Shown: positions 1-49,039, counted from the first letter of the stretch. The stretch is DNA of 49,039 nt from an uncultured Bacilli bacterium (GCA_947628585.1 CANRAL010000005.1:1-49039); one strand, 5' to 3'. A program made the numbers and translations. The notes: generated from the sequence alone by a model not told the origin.

Positions 1-100
1 ACTACAATGACATTATATCATTTCTTGACACTTTTTTGTGAAAAATGACTTTTTGGGTTGCAACCATATATATATATCAAGCACCGTTTTTTTATATAAA
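1..100. other. Intergenic edge, no gene seen
   Basis: No open frame with a ribosome site is visible here. On the minus strand a TATAAT-like hexamer lies at 12-17, which could be the -10 of a promoter for a gene beyond the left edge, but no convincing -35 is at the right distance. Confidence 0.4.
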
Positions 101-129
101 AATAACTTTACATAATTTGTAAAGTTATT
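101..129 (-). terminator. Intrinsic terminator of the nfo operon
   Basis: Twelve-base-pair perfect stem (101-112 with 118-129, AATAACTTTACA and its complement) around a 5-nt loop. On the minus strand it is followed by an AT-rich run with T5. It overlaps the nfo stop codon and ends the long minus-strand cluster from yqfC to nfo. Confidence 0.8.
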
Positions 130-1003
130 AACTATTTTTTACATCATTTTCTAAATTAGGATTAAATACTTTTTCTTTTAACATTTTTATTTCATATTTA
201 TAAGGAGCATATTCTTCAATATATGGTGTTTCTAAAATTTTAGGAATATTACTTAAACGAGGATTATATAAACAATTAATTAAATTATCAAAGCCAATAG
301 TACCATAACCTATATTAGCATGACGATCTTTATGAGAAGCTATAATATTCTTACTATCATTTAAATGTAGACATTTAATTTTATTAATTCCAATTATATT
401 ATCAAATTCTGTTAAATAATCATCAAATTTAGCAATGTCTACTCCTGAATCATTTAAATGGCATGTATCTAAACACACTCCTATTTTATCTTTATATTTT
501 ACCTTATCAATAATAAATTTAATTTCTCCTAGATTCTTTCCACATTCTGTTCCTTTACCAGCCATAGTTTCAAGTAATATCATTACATCATAATCATTAT
601 TTAATATTTCATTTAAAGCCATAGCTATATTATCTAAAGCAACCATTAAATCTTGTTTTAAATAATTTCCCGGATGAACCACGATATATTTTACTCCTAA
701 AATAGCTACTCTTTTTATCTCTTGTTTTAAAAAATTAATAGAAAATTGCCAAGCATCATAATTTTCTTTATTTGCTAAATTAATAATATAAGGAGCATGA
801 CAAATAACATTTTTAATATCAATTCCTTCTTCTTGCATTAAAGCTAAAGCTTCTTTAGTTAAATTATCATCTAATGGTTTTCTAATAGTATTTTGAGGTG
901 CTCCCGTATAAAACATAAAAGTATTGGCACCATAACTTAAAGCTTGCTTGGTTGAACCTAATAATTGTGAAGAACCAAAGCTAACATGAGAACCTAAAAT
1001 CAT
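128..1003 (-). CDS. nfo: Endonuclease IV (AP endonuclease)
   Basis: Cytoplasmic base-excision repair enzyme that cuts the DNA backbone 5' of abasic sites using a three-metal (Zn) centre in a TIM barrel. The 291-residue product is full length for the family. It starts with the characteristic GSHVS segment and shows the metal-ligand motifs in order: HAPY (near residue 70), VHPG (near 110), ETMAGKG (near 145), LDTCHLNDSG (near 180), HLNDSK (near 215) and HANIGYG (near 230), with a late ETP. Its ATG overlaps the stop of the upstream unknown gene (ATGA type), so it is probably translationally coupled and last in the era/recO transcript, which groups it with recO as repair functions. Confidence 0.96.
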   Translation of the reverse strand: MILGSHVSFGSSQLLGSTKQALSYGANTFMFYTGAPQNTIRKPLDDNLTKEALALMQEEGIDIKNVICHAPYIINLANKENYDAWQFSINFLKQEIKRVAILGVKYIVVHPGNYLKQDLMVALDNIAMALNEILNNDYDVMILLETMAGKGTECGKNLGEIKFIIDKVKYKDKIGVCLDTCHLNDSGVDIAKFDDYLTEFDNIIGINKIKCLHLNDSKNIIASHKDRHANIGYGTIGFDNLINCLYNPRLSNIPKILETPYIEEYAPYKYEIKMLKEKVFNPNLENDVKNS

Positions 1004-2025
1004 TTTTTACTACCTCCATCTTTCTTTTTATAACTCAAATAACGTTGATCCAATTTTTCCCCTAATTCGTAATCTTGATAACTTAAAAAATAATTAATAT
1101 ATGTGGCTACCGCTAAAGAATTATTATTTTTTAACCAACCATTTATAATATTATTTAAAGGAATTTTTCTTTTACTTTCTTTTAAAACATAAGCAACATC
1201 CGTTATTTTTCCTTCAACAATATCGTTAAATAAAATTCGACTATCTTCACTTTCAATATAATTTTCAATTAAAACTGTCATATTACTTTCATAATCTAAC
1301 AAACGATTTCGATAATTTATATAAATAAGAAGTATATCAGGACGATTTGAAACAATATATTCATAATTTAATAATATTATTTTATCTAAATCTTTAATGC
1401 TAGCATCATAATGCGTTTTTAAAAAGAATCTTAAAGTCTCAATAATTAAATAATTTATTTCATTGCTCGAGTTATTAACCAACTTTTTACTAAAAGCCAA
1501 ATTATATTTATCATATTCTGTATTAGCAATTAAAACCGGAAATAATAAATAATATCCATAATTAAAATTATCTTCTAAAGTATCTTCATATACTTGTTTT
1601 TTTAATTTAGATAAATTTATATCAAAAGTAAATATAGCTTCATAATTAGCATATGGTAAACTATTTAATAATACTTCTTCATATTCTTCAACACTAATTA
1701 ACTCTTTTTGACATAAATTTATGAGCTCATGCCATTTACATTTTTTTAAAGCTAAATTTTTTATTTGTTCTTTGGGTTCAATTTCTAATAAAACTAAATT
1801 ATAAAGTAAAAGTTCAAAATTTCGGCTAGGATTATCTAAGTATTTATTTAAATAAGCCATATTAATTTTTAAACCTTGAAAAAATTTATAATCAAAATTG
1901 GCATCTGGGCCATTTAGAACAATATCATCAATAACATTTTCAATAAAAATATTTAATTCTCTTTTGCCACTATGTTTTTCTAGACATTTTCTAATACTTA
2001 TTAAATCTAATTTTTGTACTTCCAT
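1000..2025 (-). CDS. Uncharacterised helical protein between recO and nfo
   Basis: A 341-residue protein that I do not recognise. It is rich in Leu, Asn, Tyr and Lys, has no signal peptide or membrane segment, and looks all-helical, with repeated Leu/Tyr patterns that would suit a superhelical repeat fold; that is inference only. The start is supported by AAGGTGGG about 7 nt before the ATG, and a TATAAT-like element lies just upstream near 2050, so the gene may have its own promoter. The stop overlaps the nfo start by 4 nt, implying co-expression with the AP endonuclease. The cysteines are few and scattered, so a metal site is unlikely. Confidence 0.75.
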   Translation of the reverse strand: MEVQKLDLISIRKCLEKHSGKRELNIFIENVIDDIVLNGPDANFDYKFFQGLKINMAYLNKYLDNPSRNFELLLYNLVLLEIEPKEQIKNLALKKCKWHELINLCQKELISVEEYEEVLLNSLPYANYEAIFTFDINLSKLKKQVYEDTLEDNFNYGYYLLFPVLIANTEYDKYNLAFSKKLVNNSSNEINYLIIETLRFFLKTHYDASIKDLDKIILLNYEYIVSNRPDILLIYINYRNRLLDYESNMTVLIENYIESEDSRILFNDIVEGKITDVAYVLKESKRKIPLNNIINGWLKNNNSLAVATYINYFLSYQDYELGEKLDQRYLSYKKKDGGSKK

Positions 2026-2107
2026 TTTATACCCACCTTAATTTAAATTATATAATAACTTTAAAAAAAATAAAATAGTTTTAAATTTAGATATTAAAAA
2101 AAAGATT

Positions 2108-2839
2108 TTATAAAGACATTAAATTCTTTAGAAAATCTTTGCTTTTTAAATACAAACCAGTATATCGATCATAATAAGTATCAATAAAGAAATTTATTTC
2201 ATCTTTAATATTTTTATTAATATCTAGTTTAGATATACTTTTAATATTAACATAATAATACATTCTTAACATTTGAATTATCTTTTTATCAATAATTCTT
2301 TCGTTAGTTAAACAATTTAGACAAATTAATCCTCCCTTATCTCCATCAATTGAAGCAATATTAGTTTTATTACCACAGATAACACATTCATCTAAGTTAA
2401 TACCTACTCCTAAATGGGTTAAATATTTTAATTCTAAAATATTCATTAATACTAAAGGATCTAAACCATCCTCTAATTTTAAAACTGTATTAATAAAATC
2501 ATCATATATTATAGGGTCATTACTTTGTTTAATTACCTGACTAGTTAAATCTACAATATAGGATAAATAACTAATTAAAACAATATCATTATTAATTTTC
2601 TTTAAAGGATTAATAATTGTAGCACTATGAAAAGTAGAAAGTTTATTTTCTTTATAATAAATATTAAATTTAGCATAGGTAAATCTTAAAGTTAAAGCTC
2701 TATTTTTATTTTGAACTTGCTTTGCTCCTTTACACATTACCCCAATTAAACCATATTCTTTAGTAAAAATATTAACAATTTTACTCGTTTCGCCATAAGG
2801 TGTTTCTTTAAAAATAAAACCCTCTACTTCTTTTAACAT
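2108..2839 (-). CDS. recO: DNA repair protein RecO
   Basis: Recombination mediator that works with RecR to load RecA on SSB-coated single strands and to anneal strands. The 243-residue product has the N-terminal OB fold (EGFIFKETPYGETSKIV, residues 6-22), a helical middle, and a C-terminal zinc module with CVICG (near 153) and CLNC (near 174). The ATG follows AGAAGG at normal spacing, and only one base separates it from the yqzL stop. The era-yqzL-recO order matches Bacillus and supports the call. Confidence 0.95.
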   Translation of the reverse strand: MLKEVEGFIFKETPYGETSKIVNIFTKEYGLIGVMCKGAKQVQNKNRALTLRFTYAKFNIYYKENKLSTFHSATIINPLKKINNDIVLISYLSYIVDLTSQVIKQSNDPIIYDDFINTVLKLEDGLDPLVLMNILELKYLTHLGVGINLDECVICGNKTNIASIDGDKGGLICLNCLTNERIIDKKIIQMLRMYYYVNIKSISKLDINKNIKDEINFFIDTYYDRYTGLYLKSKDFLKNLMSL

Positions 2840-2840
2840 A

Positions 2841-2927
2841 TTAACCTTCTTTTTCTTGTTTATACTTTAAATAATCTTCTACTTTTCCCGATTTTTTAAA
2901 ATCTTCCCATAATTTCTTTTTATTCAT
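2841..2927 (-). CDS. yqzL: YqzL-like micro-protein between era and recO
   Basis: A 28-residue ORF starting MNKKKLWEDFKKSG and ending in KYKQEKEG. An AGGAGAGG site sits just before the ATG. YqzL of Bacillus lies in exactly this position, and family members share the pattern W-x2-F-x2-[ST]-G-x3-x-Y-L-x-[FY]-K, which is visible here as WEDFKKSGKVEDYLKYK. The function of the family is unknown. It is shorter than Bacillus YqzL, missing most of the acidic C-terminal tail. It is likely co-translated with recO, since only one nucleotide separates the stop from the recO start. Confidence 0.8.
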   Translation of the reverse strand: MNKKKLWEDFKKSGKVEDYLKYKQEKEG

Positions 2928-2975
2928 TTTTCCTCTCCTATTTTTATATTGAGGAAAATTTTTTTATTTTATTCA

Positions 2976-3866
2976 TTATTTATCAAATTTATCAATAAAT
3001 CCTAATTCAATTAAATATTTTTCTTTATCTTTCCAATTTTTAATTGTTTTAACATAAAGTTCTAAATATACTTTTTTGCCGACTAATTCTTGGATTTCAG
3101 TTCGGGCTAAAGTACCTACAGTTTTTAATCGACTACCGCCATTACCTATTATAATTTTTTTTAAATTGTCCCGATCAATTACGATATCTACAAGAATTTT
3201 TACTAAATCTTTTTTTTCTTCAAATTTAACCGTATAACAAGTAATACTATGCGGCACTTCGTCTTGAGTTACCATCAATAATTTTTCTCTTACAATTTCG
3301 CTAACCATAAAATTTAGAGAACTGCTAGTATACATTTCTTGAGGAAAATATAACACATCCGCTACTAAATATTTTTTAATAACTTCAATTAACCGATCAA
3401 CGTTTTCATTTTTAAGCGCGGAAATTGGCACTATTTCTACAAAGGGATAGATATCTTTGAATTTTTCAATTGCTTCCAAAAGTTTTTCTTTACTTAATTT
3501 ATCAATTTTATTCATTACTAAAGCAACAGGCACTTTTTCTTCTTTAAGCATATTTAAAATGTATAAATCACCTTTACCAATACCTGATGCAACATCGACA
3601 ACAAATAATATTAAATCGACATCTTTAGTTAAAGCTAAAGCTTGTTTATTTAAAACTCTCCCAAATTTTCCTTCTGGCTTATGAATTCCTGGGGTATCAA
3701 CAAAAACTATTTGACAATCCTTTTCATTATATATTCCTTGAATAATATTTCTTGTTGTACCACTTATATCAGAAGTTATGGCTACTTTTTCTTTTATTAT
3801 AGTGTTTAATAAACTACTTTTTCCAACATTAGGTCGACCAATTATACTAACAAAACCACTCCGCAT
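2976..3866 (-). CDS. era: GTPase Era
   Basis: Essential ribosome-assembly GTPase that binds the 3' end of 16S rRNA. The 296-residue protein has all G motifs: GRPNVGKSS (G1, residues 10-18), DTPG (G3, near 58), NKID (G4, near 119) and SAL (G5, near 149). The C-terminal KH domain has GNGGSRLK near residue 241, followed by the typical VKTIKNWKDKE ending. AGGAGT precedes the ATG. It lies directly after dgkA and before yqzL, the usual order. Confidence 0.97.
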   Translation of the reverse strand: MRSGFVSIIGRPNVGKSSLLNTIIKEKVAITSDISGTTRNIIQGIYNEKDCQIVFVDTPGIHKPEGKFGRVLNKQALALTKDVDLILFVVDVASGIGKGDLYILNMLKEEKVPVALVMNKIDKLSKEKLLEAIEKFKDIYPFVEIVPISALKNENVDRLIEVIKKYLVADVLYFPQEMYTSSSLNFMVSEIVREKLLMVTQDEVPHSITCYTVKFEEKKDLVKILVDIVIDRDNLKKIIIGNGGSRLKTVGTLARTEIQELVGKKVYLELYVKTIKNWKDKEKYLIELGFIDKFDK

Positions 3867-3874
3867 AGATACTC

Positions 3875-4240
3875 CTATTTTAATAAATTAATTATATAAG
3901 GTAAAAAGATAACTAAAGCAATAATTGCTTGCATTAAGCCCATTATTCCCCCAGCTGCGCTACCACAATCTTTAGCAATTTTAGCCAAAGGATGAAATTT
4001 TTCAGTTATTAAATCAACTGTTGCTTCAATTGCTGTATTAAGTAGTTCAATAGCTAAAACACTTATTGAAGCAATAATTAAAATTGCCCATTGATTAAAA
4101 CTAACATTTAATAGTAATGCTACAATAAAAATCAAAAAGGTTCCTACTCCATGAATAATTAAACTTTGTTCATTATGATAAGCATAATTTAAACCATCAA
4201 TAGAATACTTTATACTATTAAAAAATCGTTTAATCCCCAT
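3875..4240 (-). CDS. dgkA: Undecaprenol / diacylglycerol kinase, DgkA family
   Basis: Small integral-membrane lipid kinase. In Firmicutes it phosphorylates undecaprenol to regenerate the carrier for cell-wall synthesis. The product from the ATG at 4240 is 121 residues with three membrane segments and the family motif ELLNTAIEATVDL, followed by AKDCGSAAG (the KDxAxAAV-type block). Another ATG at 4270 would add ten basic residues and has a GGAG about 10 nt upstream; the choice between the two starts is not decided by the sequence. It overlaps the end of ybeY, so translation is probably coupled. Confidence 0.93.
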   Translation of the reverse strand: MGIKRFFNSIKYSIDGLNYAYHNEQSLIIHGVGTFLIFIVALLLNVSFNQWAILIIASISVLAIELLNTAIEATVDLITEKFHPLAKIAKDCGSAAGGIMGLMQAIIALVIFLPYIINLLK

Positions 4241-4688
4241 CTTTTTTTCTCTGCGTTTCTTTAAATCCATCTAATACCAACTCCTGTTTTGCAAACATTT
4301 CTTTTTCTTCTTCTATGCCTAAAGTATGATCATAACCTAATAAATGAAGTAAGCCATGAACTGTTAAAAAGGCTAATTCTCTTTTTTCACTATGATTATA
4401 TTCTAAAGCCTGTTCTTTCATCTTGGGAATAGATATATATATCTGTCCTAACTGCCTAGTATTATAACGCAATTTTTCATTATCTTCAAACGCAAATGAT
4501 AAAACATCAGTAGTTCGATCTATTCCTCGATATTTTTTATTTAATTCATGCATTTTTTCATCATTAATAAAAATAATTTCCAAATTAGCTTTTTTAACAT
4601 TTTCTAATTTTAAAGTTCTTTTAATTATTTTATTTAAATATTTATAATCGGGATAACCATATTCATCAATAATACTAAATTCATTCAT
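4230..4688 (-). CDS. ybeY: Endoribonuclease YbeY (16S rRNA maturation)
   Basis: Zinc metalloenzyme needed for 16S rRNA 3' processing and ribosome quality control. The signature HGLLHLLGYDH (three His ligands) is present near residues 110-120 of the 152-residue product, after the conserved TDVLSFAFE block. The start at 4688 is preferred because AGGAGT lies 6 nt upstream and the ATG overlaps the VanZ stop as ATGA. A longer frame to 4754 lacks a ribosome site and would add a tail unlike the family. It sits between the vanZ-like gene and dgkA. Confidence 0.95.
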   Translation of the reverse strand: MNEFSIIDEYGYPDYKYLNKIIKRTLKLENVKKANLEIIFINDEKMHELNKKYRGIDRTTDVLSFAFEDNEKLRYNTRQLGQIYISIPKMKEQALEYNHSEKRELAFLTVHGLLHLLGYDHTLGIEEEKEMFAKQELVLDGFKETQRKKDGD

Positions 4689-5305
4689 AAATTTACTCCT
4701 ATGCCAAAAGATTTTAATATATATAATATTATCAAACCAATAATAATTAAACAAATAAAATTGTATAACCAGTCTCTTTGAAAAAATTTAGGTAAATGAT
4801 TTTTAACGGCTTGCCACGCTACATAAATTAAATAACCAACAATACCACCACAGATATTTAAAATTATATCATCAATATCAAATGCTCTTCCAATATTTAA
4901 TTGAACAAATTCAACAGTAGTACTAACAATTCCACTGATAAATAAAGCGGGGAATATATTTTTACTTTTAATATAATCGGCGATGAAATAACCAAAAGGA
5001 ATAAAAATAATAATATTTCCAATGACATTATAATAAAACATTTTACTGCCAAAATGATATCTTAATATTTCCGTAAAGGGAATAATATTAAATCCCGATC
5101 CATGATTTAATTCAACTTTAGTAAGTAACTGAAATAAAAGAAAAATATAAATAACGGCAAAAATACTAAAAACTTCTTTATATAATGTATATTTTTCCCG
5201 ATTAGACCGAAAATAGAAAAAACGCAAAGAAATCATTGTTACTAAAAATATTACTATTACTGGCCAATTAGCATTTACTGTTGTTTTAATTGTATCTAGT
5301 ATCAC
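4685..5305 (-). CDS. VanZ-like membrane protein
   Basis: About 206 residues with five to six hydrophobic segments. The VanZ-family core is visible: an N-terminal helix, FNIIPF near residue 80, then NVIGNIIIFIPFGYF, a third helix, TTVEFVQL, and GRAFDIDDIILNICGG leading into the last helices. VanZ confers low-level teicoplanin resistance in enterococci, but most members have no known role and are thought to act at the cell envelope. The start is uncertain: a GTG at 5305 follows GGAGG closely, and a TTG at 5323 is also possible; either lies within the end of yqfD. It occupies the slot where Bacillus has phoH and pgpH. Confidence 0.85.
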   Translation of the reverse strand: MILDTIKTTVNANWPVIVIFLVTMISLRFFYFRSNREKYTLYKEVFSIFAVIYIFLLFQLLTKVELNHGSGFNIIPFTEILRYHFGSKMFYYNVIGNIIIFIPFGYFIADYIKSKNIFPALFISGIVSTTVEFVQLNIGRAFDIDDIILNICGGIVGYLIYVAWQAVKNHLPKFFQRDWLYNFICLIIIGLIILYILKSFGIGVNL

Positions 5306-6455
5306 TTTCCTCCATCCCTTCAAAATTATCCATTATTTCTTTTAAACTAGATATTTTTTCATTAACAATCATAAATATCTCTACTTCCATTTTACTATTA
5401 TTTATACTTTTTTTCAAAACTTTTTTATCAATTATTGTATCGTTTTCTCCTAATTTTTTTCTTAAGTTTTCTTCCCCTTTTTCTAAAGCAACATTTAAGG
5501 CTTCTTCTTCCGTATAGGTTAGATTATTTTTTGTAGTTTCTTCTTCTATTTCCAAAAGTAATTGATAATCAAATAACTTAAGAATTGGTTTTGTCTTACT
5601 GTTATATGAATTAAAACGCTCTTTTAATAATAATTTTTTATTATCCTTATTAATCCAAATTAAATTATATTTCTTTTTACCAGTTGTTTGATATTCACTA
5701 TAATTTAAAGGGATACTTACTTTAATAGTATACCAAGTATGAGCATAAACATCTCCCTTAGCACAAACGCGCATTTTCTCTTCATTATTATAGGTAATTA
5801 TTCCACTTATTAAAGTATCCCCTTCTTTTACAACATCATTTTCTCTAACTAAAGCTTCTCCTTTTTCAACTTTTAAACTGGAAATAGTTCCTTCTTTGGT
5901 AGCTACTATATCACATTTTTTATCATCCTTATTGATATCTGTTATAATTCTTTCTTCTACTTTAACATTCAATATCATGCCATCCATTTCAAATTCTAAC
6001 CAATCTATTTTATCAGGATATTTATCTAAAATAGACTTTTTTATCACCTCCAATTTATCAAAACTTTTTTTAAAAGATAATTTTTTAATTCCATAATTAT
6101 CTAATTCTTCTAATAAAAGTTCTCGCAAATGCGTACTTTCATGATTTATACGAACATCAATAATTATATTTGTCAGCAATAATAAAACAATTATGCCTAA
6201 AATAAAACTAATTAATAGAACTTTATATTCTTTTATTTTTTCTTTAATTTTTATTAATCCTAAATCTGTTACTTTAATAAATTTATAACTGCTAAGATAC
6301 TTTTGTAATCTTTCATAATCACTTTTATTTATTTTTAAATATAATTCATTTTTAGTATAATGAATTTTAAAAATATTAATACCCACTAAACTAATTTTTT
6401 TTATAGTCTGATAATAATTTAAAGTATGACATTTTACCCACATTAAATTATTCAT
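5286..6455 (-). CDS. yqfD: Sporulation protein YqfD
   Basis: A 389-residue membrane-anchored protein of the YqfD family, made in the mother cell during sporulation in Bacillus, with no fixed biochemical role. It has a short cytoplasmic N-terminal domain (to about 75), one strong membrane helix (about 79-100), and a large extracytoplasmic part with the conserved EGTISSLKVEKGEALVREND block, VKEGDTLISGII and the KGDVYAHTWY segment. It is directly preceded by yqfC with an 8-nt overlap, the same pair as in spore formers. Confidence 0.93.
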   Translation of the reverse strand: MNNLMWVKCHTLNYYQTIKKISLVGINIFKIHYTKNELYLKINKSDYERLQKYLSSYKFIKVTDLGLIKIKEKIKEYKVLLISFILGIIVLLLLTNIIIDVRINHESTHLRELLLEELDNYGIKKLSFKKSFDKLEVIKKSILDKYPDKIDWLEFEMDGMILNVKVEERIITDINKDDKKCDIVATKEGTISSLKVEKGEALVRENDVVKEGDTLISGIITYNNEEKMRVCAKGDVYAHTWYTIKVSIPLNYSEYQTTGKKKYNLIWINKDNKKLLLKERFNSYNSKTKPILKLFDYQLLLEIEEETTKNNLTYTEEEALNVALEKGEENLRKKLGENDTIIDKKVLKKSINNSKMEVEIFMIVNEKISSLKEIMDNFEGMEESDTRYN

Positions 6456-6693
6456 ATGTATAACCTATATTAGCCAATTTTCCCACAATTAATATTTCCT
6501 TAGGCAATAAGCGAGATATATATAAGTCACTTCCTATAATTGTTATGGTAAAATTTGGCATTTTAATAACTATCTTTTCTTTACCCAATTCAATTAATTC
6601 TAGATAATTAAAAATATATAAATTATTATCATAAAAAGTTAAAAAATAATTTTTATCATATAAAAAATTAATAAGGTTATCTTTCATATGCAT
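6448..6693 (-). CDS. yqfC: Sporulation protein YqfC (YabP/YqfC family)
   Basis: An 81-residue product from the ATG at 6693, which has GGGTG about 6 nt upstream; a longer frame to 6759 would run through the terminator at 6728-6752 and is rejected. The YabP/YqfC fold is visible as short beta strands: FLTFYDNNLYIFNY, then LGKEKIVIKMPNFTITIIGSDLYISRL and KEILIVGKLANIGY. In spore formers yqfC is transcribed in the mother cell before yqfD. It is the first gene of the long minus-strand cluster down to nfo. Confidence 0.88.
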   Translation of the reverse strand: MHMKDNLINFLYDKNYFLTFYDNNLYIFNYLELIELGKEKIVIKMPNFTITIIGSDLYISRLLPKEILIVGKLANIGYTYE

Positions 6694-6727
6694 GATATTC
6701 ACCCATTTAAATATATGTAGATACAAA

Positions 6728-6752
6728 GAAAAAAAGCCCTTGGCTTTTTTCC
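6728..6752 (-). terminator. Terminator of the bacteriocin operon
   Basis: On the minus strand AAAAAAGCC-AAG-GGCTTTTTTT forms a nine-pair stem with a T-run, directly after the stop of the last precursor peptide. It separates the bacteriocin operon from yqfC. Confidence 0.85.
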
Positions 6753-6914
6753 TTAACAATAATCTCGGACTAATGATCTTCTAATTACTGTTCCAATAGT
6801 TTGACCTATTTTTATTATAGTAGTAAACGCACGGCTAAGAGCATTTATAAAAGTGGCATTAATTGTAACTGCACCACCAATAACTTGTAAAAGTTCTTTA
6901 TTTTTTAAACTCAT
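6753..6914 (-). CDS. Double-glycine bacteriocin precursor, peptide A
   Basis: A 53-residue peptide with leader MSLKNKELLQVIGG, ending in the Gly-Gly site used by C39 peptidases (Leu at -12 and -7 and Ile at -4 style spacing). The predicted mature peptide is 39 residues, AVTINATFINALSRAF onward, cationic at the C-terminus (RRSLVRDYC), with a GQTIG sequence, a GxxxG motif of the sort that mediates helix pairing in class IIb two-peptide bacteriocins. A strong AGGAGGT site precedes the ATG. It is the last gene of the operon headed by the exporter at 9523. I recognise the architecture, not the peptide itself. Only one Cys is present, so no internal disulfide. Confidence 0.82.
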   Translation of the reverse strand: MSLKNKELLQVIGGAVTINATFINALSRAFTTIIKIGQTIGTVIRRSLVRDYC

Positions 6915-6922
6915 TTTACCTC

Positions 6923-7063
6923 CTAACTATTACATTTTCCAGGATTAAATAATCCATCCAATGTTCCTAATATAAGAAGGCCAATTCCTCCGAGTACACT
7001 CCATAATAAAAAATTAGCACCTCCATTTATTTCTTTAAGTTCGTTATTGTTTAAATTTTTCAT
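6923..7063 (-). CDS. Double-glycine bacteriocin precursor, peptide B
   Basis: A 46-residue peptide with leader MKNLNNNELKEINGG, a textbook double-glycine leader (ELKEINGG). The mature part of 31 residues begins ANFLLWSVLGG, is very hydrophobic, contains a GTLDG GxxxG motif, and ends NPGKCNS. Its TAG stop lies inside the ribosome site of peptide A and its own start is 4 nt from the previous stop, so the two peptides should be made together. The pair of short, hydrophobic, GxxxG-bearing peptides fits a class IIb two-component bacteriocin. Activity is inferred. Confidence 0.84.
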   Translation of the reverse strand: MKNLNNNELKEINGGANFLLWSVLGGIGLLILGTLDGLFNPGKCNS

Positions 7064-7067
7064 TACC

Positions 7068-7475
7068 TCACTCCTTTATCAATTTAATAACTTTCTTAAA
7101 TATCTTTTCTTTATTATAATAAAAACTTAATTTTACTATTTGATTTTCGGGGTAAATTTTGTTTATCCCTATTGTATAAATTTGATAATTGGTTTTAGAA
7201 TATTCATCATAATTTAAATCGCTTATATCAATTATAATATAACTTTCGTATTCATTATCTATTTTTAATTGTGCCTCTTTTAAAGTATCAGAGTAAAGAA
7301 CAGGCACAGTAACTAAAAGATAATTTCCATCACTAACACTACTTAAATCAACCTTATCATACAAATCTTTATTAAGAATATAAATTGAAAGAAAAACAAT
7401 TATTGCAAATATTACTAAAAGGCTACGATGGTTATGATAAGGTATATGTAAAAGTCTTTGATAGGAATTAATCAT
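7068..7475 (-). CDS. Small membrane-anchored accessory protein of bacteriocin operon
   Basis: A 135-residue protein with one N-terminal membrane helix (about residues 18-34) after a short basic cytoplasmic tail, then an extracytoplasmic beta-rich domain. The end (IVKLSFYYNKEKIFKKVIKLIKE) resembles the last strand and helix of HlyD-like bacteriocin secretion accessory proteins, but the long coiled-coil hairpin and lipoyl-like parts are missing, since family members are several hundred residues long. It lies between the exporter (2-nt gap) and peptide B, so it could be a minimal adaptor or an immunity protein. No immunity family is recognised. Confidence 0.65.
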   Translation of the reverse strand: MINSYQRLLHIPYHNHRSLLVIFAIIVFLSIYILNKDLYDKVDLSSVSDGNYLLVTVPVLYSDTLKEAQLKIDNEYESYIIIDISDLNYDEYSKTNYQIYTIGINKIYPENQIVKLSFYYNKEKIFKKVIKLIKE

Positions 7476-7477
7476 TT

Positions 7478-9523
7478 TTATCCCTCGAAATTAATAACTT
7501 TATCAAATAAATCATCTTCTTTCTTATGAGTTATATAAATAATGGTTTTATTATTAAAATAACTATTTATATTTTTAATAATTTCTCTTTCCATTTTTTC
7601 ATCAACTTCACTTAATACCTCATCTAAGATAATTATTTTAGCGTCTTTTAATAAAGAACGGGCTAAAATAATCCGTTGTTTTTCTCCTCCCGAAATTTCG
7701 TTCAAATTATTACTAATAACCGTATCATAATGAAAAGGCTTTTTTTCAACTATTTTATCTACTTTACATAATTCCATAATTTTTCCAAACTTATTCTCTT
7801 CAATATTTCGTCCTAGTAAAATATTTTCTCTTATACTATTGGTAAAAATATCTTCATTTTGCGAAACATAAAGAACATTTTCTCTAATAGTTCGCAAAGA
7901 ATAATCTTTTAAATTTTTTTCGCCAATAGTAACCTCACCAGTATAATTTTCTATATCCTTATTTAATATTTTACACATTGTACTTTTACCACAGCCACTT
8001 TTACCTTTAAACATTATTTTTTCGCCTGGGTTGATACTAAAATTTATTTTTTGTAATGTTAAATCATAATCATTATAGCTATAATTTAAATTTTTAACAT
8101 TAATATCATATTTACTAAATAAACTTCGTTTCCCCATTTTCTCAGTTGGGATATTAATAAAATCACTAATTTTGGAAAAAGTTGCTTTAAAGAAATTATA
8201 TTTAGGTAAAATATCAATTAAATTTTTTAAAGGATTTAGAAAAAAGTTCATCAACGAATTAAAAGTAATTAAGCTCGTTATAGACAAAGAATCATGAATT
8301 ATTAAAAATAAACCAACGGTATTTGTTATAAAAAAACCAAATTCATTAATCCAATTTTTAATATTTTCCGTTTTATTTAAATAGTCATTTAAAGTATAAC
8401 TATCATATAAAAAAGTAGATAATTTTTCTTCGATGTTTTTTAAAATATATGCTGTTAAATTTAAATTTTTAATAGTTGAATAAGTATTAATGCTTTCTAA
8501 TAGATAACTATTAAATTCTTCTTCTAAAGTTATATTTTGATAAGCTTTACGATAAATTGTTTTGGTAGTTATAAAGCCCGTCGTAAAATAAATGACAATA
8601 AGGAAGAAAAGAACTAAGAACATTTTGCCACTTATAGATATCAAAATGGGAATGGAGACTAAAGCTAAAAGAAAATCCAAAAGGAAATTAATAAATATCT
8701 CCGTATATAGGGTTTTGATATTATTTAATTCCCCTACTCGAGAAATAATCTCGGCACTGCTCCTACTACCAATATTCTGTGAAGGGATTTTATACATATG
8801 ATTCAAGAAATCCGATAGTAACAAAACATCAATATTTTTATTAAGATGATTTTCTAAATAATTTCTTAAATAACTAAAAATGCATTTAAAAATCGTAATT
8901 ATGCCAAAAACTAAAACAATGAGTTTTACATAATCTAAATAGGTATTATCCGTTATTGATTCTAATCCGATTTTAAAATAATAACTGCTTAAAATACTTA
9001 AAATAGTAAGTATAATACTGACTAAAACAATTTGGCCAAAAAGTTTACGTTCGCTATTAATTATACTCCAAAAGACTTCAAAAATATTTTTACCCTTTTC
9101 TAAATATAGAATTTTTTCTTTGGGATAAAACATAAGTAATATTTGAGTAAAATTTTTTAAAAATTCTTGACGACTTAAAGATATTTTTCCTTTCGCGGGA
9201 TCCATTAACGTTACTTTAGTTTTAGTTATACTATAAATAACTACAAAATGATTTAAACCATTTTTATATTTCATATGAGCTATCGCCGGCAAAAAAATGT
9301 TATGATCATCTAATGATTCAATTTTAACACCTTTCGTTTCAAAGCCATATTTTTGGGCAGCATTTAATATATTATAAGCTGTCGTTCCATCTTTAGTTGT
9401 TCTTGTATCAATTCGAATTCTTTCGATTGGTACATAACCTTCATAATATTTTATAATGCTACTTAAACAACATACTCCACAATCTTTTAAATCATGTTGA
9501 CGAGTAACAAATACTTTAAGCAT
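7478..9523 (-). CDS. Peptidase-containing ABC exporter for bacteriocin (C39 family)
   Basis: A 681-residue bifunctional transporter that cleaves double-glycine leaders and exports the mature peptides. The N-terminal C39 peptidase (1-135) has the catalytic QHDLKDCG block (Gln9, Cys15), His in LNHFVV (near 92) and Asp in LMDPAKG (near 106). A six-helix ABC membrane domain (about 160-440) follows, then the ATPase with Walker A GKSGCGKST (near 505), signature ISGGEKQRI, Walker B IIILDEVLSEVD and a His switch in YITHK. All catalytic residues are intact. The strong GGGAGG site fixes the start. It heads an operon with a small membrane protein and two cognate GG-leader peptides. Confidence 0.93.
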   Translation of the reverse strand: MLKVFVTRQHDLKDCGVCCLSSIIKYYEGYVPIERIRIDTRTTKDGTTAYNILNAAQKYGFETKGVKIESLDDHNIFLPAIAHMKYKNGLNHFVVIYSITKTKVTLMDPAKGKISLSRQEFLKNFTQILLMFYPKEKILYLEKGKNIFEVFWSIINSERKLFGQIVLVSIILTILSILSSYYFKIGLESITDNTYLDYVKLIVLVFGIITIFKCIFSYLRNYLENHLNKNIDVLLLSDFLNHMYKIPSQNIGSRSSAEIISRVGELNNIKTLYTEIFINFLLDFLLALVSIPILISISGKMFLVLFFLIVIYFTTGFITTKTIYRKAYQNITLEEEFNSYLLESINTYSTIKNLNLTAYILKNIEEKLSTFLYDSYTLNDYLNKTENIKNWINEFGFFITNTVGLFLIIHDSLSITSLITFNSLMNFFLNPLKNLIDILPKYNFFKATFSKISDFINIPTEKMGKRSLFSKYDINVKNLNYSYNDYDLTLQKINFSINPGEKIMFKGKSGCGKSTMCKILNKDIENYTGEVTIGEKNLKDYSLRTIRENVLYVSQNEDIFTNSIRENILLGRNIEENKFGKIMELCKVDKIVEKKPFHYDTVISNNLNEISGGEKQRIILARSLLKDAKIIILDEVLSEVDEKMEREIIKNINSYFNNKTIIYITHKKEDDLFDKVINFEG

Positions 9524-9540
9524 ACTATCCTCCCTTCATC

Positions 9541-9577
9541 TATATATCTTACGAATTTTTAGTTATTTCCTTTTTTT
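9541..9577. repeat. 37-bp repeat, copy A, a degraded copy of the xerD 3' end
   Basis: Matches 23805-23841 at 36 of 37 positions in the same orientation (core TTCGTAAGATATATA read on the minus strand). The copy at 23 kb contains the last codons and stop of xerD, and weaker similarity continues another ~20 nt into xerD, so copy A looks like a relic of the xerD 3' end. Each copy lies about 20 nt upstream of an ABC-transporter gene. It contains no good sigma-A promoter. Confidence 0.75.
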
Positions 9578-9641
9578 ATTAAAAATTTTTTAATAAATTT
9601 TAACTTGTCTCATATACTTTAGTAGATTTTGGAGGAACGAT

Positions 9642-10130
9642 ATGATAAATAAACAAAATTTATGGTTTATAACTTTATTTTCCCTTATTTTAGTATTAGG
9701 AATTTACTATGTTTCAATGGATGATGAGGCCTTGGCTACTTTAGCAAGTAATAATGAAAGCAAAGAAACAGTGGAAATTGATTCTTCTTCCGCCCTCGTA
9801 GCTTTAAGAGTTGCAAAAGATGAAGAAATGCTCCAAGCAATGCAAAATTATCAAAATATTTTATTAGATGAAAATGCCTCTTTAGAAGAAAAAAATGATG
9901 CTTATGATGCTCTTCAAGCATTAAATAGTGCCAAAGGTGAAGTCGAAAAAATTGAAAAAATGATTAAGGAAAAATATAATTATGATTGTTTTGCAAAAAT
10001 TGAAGGTGATAGTATTAGCATTGTCATTTCAAGTAAAGAACATAGTAGCGAAATAGCGAATAAAATTATCCGATCAATTCAAGCTTTATATGATAAACAA
10101 AAATATATTACAGTAAAATTTGAAAGCTAA
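9642..10130 (+). CDS. spoIIIAH: SpoIIIAH-like stage III sporulation protein
   Basis: A 162-residue protein with a short cytoplasmic start (MINKQNLW), one membrane helix (about 8-25), a low-complexity spacer and an extracytoplasmic ring-building-motif domain (from about residue 60: LRVAKDEEMLQAMQNYQNILLD through VEKIEKMIKEKYNYDCFAKIEGDSISIVI). SpoIIIAH pairs with SpoIIQ across the forespore membranes to form the feeding channel. No other spoIIIA genes are adjacent, so this is a stand-alone copy as seen in some lineages. A CATATACT sequence at 9611-9618 resembles a sigma-E -10 but a matching -35 is not clear. GGAGG precedes the ATG. Confidence 0.85.
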   Translation: MINKQNLWFITLFSLILVLGIYYVSMDDEALATLASNNESKETVEIDSSSALVALRVAKDEEMLQAMQNYQNILLDENASLEEKNDAYDALQALNSAKGEVEKIEKMIKEKYNYDCFAKIEGDSISIVISSKEHSSEIANKIIRSIQALYDKQKYITVKFES

Positions 10131-10148
10131 TTAGCACCTTTTAAATTT

Positions 10149-10182
10149 ATACTTCATAAAATACTATGAAGTATTTTATTTT
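10149..10182 (+). terminator. Terminator after spoIIIAH-like gene
   Basis: Ten-pair stem ATACTTCATA / TATGAAGTAT with a 6-nt loop (10149-10174), followed by TTTATTTT. It separates spoIIIAH from gerE, whose ribosome site AGAGGTG follows directly. Confidence 0.82.
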
Positions 10183-10194
10183 AAGAGGTGACAT

Positions 10195-10401
10195 ATGAAA
10201 AAAAGTATTTTAACAGAAAGAGAACAAGAAGTTTTCGATTTGCTTGTTTTAAATAAATCAACTAAGGAAATTGCCTCTTTCCTAGGTATCAGTGAAAAAA
10301 CCGTCCGTAATCATATTTCTAATGCTATTCAAAAATTAGGAGTTAAAGGACGAGCACAAGCTGTAGTAGAGCTTATAAAAATGGGAGAATTGGCAATTTA
10401 A
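10195..10401 (+). CDS. gerE: Spore-coat transcription factor GerE
   Basis: A 68-residue protein consisting only of a LuxR-type helix-turn-helix. The blocks LTEREQEVFDLLV, STKEIASFLGISEKTVRNH, AIQKLGVKGRAQAVVEL and MGEL match Bacillus GerE along almost the entire length. GerE is a DNA-binding dimer that acts late in the mother cell, with sigma-K, to activate and repress coat genes. Stand-alone length and the near-identical recognition helix favour GerE over a truncated response regulator. It lies between two other sporulation genes and has its own terminator. Confidence 0.93.
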   Translation: MKKSILTEREQEVFDLLVLNKSTKEIASFLGISEKTVRNHISNAIQKLGVKGRAQAVVELIKMGELAI

Positions 10402-10423
10402 AAGACTTCGGTCTTTTTTTTTA
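10400..10423 (+). terminator. UUCG-loop terminator after gerE
   Basis: AAAGAC-TTCG-GTCTTT followed by a run of T. A stable UUCG tetraloop hairpin starting at the gerE stop codon. Confidence 0.9.
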
Positions 10424-10454
10424 TTATTCTAATATACTTTTATTAGGAGGCCAT

Positions 10455-11387
10455 ATGTTAAAAAAATCGGCATATAGAAGAATAATTTTAGCTACCCTTG
10501 CTTTAATAATCTTACTTATTATTTATTTTTTCCCTAGTAAAGAGGAGTTTATAGATGAAAAAATCACTTATATTAAAGAAGTAGAAATGCCTATTTTTTT
10601 AATAGATAAAAATGATTATGTAGCTCGAACAACCATTGTAAAAAATAAAGAAAAAACCGAAGATATTATCAAAGAAATAATTGATGCTTTAACTATTGGT
10701 GGGGAAAAATCTAGTTATATTCCCGAGAATTTTAAAGCTATAATTCCCGAGAAAACAAAATTATTAAATTTTGATTTAAAGAATAATTTATTAAAATTAA
10801 ATTTTAGTAAAGAAATTTTAAATATAGAAAAAGAATATGAAGAAAAATTAATAGAATCTTTAATTTATTCTTTAACCGAGCTAAAAGATATTGAAAAAAT
10901 TATGATATTTGTAGAAGGACAACAATTAACTAAACTACCCCACTCTAATAAAAAATTGCCAAATACTTTAGATAAAAGTTTTGGTATCAATAAAATTTAT
11001 AATTTAGATTCTATTAAAGATACTTCCAAAACTACAATTTATTATTTAAGTAAAAATAATGATTTTTATTATTATGTTCCTGTTACGGAAATAACTAATG
11101 ATTCTACGGAAAAAGTTGAAGTAATAATAAATAATTTAAAAAGTACACCTATTTATCACACTAATTTAATAAGTTATTTACAAGCATCGGCAAATTTATT
11201 AAATTACGAATTATTAGAAGATAGTATATCATTAAGTTTTAATAATAATTTGTTAGCTAATTTAGATGAAAAAGAAATTTTAGAAGAAGTAAAATATTCC
11301 ATTGGTTTATCGCTTAGAGATACTTATAATATTAAGGAAGTAACTTTTAATGTGGAAAATGAATTTATTGAAACAATTGGACTATAA
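10455..11387 (+). CDS. gerM: GerM-like protein with two GerM domains
   Basis: A 310-residue membrane-anchored protein with one N-terminal hydrophobic helix (about 9-27) and two successive GerM domains (about 45-165 and 185-305), each with the pattern of strands and helices seen in LINFDLKNNLLKLNFSKEIL and YELLEDSISLSFNNNLL. In Bacillus GerM is a lipoprotein needed for SpoIIIA-SpoIIQ channel assembly and later germination. Here the hydrophobic segment is not followed by a lipobox cysteine, so anchoring is by the helix. AGGAGG precedes the ATG. Its position after gerE and spoIIIAH supports a sporulation role. Confidence 0.85.
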   Translation: MLKKSAYRRIILATLALIILLIIYFFPSKEEFIDEKITYIKEVEMPIFLIDKNDYVARTTIVKNKEKTEDIIKEIIDALTIGGEKSSYIPENFKAIIPEKTKLLNFDLKNNLLKLNFSKEILNIEKEYEEKLIESLIYSLTELKDIEKIMIFVEGQQLTKLPHSNKKLPNTLDKSFGINKIYNLDSIKDTSKTTIYYLSKNNDFYYYVPVTEITNDSTEKVEVIINNLKSTPIYHTNLISYLQASANLLNYELLEDSISLSFNNNLLANLDEKEILEEVKYSIGLSLRDTYNIKEVTFNVENEFIETIGL

Positions 11388-11404
11388 ATTTAATTTAAAA
11401 TATC

Positions 11405-11433
11405 TTGAAAAAAACTTAAGAATAAGATATAAT
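11405..11433 (+). promoter_or_regulatory. Sigma-A promoter of tRNA-Arg
   Basis: TTGAAA (11405-11410), 17-nt spacer, TATAAT (11428-11433), placed 13 nt before the tRNA 5' end. Confidence 0.85.
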
Positions 11434-11446
11434 TTATCTAGTTGAT

Positions 11447-11523
11447 GTCCTCGTAGCTCAGCTGGATAGAGCAATCGCCTTCTAAGCGATCGGTCAGGTG
11501 TTCGAATCACCTCGGGGATACCA
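11447..11523 (+). tRNA. tRNA-Arg(TCT)
   Basis: Complete 77-nt cloverleaf. Acceptor GTCCTCG pairs with CGGGGAT, D-arm GCTCAGCTGGATAGAGC, anticodon stem ATCGC/GCGAT with loop CTTCTAA (anticodon TCT), T-arm with GTTCGAATC, and an encoded CCA end. Confidence 0.95.
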
Positions 11524-11565
11524 TATTGGTAAATACTCGGAAAAATATACGAGTAAAAATATAGA

Positions 11566-11592
11566 ACGTACTTGATAAAAGTGCGTTTTTAT
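11566..11592 (+). terminator. Probable tRNA-Arg terminator
   Basis: ACGTACTT-GATA-AAGTGCGT (one G-U pair) followed by TTTTT. It overlaps the -35 of the promoter at 11572-11600, so termination and new initiation are packed together. Confidence 0.55.
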
Positions 11593-11600
11593 GTTATTAT
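11572..11600 (+). promoter_or_regulatory. Promoter of candidate antisense RNA
   Basis: TTGATA (11572-11577), 17-nt spacer, TATTAT (11595-11600) on the plus strand. No protein gene lies downstream on this strand, only the hairpin at 11682-11719, so it would drive a short RNA. Confidence 0.65.
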
Positions 11601-11606
11601 GTATTT

Positions 11607-11719
11607 GTCAAGGAAACTTGCATAAAATAAAAAAGGAACATTCAATATCGCATGTTGAGTGTTGCCAATATAATTTTGGTTTCACCTAAATCATTGCTGA
11701 GTTAGGTGATTTTCTTTTT
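11607..11719 (+). ncRNA. Candidate type I antitoxin RNA
   Basis: Predicted transcript of about 113 nt from the promoter at 11572-11600 to a terminator formed by TCACCTAA / TTAGGTGA (11682-11689 with 11702-11709) and a T-rich tract. It runs convergent to the small hydrophobic peptide gene and is complementary to the 3' end of that mRNA, the arrangement of TxpA/RatA, BsrG/SR4 and Fst-type modules. The RNA and its boundaries are inferred from promoter and terminator only. Confidence 0.5.
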
Positions 11720-11801
11720 ATATTAAAACTATAAATAGTAATAATACTAATAGGAAGATAAGAATTACTAAAGATAGAATTAAAAAATCCTTCTTGTTCA
11801 T
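11718..11801 (-). CDS. Small hydrophobic peptide, candidate type I toxin
   Basis: A 27-residue peptide, MNKKDFLILSLV followed by an unbroken run of Leu/Ile/Val/Phe, so a single membrane helix with a charged N-terminus. A very strong AGGGAGG site precedes the ATG and a consensus promoter lies at 11864-11892. The short length, strong expression signals, membrane helix and overlapping convergent RNA match type I toxins that depolarise the membrane. No named family is recognised. It lies immediately left of the IS66-family insertion. Confidence 0.6.
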   Translation of the reverse strand: MNKKDFLILSLVILIFLLVLLLFIVLI

Positions 11802-11863
11802 TATATCGCCTCCCTTCTTTATGAAGTTTGGCAATCACCCAACTATTAAATGTTCCTAATAAA

Positions 11864-11892
11864 ATTATATCAAACGTTTGTTCTTAATACAA
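11864..11892 (-). promoter_or_regulatory. Promoter of the small hydrophobic peptide gene
   Basis: Minus strand TTGTAT (11887-11892), 17-nt spacer, TATAAT (11864-11869). The leader of roughly 55 nt shares AGGAACATTYAATA and TTGCCAA with the convergent plus-strand RNA. Confidence 0.7.
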
Positions 11893-11923
11893 TGTTTTTA
11901 TATTAAATTTTGGCAATTTAGAA

Positions 11924-11931
11924 AACACACT
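11924..11931. repeat. Target-site duplication, left copy
   Basis: AACACACT, repeated exactly at 13729-13736 across the insertion; 8 bp is the usual duplication size for IS66-family elements. Confidence 0.85.
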
Positions 11932-11947
11932 GTTACAACTCAGCCAT

Positions 11948-11984
11948 AAATAACAGGTGAGATTTATTTATCTGTTATTTTTTT
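11948..11984 (+). terminator. Inward-facing terminator at the left end of the IS
   Basis: AAATAACAG (11948-11956) pairs with CTGTTATTT (11972-11980) and is followed by T4 on the plus strand. It would stop plus-strand transcription entering the element from the tRNA-Arg side. Confidence 0.6.
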
Positions 11985-11994
11985 ATTTCAAAAA

Positions 11995-13572
11995 CTAGGA
12001 AAATAATACTTCTCCCTTAAAAATCAACTTGATGCAATCAAATACATTCATCTTCCGTAATCGAGCAGTTTTGATAATGCTCATTGTATTACCAAATCTT
12101 ATGGCTCCTTCAGTACTTCTAAAACCACCAGATACTTTAGTTTTTCCTTTTATCATTCGTAGTGCTCGTTCCATAAAATTATTATCATATGGTATTGAAA
12201 AATCATATATATAAAATAATATTGAACTTTTATATTTCTTTAATCTTTTTAAAAGTGTATTTGATTTTTCTTGCCAATATTTTGAACAAATATCATTATT
12301 CTCTAATACTCCTTGATTTAAAATATTATCATATTCTTGTTCAATTAATTTTATTTCTTCTTCTGTAAATGCATTTCTTCCAAACTTTGATAATATTTTT
12401 CTGTTACGTTCTATTCTTAATAATAATTGAAATATTTTTTCTGGCCATCTTATCTCATAAATATTTTGTATCTGTTCATTGCAATATCTTCCAATATGAA
12501 TAATACAATCTTGATTATTTGTGCCATATTTGAAAATACCTACTTCATGATCCGATATGATTGTTCCATAATACTTATTTAAAATATTATCTTCTCTTAT
12601 TGGAGCATCACCTTTTTTATGATGGTATTTATATAGAACATTATTTTTGTTCCCATATCCTCGATAGTAGCTTTCCCTTCCATTCTCACTTGTTACCGTT
12701 TCATCTGTATGGGTATATTTTCCGTTTAGAATATTGACCATTATATTATTTAAGGTTTCCGTTGTTTTAAAAGAAAAATCTTTATAAATATTATCTATTG
12801 TTCCTTGTGATAAATTTACTATGTTATTTGTTAAATCGCTTAAAATATCTTGTATTTTAATATAACTTAAAGAATAATAATTACCTAACATAACTACTAA
12901 TGTTTTTATACTATCATTATATATTACATCACTGTAATATTTTTTTGACATCTTTTCTTGATAATTTTCACCGTATATAAAAATATGCTTTTCTATAATA
13001 GTTTCCATAGATATTCCTATACTATATTTAATTTTACTTTTTCTTTTGGAATTACCTTTGATATAATGTTTAATTTCTACAACTTTTAAATTATTATTTT
13101 TTATTTTTTGTTCTAATTGTTCTTTTGTTAAAGTTGTTCCCTTATGGTTTTGCTGACCACCACTTGAACGATTTGTCTTTTCACGATGATTATAAATATT
13201 AGCTCCTGATTTTGCTTTTCTAATTTCTTTACTTGTTGGAATAGATGAATTAGTACTATCTTTACCAATTTGATTAGTTAATTTATCTATAACATAATTT
13301 TTATCATTATCTTCATTTCTAGAAATAAGTTCTAATTTTAATCTATCTATTTCTTTTAAGGCATTACTCAATTCTTCTTTTAATTTGATATTTTCTCTTT
13401 TATATGGGCTTGTTGCCTTATTTACTTCTGATAGAATTCTTTCTTTTGAATATTTTAGTTCATATTTTAATGTATCGATTTCCAATTTTTGATTATTAAT
13501 AATTTTATTTAGTTTTTCAACTTTATTAAATTCTTCTTCATACATTTTATAAATATCTTTATTCTTTAACAT
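11995..13572 (-). CDS. tnpC: IS66-family transposase (TnpC type)
   Basis: A 525-residue transposase from the ATG at 13572, which has AGGAGT 7 nt upstream; an in-frame extension to 13596 lacks a ribosome site. The N-terminal part is a coiled coil (about 10-100). A linker with NSSIPTSKEIRKAKS, NRSSGGQQNHKGTTL follows, the sequence typical of IS66 proteins before the zinc-like region, which here lacks the usual four cysteines. The DDE domain has THTDETV (first Asp), SDHEVGIFKYG (second Asp), and the late NNFMERALRMIKGKTKVSGGFRSTEGA block with the catalytic Glu. It appears functional. Confidence 0.93.
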   Translation of the reverse strand: MLKNKDIYKMYEEEFNKVEKLNKIINNQKLEIDTLKYELKYSKERILSEVNKATSPYKRENIKLKEELSNALKEIDRLKLELISRNEDNDKNYVIDKLTNQIGKDSTNSSIPTSKEIRKAKSGANIYNHREKTNRSSGGQQNHKGTTLTKEQLEQKIKNNNLKVVEIKHYIKGNSKRKSKIKYSIGISMETIIEKHIFIYGENYQEKMSKKYYSDVIYNDSIKTLVVMLGNYYSLSYIKIQDILSDLTNNIVNLSQGTIDNIYKDFSFKTTETLNNIMVNILNGKYTHTDETVTSENGRESYYRGYGNKNNVLYKYHHKKGDAPIREDNILNKYYGTIISDHEVGIFKYGTNNQDCIIHIGRYCNEQIQNIYEIRWPEKIFQLLLRIERNRKILSKFGRNAFTEEEIKLIEQEYDNILNQGVLENNDICSKYWQEKSNTLLKRLKKYKSSILFYIYDFSIPYDNNFMERALRMIKGKTKVSGGFRSTEGAIRFGNTMSIIKTARLRKMNVFDCIKLIFKGEVLFS

Positions 13573-13587
13573 ATATTCAACTCCTAC

Positions 13588-13661
13588 TGTGAACATTAAT
13601 ATTTTAACATAAAAAAGCGAGATAATAAATATCTATTTGTTCACAATAGGATTATCTCGCT
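13588..13661 (-). promoter_or_regulatory. Right-end hairpin and start-site complementarity of the IS
   Basis: AGCGAGATAAT (13616-13626) pairs with its complement at 13651-13661 and, on the minus strand, is followed by T6: a terminator facing inward to the transposase. The apical sequence TGTGAACA (13638-13645 read minus) is exactly complementary to TGTTCACA (13588-13595) lying just upstream of the AGGAGT site. Read-through RNA could therefore fold against the start region, as in IS10 and other elements protected from outside transcription. Confidence 0.5.
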
Positions 13662-13728
13662 TTATATATAATATCACATTTTTTATTGTTTGTGTTTTAT
13701 TTTGTTTCATTTATGGCTGAGTAGTAAC

Positions 13729-13736
13729 AACACACT
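13729..13736. repeat. Target-site duplication, right copy
   Basis: AACACACT, identical to 11924-11931. Confidence 0.85.
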
Positions 13737-13805
13737 TGCATATTGTCAAAAACAAAAGAAATTAATAGAATAAAGTTATTTTACTTCTTCCTTTAGGATA
13801 CCAAA

Positions 13806-15224
13806 TTATAAAGATTCAATTTCTCCCATATTTTGTTCATTTAAATTATCTATACCTAAAGCCTCGACATTATCCTTAGTTAGGGTATCATTTAAATTTT
13901 CCTCATTTTCTTGAGTATTTAATGAATCAGGGTTATCAATACTTTCATTTGAACTATTTGGTCCATTAGTAATACTATTAACTTTTCCAATAAAAGCATT
14001 TTTTAATTCTACATCATTTTCATCAATATCATCTTCAACATCAATAACTCTAAATATTTCATCAATACTTGTTAGGCCTTCAATTACTTTATCCAAGCCA
14101 TCTTGTAATAAAGATGATACATCACTTTCATCGTAAACTAAATGTCTTAATTCTGGTTTTGGAGAGTTATTTACTATAGCATCTCTTACGCCTTGATTAA
14201 TTATTAAAACTTCATGGATAGCCAAACGTCCAGAATAACCGTGAATACATTCACTACAACCATTAGGACTATATATTTTAGCCACATCTTTACCTAATGC
14301 TTGCTTAAATAAAACTTTTTCGTAAGGAGTTGTTTCTCTTTCAATTCGACATTTAGGACATAGTCTTTTTACAAGTCTTTGCGAAATAATCCCTGTTAAA
14401 GCACTACCTAATAAATATCTTTCTACATCCATATCCAATAATCTTTCAATTGTTGTTAAAGAGTTATTGGTGTGGATGGTTGATAATACTAAATGCCCTG
14501 TTATTGATGCCCTAACAGCTATTCGAGCCGTTTCATTATCTCTTATTTCCCCGATCATTATAATATCCGGGTCTTGTCTTAAAATACTTCTTAATGTATT
14601 ACCAAAAGTTAAACCAATTTCACTCATAACTTGGACTTGATTAATACCAGGTATTTTCATTTCAACAGGGTCTTCTACTGTAATAATATTTCGTTCAGTG
14701 GTATTTAATATTTGTAATGCAGCATATACAGTGGTTGATTTCCCACTACCAGTTGCTCCTGCTACCATAATAATTCCATTAGGCAAACTAATTAATTTTT
14801 TTATCTTTTCTAAATTCTTTTCCGTTAATCCTAAATTTTCTAAACCTTCGCTACTCATTTTATAATTTAAAATCCGAATAACTATTTTTTCTCCATCAAC
14901 TATAGGTAAACTTGATACCCGAAGGTCTAAATCTATTTCATCCGTTAAATTTTTAATAGCTCCATCTTGAGGAAGACGAGTTTCCGTTATATTCATACCA
15001 CTAATAATTTTTATTCTAGTAAGTAAATTTTTCTTAACAAAATTAGGAACTTTAGCATACTCTAATAATTCCCCATCAATTCTAATGCGGACATTTAAAG
15101 CTTCTTCTGTTGGATCGAAATGAATATCTGAGGCATTATGATTAATTGCATCAATAATCATTTCATTAACTATGTCAACTACTGGCTTATTTTCATAATC
15201 GAAGTCTCTAAACATGAGTATCAC
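13806..15224 (-). CDS. GspE/PilB-family secretion/assembly ATPase
   Basis: Hexameric cytoplasmic ATPase that drives type II secretion or type IV pilus assembly. The 472-residue protein begins directly with the N2 domain (ASDIHFDP, RIRIDGELLEY; no N1 domain), then Walker A GATGSGKSTT (near 155), an Asp box (IITVEDPVE), Walker B IIMIGEIRDNETA and His box (GHLVLSTIHTN). A tetracysteine zinc site is seen as CPKC (near 290) and CSEC (near 325). A C-terminal acidic tail of about 85 residues (Asn/Asp/Glu rich) is unusual. The GTG at 15224 has AAAGGA at good spacing; an ATG at 15215 is the alternative. No PilC or pilin gene is adjacent, and the IS lies downstream. Confidence 0.9.
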   Translation of the reverse strand: MILMFRDFDYENKPVVDIVNEMIIDAINHNASDIHFDPTEEALNVRIRIDGELLEYAKVPNFVKKNLLTRIKIISGMNITETRLPQDGAIKNLTDEIDLDLRVSSLPIVDGEKIVIRILNYKMSSEGLENLGLTEKNLEKIKKLISLPNGIIMVAGATGSGKSTTVYAALQILNTTERNIITVEDPVEMKIPGINQVQVMSEIGLTFGNTLRSILRQDPDIIMIGEIRDNETARIAVRASITGHLVLSTIHTNNSLTTIERLLDMDVERYLLGSALTGIISQRLVKRLCPKCRIERETTPYEKVLFKQALGKDVAKIYSPNGCSECIHGYSGRLAIHEVLIINQGVRDAIVNNSPKPELRHLVYDESDVSSLLQDGLDKVIEGLTSIDEIFRVIDVEDDIDENDVELKNAFIGKVNSITNGPNSSNESIDNPDSLNTQENEENLNDTLTKDNVEALGIDNLNEQNMGEIESL

Positions 15225-15303
15225 ACAATCCTTTATTCTTTAATAATTATACAATAAATATTTCTTTTAGACAATACATTTTTAGGAATAAAATATGCAA
15301 AAA

Positions 15304-15336
15304 TAAAAAGCCCTTAATTTATCATTAAAAGCTTTT
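15304..15336 (-). terminator. Terminator after rseP
   Basis: On the minus strand AAAAGC-TTTTAAT ... ATTAAG-GGCTTTTT forms an imperfect stem followed by T-rich sequence, 16 nt after the rseP stop. Confidence 0.65.
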
Positions 15337-15351
15337 ATTAAGAAATATTTT

Positions 15352-16404
15352 TTAAAAAATTCTTATTATATCTTGAATTGTAATATATATCATTAATAAA
15401 ATGAGTAAACCAAAACCTATCATATTAATAATATTTTCTAATTTAGGATTAACGGGACTACCTTTTATTTTTTCAATAAGTAAGAATAATACATGACCTC
15501 CATCAAAGGCTGGGAATGGTAATATATTAATAAATCCTACATTAATCGATAAGAAGGCTAATAAACTCATAATAGAACTTACTCCCGTACTAACAGAATC
15601 ACCTACTACTTGATAGATACCAACTGGTCCCGATAAAGCATTAAGTCCTATTTTACCAGTAAATAATCCCGCGATAGTAAGCCACATAGTATGAACAACA
15701 CTACCAAATTTTAGAAAAGCGTATTTAATACAGTCAAAGAATCCATTTGTTTCAGTAACATCAACTTCGATACCGAATACTTTTGTTTCTTCTTTCGTAT
15801 CTTCATTTACTTCAACTTTAGGTACAATTTTATATGTATCCATGCTGCCATCTTCATGCTTAATATCAAAAGTATAATATTCTTTATCATTTTTCATATA
15901 TAAAACTATTTGAGCAACATCCCAACTACTAATTTTATAATCATTTATTTTAACTATTCTATCACCTTTAGTAATTCCCGCTTCCGCCATAGGATAATCG
16001 GCGATTACATTTTTTACAATTGGTTTTAAAGTTACACCGCCCCAGATTAAAGCTCCTAGAAATAAAAGAAGTATGGCTAATATAAAATTATTAGTAACCC
16101 CAGCAACTAAAATTATTAATCTTTGATACCATTTCTTATTACACATTAATTTAGACTTTGGTATTTTTTTATCGTCTTCGTATACTTCTCCAGCCATCGA
16201 AACAAATCCGCCTATAGGAATTGCTCTTATATTATATCTAATTTTATCTTTTCCTAAGTGACTAAAAATAACTGGCCCCATACCAATGGAAAATTCATAT
16301 ATATAAACGCCAAAAGTCTTAGCCCATATAAAATGGCCAAATTCATGAACTAAAATAATAATTCCTAAAATAAATATTAACAATAGTAAAGTCAAAAACC
16401 ACAT
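15352..16404 (-). CDS. rseP: Site-2 zinc metalloprotease RseP/RasP
   Basis: Intramembrane protease that cleaves anti-sigma factors and leftover signal peptides. A 350-residue protein with the HEFGH zinc motif in the first helix (near residue 20), the GMGPVIF/RAIPIGGFV segments, a central PDZ domain (about 130-215, beginning PIVKNVIADYPMAEAGITKGDRI) and the second metal-ligand motif as LPFPAFDGGH (near 300). Four membrane helices are evident. GGAGGAG precedes the ATG. It follows cdsA as in Bacillus, but dxr, which usually lies between them, is absent. Confidence 0.95.
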   Translation of the reverse strand: MWFLTLLLLIFILGIIILVHEFGHFIWAKTFGVYIYEFSIGMGPVIFSHLGKDKIRYNIRAIPIGGFVSMAGEVYEDDKKIPKSKLMCNKKWYQRLIILVAGVTNNFILAILLLFLGALIWGGVTLKPIVKNVIADYPMAEAGITKGDRIVKINDYKISSWDVAQIVLYMKNDKEYYTFDIKHEDGSMDTYKIVPKVEVNEDTKEETKVFGIEVDVTETNGFFDCIKYAFLKFGSVVHTMWLTIAGLFTGKIGLNALSGPVGIYQVVGDSVSTGVSSIMSLLAFLSINVGFINILPFPAFDGGHVLFLLIEKIKGSPVNPKLENIINMIGFGLLILLMIYITIQDIIRIF

Positions 16405-16417
16405 AAAATATCTCCTC

Positions 16418-17206
16418 CTATAAAAATGTCATTAATAAAAAATATGATAAAACTACAAAAATAAAACTATCTATCCGATCTAATATTCCTCCATGACCAG
16501 GCATAATATTAGAAAAATCTTTTATATCATTTTCTCGTTTAATTTTACTCATAAATAAATCCCCTATTTGTCCTATGACGGAAAGTAATGCTGTTGCTAA
16601 AACAACTCGCCATGAAAAAGATTTAATTAATAATGAATAAATAATAGTACCCCCTAAAGTTCCGGCAAAGAAACCAGCAAAAGATCCTTCCCAAGTTTTA
16701 TTAGGACTAATCTTAGGACATAATTTATTTTTACCTAATAATTTTCCAATTATATAAGCAAAAGTATCAGTCAAAATCGGAACACTTAATAAATAGATAA
16801 ATAACTCTATTCCCCTATTACGGGCAATAATAAATAAATTTCCTGTAATTCCTAAAAAGAATGTAATTCCCATTAAGTAAAAAGCATCTTTGGTGGAATA
16901 TTTATCTTGATAGAATATCGTAGGAATTCCTAATAAAATAAGACATAAAATTATCTTTTCATATGATATTCCAAACTCTATAGTTTGATATAAAAAATGG
17001 TTATATATTAATAAAGTTAAACAAATAATACTAATCACAATCATTAATTTAGGTAATTCTTGATGTGATTTTCGTAAATCTAATAATTCTTTAAAGCCTA
17101 AAATAGCCAGCAAGCCTACTCCAAAGTAAAAATAAAAACTGCCTACATATATTAAGGGTATAGCTATTAATGCTGCAATAAAAGCCGAAATTAATCTTTG
17201 TTTCAC
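16418..17206 (-). CDS. cdsA: Phosphatidate cytidylyltransferase
   Basis: Integral-membrane enzyme that makes CDP-diacylglycerol from CTP and phosphatidic acid, the branch point for phosphatidylglycerol and cardiolipin. A 262-residue protein with about eight helices. The family signature is at the C-terminus: SPNKTWEGSFAGFFAG, then KRENDIKDFSNIMPGHGGILDRIDS, with the metal-binding Asp pair. It starts with GTG, with GAGGAT about 10 nt upstream. Co-directional with rseP with a 13-nt gap. Confidence 0.95.
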   Translation of the reverse strand: MKQRLISAFIAALIAIPLIYVGSFYFYFGVGLLAILGFKELLDLRKSHQELPKLMIVISIICLTLLIYNHFLYQTIEFGISYEKIILCLILLGIPTIFYQDKYSTKDAFYLMGITFFLGITGNLFIIARNRGIELFIYLLSVPILTDTFAYIIGKLLGKNKLCPKISPNKTWEGSFAGFFAGTLGGTIIYSLLIKSFSWRVVLATALLSVIGQIGDLFMSKIKRENDIKDFSNIMPGHGGILDRIDSFIFVVLSYFLLMTFL

Positions 17207-17316
17207 TAAAAATCTATCCTCTTTTCTATTAATAAGTATACTAAAATTATGGCTTAAAGTAAATATTATTTCTCTTTTAATTATCTAAAAAAATGCAAAT
17301 TAACATTGAAAAACTA

Positions 17317-17345
17317 TTTATTTTTTTCCCCATTTATGCTATACT
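17317..17345 (+). promoter_or_regulatory. Promoter of tRNA-Lys with extended -10
   Basis: TTTATT (17317-17322), 17-nt spacer, TGCTATACT (extended -10, hexamer 17340-17345), 20 nt before the tRNA. Confidence 0.7.
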
Positions 17346-17364
17346 TACTAAGTAATTGAAATTT

Positions 17365-17440
17365 GGGCTGTTAGCTCAGTTGGTAGAGCAACTGACTCTT
17401 AATCAGTGGGTCTAGGGTTCGAATCCCTAACAGCCCACCA
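17365..17440 (+). tRNA. tRNA-Lys(CTT)
   Basis: Complete 76-nt cloverleaf: acceptor GGGCTGT / ACAGCCC, D-arm GCTCAGTTGGTAGAGC, anticodon loop CTCTTAA (anticodon CTT), T-arm GGGTTCGAATCCC, encoded CCA. Confidence 0.95.
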
Positions 17441-17448
17441 AATTGATA

Positions 17449-17474
17449 AAAACTCCATTTAAATGGAGTTTTAT
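17449..17474. terminator. Bidirectional terminator between tRNA-Lys and the membrane protein
   Basis: Perfect 24-nt palindrome AAAACTCCATTT and its complement (17449-17472), flanked by A and T runs on both sides, so it can end transcription from tRNA-Lys (plus) and from the convergent membrane-protein gene (minus). Confidence 0.85.
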
Positions 17475-19544
17475 TTATAACCAAAACATAAAAGCATAAT
17501 AAATTTTATAAAAAATTAGTCTCAATATATCTTCATTAGCAAATAAATTTCGGGCTAAAAAGAAAGTTAATAAATTATAAATAATGCTTATAAATAATAA
17601 AGTTGTTATTATTTTTTTTAATTCAATATTAGTTTTACTATTTAATATGGCTAAAATGATAATTACCGTACTTAAAGCAAGTAAAAAACCAAAATCGCCA
17701 ATATATCTTGGTAATATCCCAGCCATTTGGGTATCAAAAATTACTATTACTATAGCTAAGATAACCATTAATATATTTAATAGTGTTAATTGAGAATTTT
17801 TAATTAAATTTTTAAATTTTAAAGGGAATAAACTTAACAAACATATAATGTTCATAAAGAAAAATCCGCCATACATTTTTTCATAAATCGTTTTACCTAA
17901 ATATGAAGTAGCAATTTTATAGGTGTTAATAAAAGGAAATATTAAATTTATTTTAGTTGGAGCAAAAAGAAAATGAAATAATCCTAAGCCTGTCCGATCA
18001 AATTTAAAACCTCTTTTCGTCATATCATTTGTTGTTAAATTATAGTTTGCTCCAAAATCTAAAATACTATCAAACCTAAAATAATTATAAGCCATTAAAA
18101 ATAGACCAATTACAATAAATGGCATTATAAATAAAATGGTATTTTTAAGAGATTTTCGAGAAAATAATTCGCGAGATTTAAAAATATAAGGCCATATAAT
18201 TACTAAACCTAAAATGAATGTTAATAATAGCTGAGGACGACAACCAGCAACTAAAGCAAAAAATAAACTTCCCCAAAATAAGTAGATACCCTTTAACTTT
18301 TCTTCTCTGGTAGCTAAAAGATAACAATTTAGACCTAGTAAAGCAAAACTTACCCCAAAAATAATTGGTAAATTATAGAAAGTTGGTTCTCCTGAAAAAT
18401 TAGCTAATCCTCCCGCTAAAGCCATAAAAATACTTAAGAAAATATAATTTATATAACTAGTCTTTGCAAAATATCTTTTAATAATTGTATAAACTAAACT
18501 AAATACGCTTAGTAAATAGAGAAATATTCCAATACTTATTGCTATATTATTGGGTAAATCCTGATGCGTTATTAAATAAAACGGAAAATAAGTTAAAAGA
18601 CAAGGGACTATTCCAAAATAAGAATAATATTTGCCATTATAAAAAGCGTAATCCCAATAATAATCATTATAACGATTTAAAATACTATCTCGGTAAACTG
18701 TATCATAGGGATTTATTAAATTATTAAGTCTTTCATCAACTTGTAAATTTAAAGAAAGACTGCCATGGGCTAAAGATCGAGCTAAATTTTTATATTGAGA
18801 ATAATGGCTCGTTCTTTTTACAGTATAAGTTTTAACATTAAAAAGCGTACCAATACTAAAAATAGAACCAATAACTAAAATTACAATTAAAGTTATTATT
18901 TTATGATTTTTAAAATTATATTTTATTTCATGTAATTTATTTTTAGGATTAATTATGAATATGGCTAAGAAAAATAAACTTACGACAATAAATCTTAAAA
19001 TATTAAAATGAAAAGGAACCCGACTATTTATAGCAATTTCCTCAATTTTAAAATCATGATTAAGGCTATTAATTTTTATTTTCAAATTTCCAATTTTCCC
19101 GGAAGGATTTACTTTTATATAATGACTTTCTCGAATATCACTTGCATAATCTCTAGCACCAGCATCTAAATAAATACTATTAGCCTCATCAGTAAAAAAT
19201 ATTTCATAATTCATAAGAAAAGTTTTATCACTACTTATTTTTAAATAAATATTATGAATCTCTGTATTAAGATTATTTATTTCTAAATAATTATCAACAT
19301 CAGCCCGACATGTATCTAGGCAATGAATTCCATATAAATTATAATTTGGTAAAGTTTCTTTTTTAAAAAAAATACTTTCCCATGATCGAAAATTAAAAAC
19401 AATAATTTCTATAATTAAAGCTATTAGTAAAGTTCGATTTATTAACTTTAATAGCTCTTTAGCAAAAACATTTTTAATATTAACTTTTTTTCTAAATATA
19501 TATAAAAATAATATAATTAAACCAATAATTATTCCAACTACCAT
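17475..19544 (-). CDS. Large multispanning membrane protein, possible GT-C-like glycosyltransferase
   Basis: A 689-residue membrane protein from the ATG at 19544 (GAGGT site 5 nt upstream; a GTG five codons earlier is less likely). It has two N-terminal helices, an extracytoplasmic beta-rich domain of about 110 residues with CLDTC (near 85), then at least ten more helices. The first large loop after helix three holds SLAHGSLSLNLQVDERLNNL and RYNDYYWDYAFYNGKYYSYFGIVPC, a pattern seen in uncharacterised GT-C-like proteins of gut Firmicutes. A role in polyprenyl-linked sugar transfer is plausible but not shown by any catalytic motif that I can name. Confidence 0.7.
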   Translation of the reverse strand: MVVGIIIGLIILFLYIFRKKVNIKNVFAKELLKLINRTLLIALIIEIIVFNFRSWESIFFKKETLPNYNLYGIHCLDTCRADVDNYLEINNLNTEIHNIYLKISSDKTFLMNYEIFFTDEANSIYLDAGARDYASDIRESHYIKVNPSGKIGNLKIKINSLNHDFKIEEIAINSRVPFHFNILRFIVVSLFFLAIFIINPKNKLHEIKYNFKNHKIITLIVILVIGSIFSIGTLFNVKTYTVKRTSHYSQYKNLARSLAHGSLSLNLQVDERLNNLINPYDTVYRDSILNRYNDYYWDYAFYNGKYYSYFGIVPCLLTYFPFYLITHQDLPNNIAISIGIFLYLLSVFSLVYTIIKRYFAKTSYINYIFLSIFMALAGGLANFSGEPTFYNLPIIFGVSFALLGLNCYLLATREEKLKGIYLFWGSLFFALVAGCRPQLLLTFILGLVIIWPYIFKSRELFSRKSLKNTILFIMPFIVIGLFLMAYNYFRFDSILDFGANYNLTTNDMTKRGFKFDRTGLGLFHFLFAPTKINLIFPFINTYKIATSYLGKTIYEKMYGGFFFMNIICLLSLFPLKFKNLIKNSQLTLLNILMVILAIVIVIFDTQMAGILPRYIGDFGFLLALSTVIIILAILNSKTNIELKKIITTLLFISIIYNLLTFFLARNLFANEDILRLIFYKIYYAFMFWL

Positions 19545-19653
19545 TTTTACCTCACTCACTTCTTTATTATATTATATTATTATTTTAAACATTTTTCAAT
19601 TTTTTAAAATAGCCAAATAATAAAAAGTATGATAAGATTATATTGAGGTTGAA

Positions 19654-19950
19654 ATGAATAAAAAAGATTATTTAAAAATGAGTAAGGAAGAAAAAAGATT
19701 CGCTCGAGAAAAATATTATAAAACCGAATCAGGTAAAATTAACAAAGGAAGATTCAGTCGTTTATTATTATGTGGAATATTATCAATTATTTATGCTCTA
19801 TTTTTAATAGTTGATGGTATTATTAAAAAAAGTAGTTTCTGGGTCTATATATTCGCAGCATTTATTATAGTTTTTGGAATTGTTTTTCTAGTTGGAAGAC
19901 ATAAAATATTAATTCGAAATATGAATAGTTTTTTAAAAAAGAATAAGTAA
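19654..19950 (+). CDS. Small two-helix membrane protein
   Basis: A 98-residue protein with a highly charged N-terminal half (MNKKDYLKMSKEEKRFAREKYY) and two hydrophobic helices (about 36-54 and 64-82), ending in a basic tail. GAGG lies 7 nt before the ATG. No family recognised. It stands divergent from the large membrane protein and is followed by its own terminator. Confidence 0.7.
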   Translation: MNKKDYLKMSKEEKRFAREKYYKTESGKINKGRFSRLLLCGILSIIYALFLIVDGIIKKSSFWVYIFAAFIIVFGIVFLVGRHKILIRNMNSFLKKNK

Positions 19951-19966
19951 TTATTCTTTTTTATAT
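19937..19966 (+). terminator. Terminator overlapping the end of the 98-residue gene
   Basis: AAAAAGAATAA-GTAA-TTATTCTTTTTT stem with a T-run on the plus strand, spanning the stop codon. Confidence 0.75.
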
Positions 19967-19974
19967 GATTTAAT

Positions 19975-20340
19975 ATGAATATTAATGAAAAATTAAAGAG
20001 ACTAAAAACGGAAGATTTAATATGGATAGTTTATTTTTTTATTGCTGGGGCTGCTTTATATTCTAATATAGATGAAAGAAAATATCTATTAGCCAAAAAT
20101 TTAAAAGCCTATAAAGAAAAGAAAAATATTAATACTACTATTTTTGTAATTGCTCTAATTATTTATATTTATTTTGTTTTAATTAACACGGAAGATTTAA
20201 GCATAACTAAATATACGGATTCTAATTATATATACCGAGAATTACAATTAATTGGTTCTTTACTTTTTTTAATCGGAGGAATAATTTATTTAATTGTCGA
20301 AATAAAAGAACCATTTCCCGATGAAATAGCTCTTATTTAA
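19975..20340 (+). CDS. Small membrane protein of unknown function
   Basis: A 121-residue protein with three likely membrane helices (about 15-30, 52-68 and 88-107). It has no clear ribosome site before the ATG and lies just after a terminator, so the start and even expression are uncertain. The open frame, hydrophobic pattern and codon use match the neighbours. Its stop overlaps the end of the convergent deacetylase gene by 8 nt. Confidence 0.55.
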   Translation: MNINEKLKRLKTEDLIWIVYFFIAGAALYSNIDERKYLLAKNLKAYKEKKNINTTIFVIALIIYIYFVLINTEDLSITKYTDSNYIYRELQLIGSLLFLIGGIIYLIVEIKEPFPDEIALI

Positions 20341-21496
20341 AATATCGATAAACACCATGGGTAACTAATTCTTCTCCTTTAATATTTGCCAAAGTGGAAA
20401 CTGTTACTACTTGATAATCCATAGTGTATAATTTGGGTAATAATTTTTTAATAGCTTCAATACTACTTTCATAAGAATCATGAAATAAAATTATATCACC
20501 ATCCTTAATATTATCTAAAACATATTGGTATAAATATTCACTATCGCGATAACGCCAATCATTAGTATCAATATCCCATAGAATAAAAGGAGTATCTAAA
20601 GCTTGTTTAACACTATTATTTATAGCCCCATATGGAGGACGCGTTAAATAATATTTTTTACCTATCAATTTTTCTAAATATTCATTACTTTTATTATATT
20701 CTTCTTTTATTACTGTCGCCGTCTGTCTTTTAAAACTAGTATGATTATAGGAATGATAACCTATTTCATGATTAGCCTCATTAACAGCAATAACAGGATT
20801 AGAATTATTAATAACATTTTTAGTTACAAAGAAAAAGGTAGCATGGGCTTTATTATCTAATAATATATTACTTAATTTTTCTGTATATTTACTAGGACCA
20901 TCATCAAAAGTAAGTGCTATATGTTTTTTATTTTCATCTATTTTAAAACCATCTTCGTTACTATACTCTTCATCTATAGAAGGATTAAATACTAAATAAT
21001 CTTTAATTTCCTTATAATTAATAGTTAATGATAATTCATCTTCCATAGATGGATCTAAAGTAACATTATAATAATAAATAATTAAATATTTTTCATAAAA
21101 AGCGTAATTACCTTCGGTATTTTCTAAAACTTCCGCGATAAATTTAGGATATTTTAAATTTAATAATTCTTTAACTTTATTCTGAAAATCATCTAATTTA
21201 TCTTTTTTTATAATATCGGTTAAAGTTAATTTATCTCCCGTTTTATAATTATAAATTTCACCATTATAGATATTATCTTTAAAAGTTACTAAACTAGCAA
21301 TATCATTGGAAAATTTATAATTTAAAACAATTTCATCAGGATTAATACTAGATACGTATTTATCATAAATATCATTTTTGATACTTTCATTTTTATTTTC
21401 TTTAGAAAAAATAAGCAAACTAAGAATAAAAAGAATAACAATAGATATAAAACCTATTAGTAAATATTTATTATTTTTCTTTAATTTATACTTCAT
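20333..21496 (-). CDS. Membrane-anchored polysaccharide deacetylase (PdaC-like)
   Basis: A 387-residue protein with an N-terminal membrane anchor (about 10-28), a middle PdaC/DUF3298-like domain (about 45-175, with TGDKLTLTDIIKKD) and a C-terminal NodB catalytic domain from about 190. NodB motifs are intact: TFDDGPS (catalytic Asp and metal Asp), HSYNH (metal His pair), RPPYG, WDIDTNDW and ILFHDS. It should remove acetyl groups from peptidoglycan or a related glycan outside the membrane, as does Bacillus PdaC. It follows the ABC-2 permease gene by 15 nt. Confidence 0.92.
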   Translation of the reverse strand: MKYKLKKNNKYLLIGFISIVILFILSLLIFSKENKNESIKNDIYDKYVSSINPDEIVLNYKFSNDIASLVTFKDNIYNGEIYNYKTGDKLTLTDIIKKDKLDDFQNKVKELLNLKYPKFIAEVLENTEGNYAFYEKYLIIYYYNVTLDPSMEDELSLTINYKEIKDYLVFNPSIDEEYSNEDGFKIDENKKHIALTFDDGPSKYTEKLSNILLDNKAHATFFFVTKNVINNSNPVIAVNEANHEIGYHSYNHTSFKRQTATVIKEEYNKSNEYLEKLIGKKYYLTRPPYGAINNSVKQALDTPFILWDIDTNDWRYRDSEYLYQYVLDNIKDGDIILFHDSYESSIEAIKKLLPKLYTMDYQVVTVSTLANIKGEELVTHGVYRYFK

Positions 21497-21511
21497 AATA
21501 TCATTTCCTTT

Positions 21512-22906
21512 TTAAATATTTTTAATATTTCTTTTTTTAAAGACTATTAAACTACCAATTAACATAATTAAAAAATAAATTATACAAGTAATAATAGCTC
21601 TTTCAATACTTATATTATATGGCGATGATAAACCAAATAAATAATAAGAAAAATCCCAATTAGGTGTTACAAAAAATTTTAAAAAAGCTAACTTTGGATA
21701 AGTAATAAAACTATTTATAATTGAACTAGCTAGATATCCTAAAAAAGTTATTGTAATACTAAATGATGTACTTAAAATAATCGTTGATAAACTAAAACTT
21801 AACATTAGTAATAAAATTAGCATTGGTAATTTACTACTAAAGATTAAAAAATAATAACTAATAGCATTTAAAGTATAATATTTTCCCAAATCTACCGAAT
21901 AACTGACAAAAGGAATACTTAAAGAGCTATAACCATATAATAACCCACCTATAATAAGCTCGGATAAAAATAAGAATATAGCTATAAAAGGTAACATTAA
22001 AAGAGCGGCAATTAATTTAGCAAAATAAATTTTCCATCGTTCAAAAGGTAATGTTAATAAATTTTTTATTGTTCCTTTATTAAATTCTTCACTAATTATA
22101 CCCCCAGCTATCATAATAATAAATACTAGAATAATAATTTCACATTCACTATAAAGATTTAGAAAAACCATTCTAATAGTACTATTTTCTTTAGTATCGG
22201 TATTATTATCTAGAATATACTTATTTTCATAATAATTTTTAACTATTTCCTTATCTTCCTCATTAGGATTTTTTTCATAATTTATAATGGTATTTAAATC
22301 CCTTACCATTTCACTATAAGCATTATATAGATAATCATTACTTTTAAGTTCGGGATGGTTTAAAACATAATTATAAAGTTCAATTTTTCGATTTTCCATT
22401 TCTTTATTAATAGCTAATTCTTCACTATTCATATTAATTTCATTATTTTCATATTCCTTTAATAAATTTTTACTTTCATCTAACTTTTCATTTATAAAAT
22501 ATGCTAAATCATTATTTTTTATTTTTTCTTCAAAATTATTTAAAAGATTTAAATAACTATCGACGTTAGAATCATGATAAAAAAGAGCATTATAATAGTT
22601 ATAAGCTAAAGAATAATAATCATTTAAAATCATATCTTCTTGCCAAGCATGATGATAATCTTTTAATAAACTATAAACTCTTATTTCCGTATTTAAATTT
22701 ATAGTATCACTATTTGTAGAATCTATTTCTTTTAAACTATCTTCAGCACTATTTATATAAATTTGATAATTTTTAAACATAAGTGTATTTAAATTTTGAT
22801 ATAAAATATTAACTAAAAAAAGAAACAAAAAACCAATTATTAAAGTAATAAAAGTACTTTTTTTATGAAAAATTTTATAAATTTCCGCTTTAATTAAGTT
22901 AATCAA
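21512..22906 (-). CDS. ABC-2 type transporter permease
   Basis: A 464-residue permease with one N-terminal helix (about 18-38), a large extracytoplasmic Asp/Glu/Asn-rich domain of about 210 residues, then five helices including IAGGIISEEFNKGTIKNLLTLPFERWKIYFAKL, typical of the ABC-2/BcrB-like class. The TTG start has AGGAGG 8 nt upstream inside the end of the ATPase gene (8-nt overlap). The pair resembles transporters for peptide-antibiotic self-protection or lipid export; the substrate is unknown. Confidence 0.88.
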   Translation of the reverse strand: MINLIKAEIYKIFHKKSTFITLIIGFLFLFLVNILYQNLNTLMFKNYQIYINSAEDSLKEIDSTNSDTINLNTEIRVYSLLKDYHHAWQEDMILNDYYSLAYNYYNALFYHDSNVDSYLNLLNNFEEKIKNNDLAYFINEKLDESKNLLKEYENNEINMNSEELAINKEMENRKIELYNYVLNHPELKSNDYLYNAYSEMVRDLNTIINYEKNPNEEDKEIVKNYYENKYILDNNTDTKENSTIRMVFLNLYSECEIIILVFIIMIAGGIISEEFNKGTIKNLLTLPFERWKIYFAKLIAALLMLPFIAIFLFLSELIIGGLLYGYSSLSIPFVSYSVDLGKYYTLNAISYYFLIFSSKLPMLILLLMLSFSLSTIILSTSFSITITFLGYLASSIINSFITYPKLAFLKFFVTPNWDFSYYLFGLSSPYNISIERAIITCIIYFLIMLIGSLIVFKKRNIKNI

Positions 22907-23789
22907 TTTTATTACCTCCTGCTTTAAGTAAAAAAGCTTCTTCTAAAGACATTTCTATTTCTTTTACCTCATATATTAAAACTTTATCTTGGATTAATTT
23001 TTCAATAATCTTAGGTATATTTTCCCTACTCGTTTTTAAAATAAAACTAGTATCGGTAACATTTTCCATATTTTCTATTTTTAAGTTACGCGTATCATTA
23101 ACGCTAAAAGAGTAAATATTATTATTTAAATGCTTTAATTTTTTAACATCATTAGTTTCAATAACCATTCCATTATTTATAATACAAACTTTATTACAAA
23201 AACTTTCTAATTCGGCAAGATTATGACTAGAAATTAATATTCCCATTCCTTCAGCTGCCAATTTTTTTAAAAGATTACGTAAATCTTTAATTCCTTCAGG
23301 ATCTAAGCCATTGGTTGGTTCATCTAAAATTAATAAATTGGGTTTGGCTAATAAACTTCGCGCAATTCCTAATCTTTGGCGCATTCCTAAGGAATACTTA
23401 CTTACTTTATCATTTATCCTATTTTCCAAGCCAACTATTTTTACCACTTCATCAATTCTATCTTTTTTTACATTAGGATACATATTAGCAACCAATTTTA
23501 AATTATCATAACCCGTCAAATACATATAAAACTCGGGATTTTCAACAATTGATCCTACTTTACTAATTGCTTTAACATAATCTTTTTCAATATCATAACC
23601 ATTTATTATAACCTTACCACCATTAATATTTTGTAACCCCAAAATTAATTTAATTGTTGTTGTTTTTCCCGCCCCATTTGGACCAATAAATGCTAAAATG
23701 TCTTTTTCTTCAACTTTTAAATTTACCTTTTTAAGTATTTCTTTTTTTCCTAATCTTTTTTCTAAATCTTGACATTCTAATATAACCAT
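22899..23789 (-). CDS. ABC transporter ATP-binding protein (BcrA/LanF-like)
   Basis: A 296-residue ATPase with Walker A GPNGAGKTTT (near 38), the Q-loop region, signature YSLGMRQRLG, Walker B LLILDEPTNGLDPEG and His switch in SSHNL, then a C-terminal domain of about 80 residues as in BcrA and LanF-type immunity transporters. It partners the overlapping permease gene. The start has GAGGAG upstream. The 37-bp repeat (copy B) sits 16-52 nt upstream of the start, at the end of xerD, and its other copy lies just upstream of the bacteriocin exporter. Confidence 0.9.
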   Translation of the reverse strand: MVILECQDLEKRLGKKEILKKVNLKVEEKDILAFIGPNGAGKTTTIKLILGLQNINGGKVIINGYDIEKDYVKAISKVGSIVENPEFYMYLTGYDNLKLVANMYPNVKKDRIDEVVKIVGLENRINDKVSKYSLGMRQRLGIARSLLAKPNLLILDEPTNGLDPEGIKDLRNLLKKLAAEGMGILISSHNLAELESFCNKVCIINNGMVIETNDVKKLKHLNNNIYSFSVNDTRNLKIENMENVTDTSFILKTSRENIPKIIEKLIQDKVLIYEVKEIEMSLEEAFLLKAGGNKID

Positions 23790-23804
23790 TTTCTTCTCCT
23801 CAAT

Positions 23805-23841
23805 TATATATCTTACGAATTTTTAATTATTTCCTTTTTTT
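23805..23841. repeat. 37-bp repeat, copy B, at the xerD 3' end
   Basis: Partner of 9541-9577 with one mismatch. It includes the last six codons and stop of xerD and the 18 nt after it. The TTCGTAAGATATATA portion resembles one arm plus the central region of Firmicute dif sites, but the second arm is not conserved. Confidence 0.75.
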
Positions 23842-24710
23842 CTAGGAAAAGTTTTTAAATAAACATCTTTAATATGATCATTTGTAATATGGGTATAAAT
23901 ACCCGTTGTGTTTAAACTAGCATGACCTAAAAGTTCTTGAACGCTTTTAATATCTGCCCCATTATTTAGTAAATGTGTAGCAAAAGTATGTCTTAAAGTA
24001 TGCGGAGTAATATGTTTATTAATAGCAATATTTTTAATTAATTTTTGCATTAACACTTCAACATCACTCACGGTTAGGGGATTATTTTTATTATTAAGAA
24101 ATAAATAAGGACTTAATATATTTTCTTTTTTTCTTATTTCTAAATATTTATTTAAATAAAATAAAGCATACTCTCCAAAAAATACGGTTCTTTCTTTACT
24201 TCCTTTACCATAAATTCGAATCGTTTTAGTATAAAAATCAATATCGTTTATTTTAATATTTACGAGCTCACTAACCCGACAACCCGTAGCATAAAATAAT
24301 TCAATAATTAACCTATTACGCAAATCATGAGGATTATCCAAACTAATACTATCTAAAAGTAAACTTAATTCATTATAGCTTAAATAATTAGGTAATTTTC
24401 TTTCAATTTTAGGATTTTTAATACTGGCAAAATAATTAAAACTCAATAATTTTTCATTTATTAAAAAATTATAAAAACTTCTTATTGAACTTAACTTACG
24501 AGAAATAGAACTATTTTTTAAATTTTTATTGTCTAAATATTTTAAATAATCTCTTACTTCTAAACGATTTATTTTTAAATAATTTAAATTTTTATTTTTA
24601 AGGTAATTAAAAAAAGATACTAAATCCGTCCGATAACTACTAATAGTTTTATCAGAATAATTAAGTTCTTTTTCTAAATATAATAAAAATTTATTTATTT
24701 CTTCTTGCAT
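23823..24710 (-). CDS. xerD: Tyrosine recombinase XerD
   Basis: Site-specific recombinase that resolves chromosome dimers at dif together with XerC. The 295-residue protein is full length. The N-terminal SAM-like core-binding domain (about 1-85, with NKFLLYLEKELNYSDKTISSY) is followed by the catalytic domain with all active residues: Arg in TGCRVSEL, Lys in YGKGSKER, HTLRH, His in LLGHAS and Tyr in TTGIYTH. It overlaps the upstream unknown gene by 20 nt. Confidence 0.92.
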   Translation of the reverse strand: MQEEINKFLLYLEKELNYSDKTISSYRTDLVSFFNYLKNKNLNYLKINRLEVRDYLKYLDNKNLKNSSISRKLSSIRSFYNFLINEKLLSFNYFASIKNPKIERKLPNYLSYNELSLLLDSISLDNPHDLRNRLIIELFYATGCRVSELVNIKINDIDFYTKTIRIYGKGSKERTVFFGEYALFYLNKYLEIRKKENILSPYLFLNNKNNPLTVSDVEVLMQKLIKNIAINKHITPHTLRHTFATHLLNNGADIKSVQELLGHASLNTTGIYTHITNDHIKDVYLKTFPRKKGNN

Positions 24711-25134
24711 TTTCGATACCTACACTAATTCTAATACTATCCTCTATACTATTTATCTTTTGATTAATATCTTCCATACTAATAGTCTTTTTACTAGCCA
24801 GATCATGCCGCCATTCAGTTTTTTCGCTTTCTTTCCAAGTTACATTATTATCTTCTAAAATTGCTTCATCCTTTTTTATTTCTCTAAGTAAATTCTCTTT
24901 TTCTAAATATAATTGACATAAAAGATAACTTAAATAATACACTTGCATTCTTAAATTATAACATTCTTTGGAAAAATTATTTAATAATAAATCATATTTA
25001 TCTTCAATAATTTTGCTTAAATAATTTTTAACATTTATATTACTTAAAAACTTTATAGTATCATAATCGGTAAGAAATTCTTTATTTTCATAAACTTGTA
25101 ATAAATCAGCAATTGCTAAATTAGATATTTCCAT
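24691..25134 (-). CDS. Uncharacterised coiled-coil protein upstream of xerD
   Basis: A 147-residue soluble protein from the ATG at 25134, which has GGAGGAAG upstream; an in-frame start at 25155 is within the previous gene and lacks a site. It is mostly helical with heptad-like stretches (about 60-95 and 115-140) and no signal or membrane segment. No family recognised. It overlaps both neighbours, the anchored protein upstream (14 nt) and xerD downstream (20 nt), so it belongs to one operon with them. Confidence 0.7.
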   Translation of the reverse strand: MEISNLAIADLLQVYENKEFLTDYDTIKFLSNINVKNYLSKIIEDKYDLLLNNFSKECYNLRMQVYYLSYLLCQLYLEKENLLREIKKDEAILEDNNVTWKESEKTEWRHDLASKKTISMEDINQKINSIEDSIRISVGIENARRNK

Positions 25135-25759
25135 TTTCTTCCTCCACGGGTTCAAGAGTAATGTAACCTTTTAAGGTTTTGGATCCATTAATATCTTGTA
25201 TAAAATCATAATTTATGAACATAACTTTTATATTCCAATTATGAATAGTTGTATCCGTAGCTTGGATTAATTTATTTAAAGCTATATCAAATTTACCAGT
25301 TACCCCGGTAATGTCAAAGCCTTCATAATCAGCAACTTTTTTATATTCTAAACCCGGTATTTCTTTAACTAATTCATTATTATTATCCGTAATAATTAAT
25401 AATAATTCGGGATTTTCTTTACCTTTGGTATAAACAAAATTATTAATATCAATATTCAATTTAACATTATATCTTGCCTCAGCATTATGTTCACTACCTG
25501 CGATTAAAGTAACTGTTGCCAAAGTTTCATCAACTAAACTAGGCATATCTTTAGCAAAATTTAAACTATTAGCATGAATATTAATTCCTTCACCAGCATT
25601 AAAAACTAAAGTTGGCATTGTTGCCGATGTTGCTTTTCTTTGAGCACTTTCACGATTAATTGGGACAACCACAAAATAAGCAAACGCAGTGCTTAAAGTC
25701 ATTACAATAAATAATATTATAAATACTATCGTTAACAATTGAGTTTGCTTCTTGCTCAT
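25121..25759 (-). CDS. Membrane-anchored extracytoplasmic protein, unknown
   Basis: A 212-residue protein with a basic start (MSKKQTQ), one hydrophobic helix (about 8-30, ending STAFAYF) and a beta-rich extracytoplasmic domain. The segment following the helix (VPINRESAQRKATSATMPTLVFNAGEGINI) and the later VTLIAGSEHNAEARYNVKLNIDI are reminiscent of TasA/camelysin-like beta-sandwich proteins with SipW-type leaders, but the similarity is loose. It could be a surface filament component or an anchored sensor. It sits between the DUF1292-like gene and the coiled-coil gene in a minus-strand operon. Confidence 0.65.
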   Translation of the reverse strand: MSKKQTQLLTIVFIILFIVMTLSTAFAYFVVVPINRESAQRKATSATMPTLVFNAGEGINIHANSLNFAKDMPSLVDETLATVTLIAGSEHNAEARYNVKLNIDINNFVYTKGKENPELLLIITDNNNELVKEIPGLEYKKVADYEGFDITGVTGKFDIALNKLIQATDTTIHNWNIKVMFINYDFIQDINGSKTLKGYITLEPVEEENGNI

Positions 25760-25772
25760 AATTTATTCCTTT

Positions 25773-26036
25773 CTAATCGATAAAATCTTCAATTTTTTTA
25801 TTTTTTAATTCTTCGCCAAAATTTTGAGCCATTATTTTTAAAATTTCTAATAGTTCTTCTTTATTATCTACTTTGGTAACATAAAATTCATCATTATCTT
25901 TTATTTCTTTTAAAATAGCATAATCCTTAGTATCTACTTGATTAGCTAAAAAATATGTTTCGTCTTGATAATTTATTTTTTCTAATAATTCCCATTTTTT
26001 ATCATCTTCTAAAGTAATCACACTATCAACATTCAT
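25773..26036 (-). CDS. DUF1292-like small acidic protein
   Basis: An 87-residue acidic protein beginning ITLEDDKKWELLEKINYQDETYFLANQVD, which follows the pattern of DUF1292 (YrzB) proteins: a short beta meander with a conserved hydrophobic YFL/Y centre and an acidic tail. No function is known for the family. The ATG overlaps the TAA of the upstream 645-residue gene (TAATG), so translation is coupled. Assignment is by pattern only. Confidence 0.6.
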   Translation of the reverse strand: MNVDSVITLEDDKKWELLEKINYQDETYFLANQVDTKDYAILKEIKDNDEFYVTKVDNKEELLEILKIMAQNFGEELKNKKIEDFID

Positions 26037-27973
26037 TATCGGCCCCTACTTTCTTCACTATATTCTAATATAGTATCATCTAAACTATACATTTCAATAG
26101 CTTTTTTGATTTTTTCTACTGTTTCTTTTTCTAAATTCTTAGGACTTTCTGGCTTTTTAGGTTTTTCAATTACTTTTTCTTCTATATCTTTTTCTAATTT
26201 AAATACTTCTTCCATTCCCTTAACCATACTCTTAAAGAATTTATCTTGGGCTTTATCTAAAAATTCTTTACATTTATCAGTGTATATAGTTAAAGGATAA
26301 GTAACAATATTTAAGCCTTCTGTTATTAAAGCACCAGAGAAAGAAGAAACAATTTTCAAAATTCCTAACATTTTTTTAGAAGTTTTGTTCTTCTTTTTAG
26401 AAGTTTCAATATTTTTAACCTTTTTTCGATTAGGATTTACTTCAGGAGCCTTATTATCCAAAACTTTTTTAGCTAATTTTGGCATACTTAACTCTCTTTT
26501 TTCTTTTCTTTTTTCCTTTGCTTCAACTTTTAAACTTTCAATATCTTTGGTTGTTTTAACTGCAACTTTCAAATTACCACTTTGACTAACAATGTTTAAA
26601 TCATCATCAAAAGCAAAACCTTTAGGTAAAATAAAGGCATCAGCATCTTTTATCGTAGTAACTATTTTATTATCTATATAATTTACTTTATCTAATCCAT
26701 TTAATTTTTGTAAAGCGATAACTAATTCAAAAAGATTCAATTCTTTAGTATTGTCTTCAAAGTCTAAATCAAAACTATCAATTTTTTGTAATTTTTCGAC
26801 ATCTTTACTTAACATTTTTCTTTGAAAAGCAAACTTTAAACATTCTTGATTCAAAATCATTTTATTAGTTATCCAAGTATCTAAACCATCTTTATTAATA
26901 TAAAAACCTACTGGTAAGATTAAATTTTCCACACTAGTTGTAGCATATATTGATTTATAATCATTACTTAAACTTATATTACAATTAGGATTTAATTTTT
27001 TTAATTCGGCAATAAAAGTTTTCGCATTATAAATAGGATAAATTGGATAACTTACTTCTTCTTCATCAATTTGACATAATAACATATTATTTTTTTTATC
27101 ATATATTACATTTTCTGGAAAAACTAAATTAGCTAAATTATCACAATAAATTTTATTAAACATATCATAATTAAAATTAATCCGCGGATTATATAATTGC
27201 AATAAATCAATTACTCTTTCAATGTTATCTTTATTTTGATAGACAAGGCCAAATTCTTGACATTTTTTTTCATAAGCGGAAATTCTTTTGCCAACAATAT
27301 AACCTTGTTCCGTTATTACTTCATCCATTCTTCTATACCAAGAATTAATTAAACTTTGAATAGATTCTGGAATTTTAGAATGATCAATAAAATTTTTAAA
27401 ACTATCTATTTCATTATCTATTAATTGAATATAATCAAAATAGTCATAATATTTTAAACTTTCTTCAAAACTTTTTTCATAATTATTAAATTTTAAATTA
27501 AAATTATTTAAAATTCTTTCACTTTTTAAATAAGAATCAATTAATCCCAATTGAGTCATCTTCTCTTTTTGAAGTTCTTTATTTGGACCAATACTTTTAG
27601 CTAAAAATTTAATTTGGGAACATACTTGATCATAATTTTTTTCAATATTTTTCTTTTCTTTTAATAAAGATACATAACAATATATTTTTTCTACTTTAGT
27701 TATAATTATATCAAATCTATCAATTATTTCATGATACGTATGTTCATCAATAATTTTATTTTGGTAAGCTTTGACAATATTAATTTTTAAAGATCTAATC
27801 CGCCCTACTATTTCAACCAAAGCATTTTTTTCGGTTTCATCAATTATGTTTTTCCCTTTAAGAATAATATTAATAATCCCTTGAAAGCCATATTTTATTC
27901 TTTGTTCTTCATATAAATTTTCATCAATAATTTTATATCCATAGTTTGTTATCATGGCATTATTTCCATTCAT
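26036..27973 (-). CDS. Large uncharacterised helical protein
   Basis: A 645-residue protein from the ATG at 27973 (AGGTGA upstream; a GTG five codons earlier is unlikely). The first 230 residues are strongly helical with coiled-coil character. Residues about 290-480 contain two or three similar alpha/beta units of about 80 residues, each with a hydrophobic ILP-x-GF block (LILPVGFYINKDG, FILPKGFAFDDDL). Then comes a Lys/Glu-rich linker, a possible amphipathic or membrane segment (about 540-570) and an acidic tail. I do not recognise it. It lies between a ClpB-like AAA+ protein and small proteins, suggesting a shared machine. Confidence 0.7.
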   Translation of the reverse strand: MNGNNAMITNYGYKIIDENLYEEQRIKYGFQGIINIILKGKNIIDETEKNALVEIVGRIRSLKINIVKAYQNKIIDEHTYHEIIDRFDIIITKVEKIYCYVSLLKEKKNIEKNYDQVCSQIKFLAKSIGPNKELQKEKMTQLGLIDSYLKSERILNNFNLKFNNYEKSFEESLKYYDYFDYIQLIDNEIDSFKNFIDHSKIPESIQSLINSWYRRMDEVITEQGYIVGKRISAYEKKCQEFGLVYQNKDNIERVIDLLQLYNPRINFNYDMFNKIYCDNLANLVFPENVIYDKKNNMLLCQIDEEEVSYPIYPIYNAKTFIAELKKLNPNCNISLSNDYKSIYATTSVENLILPVGFYINKDGLDTWITNKMILNQECLKFAFQRKMLSKDVEKLQKIDSFDLDFEDNTKELNLFELVIALQKLNGLDKVNYIDNKIVTTIKDADAFILPKGFAFDDDLNIVSQSGNLKVAVKTTKDIESLKVEAKEKRKEKRELSMPKLAKKVLDNKAPEVNPNRKKVKNIETSKKKNKTSKKMLGILKIVSSFSGALITEGLNIVTYPLTIYTDKCKEFLDKAQDKFFKSMVKGMEEVFKLEKDIEEKVIEKPKKPESPKNLEKETVEKIKKAIEMYSLDDTILEYSEESRGR

Positions 27974-28013
27974 ATTACTCACCTTCACCTATAATAACAT
28001 TTTAACATAGAGA

Positions 28014-28048
28014 AAAAGAAAATGCAATTTCTTAGAACCATTTTCTTT
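28014..28048 (-). terminator. Terminator after the AAA+ gene
   Basis: On the minus strand AAAAGAAAATG pairs with CATTTTCTTTTT across a ~15-nt loop, followed by a short T-rich stretch. A TTATTAT -10-like element for the next gene follows at once. Confidence 0.65.
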
Positions 28049-28054
28049 TTAAAA

Positions 28055-28969
28055 TTAAGCTACATCATTTAAATCAACATTTTCGTTAGCAATCATGTCA
28101 GCAAATACTACTTTAAACCGTTCAATTTCTTTTTTCCGCGCATCATCATAAATACTTTTAGTATTACAAATTGCTTTATAAAAATGTTTAAGACGAACTA
28201 TTTTATTATTTTCATATAAAGCATAAGTAAAAGCATTAGCTACAACCGTTAAACAAATGTCAGGATAACGGCTCGAAATTTCATAAACTCTTTTATATTC
28301 ATCGGTCATTTCTACAATAAAAGCCATTATTTTTTCCGTTATATATGGTTGATAGCCAATAGTTACACCTATTTGTTTTTCTAATTTAGGAATTGTTCCC
28401 ATTAATATTTTAACTGTAGTTGCTTGATCAGCTTCCTCAACATCAATTTTTTGAAATCTTCTTAAAAAAGCCCGGTCTCTTAAAATATATTGTTCATATT
28501 CTTCACTAGTAGTAGCACCTATCATTTTAATAGTTCCTCTATCAAGACCAGCTTTTAACATATTAGCAAAGTCTATTCCCCCATTTCGATTAACTAATAA
28601 ATGAGTTTCATCAATAAATATAATAGTTTTATCTTTTTGAGATAATTCCCGTATTAAAATATCTAAACGATTATCCATAGCATTATCGTTTAAAGTTGTT
28701 CCCATAAAAGAGGATATATTAATTTTTATTATTTCCCAGTCTTTTAGAGCATCAGGCACTAATTTATTTTTTATTCGATAAGCTAGTCCTTCAACTATAG
28801 CGGTTTTCCCTATACCGGCTTTCCCTACTAATAAAGCACTTTTTTCGGGTGTTAATAAAACTAAAATCATTTGTTTTATTTCTTCATCCCGAGCAATTGC
28901 CGGATCAGTTATATAGTCTTTTTGCGTTAAATTTTCTCCATATCGTTCTAACATACTAACATTTTCCAT
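28055..28969 (-). CDS. Single-domain ClpB/ClpA-like AAA+ ATPase
   Basis: A 304-residue protein equal to one AAA+ module of the Clp/Hsp100 D1 type. Motifs in order: [20 protein letters not shown] (linker as in ClpB LT..A..G..DPVIGRDEEI), Walker [11 protein letters not shown] (near 48), Walker [13 protein letters not shown], sensor 1 IGATTSEEY, Arg finger region [16 protein letters not shown], then the helical lid. It lacks the N-domain, the middle coiled coil and the D2 module, so it is not ClpB itself. It could power assembly or removal of a partner such as the 645-residue neighbour. AGAGAGG precedes the ATG. Confidence 0.88.
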
Positions 28970-29020
28970 AACTAACCTCTCTTAATTATTATAACAATTT
29001 AAATTAAAATATAAAATACT

Positions 29021-30097
29021 TTAATCCGATTTTTCCGAAAAAATTTTTAAAACATAAGAAACTAAATCGCGAGCCGAATATTTATTTATAAATTTTCTTT
29101 GATTAGCCATAAATTCTTCTTGCAATTTTTCATCCGAAATTAACATTTTTAATTTAGTAATTACCTCTTCCTCATCATCAGCTTTTAAAGCCATTTTATG
29201 CTCAACAAAAAAGTTAGCATTATAATTTTCTACTCCCGGAATAGGCATCAAAAAAACAATTGGTCGATTTAAAATAGCAACTTCGGTAGTTGTAAGACCA
29301 CCGGGTTTAGTAACAACAATAGAGCTTTTTAAAATCAATTCATTCATATTATTTACGAATCCTAATACCTCTAAATTAGGATTATTTATAGTTAATAAAT
29401 CTAATTTAAGTTTTTCATTATGACCACATACAACAACTAATTTATAATCATTTATTTCCTTTAAAATATCTAATACAATATTTTTTATTTTTCCAAAACC
29501 CATACTTCCTGAGGTAAGTAATATTTGTTTTTCTTTTTTAGCCTTTATATTAGAAAATTTACTAGATACCGGAATACCTAAAGGAAGTAAAATATCCTCG
29601 GGCACTTTTTTTTCAATAAATCTTTTTTTCAATGATTCATGAGGAATGACAAAAGCTAAAGGTTGCGTTTCTTCCCAAAAAGGAATACATTCATAGTCGG
29701 TAGCAACATTAATAAATTTTACATTTTCATCTTTATTTAAAGCCGTAAGAGCTATACAAGGAAACAAATGCGTTCCAATTACAATATCAATATTATTATT
29801 TTTAATATAATTAGCTAATTTTTCTTTTACTAAACTATTTAAGCCATATACTGGACTAGGAATATTAGTTTTACTATAAATTTCGCCAAGACGATAAACG
29901 CCTTTAAATATTAAACCATTATTTTTGGTGGAATCTAAATATATTTTTTCCGCGATTCGACTAGCTTTAGGGCCAATAATATCCATATAATCTTGCACAA
30001 TACATTCAATATTATTTGCTAAAAATTCATCTTTTATATGTTTGGCGCAAGCATTATGTCCCCCTCCTGTACTACATGTAAGAACTAAAACTTTCAT
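29021..30097 (-). CDS. ugtP: Processive diacylglycerol glucosyltransferase (UgtP/MGDG-synthase family)
   Basis: Peripheral membrane GT28 enzyme that transfers sugar from a UDP-donor to diacylglycerol, making glycolipids that can anchor lipoteichoic acid. The 358-residue protein begins KVLVLTCSTGGGHNACAKHI, the acceptor-binding motif of MGDG synthases, and has the donor site near GFVNNMNELILKSSIVVTKPGGLTTTEVAI and the PIPGVENYNANFF block. The start is the ATG at 30097 (GGAG 6 nt upstream), 4 codons inside a longer TTG-initiated frame. The chain matches the family length. It is coupled to the CmpB-like gene. Confidence 0.92.
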   Translation of the reverse strand: MKVLVLTCSTGGGHNACAKHIKDEFLANNIECIVQDYMDIIGPKASRIAEKIYLDSTKNNGLIFKGVYRLGEIYSKTNIPSPVYGLNSLVKEKLANYIKNNNIDIVIGTHLFPCIALTALNKDENVKFINVATDYECIPFWEETQPLAFVIPHESLKKRFIEKKVPEDILLPLGIPVSSKFSNIKAKKEKQILLTSGSMGFGKIKNIVLDILKEINDYKLVVVCGHNEKLKLDLLTINNPNLEVLGFVNNMNELILKSSIVVTKPGGLTTTEVAILNRPIVFLMPIPGVENYNANFFVEHKMALKADDEEEVITKLKMLISDEKLQEEFMANQRKFINKYSARDLVSYVLKIFSEKSD

Positions 30098-30099
30098 TT

Positions 30100-30729
30100 C
30101 TAACTCCAATTATTACAAAACATATTTTTTAAATATTCTTGATTAAATGTATGATCTAATAAATTTTCATAAACATTAACCGGAGGAATATTTCTTTCTT
30201 TATTTTTAGCGCGAGCAACAGCACTAACTGTTAAAGCTAAATCAAATGCTAAAAAAATAAGTAGAAAAATGCTAATTTTTTTTCCTTTATTATAACTCCA
30301 TAAATCAATAAATTTTATTATCCAATTGTATATAAATTTTATATAAAATATTCCGAGTAACCCCCACATAATTGAATAAGATAAGCAAACTCGTCCATTT
30401 ATATTAAGAAAATTATTACTATAATCCCAAGCTGTAAAACCTAAAAATAACTCCATACCCCAACTACATATATATTCTAAAATACTGCCAGCAATAAAAC
30501 TAATCATAAAAATTTTCCAAGATTCTTTTTTTTGATAACGATATAAAAGGGCTGTCAAAAGGCAAGCTCCAAAACCATAAATAATATTAAAAGGACCTAG
30601 AACTAAAGCTGAATGATTTATAAATTTATGACTTTTAAGAAGAGTAAAAGTTACTTCTATAATCCAACCAAAAACACTACCGATTAAAAAAATCCAAAAT
30701 AAATAATACGTATTTAATTTATCTTTCAT
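30100..30729 (-). CDS. CmpB-type (putative ABC transporter type IV) membrane protein
   Basis: A 209-residue membrane protein with five helices and the family features: FWIFLIGSVFGWIIEVTF near the N-terminus, LVLGPFNIIYGFGA, AGSILEYICSWGMELFLGFTAWDYSNNFLNINGRVCLSYSIMWG. Members of this family (PF06541-type) are widespread in Firmicutes; the transporter label is historical and the role is unknown. It lies just before the glycolipid synthase with its stop 2 nt from that start codon, so the two should be made together. Confidence 0.85.
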   Translation of the reverse strand: MKDKLNTYYLFWIFLIGSVFGWIIEVTFTLLKSHKFINHSALVLGPFNIIYGFGACLLTALLYRYQKKESWKIFMISFIAGSILEYICSWGMELFLGFTAWDYSNNFLNINGRVCLSYSIMWGLLGIFYIKFIYNWIIKFIDLWSYNKGKKISIFLLIFLAFDLALTVSAVARAKNKERNIPPVNVYENLLDHTFNQEYLKNMFCNNWS

Positions 30730-30885
30730 ACTTCACCCACTACATTGTATTCTTATTTTTTAATTTTTTTGCTTATTTTTCGATTACTTAAAAAATAATT
30801 TTTAATACATATATTGGTTACAATCAACCTCTTTATATATTTTATAGCATATCACTTTTTAGTTAAAAAAGCAACCAAGGGATTA

Positions 30886-30918
30886 ACATAAAAAAACAAA
30901 CCTATTTCTAGATTTGTT
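30886..30918 (-). terminator. Terminator after tRNA-Asn
   Basis: Minus strand AACAAA...TTTGTT stem with extra internal pairs, followed by a T7 run, 11 nt after the tRNA 3' end. Confidence 0.75.
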
Positions 30919-30928
30919 AAAACCAAAA

Positions 30929-31004
30929 TGGCGCCCGTTGTAGGACTCGAACCTACGACCTAACGGTTAACAGCCGTGCGCTCTACCGACTGAGCTAAAC
31001 GGGC
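30929..31004 (-). tRNA. tRNA-Asn(GTT)
   Basis: Complete 76-nt cloverleaf on the minus strand: acceptor GCCCGTT / AACGGGC, D-arm GCTCAGTCGGTAGAGC, anticodon loop CTGTTAA (anticodon GTT), T-arm GGTTCGAGTCC, encoded CCA. The outer pair of the anticodon stem is mismatched. Confidence 0.93.
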
Positions 31005-31015
31005 ATTACTCATTA

Positions 31016-31044
31016 AGTATATATTTATTTTAGAAAAATGTCAA
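31016..31044 (-). promoter_or_regulatory. Promoter of tRNA-Asn
   Basis: Minus strand TTGACA (31039-31044), 17-nt spacer, TATACT (31016-31021), 12 nt before the tRNA. Confidence 0.88.
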
Positions 31045-31077
31045 TTATTTTTATAAATATTTTTTTAAATTTATGGT

Positions 31078-31330
31078 TAGTATGTGATAATGTCTTAAGT
31101 GTTAGTATTTGAAAATGTCTCAAGACTAATATATTATATGTCACCGCGGTGACATAATGAGAAAGGTAAAGTTAAGAATGAAAGAACAAGAAAAATATGA
31201 ATTTTATATTTGGTTTTAATTCAAGATCAAATATGGTTTTCATTATGAGGATGCGGACTGATTATACCTTATAAAAAATTTATTTCAAAGACCCAAAGAT
31301 GAAATTTAAAAAACGTTAATTTATCCTTTT
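31078..31330 (+). pseudogene. Degenerate transposase remnant (ISNCY-like start)
   Basis: A 20-codon frame from 31157 reads MRKVKLRMKEQEKYE, which resembles the N-terminus of ISNCY/IS1202-type transposases, then shifts and stops at 31219. It follows a perfect 20-nt palindrome (31137-31156) and two related TGTCT..AAG..T stretches near 31092 and 31116 that could be remains of an element end. The remaining sequence to about 31330 has no frame I recognise. Together with 31330-31449, which appears empty apart from a leader, this is a 445-bp gene-poor accessory gap. Confidence 0.35.
31137..31156. repeat. Perfect 20-nt palindrome
   Basis: TATGTCACCG followed by its exact reverse complement. GC-rich for this genome. 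It is placed 1 nt before the remnant start codon, so it may be an operator or hairpin of the former element. Confidence 0.7.
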
Positions 31331-31449
31331 TTAGAAATTTTAGAAGATTAAAACTCCTTTTTTTAGTGAATTTTTAATTAATTTCGTTAATTCGACATTT
31401 TTTTTAATAACTCTTTACTATAATACATCCTTATGTAAAGGAGAATTAC

Positions 31450-32013
31450 ATGGATACTACTACGGAAAATATTACACTCATAAATTATAGCAATAAAGAA
31501 ATTAATCAATTTAAAAATGGTAAAGTTATTATTGCAAACAATTCAGGAGATATTAAAAAATTTATTAGAGATGCTCAAACATCTAATAATAATCATAAAT
31601 TATATTTTGGAAAAATTAATTCACAAACTGCATCAAAAATTAAAATATTATTTAACATTGATGTAGAAAATTATAATGTATCTTTGAAATTGGATAATGT
31701 GAAGCATATTTTAAAAAAACATGGAAATCAGAAAGAATACTTAAGAGGACAAGTTCCAATATTAGAATCTGATTTTGAATTAATACCATATATAATTTCA
31801 AATTTTGATACTATTAAACGAGGCTTAAAAACAGCTCAAGATAAACCTGTTATCATATGTATGAAACAAATTAGAATTAATTATTATTTAGTAAGTTATG
31901 TTTCTAACAAACATCATAATTTAGAAATTCAAACAATGTGGAAAATAAAAAAGAACTCTGCCACTATGAATAATATTTCTAAAAATCCTATTCCAACGTC
32001 CGAAAACGAATAG
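31450..32013 (+). CDS. PBECR-type (Barnase-EndoU-ColicinE5/D-RelE-like) nuclease-fold protein
   Basis: A 187-residue protein with no signal or membrane helix. From about residue 50 it follows the pattern of phage-associated PBECR nuclease domains: LYFGKINSQTASKI, VSLKLDNVKHILKKHGN, LRGQVPILESDFELIPYIISNFD, KPVIICMKQIRINYYLVSYVS. The conserved His in the KKHG block and the final strand are present. Such domains occur in phage structural proteins and mobile genes; the substrate is unproved. The leader is odd: ATGTAA-AGGAGAA-TTACAT can form a hairpin with the ribosome site in its loop and part of the start codon in its stem. A TATAAT lies about 27 nt upstream of the start. Confidence 0.75.
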   Translation: MDTTTENITLINYSNKEINQFKNGKVIIANNSGDIKKFIRDAQTSNNNHKLYFGKINSQTASKIKILFNIDVENYNVSLKLDNVKHILKKHGNQKEYLRGQVPILESDFELIPYIISNFDTIKRGLKTAQDKPVIICMKQIRINYYLVSYVSNKHHNLEIQTMWKIKKNSATMNNISKNPIPTSENE

Positions 32014-32099
32014 TGGTACAAGTTCTTTACTACAATTAATATTAACATATAAATAATTTAATGTCAAATTTCACCCGCCCAATTATTTAAACATTATTT

Positions 32100-32528
32100 T
32101 TATAAATATTTTTTTAAATCTTGAATATTATGTTCTAAAGTATCCATCAGTTTTTGACATAAGGATAAAATATCCGAATTAGTACTATTTTTCTTATTTA
32201 ATATGGCATTTAACTCTATTATGCCATTAAAACTACCTTGAAGCATCATTTTGGTTATTTTTTCATCATTACAATTATTCACTAATTCCATTTCTGTCAT
32301 AATATTAGAACTTACTTTAGTAACTTTACTTATTCCTTTAGCCTCTACTTCATAATCCCCTAATAATTTAATAGCATCTATTCTAATTAAATTATATTCT
32401 CTTCTTTCATCAATAAATATTTTTTCTAAAGCTTTATTTTTAATTTTACTAAGAACATTATCAATTCCAATTATCCCCATATCTACAATTTTATAAATAT
32501 TATTTAATATTAAAATATCATCTTTCAA
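32100..32528 (-). CDS. Ferritin-like four-helix protein (DUF2383-like)
   Basis: A 142-residue all-helical soluble protein: ILILNNIYKIVDMGIIGIDNVL, FIDERREYNLIRIDAIKLL, KVTKVSSNIMTEMELV and KITKMMLQGSFNGIIELNAILN are four helices whose pattern (an E-x2-Y in helix two, a LIQGSTMGI-like block in helix four) matches DUF2383-type ferritin-like proteins of Clostridia. Metal binding is uncertain, as the usual Glu/His ligand set is only partly visible. It lies 40 nt downstream of the RNase J-like gene on the same strand. Confidence 0.7.
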   Translation of the reverse strand: MKDDILILNNIYKIVDMGIIGIDNVLSKIKNKALEKIFIDERREYNLIRIDAIKLLGDYEVEAKGISKVTKVSSNIMTEMELVNNCNDEKITKMMLQGSFNGIIELNAILNKKNSTNSDILSLCQKLMDTLEHNIQDLKKYL

Positions 32529-32568
32529 AAAATATCACCACTTTTATTATGGGTGATATTTATAAAAA

Positions 32569-34203
32569 TTATACTTCTTGAATAACCGCGATAATCATTG
32601 GTTTACATTCTGTTTCTTGATATAAAAATCTACTTAATTCTTCTCTAATTTCAATTTTTATTTGATTATAATCAACATATCTAGGATTAATATTGCGATT
32701 AATTATCTCTTCACAAATTCGTTTTATTTCTTGAATTAAATCTTGAGAATACTTAATATAAATAAATCCTCTTGTAGTTACTTCAGGTCCTACTATTAAA
32801 ACTTTATGTTGCTTATCAACTGTAGCACTAATTAAAACAATACCGTTTTCGCTTAACATTTCGCGATCCTTAATAACTAAATCACCAATATCATCATTAC
32901 TTTTACCATCAATTAATATATCGTTTACTTTAATTATTTCTCTTTTTTCCAATAATTTACCATCTTCAAAAAAGACTGCTTCTCCATTTTGTTTTAAAAT
33001 TATATTTTCATTGGGAATACCAAGTTCACTTGCTAAATTAGCATTATTAAACATATAACGATATTCTCCTTTTACAGGCATATAATATTTAGGATTCATG
33101 AGTTTTATCATTAACATTAAGTCTTCTTTCGCTGCATGATGTAAGATTTTTTTACCCGCGGGAATAGTTACGATATTACAACCAAACATAGCAAGTTCAT
33201 TTTGTAATTTTACTAAGATTTTTTCCGTACTATCATATCTTGGCTCTGCGAAAACGATCGTATCAGTATTTTTTAAATTAACAAATTTATCATATCCATT
33301 TAAGATTTTATTTAAATTAGCATAAGGATAAGCACGATCATCATTAATTAGAAGTATAGCATCTTCATCGTTAACATTTGATAAATCTCCTAATAAATCT
33401 TGAGGAATGTTTAAATATCCTTCTTTACGAGCAAAATTTATAGCATTTTGAAGACTTTTACCCATAACTACTACTTTTCGATGTTTATTTAAAGCCGCAT
33501 TTAAAATTTCTTCTATCGTATATAAATGACCTGATAGGACCGAAAAAAGAATTCTTTTTTCATTATGATTAATTATATCACGATAAAATTCAACTAATCG
33601 ATGATTAGGGGATGTATGACCACTAACTTCAGCAAAAGATGATTCACACAATAAACATAAAACTCCTTGTTTGCCAACATATGCAATTTTGCCTAAATCC
33701 ATATCATAAGCTCCTTGCATTGTCGGATCAATTATAAAATCTCCCGTATAACAAATAGCTCCATCCTTAGTATTAACCACATACATAACGGCATCAGGAG
33801 TACTATGCGTCACAGAAATTGGAAAAATAGAAACCATTCCAAAATTTATTTTCCTATGCGGTTTTATCTCAATAATATTTTTTTCAGGAACTTCGGTTTC
33901 TAATAATTCAAATTTTGTATATTTTGTAGCATAAACCTTTAATTCGGGAATAGTTTTAATTAAATCAGCAACGGCTCCCATATTTTCCTTATGACCATGC
34001 GTTATAAATAAGCCTTTAATTCTTTTCCGGTTTTTTTCTAAATAAGAAAAATCTGGCATAATATAATCTATTCCTAAAATATTACCACTGGCATATTTAA
34101 TCCCACAGTCAAAAACAAAAATGTCATCATCAACTTCTATAACATAGGTATTTTTACCACTTTCGGCTAGGCCACCAAGACCTAATATTTTTATTTTACT
34201 CAA
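32569..34203 (-). CDS. RNase J family protein with altered metal ligands
   Basis: A beta-CASP metallo-beta-lactamase of 544 residues, full length for RNase J, from the TTG at 34203 (GAGGTGA 8 nt upstream; a GTG three codons earlier is too close to the site). It has the GGLAESGKNTY start, metallo-lactamase core, beta-CASP insert and C-terminal domain. The catalytic HxHxDH motif reads HGHKEN (near residue 70; Asp to Glu and His to Asn), and the late HGEYR motif reads KGEYR, while VTHS and TGDF are kept. This suggests a weak or inactive paralogue like RNase J2, acting as a partner of an active RNase J elsewhere. It has its own promoter. Confidence 0.9.
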   Translation of the reverse strand: MSKIKILGLGGLAESGKNTYVIEVDDDIFVFDCGIKYASGNILGIDYIMPDFSYLEKNRKRIKGLFITHGHKENMGAVADLIKTIPELKVYATKYTKFELLETEVPEKNIIEIKPHRKINFGMVSIFPISVTHSTPDAVMYVVNTKDGAICYTGDFIIDPTMQGAYDMDLGKIAYVGKQGVLCLLCESSFAEVSGHTSPNHRLVEFYRDIINHNEKRILFSVLSGHLYTIEEILNAALNKHRKVVVMGKSLQNAINFARKEGYLNIPQDLLGDLSNVNDEDAILLINDDRAYPYANLNKILNGYDKFVNLKNTDTIVFAEPRYDSTEKILVKLQNELAMFGCNIVTIPAGKKILHHAAKEDLMLMIKLMNPKYYMPVKGEYRYMFNNANLASELGIPNENIILKQNGEAVFFEDGKLLEKREIIKVNDILIDGKSNDDIGDLVIKDREMLSENGIVLISATVDKQHKVLIVGPEVTTRGFIYIKYSQDLIQEIKRICEEIINRNINPRYVDYNQIKIEIREELSRFLYQETECKPMIIAVIQEV

Positions 34204-34247
34204 TTTTCTCACCTCAAAAAAATATAAAGCTTTTCTTTCTGAGATTA

Positions 34248-34276
34248 ATTATAGCAAATTTTTTTTTAAATGTCTA
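34248..34276 (-). promoter_or_regulatory. Promoter of the RNase J-like gene
   Basis: Minus strand TAGACA (34271-34276), 17-nt spacer, extended -10 TGCTATAAT (hexamer 34248-34253). The leader to the TTG start is about 40 nt. Confidence 0.75.
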
Positions 34277-35050
34277 TTTATTCTCTAATGTTACTGATTT
34301 TTTAGTTAACATTTCGTTTATTTTTTCATCAAATTCTTCGTCAATAACACCTTCAATGTTAGTCATTTTATTAATTAATTCATATGTTTCAGGCCATAAA
34401 TATTTAATTAAATTTAAATATTTTTTTATTAAATCTTTATCAATTATATTTTCTTCTAAATACCTTTTACGAATACTTTCAAATAAATTACTATAATGTA
34501 AACTATAAGCATCGCGAATTGCATCCCCTAAATCATAAAATAAAATGTCATACATTTTTTCTAAACTATCTTCAAGATTAGCTAACATATAATCTCTAGG
34601 GCTTATTAATTCATCATTTACTTGCATTACTTTTTCCCTATCTAATTTATACTCTGTATTATTTATTTTTATTTCCAACTCTTTCTTAACATTTTCTTGC
34701 CATTTTTGAAAACTTTGAACTACAAAATTATTATAATCATAGACAATACTTTTACCTGTATTTTGAAATAAACTATCCATAGGTAATATTTCCTCGTTAG
34801 CAAAATCATATTCTTTAACATTATAATAAGATAAGATTTCTCCCGTTTTAATATCCTCTAAAAACCATTCAGTTGGTCTTTTAAATCTTACATCTAAATT
34901 CTTTTCATCATAAAATTCCACTAAAGCATACATTAAACATAATTTATTATTTTCTATTCGAAAAATTGGATCGTAAAGAATAATTTCTTTTTCTTTTTTT
35001 TCATTAATATACTTTTGAGCTAAATCTCTTAATTCATTAAAATTTTTCAT
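34274..35050 (-). CDS. Uncharacterised protein paired with a sigma factor
   Basis: A 258-residue soluble acidic protein (260 if the TTG at 35056 is used; AAGGAG is 5 nt before TTG and 11 nt before the ATG at 35050). It has a mixed N-terminal half (KEKEIILYDPIFRIENNKLCLMYALVEFYDEK, then FKRPTEWFLEDIKTGEIL) and a helical C-terminal half. No membrane segment, so it is not a classical ZAS-type membrane anti-sigma factor. It overlaps the sigma-factor gene and so is probably its co-regulated partner; an anti-sigma or co-factor role is a guess. No family recognised. Confidence 0.65.
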   Translation of the reverse strand: MKNFNELRDLAQKYINEKKEKEIILYDPIFRIENNKLCLMYALVEFYDEKNLDVRFKRPTEWFLEDIKTGEILSYYNVKEYDFANEEILPMDSLFQNTGKSIVYDYNNFVVQSFQKWQENVKKELEIKINNTEYKLDREKVMQVNDELISPRDYMLANLEDSLEKMYDILFYDLGDAIRDAYSLHYSNLFESIRKRYLEENIIDKDLIKKYLNLIKYLWPETYELINKMTNIEGVIDEEFDEKINEMLTKKSVTLENK

Positions 35051-35531
35051 TTTCAATAATTCTCCTTAATTTTTTTCTAGCCTCATATAAATAGTATTTT
35101 ACCAAACTTTCTTTCATATTTTCTTTATGGGCTATTTCTTTAATTGAAAGGTCTTGATAATAATAAAGGTTAACAATTGTTTTTAAAGGTTCAAAAAATT
35201 TTTTAATATTAATAGCCAATAAATTTTTAATTTCTTCAGTTTCGACATATTTTAATATATCTATATCATTTTTTATAATATTTTCCATTTCCGCGGTAAT
35301 AGTTATCTCTTTTTTCCTTTTTTCATATTCTTTAACTTTTTTACACCAAGTATAGTAAGCAAGTTTCCATAAAAAATGTTCTTCATTTTGAATAATAATA
35401 TTTTTACTATGAGCCTTAACTAATTGTAAGTAAATATCTTGTCTTAAATCTTCAGCATCTAAATAATTATGACATTTTTTCAGACACCAAATAAATAATT
35501 CTTTATCATACTTATCTAAACCTTTATTCAT
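35037..35531 (-). CDS. ECF-like sigma-70 family factor
   Basis: A 164-residue protein from the ATG at 35531 (AAAGGTG upstream). Region 2 is visible as LFIWCLKKCHNYLDAEDLRQDIYLQL with HFLWKLAYYTWCKKVKEYEKRKK, and region 4 as LKTIVNLYYYQDLSIKEIAHKENMKESLVKYYLYEARKKLRRII, a helix-turn-helix typical of ECF factors. It presumably directs RNA polymerase to a small regulon. The overlap with the following gene (258 residues) suggests a two-gene regulatory unit. No target promoter motif could be found in the window. Confidence 0.8.
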   Translation of the reverse strand: MNKGLDKYDKELFIWCLKKCHNYLDAEDLRQDIYLQLVKAHSKNIIIQNEEHFLWKLAYYTWCKKVKEYEKRKKEITITAEMENIIKNDIDILKYVETEEIKNLLAINIKKFFEPLKTIVNLYYYQDLSIKEIAHKENMKESLVKYYLYEARKKLRRIIENEKF

Positions 35532-35575
35532 TTTTTTCACCTTTCACTTATATAGTATCAAATATTAAAAAAAAG

Positions 35576-36055
35576 TTAGGATTTATCTATAAAATCAGAA
35601 ATAATATTACAAAAGTTACTATTATTACTTTTAAACTCTTTGGGTACAAAGTTTTTTATATCTTTTATTATAGAAGCAATATCCATAGGATCATCAAGCA
35701 TCATTATATATCCTAATTTAGCAAATTCACTCGCTATTTCTATTTGATGATCATTTGTGTGTTCCCCATAGATGGCCCTTCTAGGTATAGCTACTACCTT
35801 TTTATGATTAGTTATTCCTGTCATAATGGAACCCACTCCAGCATGAGTAATTAAAAAAGAGCATTGGGCAATGTAATCATTAAATTTTTCCATTGGAATT
35901 AATTTTAAAATTTCCATATTTTTAGATTTATAATCAGTTAATCCTGCCTGAACAACTACTTTTTCTTTAATATAACCCTCATTTATAGCTTTATCAATGC
36001 CTTCTAATAATCTTTTAAAACTTTTATCTTGTGTACCTAATGTTACAAAAATCAT
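35576..36055 (-). CDS. Glycosyltransferase subunit PssE/Alg13-like
   Basis: A 159-residue GT28 C-terminal-type catalytic half: MIFVTLGTQDKSFKRLL at the start and HAGVGSIMTGITNHKKVVAIPR with HTNDHQIEIASEFAKLG for the UDP-sugar site. In exopolysaccharide systems PssE (EpsF) works with the membrane-bound PssD (EpsE) as a two-part enzyme adding the second sugar to the lipid-linked repeat unit. The partner gene is directly upstream with an 11-nt gap. Confidence 0.9.
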   Translation of the reverse strand: MIFVTLGTQDKSFKRLLEGIDKAINEGYIKEKVVVQAGLTDYKSKNMEILKLIPMEKFNDYIAQCSFLITHAGVGSIMTGITNHKKVVAIPRRAIYGEHTNDHQIEIASEFAKLGYIMMLDDPMDIASIIKDIKNFVPKEFKSNNSNFCNIISDFIDKS

Positions 36056-36066
36056 GTTTCCTCCTC

Positions 36067-36543
36067 CTAAAAAATAAATCCCCCATAAATTGCTTTAGGA
36101 TATAATTTAAGCATACTTTCCCATTGAACTATAAACAAATCAGCAAAATGATAAATTAATTTACCAGTTATTGTTTTTTTATTTATATTAGCCATGGTTT
36201 CAATATAAATTATTTTACTTCCAAATATTTTACCAATACAACACATAGGACCTGCGGTATGCGCTCCTGTTGTAACAATATATTTGGGATGAAATTTAAA
36301 ATATAAATATAAACTTTTAAAACAATTAGCAATTAATTTAAAAGGATAAACTAAAGGATGATCTTTAGTTCCATATATTAAAAAGCCTATTTTTTTACCA
36401 TATTCTTTTTTTAAATTAATTGTAGATGAAGTCTTTTCTGTAATTAAATATGAATCATATTTTTTAAATAGTGGTTTTAATTGTAATAATTCTTGTAAAT
36501 GACCTCCTGTTGATGAAATAAATAAAACTTTTTTCTTTTTCAT
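36067..36543 (-). CDS. Glycosyltransferase subunit PssD/Alg14-like
   Basis: A 158-residue membrane-associated half of the two-part glycosyltransferase: KVLFISSTGGHLQELLQL at the start, KYIVTTGAHTAGPMC in the middle, IYIETMANINKKTITGKLIYHFADLFIVQWESML near the end, matching Alg14/PssD/EpsE. It recruits the catalytic PssE-like subunit to the membrane. No other capsule genes surround the pair, so the glycan is unknown. Confidence 0.9.
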   Translation of the reverse strand: MKKKKVLFISSTGGHLQELLQLKPLFKKYDSYLITEKTSSTINLKKEYGKKIGFLIYGTKDHPLVYPFKLIANCFKSLYLYFKFHPKYIVTTGAHTAGPMCCIGKIFGSKIIYIETMANINKKTITGKLIYHFADLFIVQWESMLKLYPKAIYGGFIF

Positions 36544-36611
36544 TTTTACCCTCTTTTAAATTGTACCAAATTTCCAAAAAAAAGTCTCTATTTAATAAAA
36601 TTATTTTATAA

Positions 36612-36646
36612 ATAAAAAGTGTTAGTTTTATTAAAATTCTAACACA
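36612..36646 (-). terminator. Terminator of the toxin-antitoxin operon
   Basis: On the minus strand GTGTTAG ... CTAACAC with an AT-rich loop, followed by TTTTTATTT, starting at the stop of the antitoxin gene. Confidence 0.8.
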
Positions 36647-37597
36647 CTATTTATCATATACTTTATTATAATATTTTTCAATTAAATCTATTGTAATCTC
36701 ATCATTTATTTTTGTTTTTTGCCATGGTTCTTCTTCATGCGTAAAATCAATTAATTTATTGGCATCTATAGGTCCATAACAATTTACAACTTCTTCAATA
36801 ACTTTTTTTAATCCCAAAGAAATGTTTTTAATTGTTGCTTTACTCTTTATGCCTTCGGCATGATTTTTCTTATATAATTGATACACCTCATTTACAACTG
36901 GACCATATGACCACGCTAATATTTTTTCATGATATGCTTTTTCTTTAAATGAAACCAAACATATAGCTTGAACAAAATAAAGTAATTTTTGTAATTTTAA
37001 ATTAGTAATATATTCGGGAACTATATTATATTTTTTAACTAATTCATCAACTTTTAAATTATAGATAGCTATTAAATTTTCGGCAATATCAAGTGCGGAA
37101 GATGTTTTAAAATCTAAAACGTTTAAATCAAATTTATTTATATCAACTAAAGCGTGTCGCTTTAATATTTGTAATTCTTTAATTCTTACTAATAAAGTGT
37201 TAAATAAAGATTCACTAATATTTTTACGATTTTGAAAAAGCAAAAAATACATATTATCGGGATTACTTGATAATCTCATTATCGCATCAACGGCTTCAGT
37301 TTGAATTGCTCCTTTTTCAAATCTATGAATGGTGATTTCCCCTACCCCTAAAACTTTCGCATATTCTTTTTGGGTTAAACCATATTTCTTTCTTATTTTT
37401 TTAATTTCTTCATTAGTAAGAAGATTATTTTTCTTTTTGTAAATATTATATAACCTTTGATCATTTTCGATTTCAATATTTCGATCAAATATTTCTTCTC
37501 CCTTTTCATCAACTAAATAAAATTCATCATACTCAATTAATGTTTCTTTTACATTTACTTTTACTTTTCTAACCCTTAAATTATCTTTATTACGCAT
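36647..37597 (-). CDS. Antitoxin with HTH and SocA/Panacea domain
   Basis: A 316-residue protein. After a short N-terminal region (YDEFYLVDEKGEEIFDR) comes an XRE helix-turn-helix of the MqsA/YgiT C-terminal type (residues about 60-115: LTNEEIKKIRKKYGLTQKEYAKVLGVGEITIHRFEKGAIQTEAVDAIMRL). From about residue 195 it is a Panacea (SocA/DUF4065) domain: NLKLQKLLYFVQAICLVSFKEKAYHEKILAWSYGPVVNEVYQLYKK. Panacea domains neutralise many unrelated toxins. The expected partner, an MqsR-like toxin, lies 20 nt upstream. AGGAGG precedes the ATG. The HTH likely binds the palindrome at 37967-37988. Confidence 0.88.
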   Translation of the reverse strand: MRNKDNLRVRKVKVNVKETLIEYDEFYLVDEKGEEIFDRNIEIENDQRLYNIYKKKNNLLTNEEIKKIRKKYGLTQKEYAKVLGVGEITIHRFEKGAIQTEAVDAIMRLSSNPDNMYFLLFQNRKNISESLFNTLLVRIKELQILKRHALVDINKFDLNVLDFKTSSALDIAENLIAIYNLKVDELVKKYNIVPEYITNLKLQKLLYFVQAICLVSFKEKAYHEKILAWSYGPVVNEVYQLYKKNHAEGIKSKATIKNISLGLKKVIEEVVNCYGPIDANKLIDFTHEEEPWQKTKINDEITIDLIEKYYNKVYDK

Positions 37598-37617
37598 TTT
37601 TATATCCTCCTAAAATT

Positions 37618-37926
37618 CTAATCATGACATGATATTATCTTTATTCTATCATATGGAACTTTGCTATCTTTTTTTATCTTAACATAAAAATTAACTCCAT
37701 CCATTATTTCTTTTATAAAGATAAAAACCTCTTCATTAGGCATATCCCTATCGATTACGGGACCTTTAACTAAATCTAATTCAGAAATAGTTTTAAGAAA
37801 ATCCTCGATATCATAAATAGTTAATCCATATTTTCTACGAGAATTTCTATTTTTTTCAGTTGGTACAATATCATATGTTTTTTTCAATAATTGATTTATG
37901 AAGTAAATTAATAATTTGTGTAACAT
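37618..37926 (-). CDS. MqsR-like toxin, N-terminus possibly frameshifted
   Basis: A 102-residue protein. From residue 20 it shows an MqsR-type ribonuclease pattern: YGLTIYDIEDFLKTISELDLVKGPVIDRDMPNEEVFIFIKEIMDGVNFYVKIK, ending IKIISCHD. MqsR-family toxins cleave mRNA at ribosomes or free RNA. The listed ATG gives an N-terminus MLHKLLIYFINQ. An ATG 4 nt upstream (37930) in another frame, with GGGGAG at better spacing, reads MNVTQIINLLHKSIIEKN and then stops; removing one A from the A7 tract at 37878-37884 would join it to the toxin body. So the gene may be shifted, phase-variable or mis-assembled. Confidence 0.75.
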   Translation of the reverse strand: MLHKLLIYFINQLLKKTYDIVPTEKNRNSRRKYGLTIYDIEDFLKTISELDLVKGPVIDRDMPNEEVFIFIKEIMDGVNFYVKIKKDSKVPYDRIKIISCHD

Positions 37927-37947
37927 TCATTAGAACTCCCCATATCC

Positions 37948-37988
37948 ATAATAACATACCTTTTCCAAAATTATCAATTGATAATTTT
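37948..37988 (-). promoter_or_regulatory. Promoter and palindromic operator of the toxin-antitoxin operon
   Basis: A perfect 22-nt palindrome (37967-37988, half site AAAATTATCAA) contains the -35 TTGATA (37972-37977); an 18-nt spacer leads to TATTAT (37948-37953). The leader would be very short. This overlap suits autorepression by the HTH antitoxin. Confidence 0.65.
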
Positions 37989-38001
37989 GCTTTTTAACAA
38001 A

Positions 38002-38030
38002 AAAGACTTATTTTTTTGAATAAGTCTTGC
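38002..38030 (-). terminator. Terminator after the CotD-like gene
   Basis: AAGACTTATT and its complement (38003-38028) with a small loop, followed by T6 on the minus strand. Confidence 0.85.
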
Positions 38031-38055
38031 ATTTTAATATTAACAAGATAATATT

Positions 38056-38364
38056 TTACATACAACAGCCGCGATCATAAACATTAGATACAACATTTTC
38101 TTCACAACATGTATATTCTGGACGATAAGTATGGCGATATACATGATGATTTATAATTCTTGTGTTGCAAGGCATAATATGAGGGACTTCATAACAAATA
38201 TAACGATGGCAAACTCTTTCTTGAGGGCATTCATAAATTGGTTGACAACATGTACCCATCATATCTGGACAACATTGTCCCATATTCATATTCCCCATAT
38301 CTTGTTTGCTTTCAAACATTTTATCTTGTTTCATTTCTTTTATTTCTTCATTAAAATAATTCAT
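38056..38364 (-). CDS. CotD-like spore coat protein
   Basis: A 102-residue Cys-, His-, Tyr-, Met-rich protein: CCPDMMGTCCQPIYECP, then VCHRYICYEVPHIMPCNTRIINHHVYRHTYRPEYTCC and a final GCCM. The CP-x2-HH-x-H/Y pattern with VPHIMPxNTxxINHHxYRH resembles CotD-family inner coat proteins of spore formers. Coat proteins are made in the mother cell under sigma-K and GerE, and gerE is present in this window. AAGGAA precedes the ATG. Cysteine pairs suggest disulfide cross-linking in the coat. Confidence 0.82.
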   Translation of the reverse strand: MNYFNEEIKEMKQDKMFESKQDMGNMNMGQCCPDMMGTCCQPIYECPQERVCHRYICYEVPHIMPCNTRIINHHVYRHTYRPEYTCCEENVVSNVYDRGCCM

Positions 38365-38441
38365 ATTTACAATTCCTTTCTAATTTATCCTATTCCAAAG
38401 ATAATTTATTGATTAGGAATTTGTCTAATAAATTATTATAA

Positions 38442-39053
38442 TTATTTTAAAGATTTAATTGCTTCATTATAATCACTACTATGATAAATATAAGAACCAC
38501 TTACAACATAATCAACATCATGTAGCTTTTTTACAGTTTCAGAATTTATTCCCCCATCAAAACCAATTATTAACTTGGAATTAATTGTTTTTATTTGAGC
38601 AATTTTGGATAAAACATCATCAATAAAGGTTTGACCACCTTTACCTGGATTAACACTCATAACAAGAATGCTATCAACCAAGGAAAAATAATCTTTAAGT
38701 TCATCTACTGTTTCATTAGGATTTATGGCAATTCCTAATTTAATATTTCTTTCATTTACTTTTTCCCTTAATAAAGGAAAATTAGTTACTGTTCGCGGAT
38801 GAACCGTAATTCTATCAACATTTAAATTGCTAAAATAATCTAAATATTTTAAAGGATCATTAACCATTAAATGGATATCAATTGGTTTCGTAGTTTCCTT
38901 TAATAAATTAATATTTTCGATATTAATGTTATCACTTTCAACATATTTACCATCCATCAAATCTAAATGAATATAATCAGCAATAGAATTATTTATTTTT
39001 TTTATTGTTTCTTTTAAATTAACACTATCTAAATAACTTACGGCTACTTTCAT
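38442..39053 (-). CDS. rpe: Ribulose-phosphate 3-epimerase
   Basis: Interconverts ribulose-5-phosphate and xylulose-5-phosphate in the pentose phosphate pathway. The 203-residue TIM barrel is a little shorter than usual. Motifs: IHLDLMDGKYVES (catalytic Asp and His), IDIHLMVNDP, ITVHP, LVMSVNPGKGGQTFI, IGFDGGI and VSGSYIY (phosphate site). AAGGAG precedes the ATG, which lies inside the end of rsgA (29-nt overlap). The prkC-rsgA-rpe order is common in Firmicutes. Confidence 0.95.
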   Translation of the reverse strand: MKVAVSYLDSVNLKETIKKINNSIADYIHLDLMDGKYVESDNINIENINLLKETTKPIDIHLMVNDPLKYLDYFSNLNVDRITVHPRTVTNFPLLREKVNERNIKLGIAINPNETVDELKDYFSLVDSILVMSVNPGKGGQTFIDDVLSKIAQIKTINSKLIIGFDGGINSETVKKLHDVDYVVSGSYIYHSSDYNEAIKSLK

Positions 39054-39879
39054 AAATCTCCTTTTTAAATAATAAATAATTTTGATATCTACTATTTAAT
39101 ATTTTACCTTCTTTTACTATATTTTTAACACCACATTCATCTTCTTTATCATGATTACAGTCCTGATATTTACAATTAACTGATTTAAATTCTGGAAAAG
39201 TATTTTTTAATTCTTCCAAACTTATTTTTAAGTCAACTAAAGAAAATCCAGGAGTATCAATAAAATAAATGCCCTCAATGTCATAAATTTCGACATGACG
39301 CGTAGTATGTATTCCCCGATTTAATGCATCACTTATTGGAGAAGTTTTTAAATTTAATTTAGGATTTAATTGATTTAAGAAAGTACTTTTACCCGCGCCC
39401 GATTGACCAGTTAATGTAACAATTTCTCCTTTTAAGAGTTTTTTTAATTTGGCAATTTTCTTTAAATCATTATTAAATATTGTTAAATATCCTAATTTTT
39501 CATAATAAGTACTCAACTTTTTTATTTGTTCTTTATTATCTACTAAATCTAATTTAGTAAATAATATAATAGGTATTACTTTATGACTTTCAATTATTGT
39601 TAACATTTTATCTAATAAATATAAATCCAAATCTGGTTTTTTTAAACTAGTAGTAATAATTGCATATTTAATATTAGCTACCAGTGGCCGATCTAATACA
39701 TTTATTCGGGGTAAAATTTTAATAATTAAGTTATTTACCGAATCTATTATGACTTTATCCCCTACTAAAGGATTATCTTTTAAATAACGAAATTTTCCCC
39801 GAGCTTGACATATATATTCTTTATTATCTACTTTAACAGTATATTGATTACTGATTATTTTAGTTATTATTCCTTCCAT
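39025..39879 (-). CDS. rsgA: Ribosome small-subunit GTPase RsgA
   Basis: Late 30S assembly GTPase with circularly permuted G motifs. The 284-residue protein has an N-terminal OB fold (about 1-65, with CQARGKFRYLKDNPLVGDKV), then FTKLDLV (G4), TGQSGAGKSTF (G1, near 160), DTPGFS (G3) and a C-terminal zinc finger with CKYQDCNHDKEDECGVK. Residues and order are standard. It follows prkC with a 2-nt gap and has no strong ribosome site of its own, which suggests translational coupling. Confidence 0.96.
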   Translation of the reverse strand: MEGIITKIISNQYTVKVDNKEYICQARGKFRYLKDNPLVGDKVIIDSVNNLIIKILPRINVLDRPLVANIKYAIITTSLKKPDLDLYLLDKMLTIIESHKVIPIILFTKLDLVDNKEQIKKLSTYYEKLGYLTIFNNDLKKIAKLKKLLKGEIVTLTGQSGAGKSTFLNQLNPKLNLKTSPISDALNRGIHTTRHVEIYDIEGIYFIDTPGFSLVDLKISLEELKNTFPEFKSVNCKYQDCNHDKEDECGVKNIVKEGKILNSRYQNYLLFKKEIYESSRKLFR

Positions 39880-39881
39880 TT

Positions 39882-41654
39882 TTATTGTAAACCACTACCA
39901 CCATCTCCGACATCGGGATTACCTATTTCATCATCGGGAACAAAAGTTGATCCTTCAATTGCTACTTTTACGGTCAAACTAGCGCCTTCCTTAACTATTT
40001 TACCTGGTTCCCGGCTTTGATAAAATACTGTTCCCGGAGCATAATCGGAATTAACTTCTTCTTTAATTGTTAAATTTAAGCCCATTTCATCAGCGAAATC
40101 TTTAACTTCATCTAATGTATAATTATCATTTAGAAAATCAGGATATTTATTATCAAGTTTAGGAATATATAAAGTTATATAATCACCTTGACTTAATTTT
40201 GTACCCGCAGCGACATCTTGTTTAAAAATTACACCCTCTTCATAATTATCAATATCTTCAATTGGAATATCTTCTCTTTCAATTAATACTTGTAAACCTA
40301 AAGTTTCTAACCGTCCCTTTATTTCATTATAATTTTCACCCGTATAATCTTCTATTTCAATTTCATTATCCCCCGTCGAAACATATAATGTAATAATAAA
40401 TCCTTCTTTGCGAATACTGCCGGCGATAGGATTAGTTTTAATAACTTCACCTTCATTAACGGAAGAACTTGGTTGTTCTATTTGTTCATCAGCTATATTA
40501 AAACCAGCTTCTCTTAAAGTTCTTTCGGCTTCAACTATCTTCATTCCCGTCACATCAGGAATCTCTACTTGTTTTGCTTTTGTAATATAAGGTACTAAGA
40601 CAAAAATAGTCGTAATAATGACAACCAAACCAACAAAAATACTTCCCAAAATAATTAATATTTTATTTTGATTATTTAAATCATTTGTCGTTATTTTTTT
40701 CGCTATTTTTTCGTCATCTTCTTTCTTTTTAGGTTTTTCTTCCTTTTTATCTTTAATAGTTTTTATTAACTTGGTATCATCATAATCATTTTCAGGATAT
40801 TTAAAGGTTATTTTTAACTCATTTTTCCGTGATTCATCTAAACAAGTTTTAAGATCTTCATGCATTTCTCGAGCATCTGCATAACGATTTTTAGGATTTT
40901 TCGCGGTAGCCTTTAAAATTATATTTTCTACACTTTGAGGAATATCGGGAATTTCATCTCTAATACTTGGCATTGGTTCCTTTAAATGTTTTAAAGCAAT
41001 TTCTACAGCATTATCCCCTTTAAAAGGAAGTTTACCACATAATAATTCATACATTAAAATACCAATTGAGTAAATATCACTTTGTAAAGTAGCTCCCTTA
41101 CCACTTGCTTGTTCGGGAGGTAAATAATGAACGCTACCCATAACACTATTAGTTTGGGTAAGTTGCGTAGAATTAATAGCCATAGCAATACCAAAATCAG
41201 TTATTTTAATTAAGCCATTTTCTAATATCAATATATTTTGGGGTTTAATATCCCGATGAATTATATAAGAATCGTGAGCAACGGATAAGCCATTGGTAAT
41301 TTGTAAGACAATATCAACTACTTCACTAACAGTTAATTTTCCCCGCTTTTTTAAAAGATTCTTGAGGTGCTTTCCTTCTACATATTCCATAACTATGTAG
41401 TATTCGCCATTATCTTCTCCAACATCATAAACTTCAACGATATTAGGATTAGATAAACTAGATGCACTTAAGGCTTCTCTTTGAAATCGGCGGACAAATT
41501 TTTCGTCATTGGCTAAATCGCCCCTTAAAACTTTAACGGCAACGGAACGATCTAATATAGTATCATAAGCTAAATAAACATTAGCCATGCCTCCTTCGCC
41601 AATTGACTTTATAATTTGATATCTATCCGATATTTTTTGACCTTTCATTATCAC
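39882..41654 (-). CDS. prkC: Ser/Thr protein kinase with PASTA repeats (PrkC/StkP)
   Basis: Membrane sensor kinase that binds muropeptides and controls cell wall growth, and in spore formers germination. The 590-residue protein has a Hanks kinase domain (about 8-265: GEGGMANVYLAYD, VAVKVL, IHRDIKPQNIL, TDFGIA, GSVHYLPPEQ), a charged linker, one membrane helix (about 333-355) and three PASTA repeats (from about 362, 429 and 500), each with the PDVTG-like start and the V...P..G pattern. The GTG start overlaps the stp stop (GTGA), so kinase and phosphatase are coupled. Confidence 0.96.
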   Translation of the reverse strand: MIMKGQKISDRYQIIKSIGEGGMANVYLAYDTILDRSVAVKVLRGDLANDEKFVRRFQREALSASSLSNPNIVEVYDVGEDNGEYYIVMEYVEGKHLKNLLKKRGKLTVSEVVDIVLQITNGLSVAHDSYIIHRDIKPQNILILENGLIKITDFGIAMAINSTQLTQTNSVMGSVHYLPPEQASGKGATLQSDIYSIGILMYELLCGKLPFKGDNAVEIALKHLKEPMPSIRDEIPDIPQSVENIILKATAKNPKNRYADAREMHEDLKTCLDESRKNELKITFKYPENDYDDTKLIKTIKDKKEEKPKKKEDDEKIAKKITTNDLNNQNKILIILGSIFVGLVVIITTIFVLVPYITKAKQVEIPDVTGMKIVEAERTLREAGFNIADEQIEQPSSSVNEGEVIKTNPIAGSIRKEGFIITLYVSTGDNEIEIEDYTGENYNEIKGRLETLGLQVLIEREDIPIEDIDNYEEGVIFKQDVAAGTKLSQGDYITLYIPKLDNKYPDFLNDNYTLDEVKDFADEMGLNLTIKEEVNSDYAPGTVFYQSREPGKIVKEGASLTVKVAIEGSTFVPDDEIGNPDVGDGGSGLQ

Positions 41655-42406
41655 TTTGTATCACCACTTTCTCGCACTAAGTATGCAATAGATATATTAT
41701 CGTTTCCCCCTCGAGCATTACATTTTTTGATTAATTTTATTACCTTTTCTTCAATCGTTAATTCTTCAGTTAATAATACTTTTTCAATTTGTTCATCAGT
41801 CAACATATTAGTTAATCCATCACTGCATAAAAGAATAGCCTCACTGGCATTGTCAACATCAAACATATCAACTTCACATTTTTCACTGGCTCCCAAAGCT
41901 TTCATTAAAACGTTTTTCTTAGGATGATTTTTTGCTTGTTCTTCCGTAATATTTCCGGCATCTACCAATAAATTAACCAAAGTATGAGGTTTTGTTACTT
42001 TATGCAAACGGCCATTTTTTAAAGCATAACCTGATGAATCTCCAATATTACATATAATAATAAATTCTTTAGTAATAATCGCCGCCACTAAAGTTGTACC
42101 CAACCCTTTAGAATTTTCATTTTTTTCACCATAATCAATTATTTCTTTATTTATTTCATAAATATTATCATTTAACCAATTTAAAGCATCTAATTTTGTA
42201 CCAATGGAAGAACTTTCCGTAAATCTTTTTCCTAAATGCGTAACCGTTATTGAGCTCGCTACTTCACCTTTGCGATGACCTCCCATTCCATCGGCTACAA
42301 CCATCAAATATTCCTCACTATTATTTTTTAAGATAGTAACACTATCTTCATTATGACTTCTTATTTGACCTGTATCTGTTAAATAAAATGTTTTCGTTTT
42401 AATCAC
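41651..42406 (-). CDS. stp: PP2C-type protein phosphatase (Stp/PrpC)
   Basis: Mn/Mg-dependent phosphatase that reverses PrkC phosphorylation. The 251-residue protein shows the PP2C motifs: TDTGQIRSHNEDSV, VADGMGGHRKGEVAS, GLGTTLVAAII, CNIGDSSGYAL, LLCSDGLTNML and GGNDNISIAYL with metal-binding aspartates. It overlaps rlmN upstream (8 nt) and prkC downstream (4 nt). Confidence 0.96.
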   Translation of the reverse strand: MIKTKTFYLTDTGQIRSHNEDSVTILKNNSEEYLMVVADGMGGHRKGEVASSITVTHLGKRFTESSSIGTKLDALNWLNDNIYEINKEIIDYGEKNENSKGLGTTLVAAIITKEFIIICNIGDSSGYALKNGRLHKVTKPHTLVNLLVDAGNITEEQAKNHPKKNVLMKALGASEKCEVDMFDVDNASEAILLCSDGLTNMLTDEQIEKVLLTEELTIEEKVIKLIKKCNARGGNDNISIAYLVRESGDTK

Positions 42407-43415
42407 TCTCGCTTCTTAACTGCCCACATGCAGCCTTAATGTTACCCCCAAATTCTTTGCGAATTGTAACATTAATATTATTCTTTTTTAAAATGTTCGA
42501 AAATTTGATTACATTTTCTTTCTTACTTCTACTAAATTCTATGTGAGCTGTTTCATTATATGGTATTAAATTCACATAGACATTCATTCCTTTTAACAAT
42601 TTAGAAAGATTTATAGCATCAATTTCTCTATCATTTACCATATTAAGCATAACATATTCTATAGTTACTCGTCTATTAGTTTTTTGAATATACTTCTTTA
42701 TTGTGTCAATAAGTTTATCTAAACTATACACTTTATTGACAGGCATTATTTTATTTCTTAATTCATTTGTAGGAGCATGAAGAGAAATAGCTAAATTAAC
42801 TTGCCAATCAAGATTCATAAATTCTTCAATTTTAGGAATTATCCCACATGTTGAAATTGTTATATGTCTTGAACCAATAGCTAAGCCTTTAGCATCATTT
42901 ATAATTTTAACAAAATTAATAACATTATCATAATTATCAAATGGCTCACCGATTCCCATTATAACAACATGAGAAACTTTAGCTTTAATATAATCTTCAA
43001 TTAAAATAATTTGTTCTACCATTTCATATGTTTCTAAATTTCTTCTTTTCTTTAAACGACCACTTTCACAAAAAGCACATCCCATATTGCAACCTACTTC
43101 GGAAGAAACACAAACACTTAACCCATAATCATGTTCCATTAATACTGCTTCAACCTTTTCATTATCTTTTAAACGAAATAAAAACTTTTTAACTAAGGGA
43201 CCTTCTAAAACTTTTTCAATACTTATAAATTCTACTTTAAATGTTTCTTTTAATTTACTAATTAAATCTTTTCCCACATTAGAAAAATTATCAAAATTAT
43301 AATCTTTCTTTTGATATAACCATTCAAATATTTGAGTTGCTTTAAATTTCTTTTCATTTTGCGAACTCAAAAACTCTTCTAGTATTTCTTTTGTATAATT
43401 CATTAAATTTTCCAT
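42399..43415 (-). CDS. rlmN: Dual-specificity 23S rRNA/tRNA methyltransferase RlmN
   Basis: Radical SAM enzyme that adds C2-methyl to A2503 of 23S rRNA and A37 of some tRNAs. The 338-residue protein has the cluster motif CNMGCAFC (near residue 107), the second-strand block GIGEPFDNYDNV, ISTCGIIP and the methyl-carrying cysteine in AACGQL near the C-terminus. A TATAAT lies only 6 nt before the ATG at 43415 (promoter at 43422-43450), so the mRNA may be leaderless; an in-frame ATG at 43403 is the alternative. It is the first gene of the rlmN-stp-prkC-rsgA-rpe run. Confidence 0.95.
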   Translation of the reverse strand: MENLMNYTKEILEEFLSSQNEKKFKATQIFEWLYQKKDYNFDNFSNVGKDLISKLKETFKVEFISIEKVLEGPLVKKFLFRLKDNEKVEAVLMEHDYGLSVCVSSEVGCNMGCAFCESGRLKKRRNLETYEMVEQIILIEDYIKAKVSHVVIMGIGEPFDNYDNVINFVKIINDAKGLAIGSRHITISTCGIIPKIEEFMNLDWQVNLAISLHAPTNELRNKIMPVNKVYSLDKLIDTIKKYIQKTNRRVTIEYVMLNMVNDREIDAINLSKLLKGMNVYVNLIPYNETAHIEFSRSKKENVIKFSNILKKNNINVTIRKEFGGNIKAACGQLRSESD

Positions 43416-43421
43416 ATTTAA

Positions 43422-43450
43422 ATTATAACACTGGTTTAAAAATAAGTAAA
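43422..43450 (-). promoter_or_regulatory. Promoter of the rlmN operon, leaderless geometry
   Basis: Minus strand TTTACT (43445-43450), 17-nt spacer, TATAAT (43422-43427). The ATG at 43415 begins 7 nt after the -10, where transcription would be expected to start. Confidence 0.7.
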
Positions 43451-43458
43451 CTTATCCC

Positions 43459-44013
43459 TTAATTTTCCTTAACATAAGTTAAATTATAGTTTTCATTTTC
43501 CTTAACAATATTTACGGTAAGAATATTATTATTTTTAGTTACTTTAAATACATAATTATTATAGTCAAATTCACAATAATTAGCTACACATTGTGATTCA
43601 TTTATTATAGTTATTAAAATATTGTAATCCAAAAAGACACTATTTAAATTTTCATATAAATTCGTTATTTCTTTTCTTTCATTTAAGGTAACTTCATAGA
43701 TTACATTATTTTCTTTTTCATATTTAATTATTTTATCTTCTTGCATTTTATAACCAATTTCTTTTTCGTTAGTTACTTTACCTTCAAAATTATATTTTTC
43801 TTCATTAATTACTATATTATAAACATAACTATAATTAGAATATTTAATTTCTTCTTTATTACTATTTAACTCCGGTTTATTATTATTATTATTATCAGTT
43901 TTGGTATTACTTCCAGTTATAGCAATAATATAAATAATTGCTATAAATATAACCCAAAATCCTAACTTTATCAAAGCTTTTCCTTGTTCACTTTGCCAAT
44001 ATTCTTTTTTCAT
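43459..44013 (-). CDS. Membrane-anchored extracytoplasmic protein, unknown
   Basis: A 184-residue protein with a cytoplasmic start (MKKEYWQSEQGKALIK), one helix (about 18-33), an Asn-rich linker and an extracytoplasmic domain of about 135 residues with two short repeated beta-strand units (YNIVINEEKYNFEGKVTNEKEIGYKM). CVANYCEF holds a Cys pair. No family recognised. It lies 8 nt after fmt on the same strand. Poly-Asn coding at 43880-43895 may be length-variable. Confidence 0.68.
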   Translation of the reverse strand: MKKEYWQSEQGKALIKLGFWVIFIAIIYIIAITGSNTKTDNNNNNKPELNSNKEEIKYSNYSYVYNIVINEEKYNFEGKVTNEKEIGYKMQEDKIIKYEKENNVIYEVTLNERKEITNLYENLNSVFLDYNILITIINESQCVANYCEFDYNNYVFKVTKNNNILTVNIVKENENYNLTYVKEN

Positions 44014-44020
44014 AATTTCC

Positions 44021-44926
44021 TCATCTTAAACCATTTAAATAATTTTTAATAGGCATTTCTTTCTTACCTATCGGTTTTATAATATCAAAATAAATAATTC
44101 CATCTTGAACCATAAGACCTAAACTATCTTTAGTTCTTATAATATCCCCAACATTAGGATTATCTTTTTCTAGAAAATGAGCTGCGATGACTTTAAATTC
44201 ATAATCTTTAGTTTTTAAATAAGCTAAAGGACTCGGATTAAAGGCTCTTATTTTATTAATTATTTTTTCGCCCCTTTCGGAGTAATCAATAATTTCATCT
44301 TCGCGAGTTATCATTTTCGTATAACTAGCTAAGTTATTATCTTGCTTAGTTCTTATAACTTTTCCTTGTTGGATATTTTCTAAATTTTTTTCTAATAGTT
44401 TAGCTCCTAATAAACTTAATTCATCTTCTAAAGTTTTTAAATTATCGGTATCTTTAATCATATATGTTTCTTTAGCAATGATATCTCCGGTATCCATACC
44501 TTCATCCATATACATTAAAGTTACGCCGGTTTGTTTTTCACCATTTAATAAGGCATATTGAATAGGAGATGCCCCCCGATATTTAGGAAGTAAGGAAGCA
44601 TGAATATTAATTGAACCATATTTGGGAATATCTAAAAGTTCTTTAGGTAAAATTTGACCATAAGCACAAGTTACAATTAAATCTGGTTGCATTTTTTGAA
44701 TAATTTCATAATCTTCTTTAATTTTTAAAGGTTGAAAAACTGGAATATGATTATCTATTGCTAACTTTTTAACAGGACAAATAGTTAATTCTTTTTTCCG
44801 CCCTACTTCTTTATCCATTTGACTTACTACTAAAATAACATTAGTTTTTTCAATTAACATTTCTAAAACCGAAGTAGCAAATTTGGGAGTTCCCATAAAA
44901 ACAACTTTCAAATTTTTCATTTTCAT
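44021..44926 (-). CDS. fmt: Methionyl-tRNA formyltransferase
   Basis: Formylates initiator Met-tRNA using 10-formyl-tetrahydrofolate. About 301 residues, with MGTPKFATSVLEML, CPVKKLA, GQILPKELLDIPKYGSINIHASLLPKYRGASPIQYALLNGEKQTGVTLMYMDEGMDTGDI (catalytic Asn, His and Asp) and the C-terminal tRNA-binding part with RAFNPSPLAYL. The start is not well fixed: an ATG at 44926, one at 44920 and a GTG at 44929 are close together with no strong ribosome site. def, which removes the formyl group, lies 1.6 kb away on the other strand rather than beside it. Confidence 0.95.
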   Translation of the reverse strand: MKMKNLKVVFMGTPKFATSVLEMLIEKTNVILVVSQMDKEVGRKKELTICPVKKLAIDNHIPVFQPLKIKEDYEIIQKMQPDLIVTCAYGQILPKELLDIPKYGSINIHASLLPKYRGASPIQYALLNGEKQTGVTLMYMDEGMDTGDIIAKETYMIKDTDNLKTLEDELSLLGAKLLEKNLENIQQGKVIRTKQDNNLASYTKMITREDEIIDYSERGEKIINKIRAFNPSPLAYLKTKDYEFKVIAAHFLEKDNPNVGDIIRTKDSLGLMVQDGIIYFDIIKPIGKKEMPIKNYLNGLR

Positions 44927-44968
44927 CACTAAATTAATTCTAACAAAAATTATAAAAAAATAAAAGTC

Positions 44969-46126
44969 TTATAAAGCTTTTATCTCTCTTTTCGTTTTAT
45001 TTATCTTATTTTCAATATTAACTCTTTCCACTATGAATAACATAAAAATAGCATTGATAGTAAAACTACCTCCATAACTTAATAAAGGTAATGGTACTCC
45101 AGTCAAAGGAATTAAGGCTAAAATTCCTAATAAATTAATTAAAATATGTAAAGCTAAATACCAAAAAGAACCATAGGCTAAAATACTACAACGCAAGGTT
45201 TCACTTTCTCTCGCTATTTTTAAAATTCGCATTAACATATATACATAACCAATTATTATTAAAATACCCGTTACTAATCCTAATTCTTCCACAATAATTG
45301 GAAAAATAAAATCTGTATGACTATCTGGTAAATATAAATATTTTTGTGTACTATTTCCTAATCCAACACCAAATAATCCCCCATTATTTATTGCAATAAA
45401 GCCATTGCATACTTGATAACCAGTAGGATCTTGATATCTCGTACAAGGTTTTTGAAAAGTTAATCTACTTAATTGCATACTGTTAAAAAAAGATTCACCA
45501 GAATAAAGAACTGCTACAACCACGATAATGATAGCCACAGCAAAAATTTTTATAACTTTCATTAAATTATTTTGAACAATTGGAATACTAATAAAAATTA
45601 AAAATATTAAACCAGCAATAATAGCAGCACTTCCCAAATCGGGTTGCATTATAACTAAACCTACAATAATTGCCCCTATTCCTAAAGGAACAAAATAAGC
45701 ATAAAGATTTTTAACATTTTTACTTTGTAAAGTTTGATAATAAACCGCGGAAAAAATAATTAAAATTGTTTTGGCAAATTCACTAGGTTGTAATTTAAAT
45801 GGTCCTATATCAAACCAACTAATAACATCTCTTGTAACCTTCCCTTTAATAAACAATAATGGTAAAGCAATTAAAATAGCAATAATGCCAAAATAAGCTA
45901 ATTGTTTATAACTTCGAGTTGGCAATTTTAAAATAATTATAAAACCGATTAAAAAGCCGACGATTAAAAAAATAGCTTGTCGAATAAAAAAATGATAAGG
46001 CGTAGTATCATAAGTAATAACCGCGGATACACTACTTGCTGAATAAACCATTATTAGGCCTAATATGCTATAAATTATCATTAATATTAAAAGAGGCAAA
46101 TCAATTTTTTCAAATAATTTACGCAT
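44969..46126 (-). CDS. ftsW: FtsW/RodA/SpoVE-family peptidoglycan polymerase
   Basis: SEDS-family glycosyltransferase of division or elongation. About 385 residues with ten helices. Motifs: YSASSVSAV near the first helix, KLQPSEFAKTILIIFSAVY (catalytic loop region), MQPDLGSAAII, NGFIAINNGGLFGVGLGNSTQKYLYLPDSHTDFIFPIIVEELG, and PLPLLSYGGSFTINA. The large loop has a Cys pair flanking TRYQDPTGYQV, able to form a disulfide outside the cell. The ATG at 46126 has AAGGAG 9 nt upstream; the ATG two codons before is too close to it. FtsW is most likely, RodA or SpoVE remain possible. Confidence 0.9.
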   Translation of the reverse strand: MRKLFEKIDLPLLILMIIYSILGLIMVYSASSVSAVITYDTTPYHFFIRQAIFLIVGFLIGFIIILKLPTRSYKQLAYFGIIAILIALPLLFIKGKVTRDVISWFDIGPFKLQPSEFAKTILIIFSAVYYQTLQSKNVKNLYAYFVPLGIGAIIVGLVIMQPDLGSAAIIAGLIFLIFISIPIVQNNLMKVIKIFAVAIIIVVVAVLYSGESFFNSMQLSRLTFQKPCTRYQDPTGYQVCNGFIAINNGGLFGVGLGNSTQKYLYLPDSHTDFIFPIIVEELGLVTGILIIIGYVYMLMRILKIARESETLRCSILAYGSFWYLALHILINLLGILALIPLTGVPLPLLSYGGSFTINAIFMLFIVERVNIENKINKTKREIKAL

Positions 46127-46262
46127 ATGCATTATCTCCTTATAGTAATTTTAACATTATTAAAAGAAAATACAAAACTTTTTTCAAAAAATAGGTATTT
46201 TTAATGTCAAAAACTGACTATGATGAGTAAATTATATTAGATACATAAAGGAGGTATAATAT

Positions 46263-46466
46263 ATGTATTATTACGGAAATAATGGTTACTATGGCGGAGG
46301 CTATGGTGGCTGTCAAGCAACTCCTTGTGGTGGTGGATCTTATGCCGGCTATACAAGTGGATATGGTGCAGGAGCTGCCTTATGGATTGTTCTATTTATC
46401 TTATTAGTAATTATCTTAGGTGCTGGATGGTTTGGTAATAATAACAATAATAATTTCAACAACTAA
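46263..46466 (+). CDS. YjcZ-like small Gly-rich membrane peptide
   Basis: A 67-residue peptide: a Tyr/Gly-rich N-terminal half (YYGNNGYYGGGYGG), then one hydrophobic helix (about 40-57, AALWIVLFILLVIILGAGWF) and an Asn-rich tail. This matches YjcZ/YtzI-style sporulation peptides of Bacilli, of unknown function. A strong AAAGGAGG site precedes the ATG. It is followed by a terminator, so it is a single-gene unit. Confidence 0.8.
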   Translation: MYYYGNNGYYGGGYGGCQATPCGGGSYAGYTSGYGAGAALWIVLFILLVIILGAGWFGNNNNNNFNN

Positions 46467-46474
46467 GAAATAGA

Positions 46475-46510
46475 TTTTTAAAGGAGAATATTACATTTTC
46501 CTTTATTTTT
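46475..46510 (+). terminator. Terminator after the YjcZ-like gene
   Basis: AAAGGA...TCCTTT stem with AT-rich inner pairs and a following T-rich tract. Confidence 0.6.
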
Positions 46511-46555
46511 GCTTTTTTTTATAAATTATGATAAAATTTAGGGCGGTGGAAGTTT

Positions 46556-47107
46556 ATGAAAATACCTAAATTAAAAATTTTAGATGAAAGACATAAAATA
46601 CTTCGAAGTAAAAGTAAGGAAGTATCTTTTCCTATGGATCAAGATACCATTAATTTATGTGGGGAAATGATTAAATATTTAAAATTAAGCCAAGATGAAA
46701 AAATCGCCGAAAAATATAATTTAAGAGCTGGAATGGGACTCGCCTTTATTCAATTAGGAATACCTAAAAGAATATTTGTTATTGCTAATGAAAAAGAAGA
46801 TAAAACTTTTGAGGAATATACTATTATTAATCCCAAAATAATAAGTCAAAGTGAAGAATTAGTATATGTGGGTGAAGGTGAAGGCTGTTTAAGTGTTAAT
46901 CGTGATGTTGAAGGAATTGTTCCAAGAAGTGCTCGAGTAACTATAGAATATAATGACTTTTTGGGTAATACTAAAACAATTCGAGTAAGAGAAGAATTGG
47001 CGGTGGCTTTTCAACATGAAATAGATCACTTAAATGGTATTCTTTTTGTCGATCGAATCGATAAAAAAAATCCATATAAAGATCAAGATAAAATGCGAGA
47101 ACTTTAA
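46556..47107 (+). CDS. def: Peptide deformylase
   Basis: Removes the N-formyl group from new proteins with a Fe/Zn centre. The 183-residue protein is of the longer type II (Gram-positive) class. Motifs: GMGLAFIQLG (near 60, motif I), EGEGCLSVNRDVEG (motif II, metal Cys near 104) and QHEIDHLNGILFVDRI (motif III, HExxH). The Ala of the usual GLAAxQ is replaced by Phe in motif I (LAFIQ), a mild departure. GGCGGTGG lies upstream of the ATG. Confidence 0.95.
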   Translation: MKIPKLKILDERHKILRSKSKEVSFPMDQDTINLCGEMIKYLKLSQDEKIAEKYNLRAGMGLAFIQLGIPKRIFVIANEKEDKTFEEYTIINPKIISQSEELVYVGEGEGCLSVNRDVEGIVPRSARVTIEYNDFLGNTKTIRVREELAVAFQHEIDHLNGILFVDRIDKKNPYKDQDKMREL

Positions 47108-47125
47108 TTTTCTTGCATTTTTTAG
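47089..47125 (+). terminator. Terminator at the end of def
   Basis: AAAATGC-G-AGAA ... TTTCT-T-GCATTTTTT hairpin overlapping the def stop codon. Confidence 0.65.
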
Positions 47126-47161
47126 TTTTTTTTGTTAAAATAGCCATTCGAGGTGAAAAAA

Positions 47162-47824
47162 ATGACAACCTATCAAGAAACAATAAAAGAAATTTTAGGT
47201 AATGCTTTAAATAAATCAGCCCAAATAAGAGACTATGCAACTAAAGAAAATGCTAAATATCGTTTAAATTGTGCTTTAAACAATAACTATAATGATATTA
47301 ATCGTTATGAAAAATCAATTATTGAAATGCAAAATGTTGTTAAACATAATGCTATTAAATATGCTTATGTAGCTAATAGTGATTTATTTTCTATCAATGA
47401 TATTTTAGAAGTAATACTTAATTTAATTAATACAGTGGAAAAAGAAAATTTTCGTTTAGCAATTTTTCATAGTAAATATCAAAAAGGTATTTTCTTAGGT
47501 CGCAATATTTATGATTTAAAAAAAGCTAAAGAAGACTTTCATAATATTAATAAATTATATTTTGATGAAATTGCTTTTTTAATCGATATTCCTAAAGATT
47601 ACGAAATATTAACAATTATAGACAAAAATAAAGGATTAATTAGTAGTAATGATTTATTTGATAATCGTTTTAGTTATGTTAAAGATTTTTTAAATTATGT
47701 TACTGATTATCAAGTTAATAAAGTCATTTATAAATTAAATTATAATCCATTAAATATAACTAGAGAAGAACTTCAAAATTTAATGGTTGATTTCCTTAAC
47801 GAAAGAAAAGAACTTCAACGTTAA
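47162..47824 (+). CDS. Uncharacterised helical protein downstream of def
   Basis: A 220-residue protein from the ATG at 47162 (GAGGTG 7 nt upstream; a GTG three codons earlier lies inside the site). It is soluble, mostly helical, rich in Asn, Lys and Tyr, with no Cys except one near residue 39. No motif recognised. It has its own terminator and probably its own promoter, given the terminator at the end of def. Confidence 0.7.
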   Translation: MTTYQETIKEILGNALNKSAQIRDYATKENAKYRLNCALNNNYNDINRYEKSIIEMQNVVKHNAIKYAYVANSDLFSINDILEVILNLINTVEKENFRLAIFHSKYQKGIFLGRNIYDLKKAKEDFHNINKLYFDEIAFLIDIPKDYEILTIIDKNKGLISSNDLFDNRFSYVKDFLNYVTDYQVNKVIYKLNYNPLNITREELQNLMVDFLNERKELQR

Positions 47825-47842
47825 TATTTGAAGTTCTTTTTT
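47809..47842. terminator. Bidirectional terminator
   Basis: AGAACTTCAA and its complement (about 47809-47838) with A and T runs on both sides, able to stop the plus-strand gene and the converging surface-protein gene. Confidence 0.82.
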
Positions 47843-47869
47843 TCTAAAACTTTTCTTTGTTAAATCTTT

Positions 47870-49039
47870 TTAACTAATAACTAAAGTATATGGGTTATTA
47901 ATTGTGCCTGTTCCACCACCTAATTGAACATCGTTGCTAATGTAAAATGTTGGGCGGACCACATGCGTGCTCGGGCCGACATAGGTGCTGAGGACATTAC
48001 CGGGCGCATGCACATCGAACGCAGTGACAGGAGAATCGTATCTTTGAGTTATTAACCATTCCCATAGACCCATATACAACCAGTTACTATCTGTTGCCGA
48101 ACGATAATCATTATTTTCTTGTCCTACAGGCCAACTTCCAATAGGATTACCTTCTTTATCATTTTTTCCAGTATCACCATTATAACCCCATTCTTCAGGA
48201 TATGGTTGTTTACTCCAATTTCTTGGTGATGCCCCATATAAATAGTCACTTACATATAATAAGCCTATTTTTTCAGGATCAGTTTCAGGATTAGCAATTA
48301 AACTTCCCACTTCATTATCATATACTGTTTTTACATTATTAGCTATTCCTATATTTTTCCATGTTGCATTGTCATTGCCCCATACCCATGTATGTTCTTT
48401 TATTAAACTTTGATATTTTTCTTCTATTGTACTTATGTATTTTTTATTTAAATGAATTTTATTAAGTAATGATGTAGACCAATTGGCTACTGTTGCTTCT
48501 GTTCCATTTTCTTGCCATCTATATCCATCTACATGGTCTAATAAACCTTTATATCTATGCGTAAATGCATCTCTATTTTCATTAGACCCTGTTGATGATT
48601 GATAAGCATATGTAGAATATGACCCATGAGTTTCAGAATCGGCTTCAGAATAATTTCCACTATAAGAGGTTGCTCCAGCTCCTAATAATTCTTTATTTGC
48701 ATAATCCGCTTTTACTACTTTTATTCCATCACTATCAAATGTTCCGATTATTCGATATAAATTATTATAGCCTGGGGCTTTTGGATTATCAGAGCATGTT
48801 GTTCCTAAACATATGTAATTATTTACTTTTTCGAATGAGCCTGTATATCTATAACTTTTATCATTTGCTTCTAAATTTGCATTTAGTTCTCCTTCATAAT
48901 CTGCTTTTCCATCATGATAGATTAGATTACTTGCTCCATATTCACTTTCATCATGTAACTTCTTTATACATTCAGCTAGTTCTTCCCCTTCATTACATAC
49001 ATCCATTAAATCATTGGCTATTTTCTTTTCTTGAATTCT
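47870..49039 (-). CDS. Large surface-type protein, 5' end beyond the window
   Basis: The reading frame stays open to the last base (11 codons upstream of the internal ATG at 49006), so only the C-terminal 389 residues are seen. Features: NLIYHDGKADYEGELNANLEANDKSYRYTGSFEKVNNYICLG, NLYRIIGTFD, WSTSLLNKIHLNKKYI, and the end block NWLYMGLWEWLITQRYDSP ... VVRPTFYISNDVQLGGGTGTINNPYTL. This domain recurs in surface or pseudopilin-like proteins of gut Firmicutes; the VRPxFYL and GTGT-x-NPY ending is characteristic. A type IV pilin-like leader may lie outside the window, and a GspE ATPase is present at 14 kb. Codon use is more GC-rich than its neighbours, extremely so at 47951-48040. Confidence 0.75.
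   Translation of the reverse strand, partial: RIQEKKIANDLMDVCNEGEELAECIKKLHDESEYGASNLIYHDGKADYEGELNANLEANDKSYRYTGSFEKVNNYICLGTTCSDNPKAPGYNNLYRIIGTFDSDGIKVVKADYANKELLGAGATSYSGNYSEADSETHGSYSTYAYQSSTGSNENRDAFTHRYKGLLDHVDGYRWQENGTEATVANWSTSLLNKIHLNKKYISTIEEKYQSLIKEHTWVWGNDNATWKNIGIANNVKTVYDNEVGSLIANPETDPEKIGLLYVSDYLYGASPRNWSKQPYPEEWGYNGDTGKNDKEGNPIGSWPVGQENNDYRSATDSNWLYMGLWEWLITQRYDSPVTAFDVHAPGNVLSTYVGPSTHVVRPTFYISNDVQLGGGTGTINNPYTLVIS
47951..48040 (-). other. GC-rich block in the surface gene, candidate DGR variable repeat
   Basis: These 90 bases hold 54 G or C (60%), against about 40% in the adjacent 90 bases of the same gene and much less in the rest of the window. They encode RYDSPVTAFDVHAPGNVL and STYVGPSTHVVRP. 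Many codons end in C (GTC, CTC, AGC, ACC, GGC, CGC, CCC), the reverse of the host preference. Few adenines remain on the coding strand, as expected where AAC-type template codons have been randomised. The position, about 25 codons before the stop, is usual for variable repeats of diversity-generating retroelements. No reverse transcriptase or template repeat is in the window. Confidence 0.45.

Follow-up and report, generated by a model that had tools for sequence, protein, structure and literature searches.

Bacteriocins are normally patchy, strain-specific weapons, and classical class IIb loci carry an immunity gene; the CibAB system of streptococci, for example, has the dedicated immunity gene CibC. 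Streptococcal bacteriocins regulated by competence through the SigX/ComX regulon are known (PMC4497675, PMC5295010), and for the two-peptide systems of the CibAB type, which are tied to this regulon, a role in the release of DNA from neighbors has been proposed. In another two-peptide class IIb bacteriocin, gallocin A (GllA1/GllA2/GIP), immunity is provided by the peptide GIP, which imitates the fold of the bacteriocin (PMC10100652). The combination of a C39 exporter, an accessory protein and double-glycine peptides with a link to competence is also found in the streptococcal ComA–ComB–ComC system.

The locus described here lies in the window, which is the whole analyzed stretch of 49,039 nucleotides from an uncultured Bacilli bacterium, and by analogy its anatomy and regulation resemble those of the competence-controlled streptococcal bacteriocins. 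It would share with CibAB-type systems two peptides tied to the competence regulon and a possible release of neighbor DNA, while the lineage, the peptides, the promoter motif and the exporter operon are different, the operon is part of the core of an order, the C-terminal cysteines co-vary, and the window contains no CibC-like gene. The presence of two class IIb-like peptides with cysteines is reminiscent of gallocin A, and the mimicry by GIP is paralleled by a pepA-like membrane mimic encoded in other genera (see below). However, gallocin A consists of two longer peptides with intramolecular disulfides, while there is mostly one cysteine per peptide here, and hence only an inter-peptide or a homodimer bond is possible. 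The exporter, accessory protein, double-glycine peptides and competence linkage are also those of ComA–ComB–ComC, in contrast to which the locus has no conserved ComD-type kinase, its two peptides are longer, conserved and hydrophobic, and its accessory protein, as modeled, is without the hairpin and lipoyl domains.

Operon layout and the encoded proteins

The four genes of the operon are arranged in the order exporter, 135-aa protein (P135), pepB and pepA, followed by a terminator-like hairpin (Table 1). The two ORFs of 53 and 46 codons that the original prediction had placed behind the exporter are present, and each of them is preceded by a Shine–Dalgarno box (6923–6919 for pepA and 7076–7071 for pepB). 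The double-glycine leaders expected for both precursors were confirmed, and they are 14–15 aa long. The pepA precursor consists of the leader MSLKNKELLQVIGG and the mature part AVTINATFINALSRAFTTIIKIGQTIGTVIRRSLVRDYC, and the pepB precursor of the leader MKNLNNNELKEINGG and the mature part ANFLLWSVLGGIGLLILGTLDGLFNPGKCNS. As had been proposed, there is one GxxxG motif in each mature peptide (GQTIG in pepA and GTLDG in pepB). Both P135 and the conserved C-terminal cysteine of each peptide had escaped the earlier reading. The predicted terminator was found 3′ of pepA as a hairpin with a T-run, AAAAAAGCC-AAG-GGCTTTTTT; it was not reported by a consensus terminator scanner and is visible on reading the sequence. 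No further ORF is located between pepA and this hairpin in the window, and therefore the window operon contains no immunity gene.

Table 1. Positions of the operon, its promoter and related features in the window
Feature	Position	Strand	Remarks
Rho-independent terminator-like hairpin	6730..6750	-	operon end; read from sequence
pepA, double-glycine peptide, 53 aa (mature 39 aa)	6753..6914	-	GQTIG and C-terminal Cys (RDYC)
pepB, double-glycine peptide, 46 aa (mature 31 aa)	6923..7063	-	GxxxG and C-terminal Cys (NPGKCNS)
135-aa accessory protein (P135)	7068..7475	-	between exporter and peptides
C39-peptidase ABC exporter, 681 aa	7478..9523	-	Pfam and NCBIfam domain matches
Shine–Dalgarno GAAGGGAGG of exporter	9529..9537	-	conserved family-wide
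-10-like TATATA within GTAAGATATATAG	9541..9546	-	same -10 region at comEA, comEA2 and ABC transporter
Upstream promoter element AAAAAAAGGAAAT of exporter operon, -35-like	9565..9577	-	conserved across genus and family
ABC-2 type permease, partner of the ATPase	21512..22906	-	Pfam ABC2_membrane_2, 68.6 bits
ABC transporter ATPase, same putative regulon, possible self-protection	22899..23789	-	in 29/30 congeners
Second copy of promoter block	23804..23841	-	~14 nt before ABC transporter start

The exporter matched the Pfam models Peptidase_C39 (129 bits), ABC_membrane (102 bits) and ABC_tran (99 bits), all with complete domains, while its score against TIGR01193 (364 bits) was under the cut-off of 524. 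The C39 motif DCG (C15), H92 and D108 are invariant over 19 congeners, and so are the Walker A, signature and Walker B motifs and H666, which bears out the claim that the catalytic residues are intact. The exporter is predicted to cut the double-glycine leaders and to export both peptides.

The accessory protein P135 was modeled with AlphaFold2 from a 59-sequence alignment (pLDDT 87.8) as one transmembrane helix followed by a small beta-barrel. Foldseek alone gave no match to this model at E ≤ 0.001. In a VIA-align comparison the top 22 rows were all membrane-fusion or periplasmic adaptor proteins, with Z values of only 6.3–8.3, led by MacA (8.3) and BesA (8.0) and including CusB, AcrA, MexA, EmrA and Spr0693, while unrelated barrels reached Z of 6.0 or less. 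These data suggest that P135 is probably a membrane-fusion protein of minimal form, having neither lipoyl nor hairpin domains, with the reservation that a commonly occurring arrangement can also produce a Z near 8. Because the modeled helix and beta-barrel resemble membrane-fusion proteins, P135 was set aside as a candidate immunity protein.

In the window genome the operon is located between spoIIIAH and yqfC/yqfD, and its neighbors encode SpoIIIAH, YqfC, YqfD and GerM. The flank of the cassette differs between clades, and in some species prepilin-like and pilus-ATPase genes adjoin it.

Inheritance of the cassette and conservation of the peptide pair

The exporter was found in 28 of the 30 congeneric species, with 47–77% identity, and the cassette with one or two B–A peptide pairs in all 27 congeners with readable surroundings. 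In the window's family a profile of pepA detected the peptide in 223 of 243 genomes, representing 141 of 148 genera, and it did so in 227 of the 241 genomes of the order sample, all of which come from this one family. Outside this family, the profile gave no convincing match in about 341 genomes of the same class, while 51 of 54 family genomes searched alongside were positive; two weak matches of 28 positions in outgroup genomes (f4) were judged to be leader-like chance matches. In about 80 exporter loci the exporter is followed by the accessory protein, located in the same place in nearly all of them, and then by pepB–pepA in fixed order, and in many genera rpsU is next downstream from the cassette, which indicates that this arrangement is ancestral. 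Hence, the operon is near-universal and vertically inherited in the whole family and order, and it is not a strain-level bacteriocin cluster. Both findings that the original prediction had named as grounds for its rejection, which were leaders not conserved in related genomes and unrelated substrates beside the exporter, were looked for; the double-glycine leaders are conserved, and the same peptide families always adjoin the exporter.

The recurrence of the same peptides in the same order, in the 27 congeners as well as at the order level, also argues that the small ORFs are beyond chance. In addition, their dN/dS values in close pairs are 0–0.25, which corresponds to purifying selection on both peptides, and their GxxxG motifs show no variation or almost none. 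Alignment across the family showed no exception at G37, G41 and C53 of pepA or at G37 and C44 of pepB, and hardly any at G33 and P41 of pepB; for the cysteines this applies to the aligned sets, from which the groups without cysteine had been left out.

The leader of pepB exceeded the cut-off of TIGR01847 (17.6 vs. 15.7 bits), and many pepB members matched the lactococcin G-beta and cerein 7B families (NF038034, TIGR03949) at E ≤ 0.01 over the leader and part of the helix (23 of 37 for TIGR03949 and 19 of 37 for lactococcin G-beta). However, the pepB of the window stayed under the cut-offs of these families (17.2 vs. 21.5 bits for TIGR03949, and 15.8 vs. 37 for the other), as did the match to Bacteriocin_IIc (18.7 vs. 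27.1), and neither peptide reached the cut-off of a curated whole-family bacteriocin model of Pfam or NCBIfam. The cysteine tail and the lack of a lactococcin-type immunity gene also set the locus apart from these families. When the profiles of the two peptides were run against PDB sequences, they returned weak, leader-level similarity only, and a K1-lyase_C match of pepA, found in one of 45 members and below its cut-off, was taken as chance.

Each mature peptide generally contains a single cysteine near its end, and the occurrence of this residue was compared between partners. A script tally of 161 distinct B–A pairs scored the tail cysteine in both peptides of 131 pairs and in neither peptide of 22, while five pairs were discordant and three were unscored. 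By eye, all discordant pairs and two that were unscored have the cysteine in both peptides, and had been misread by the regular expression, which had met a second GxxxG-like tail match or none; pair L057, which joins pepA to a third peptide, was excluded. The corrected tally for the 160 usable pairs is 138 with the cysteine in both, 22 in neither, and no discordant pair. The pairs without cysteine represent a few events, in one subclade of the window's genus, in the Caccenecus-type clade, and in the paralogous first pairs at two loci (L045 and L048). Within the Caccenecus-type clade, pairs that kept the cysteine are scattered among pairs that lost it when placed on the exporter tree. In the subclade of the window's genus pepB keeps a cysteine inside GxFCG, which is matched by only some of the pepA partners. 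The joint loss, in a number of independent events that is small, suggests a disulfide between the C-terminal cysteines of the A and B peptides.

A promoter shared with DNA-uptake genes

The exporter promoter, as conserved in the genus and the family, consists of A6-8GGAAAT, a distance of about 17–18 nt, a TATATATA-like element, and then GTGAAGGGAGG. In the window genome, where the regulon members were sampled by pattern search, this block is also located before the ABC transporter at 23789, comEA–comEC, a second comEA and two Rpn-like ORFs, and the comEA of other congeners bears it as well. When the exporter promoter of a species is off consensus, its comEA promoter is off likewise, and in two species (G021 and G004) long spacer stretches are shared. 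The sum of exporter–comEA promoter similarities within the same genome was 620, as compared to 341 ± 21 after permutation (21 genomes, p < 5e-5, z about 13). In 22 genomes of other genera it was 457, as compared to 341 ± 19 (p < 5e-5). In the Caccenecus-type clade the motif was absent from the comEA promoters. The similarity between the exporter and ABC transporter promoters had a z of 8.5, and the motif was present within 200 nt of this transporter in only 15 of 28 congeners. Seven control genes (gerM, spoIIIAH, yqfC, yqfD, era, dgkA, and luxR) had z values from -1.1 to 3.2, and the two at 3.2, spoIIIAH and yqfC, reflect a modest species-level background. In some genomes spoIIIAH shares an intergenic region with the exporter, while yqfC does not.

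In the window, an ordinary promoter of the sigmaA type precedes the pilus ATPase gene gspE, which shows that the motif is not the general promoter. Since the promoter of the operon is that of comEA/comEC, the operon is placed in the competence (DNA-uptake) regulon. These sequence patterns are most simply explained by a single dedicated transcription factor, probably of the alternative sigma type, whose site has been drifting between species. The AAGGAAAT element resembles the -35 consensus of B. subtilis sigmaH, but the assignment to sigmaH was rejected, because TATATA, located about 18 nt further on, does not fit a sigmaH -10 element. The same -10 element distinguishes the locus from the competence genes of S. 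aureus (PMC3486894) and L. sakei (PMC3364868), for which regulation by sigmaH has been studied and with which it would share an alternative sigma factor acting on com genes; no sigmaH consensus was found in the text of the L. sakei paper.

Two candidates for a protection function emerged outside the window operon. The best NCBIfam model for the ATPase of the ABC transporter is the lantibiotic protection ATPase TIGR03740 (222 bits, under the cut-off of 310). At 23 loci of other genera an ORF of 46–59 aa overlaps the stop codon of pepA by 7–23 nt; its product has no leader and contains a strong hydrophobic helix with a pepA-like GxxxG(T/S/N) end, usually followed by arginine. A search for such ORFs in control windows gave 0 of 355, and the mimic is absent from the window's genus. 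The overlap and the pepA-like end suggest that the mimic could be immunity-like and translationally coupled to pepA.

Possible roles of the peptide pair

The explanation that we consider probable, with moderate confidence, is a class IIb-like two-peptide system that is coupled to competence, spans the order and probably serves to breach neighbors during DNA uptake. The operon and comEA–comEC would be switched on together by one dedicated regulator, probably a sigma factor of the alternative kind, the C39 domain would cleave both leaders after the double glycine, and the peptides would leave the cell through the ABC exporter, assisted by the mini membrane-fusion protein. The two helices could then pair via their GxxxG motifs, probably tied by the disulfide of the C-terminal cysteines, and the pair would insert into the membranes of neighbors, killing them and making their DNA available for uptake. 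Core, single-copy conservation, which is unusual for bacteriocins, and the layout of exporter, accessory protein and double-glycine peptides, which also fits a ComABC pheromone, were counted against this explanation. So were the missing immunity gene of the window operon and the lack of the pepA-like mimic in its genus, the gaps in the occurrence of the motif at comEA of the Caccenecus-type clade and at the ABC transporter, the sigmaA-type promoter of gspE, and the peptide scores under the curated cut-offs. Because of the core distribution, the com-type promoter and the lack of an operon immunity gene, antibacterial action of the pair is rated as plausible, and a pheromone role as possible.

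If the peptides were a competence pheromone, the exporter, the mini membrane-fusion protein and the double-glycine peptides would be an analog of ComA–ComB–ComC, pepA and/or pepB would induce DNA uptake, and the promoter shared with comEA would close an autoinduction loop. We regard this as rather unlikely, even though the layout is that of ComAB with a double-glycine peptide, the operon is core in the order, and isolated pepB sequences show some match to ComC models. No conserved kinase of the ComD/AgrC type was found, as PF14501 matches are weak in most congeners (22–26 bits) and clear only in G023 and in G025, which is without the exporter. Competence pheromones usually diverge between species, while here two unlike peptides with co-varying cysteines have long hydrophobic mature parts that are conserved across genera. 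The pepA mimic and the protection-type ABC transporter also better suit a toxin.

These two candidate protection genes also bear on a self-directed action, in which the pair would act in competence on the envelope of the cell itself or of its siblings, by local permeabilization, sibling lysis or as an accessory of the uptake pore. The universal retention without a recognizable immunity gene in the window's genus, the competence promoter, and the pilus-related genes beside the cassette in some species are consistent with such a role; leader-dependent export and the pepA-mimic or ABC protection genes suggest instead that cells are guarded against an external peptide, and we consider self-directed action unlikely. 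A link to sporulation, suggested by the neighborhood of the operon, which is common to several congeners, is highly improbable and was rejected, because near-complete genomes that lack YqfD (G065, 98% complete; G085, 97%; G157, 96%; and others) still carry pepA, the more widely distributed of the two, and the flanks vary, and the promoter is common to comEA and not to spoIIIAH or yqfC. An ordinary accessory class IIb bacteriocin cluster, as in the original prediction, is just as improbable: the two-peptide architecture, the leaders, the GxxxG motifs and the dedicated exporter stand, but they belong to an order-wide core operon with a com-type promoter and no operon immunity gene. Because of this missing gene and the scores under the cut-offs of the curated models, the system was not filed as class IIb, and its activity is putative.

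The favored explanation, a competence-coupled system for breaching neighbors, could be extended to armed DNA scavenging, which we offer tentatively. The whole order of nucleotide-dependent gut Bacilli would then possess a universal, competence-switched, disulfide-linked two-peptide weapon, and ComEA/ComEC would import the DNA of neighbors as food and as genes. If this is true, we know of no earlier case in which a bacteriocin-like system is a core trait that defines an order. Exporter relatives in named genomes are mostly from uncultured Bacilli, many of them from rabbit, goat, sheep and other guts, and one is from Candidatus Caccenecus avistercoris, a genus placed by NCBI in Bacilli incertae sedis. 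Genome size, habitat and kin suggest that the order may be RF39 of GTDB, and the family UBA660. According to a recent chicken-gut study (PMC13155120), RF39 has no de novo synthesis of nucleic acids, and if the organisms belong there, lysis of neighbors coupled to DNA uptake could nourish them. In the literature library searched, nothing on competence or bacteriocins turned up for RF39.

The two-peptide system is thus passed on in almost all members of an order of uncultured gut bacteria with small genomes and appears to be wired to DNA uptake. If they are RF39/UBA660, killing coupled to this uptake would give a concrete account of how they acquire nucleotides and genes. Natural transformability is predicted, and it would matter for the culturing and genetics of these lineages. 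The matched promoter set provides a route to the master regulator, and the approximately 160 natural peptide pairs are material for testing the design of a disulfide-tied class IIb pair. Several congeneric species encode four peptides.

Congeners lacking the full exporter

The full exporter of the cassette was missing from two congeners, G025 and G012. The G025 genome, which is 90% complete, contained comEC carrying the motif of the promoter block, and it also encoded the clearest ComD/AgrC-like kinase in the genus.

Peptide variants and a candidate immunity gene

At many loci a membrane-type mimic of pepA that itself had no leader was translationally coupled to pepA (L181, L185, L189, L198, L203, L205, L207-L209, L213, L215, L216, L218, L224, L227, L229, L233, L235, L237-L241). 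This mimic is a candidate immunity protein. A third, poorly conserved double-glycine peptide (e.g., MQRMETSELLECSGGGLFGTI...) often preceded pepB (L118, L120, L122, L126, L130, L137, L146, L148, and others). Two pepB-pepA pairs per species were found at L043-L046, L048, L052, and L053, where, in the second pair, pepB had a cysteine within GxFCG and the C-terminal cysteines were absent. At L050, L051, L055, and L056, a related group with a single pair, a cysteine was located in the GxxxG of pepA itself (DIGCQ[IV]G).

Pilus-related neighbours

A prepilin-like ORF (GFIAISLIYSFFLVFL) adjoined the peptide operon directly 3′ of pepA at L161, L165, L170, L171, L173, L175, L180, L194, and L252; the one fragment of it that was searched had no Pfam match. 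The pilus ATPase gene was immediately 3′ of pepA at L039, and in the window a transposase-like ORF stood between it and the cassette.

Promoter block at other genes

In the window's genome (G000), the competence-type block was also present at two Rpn/transposase-like ORFs, at one of which (L298) it formed a partial tandem repeat. The same block accompanied the second comEA-like gene, downstream of which lay a gene for a secreted protein bearing a CIEPG-type motif.

Positions of pilus-related and promoter-block features
Feature	Location	Locus	Strand	Promoter
Transposase-like ORF	window 11995-13596			
PilB/ComGA-type pilus ATPase	window 13806-15224			sigmaA-type
Rpn/transposase-like ORF	G000 C11:26663-26697	L298		competence-type block
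Rpn/transposase-like ORF	G000 C44:1676-1706	L371		competence-type block
Second comEA-like gene	G000 contig C4, L362:821-1480	L362	minus	competence-type block
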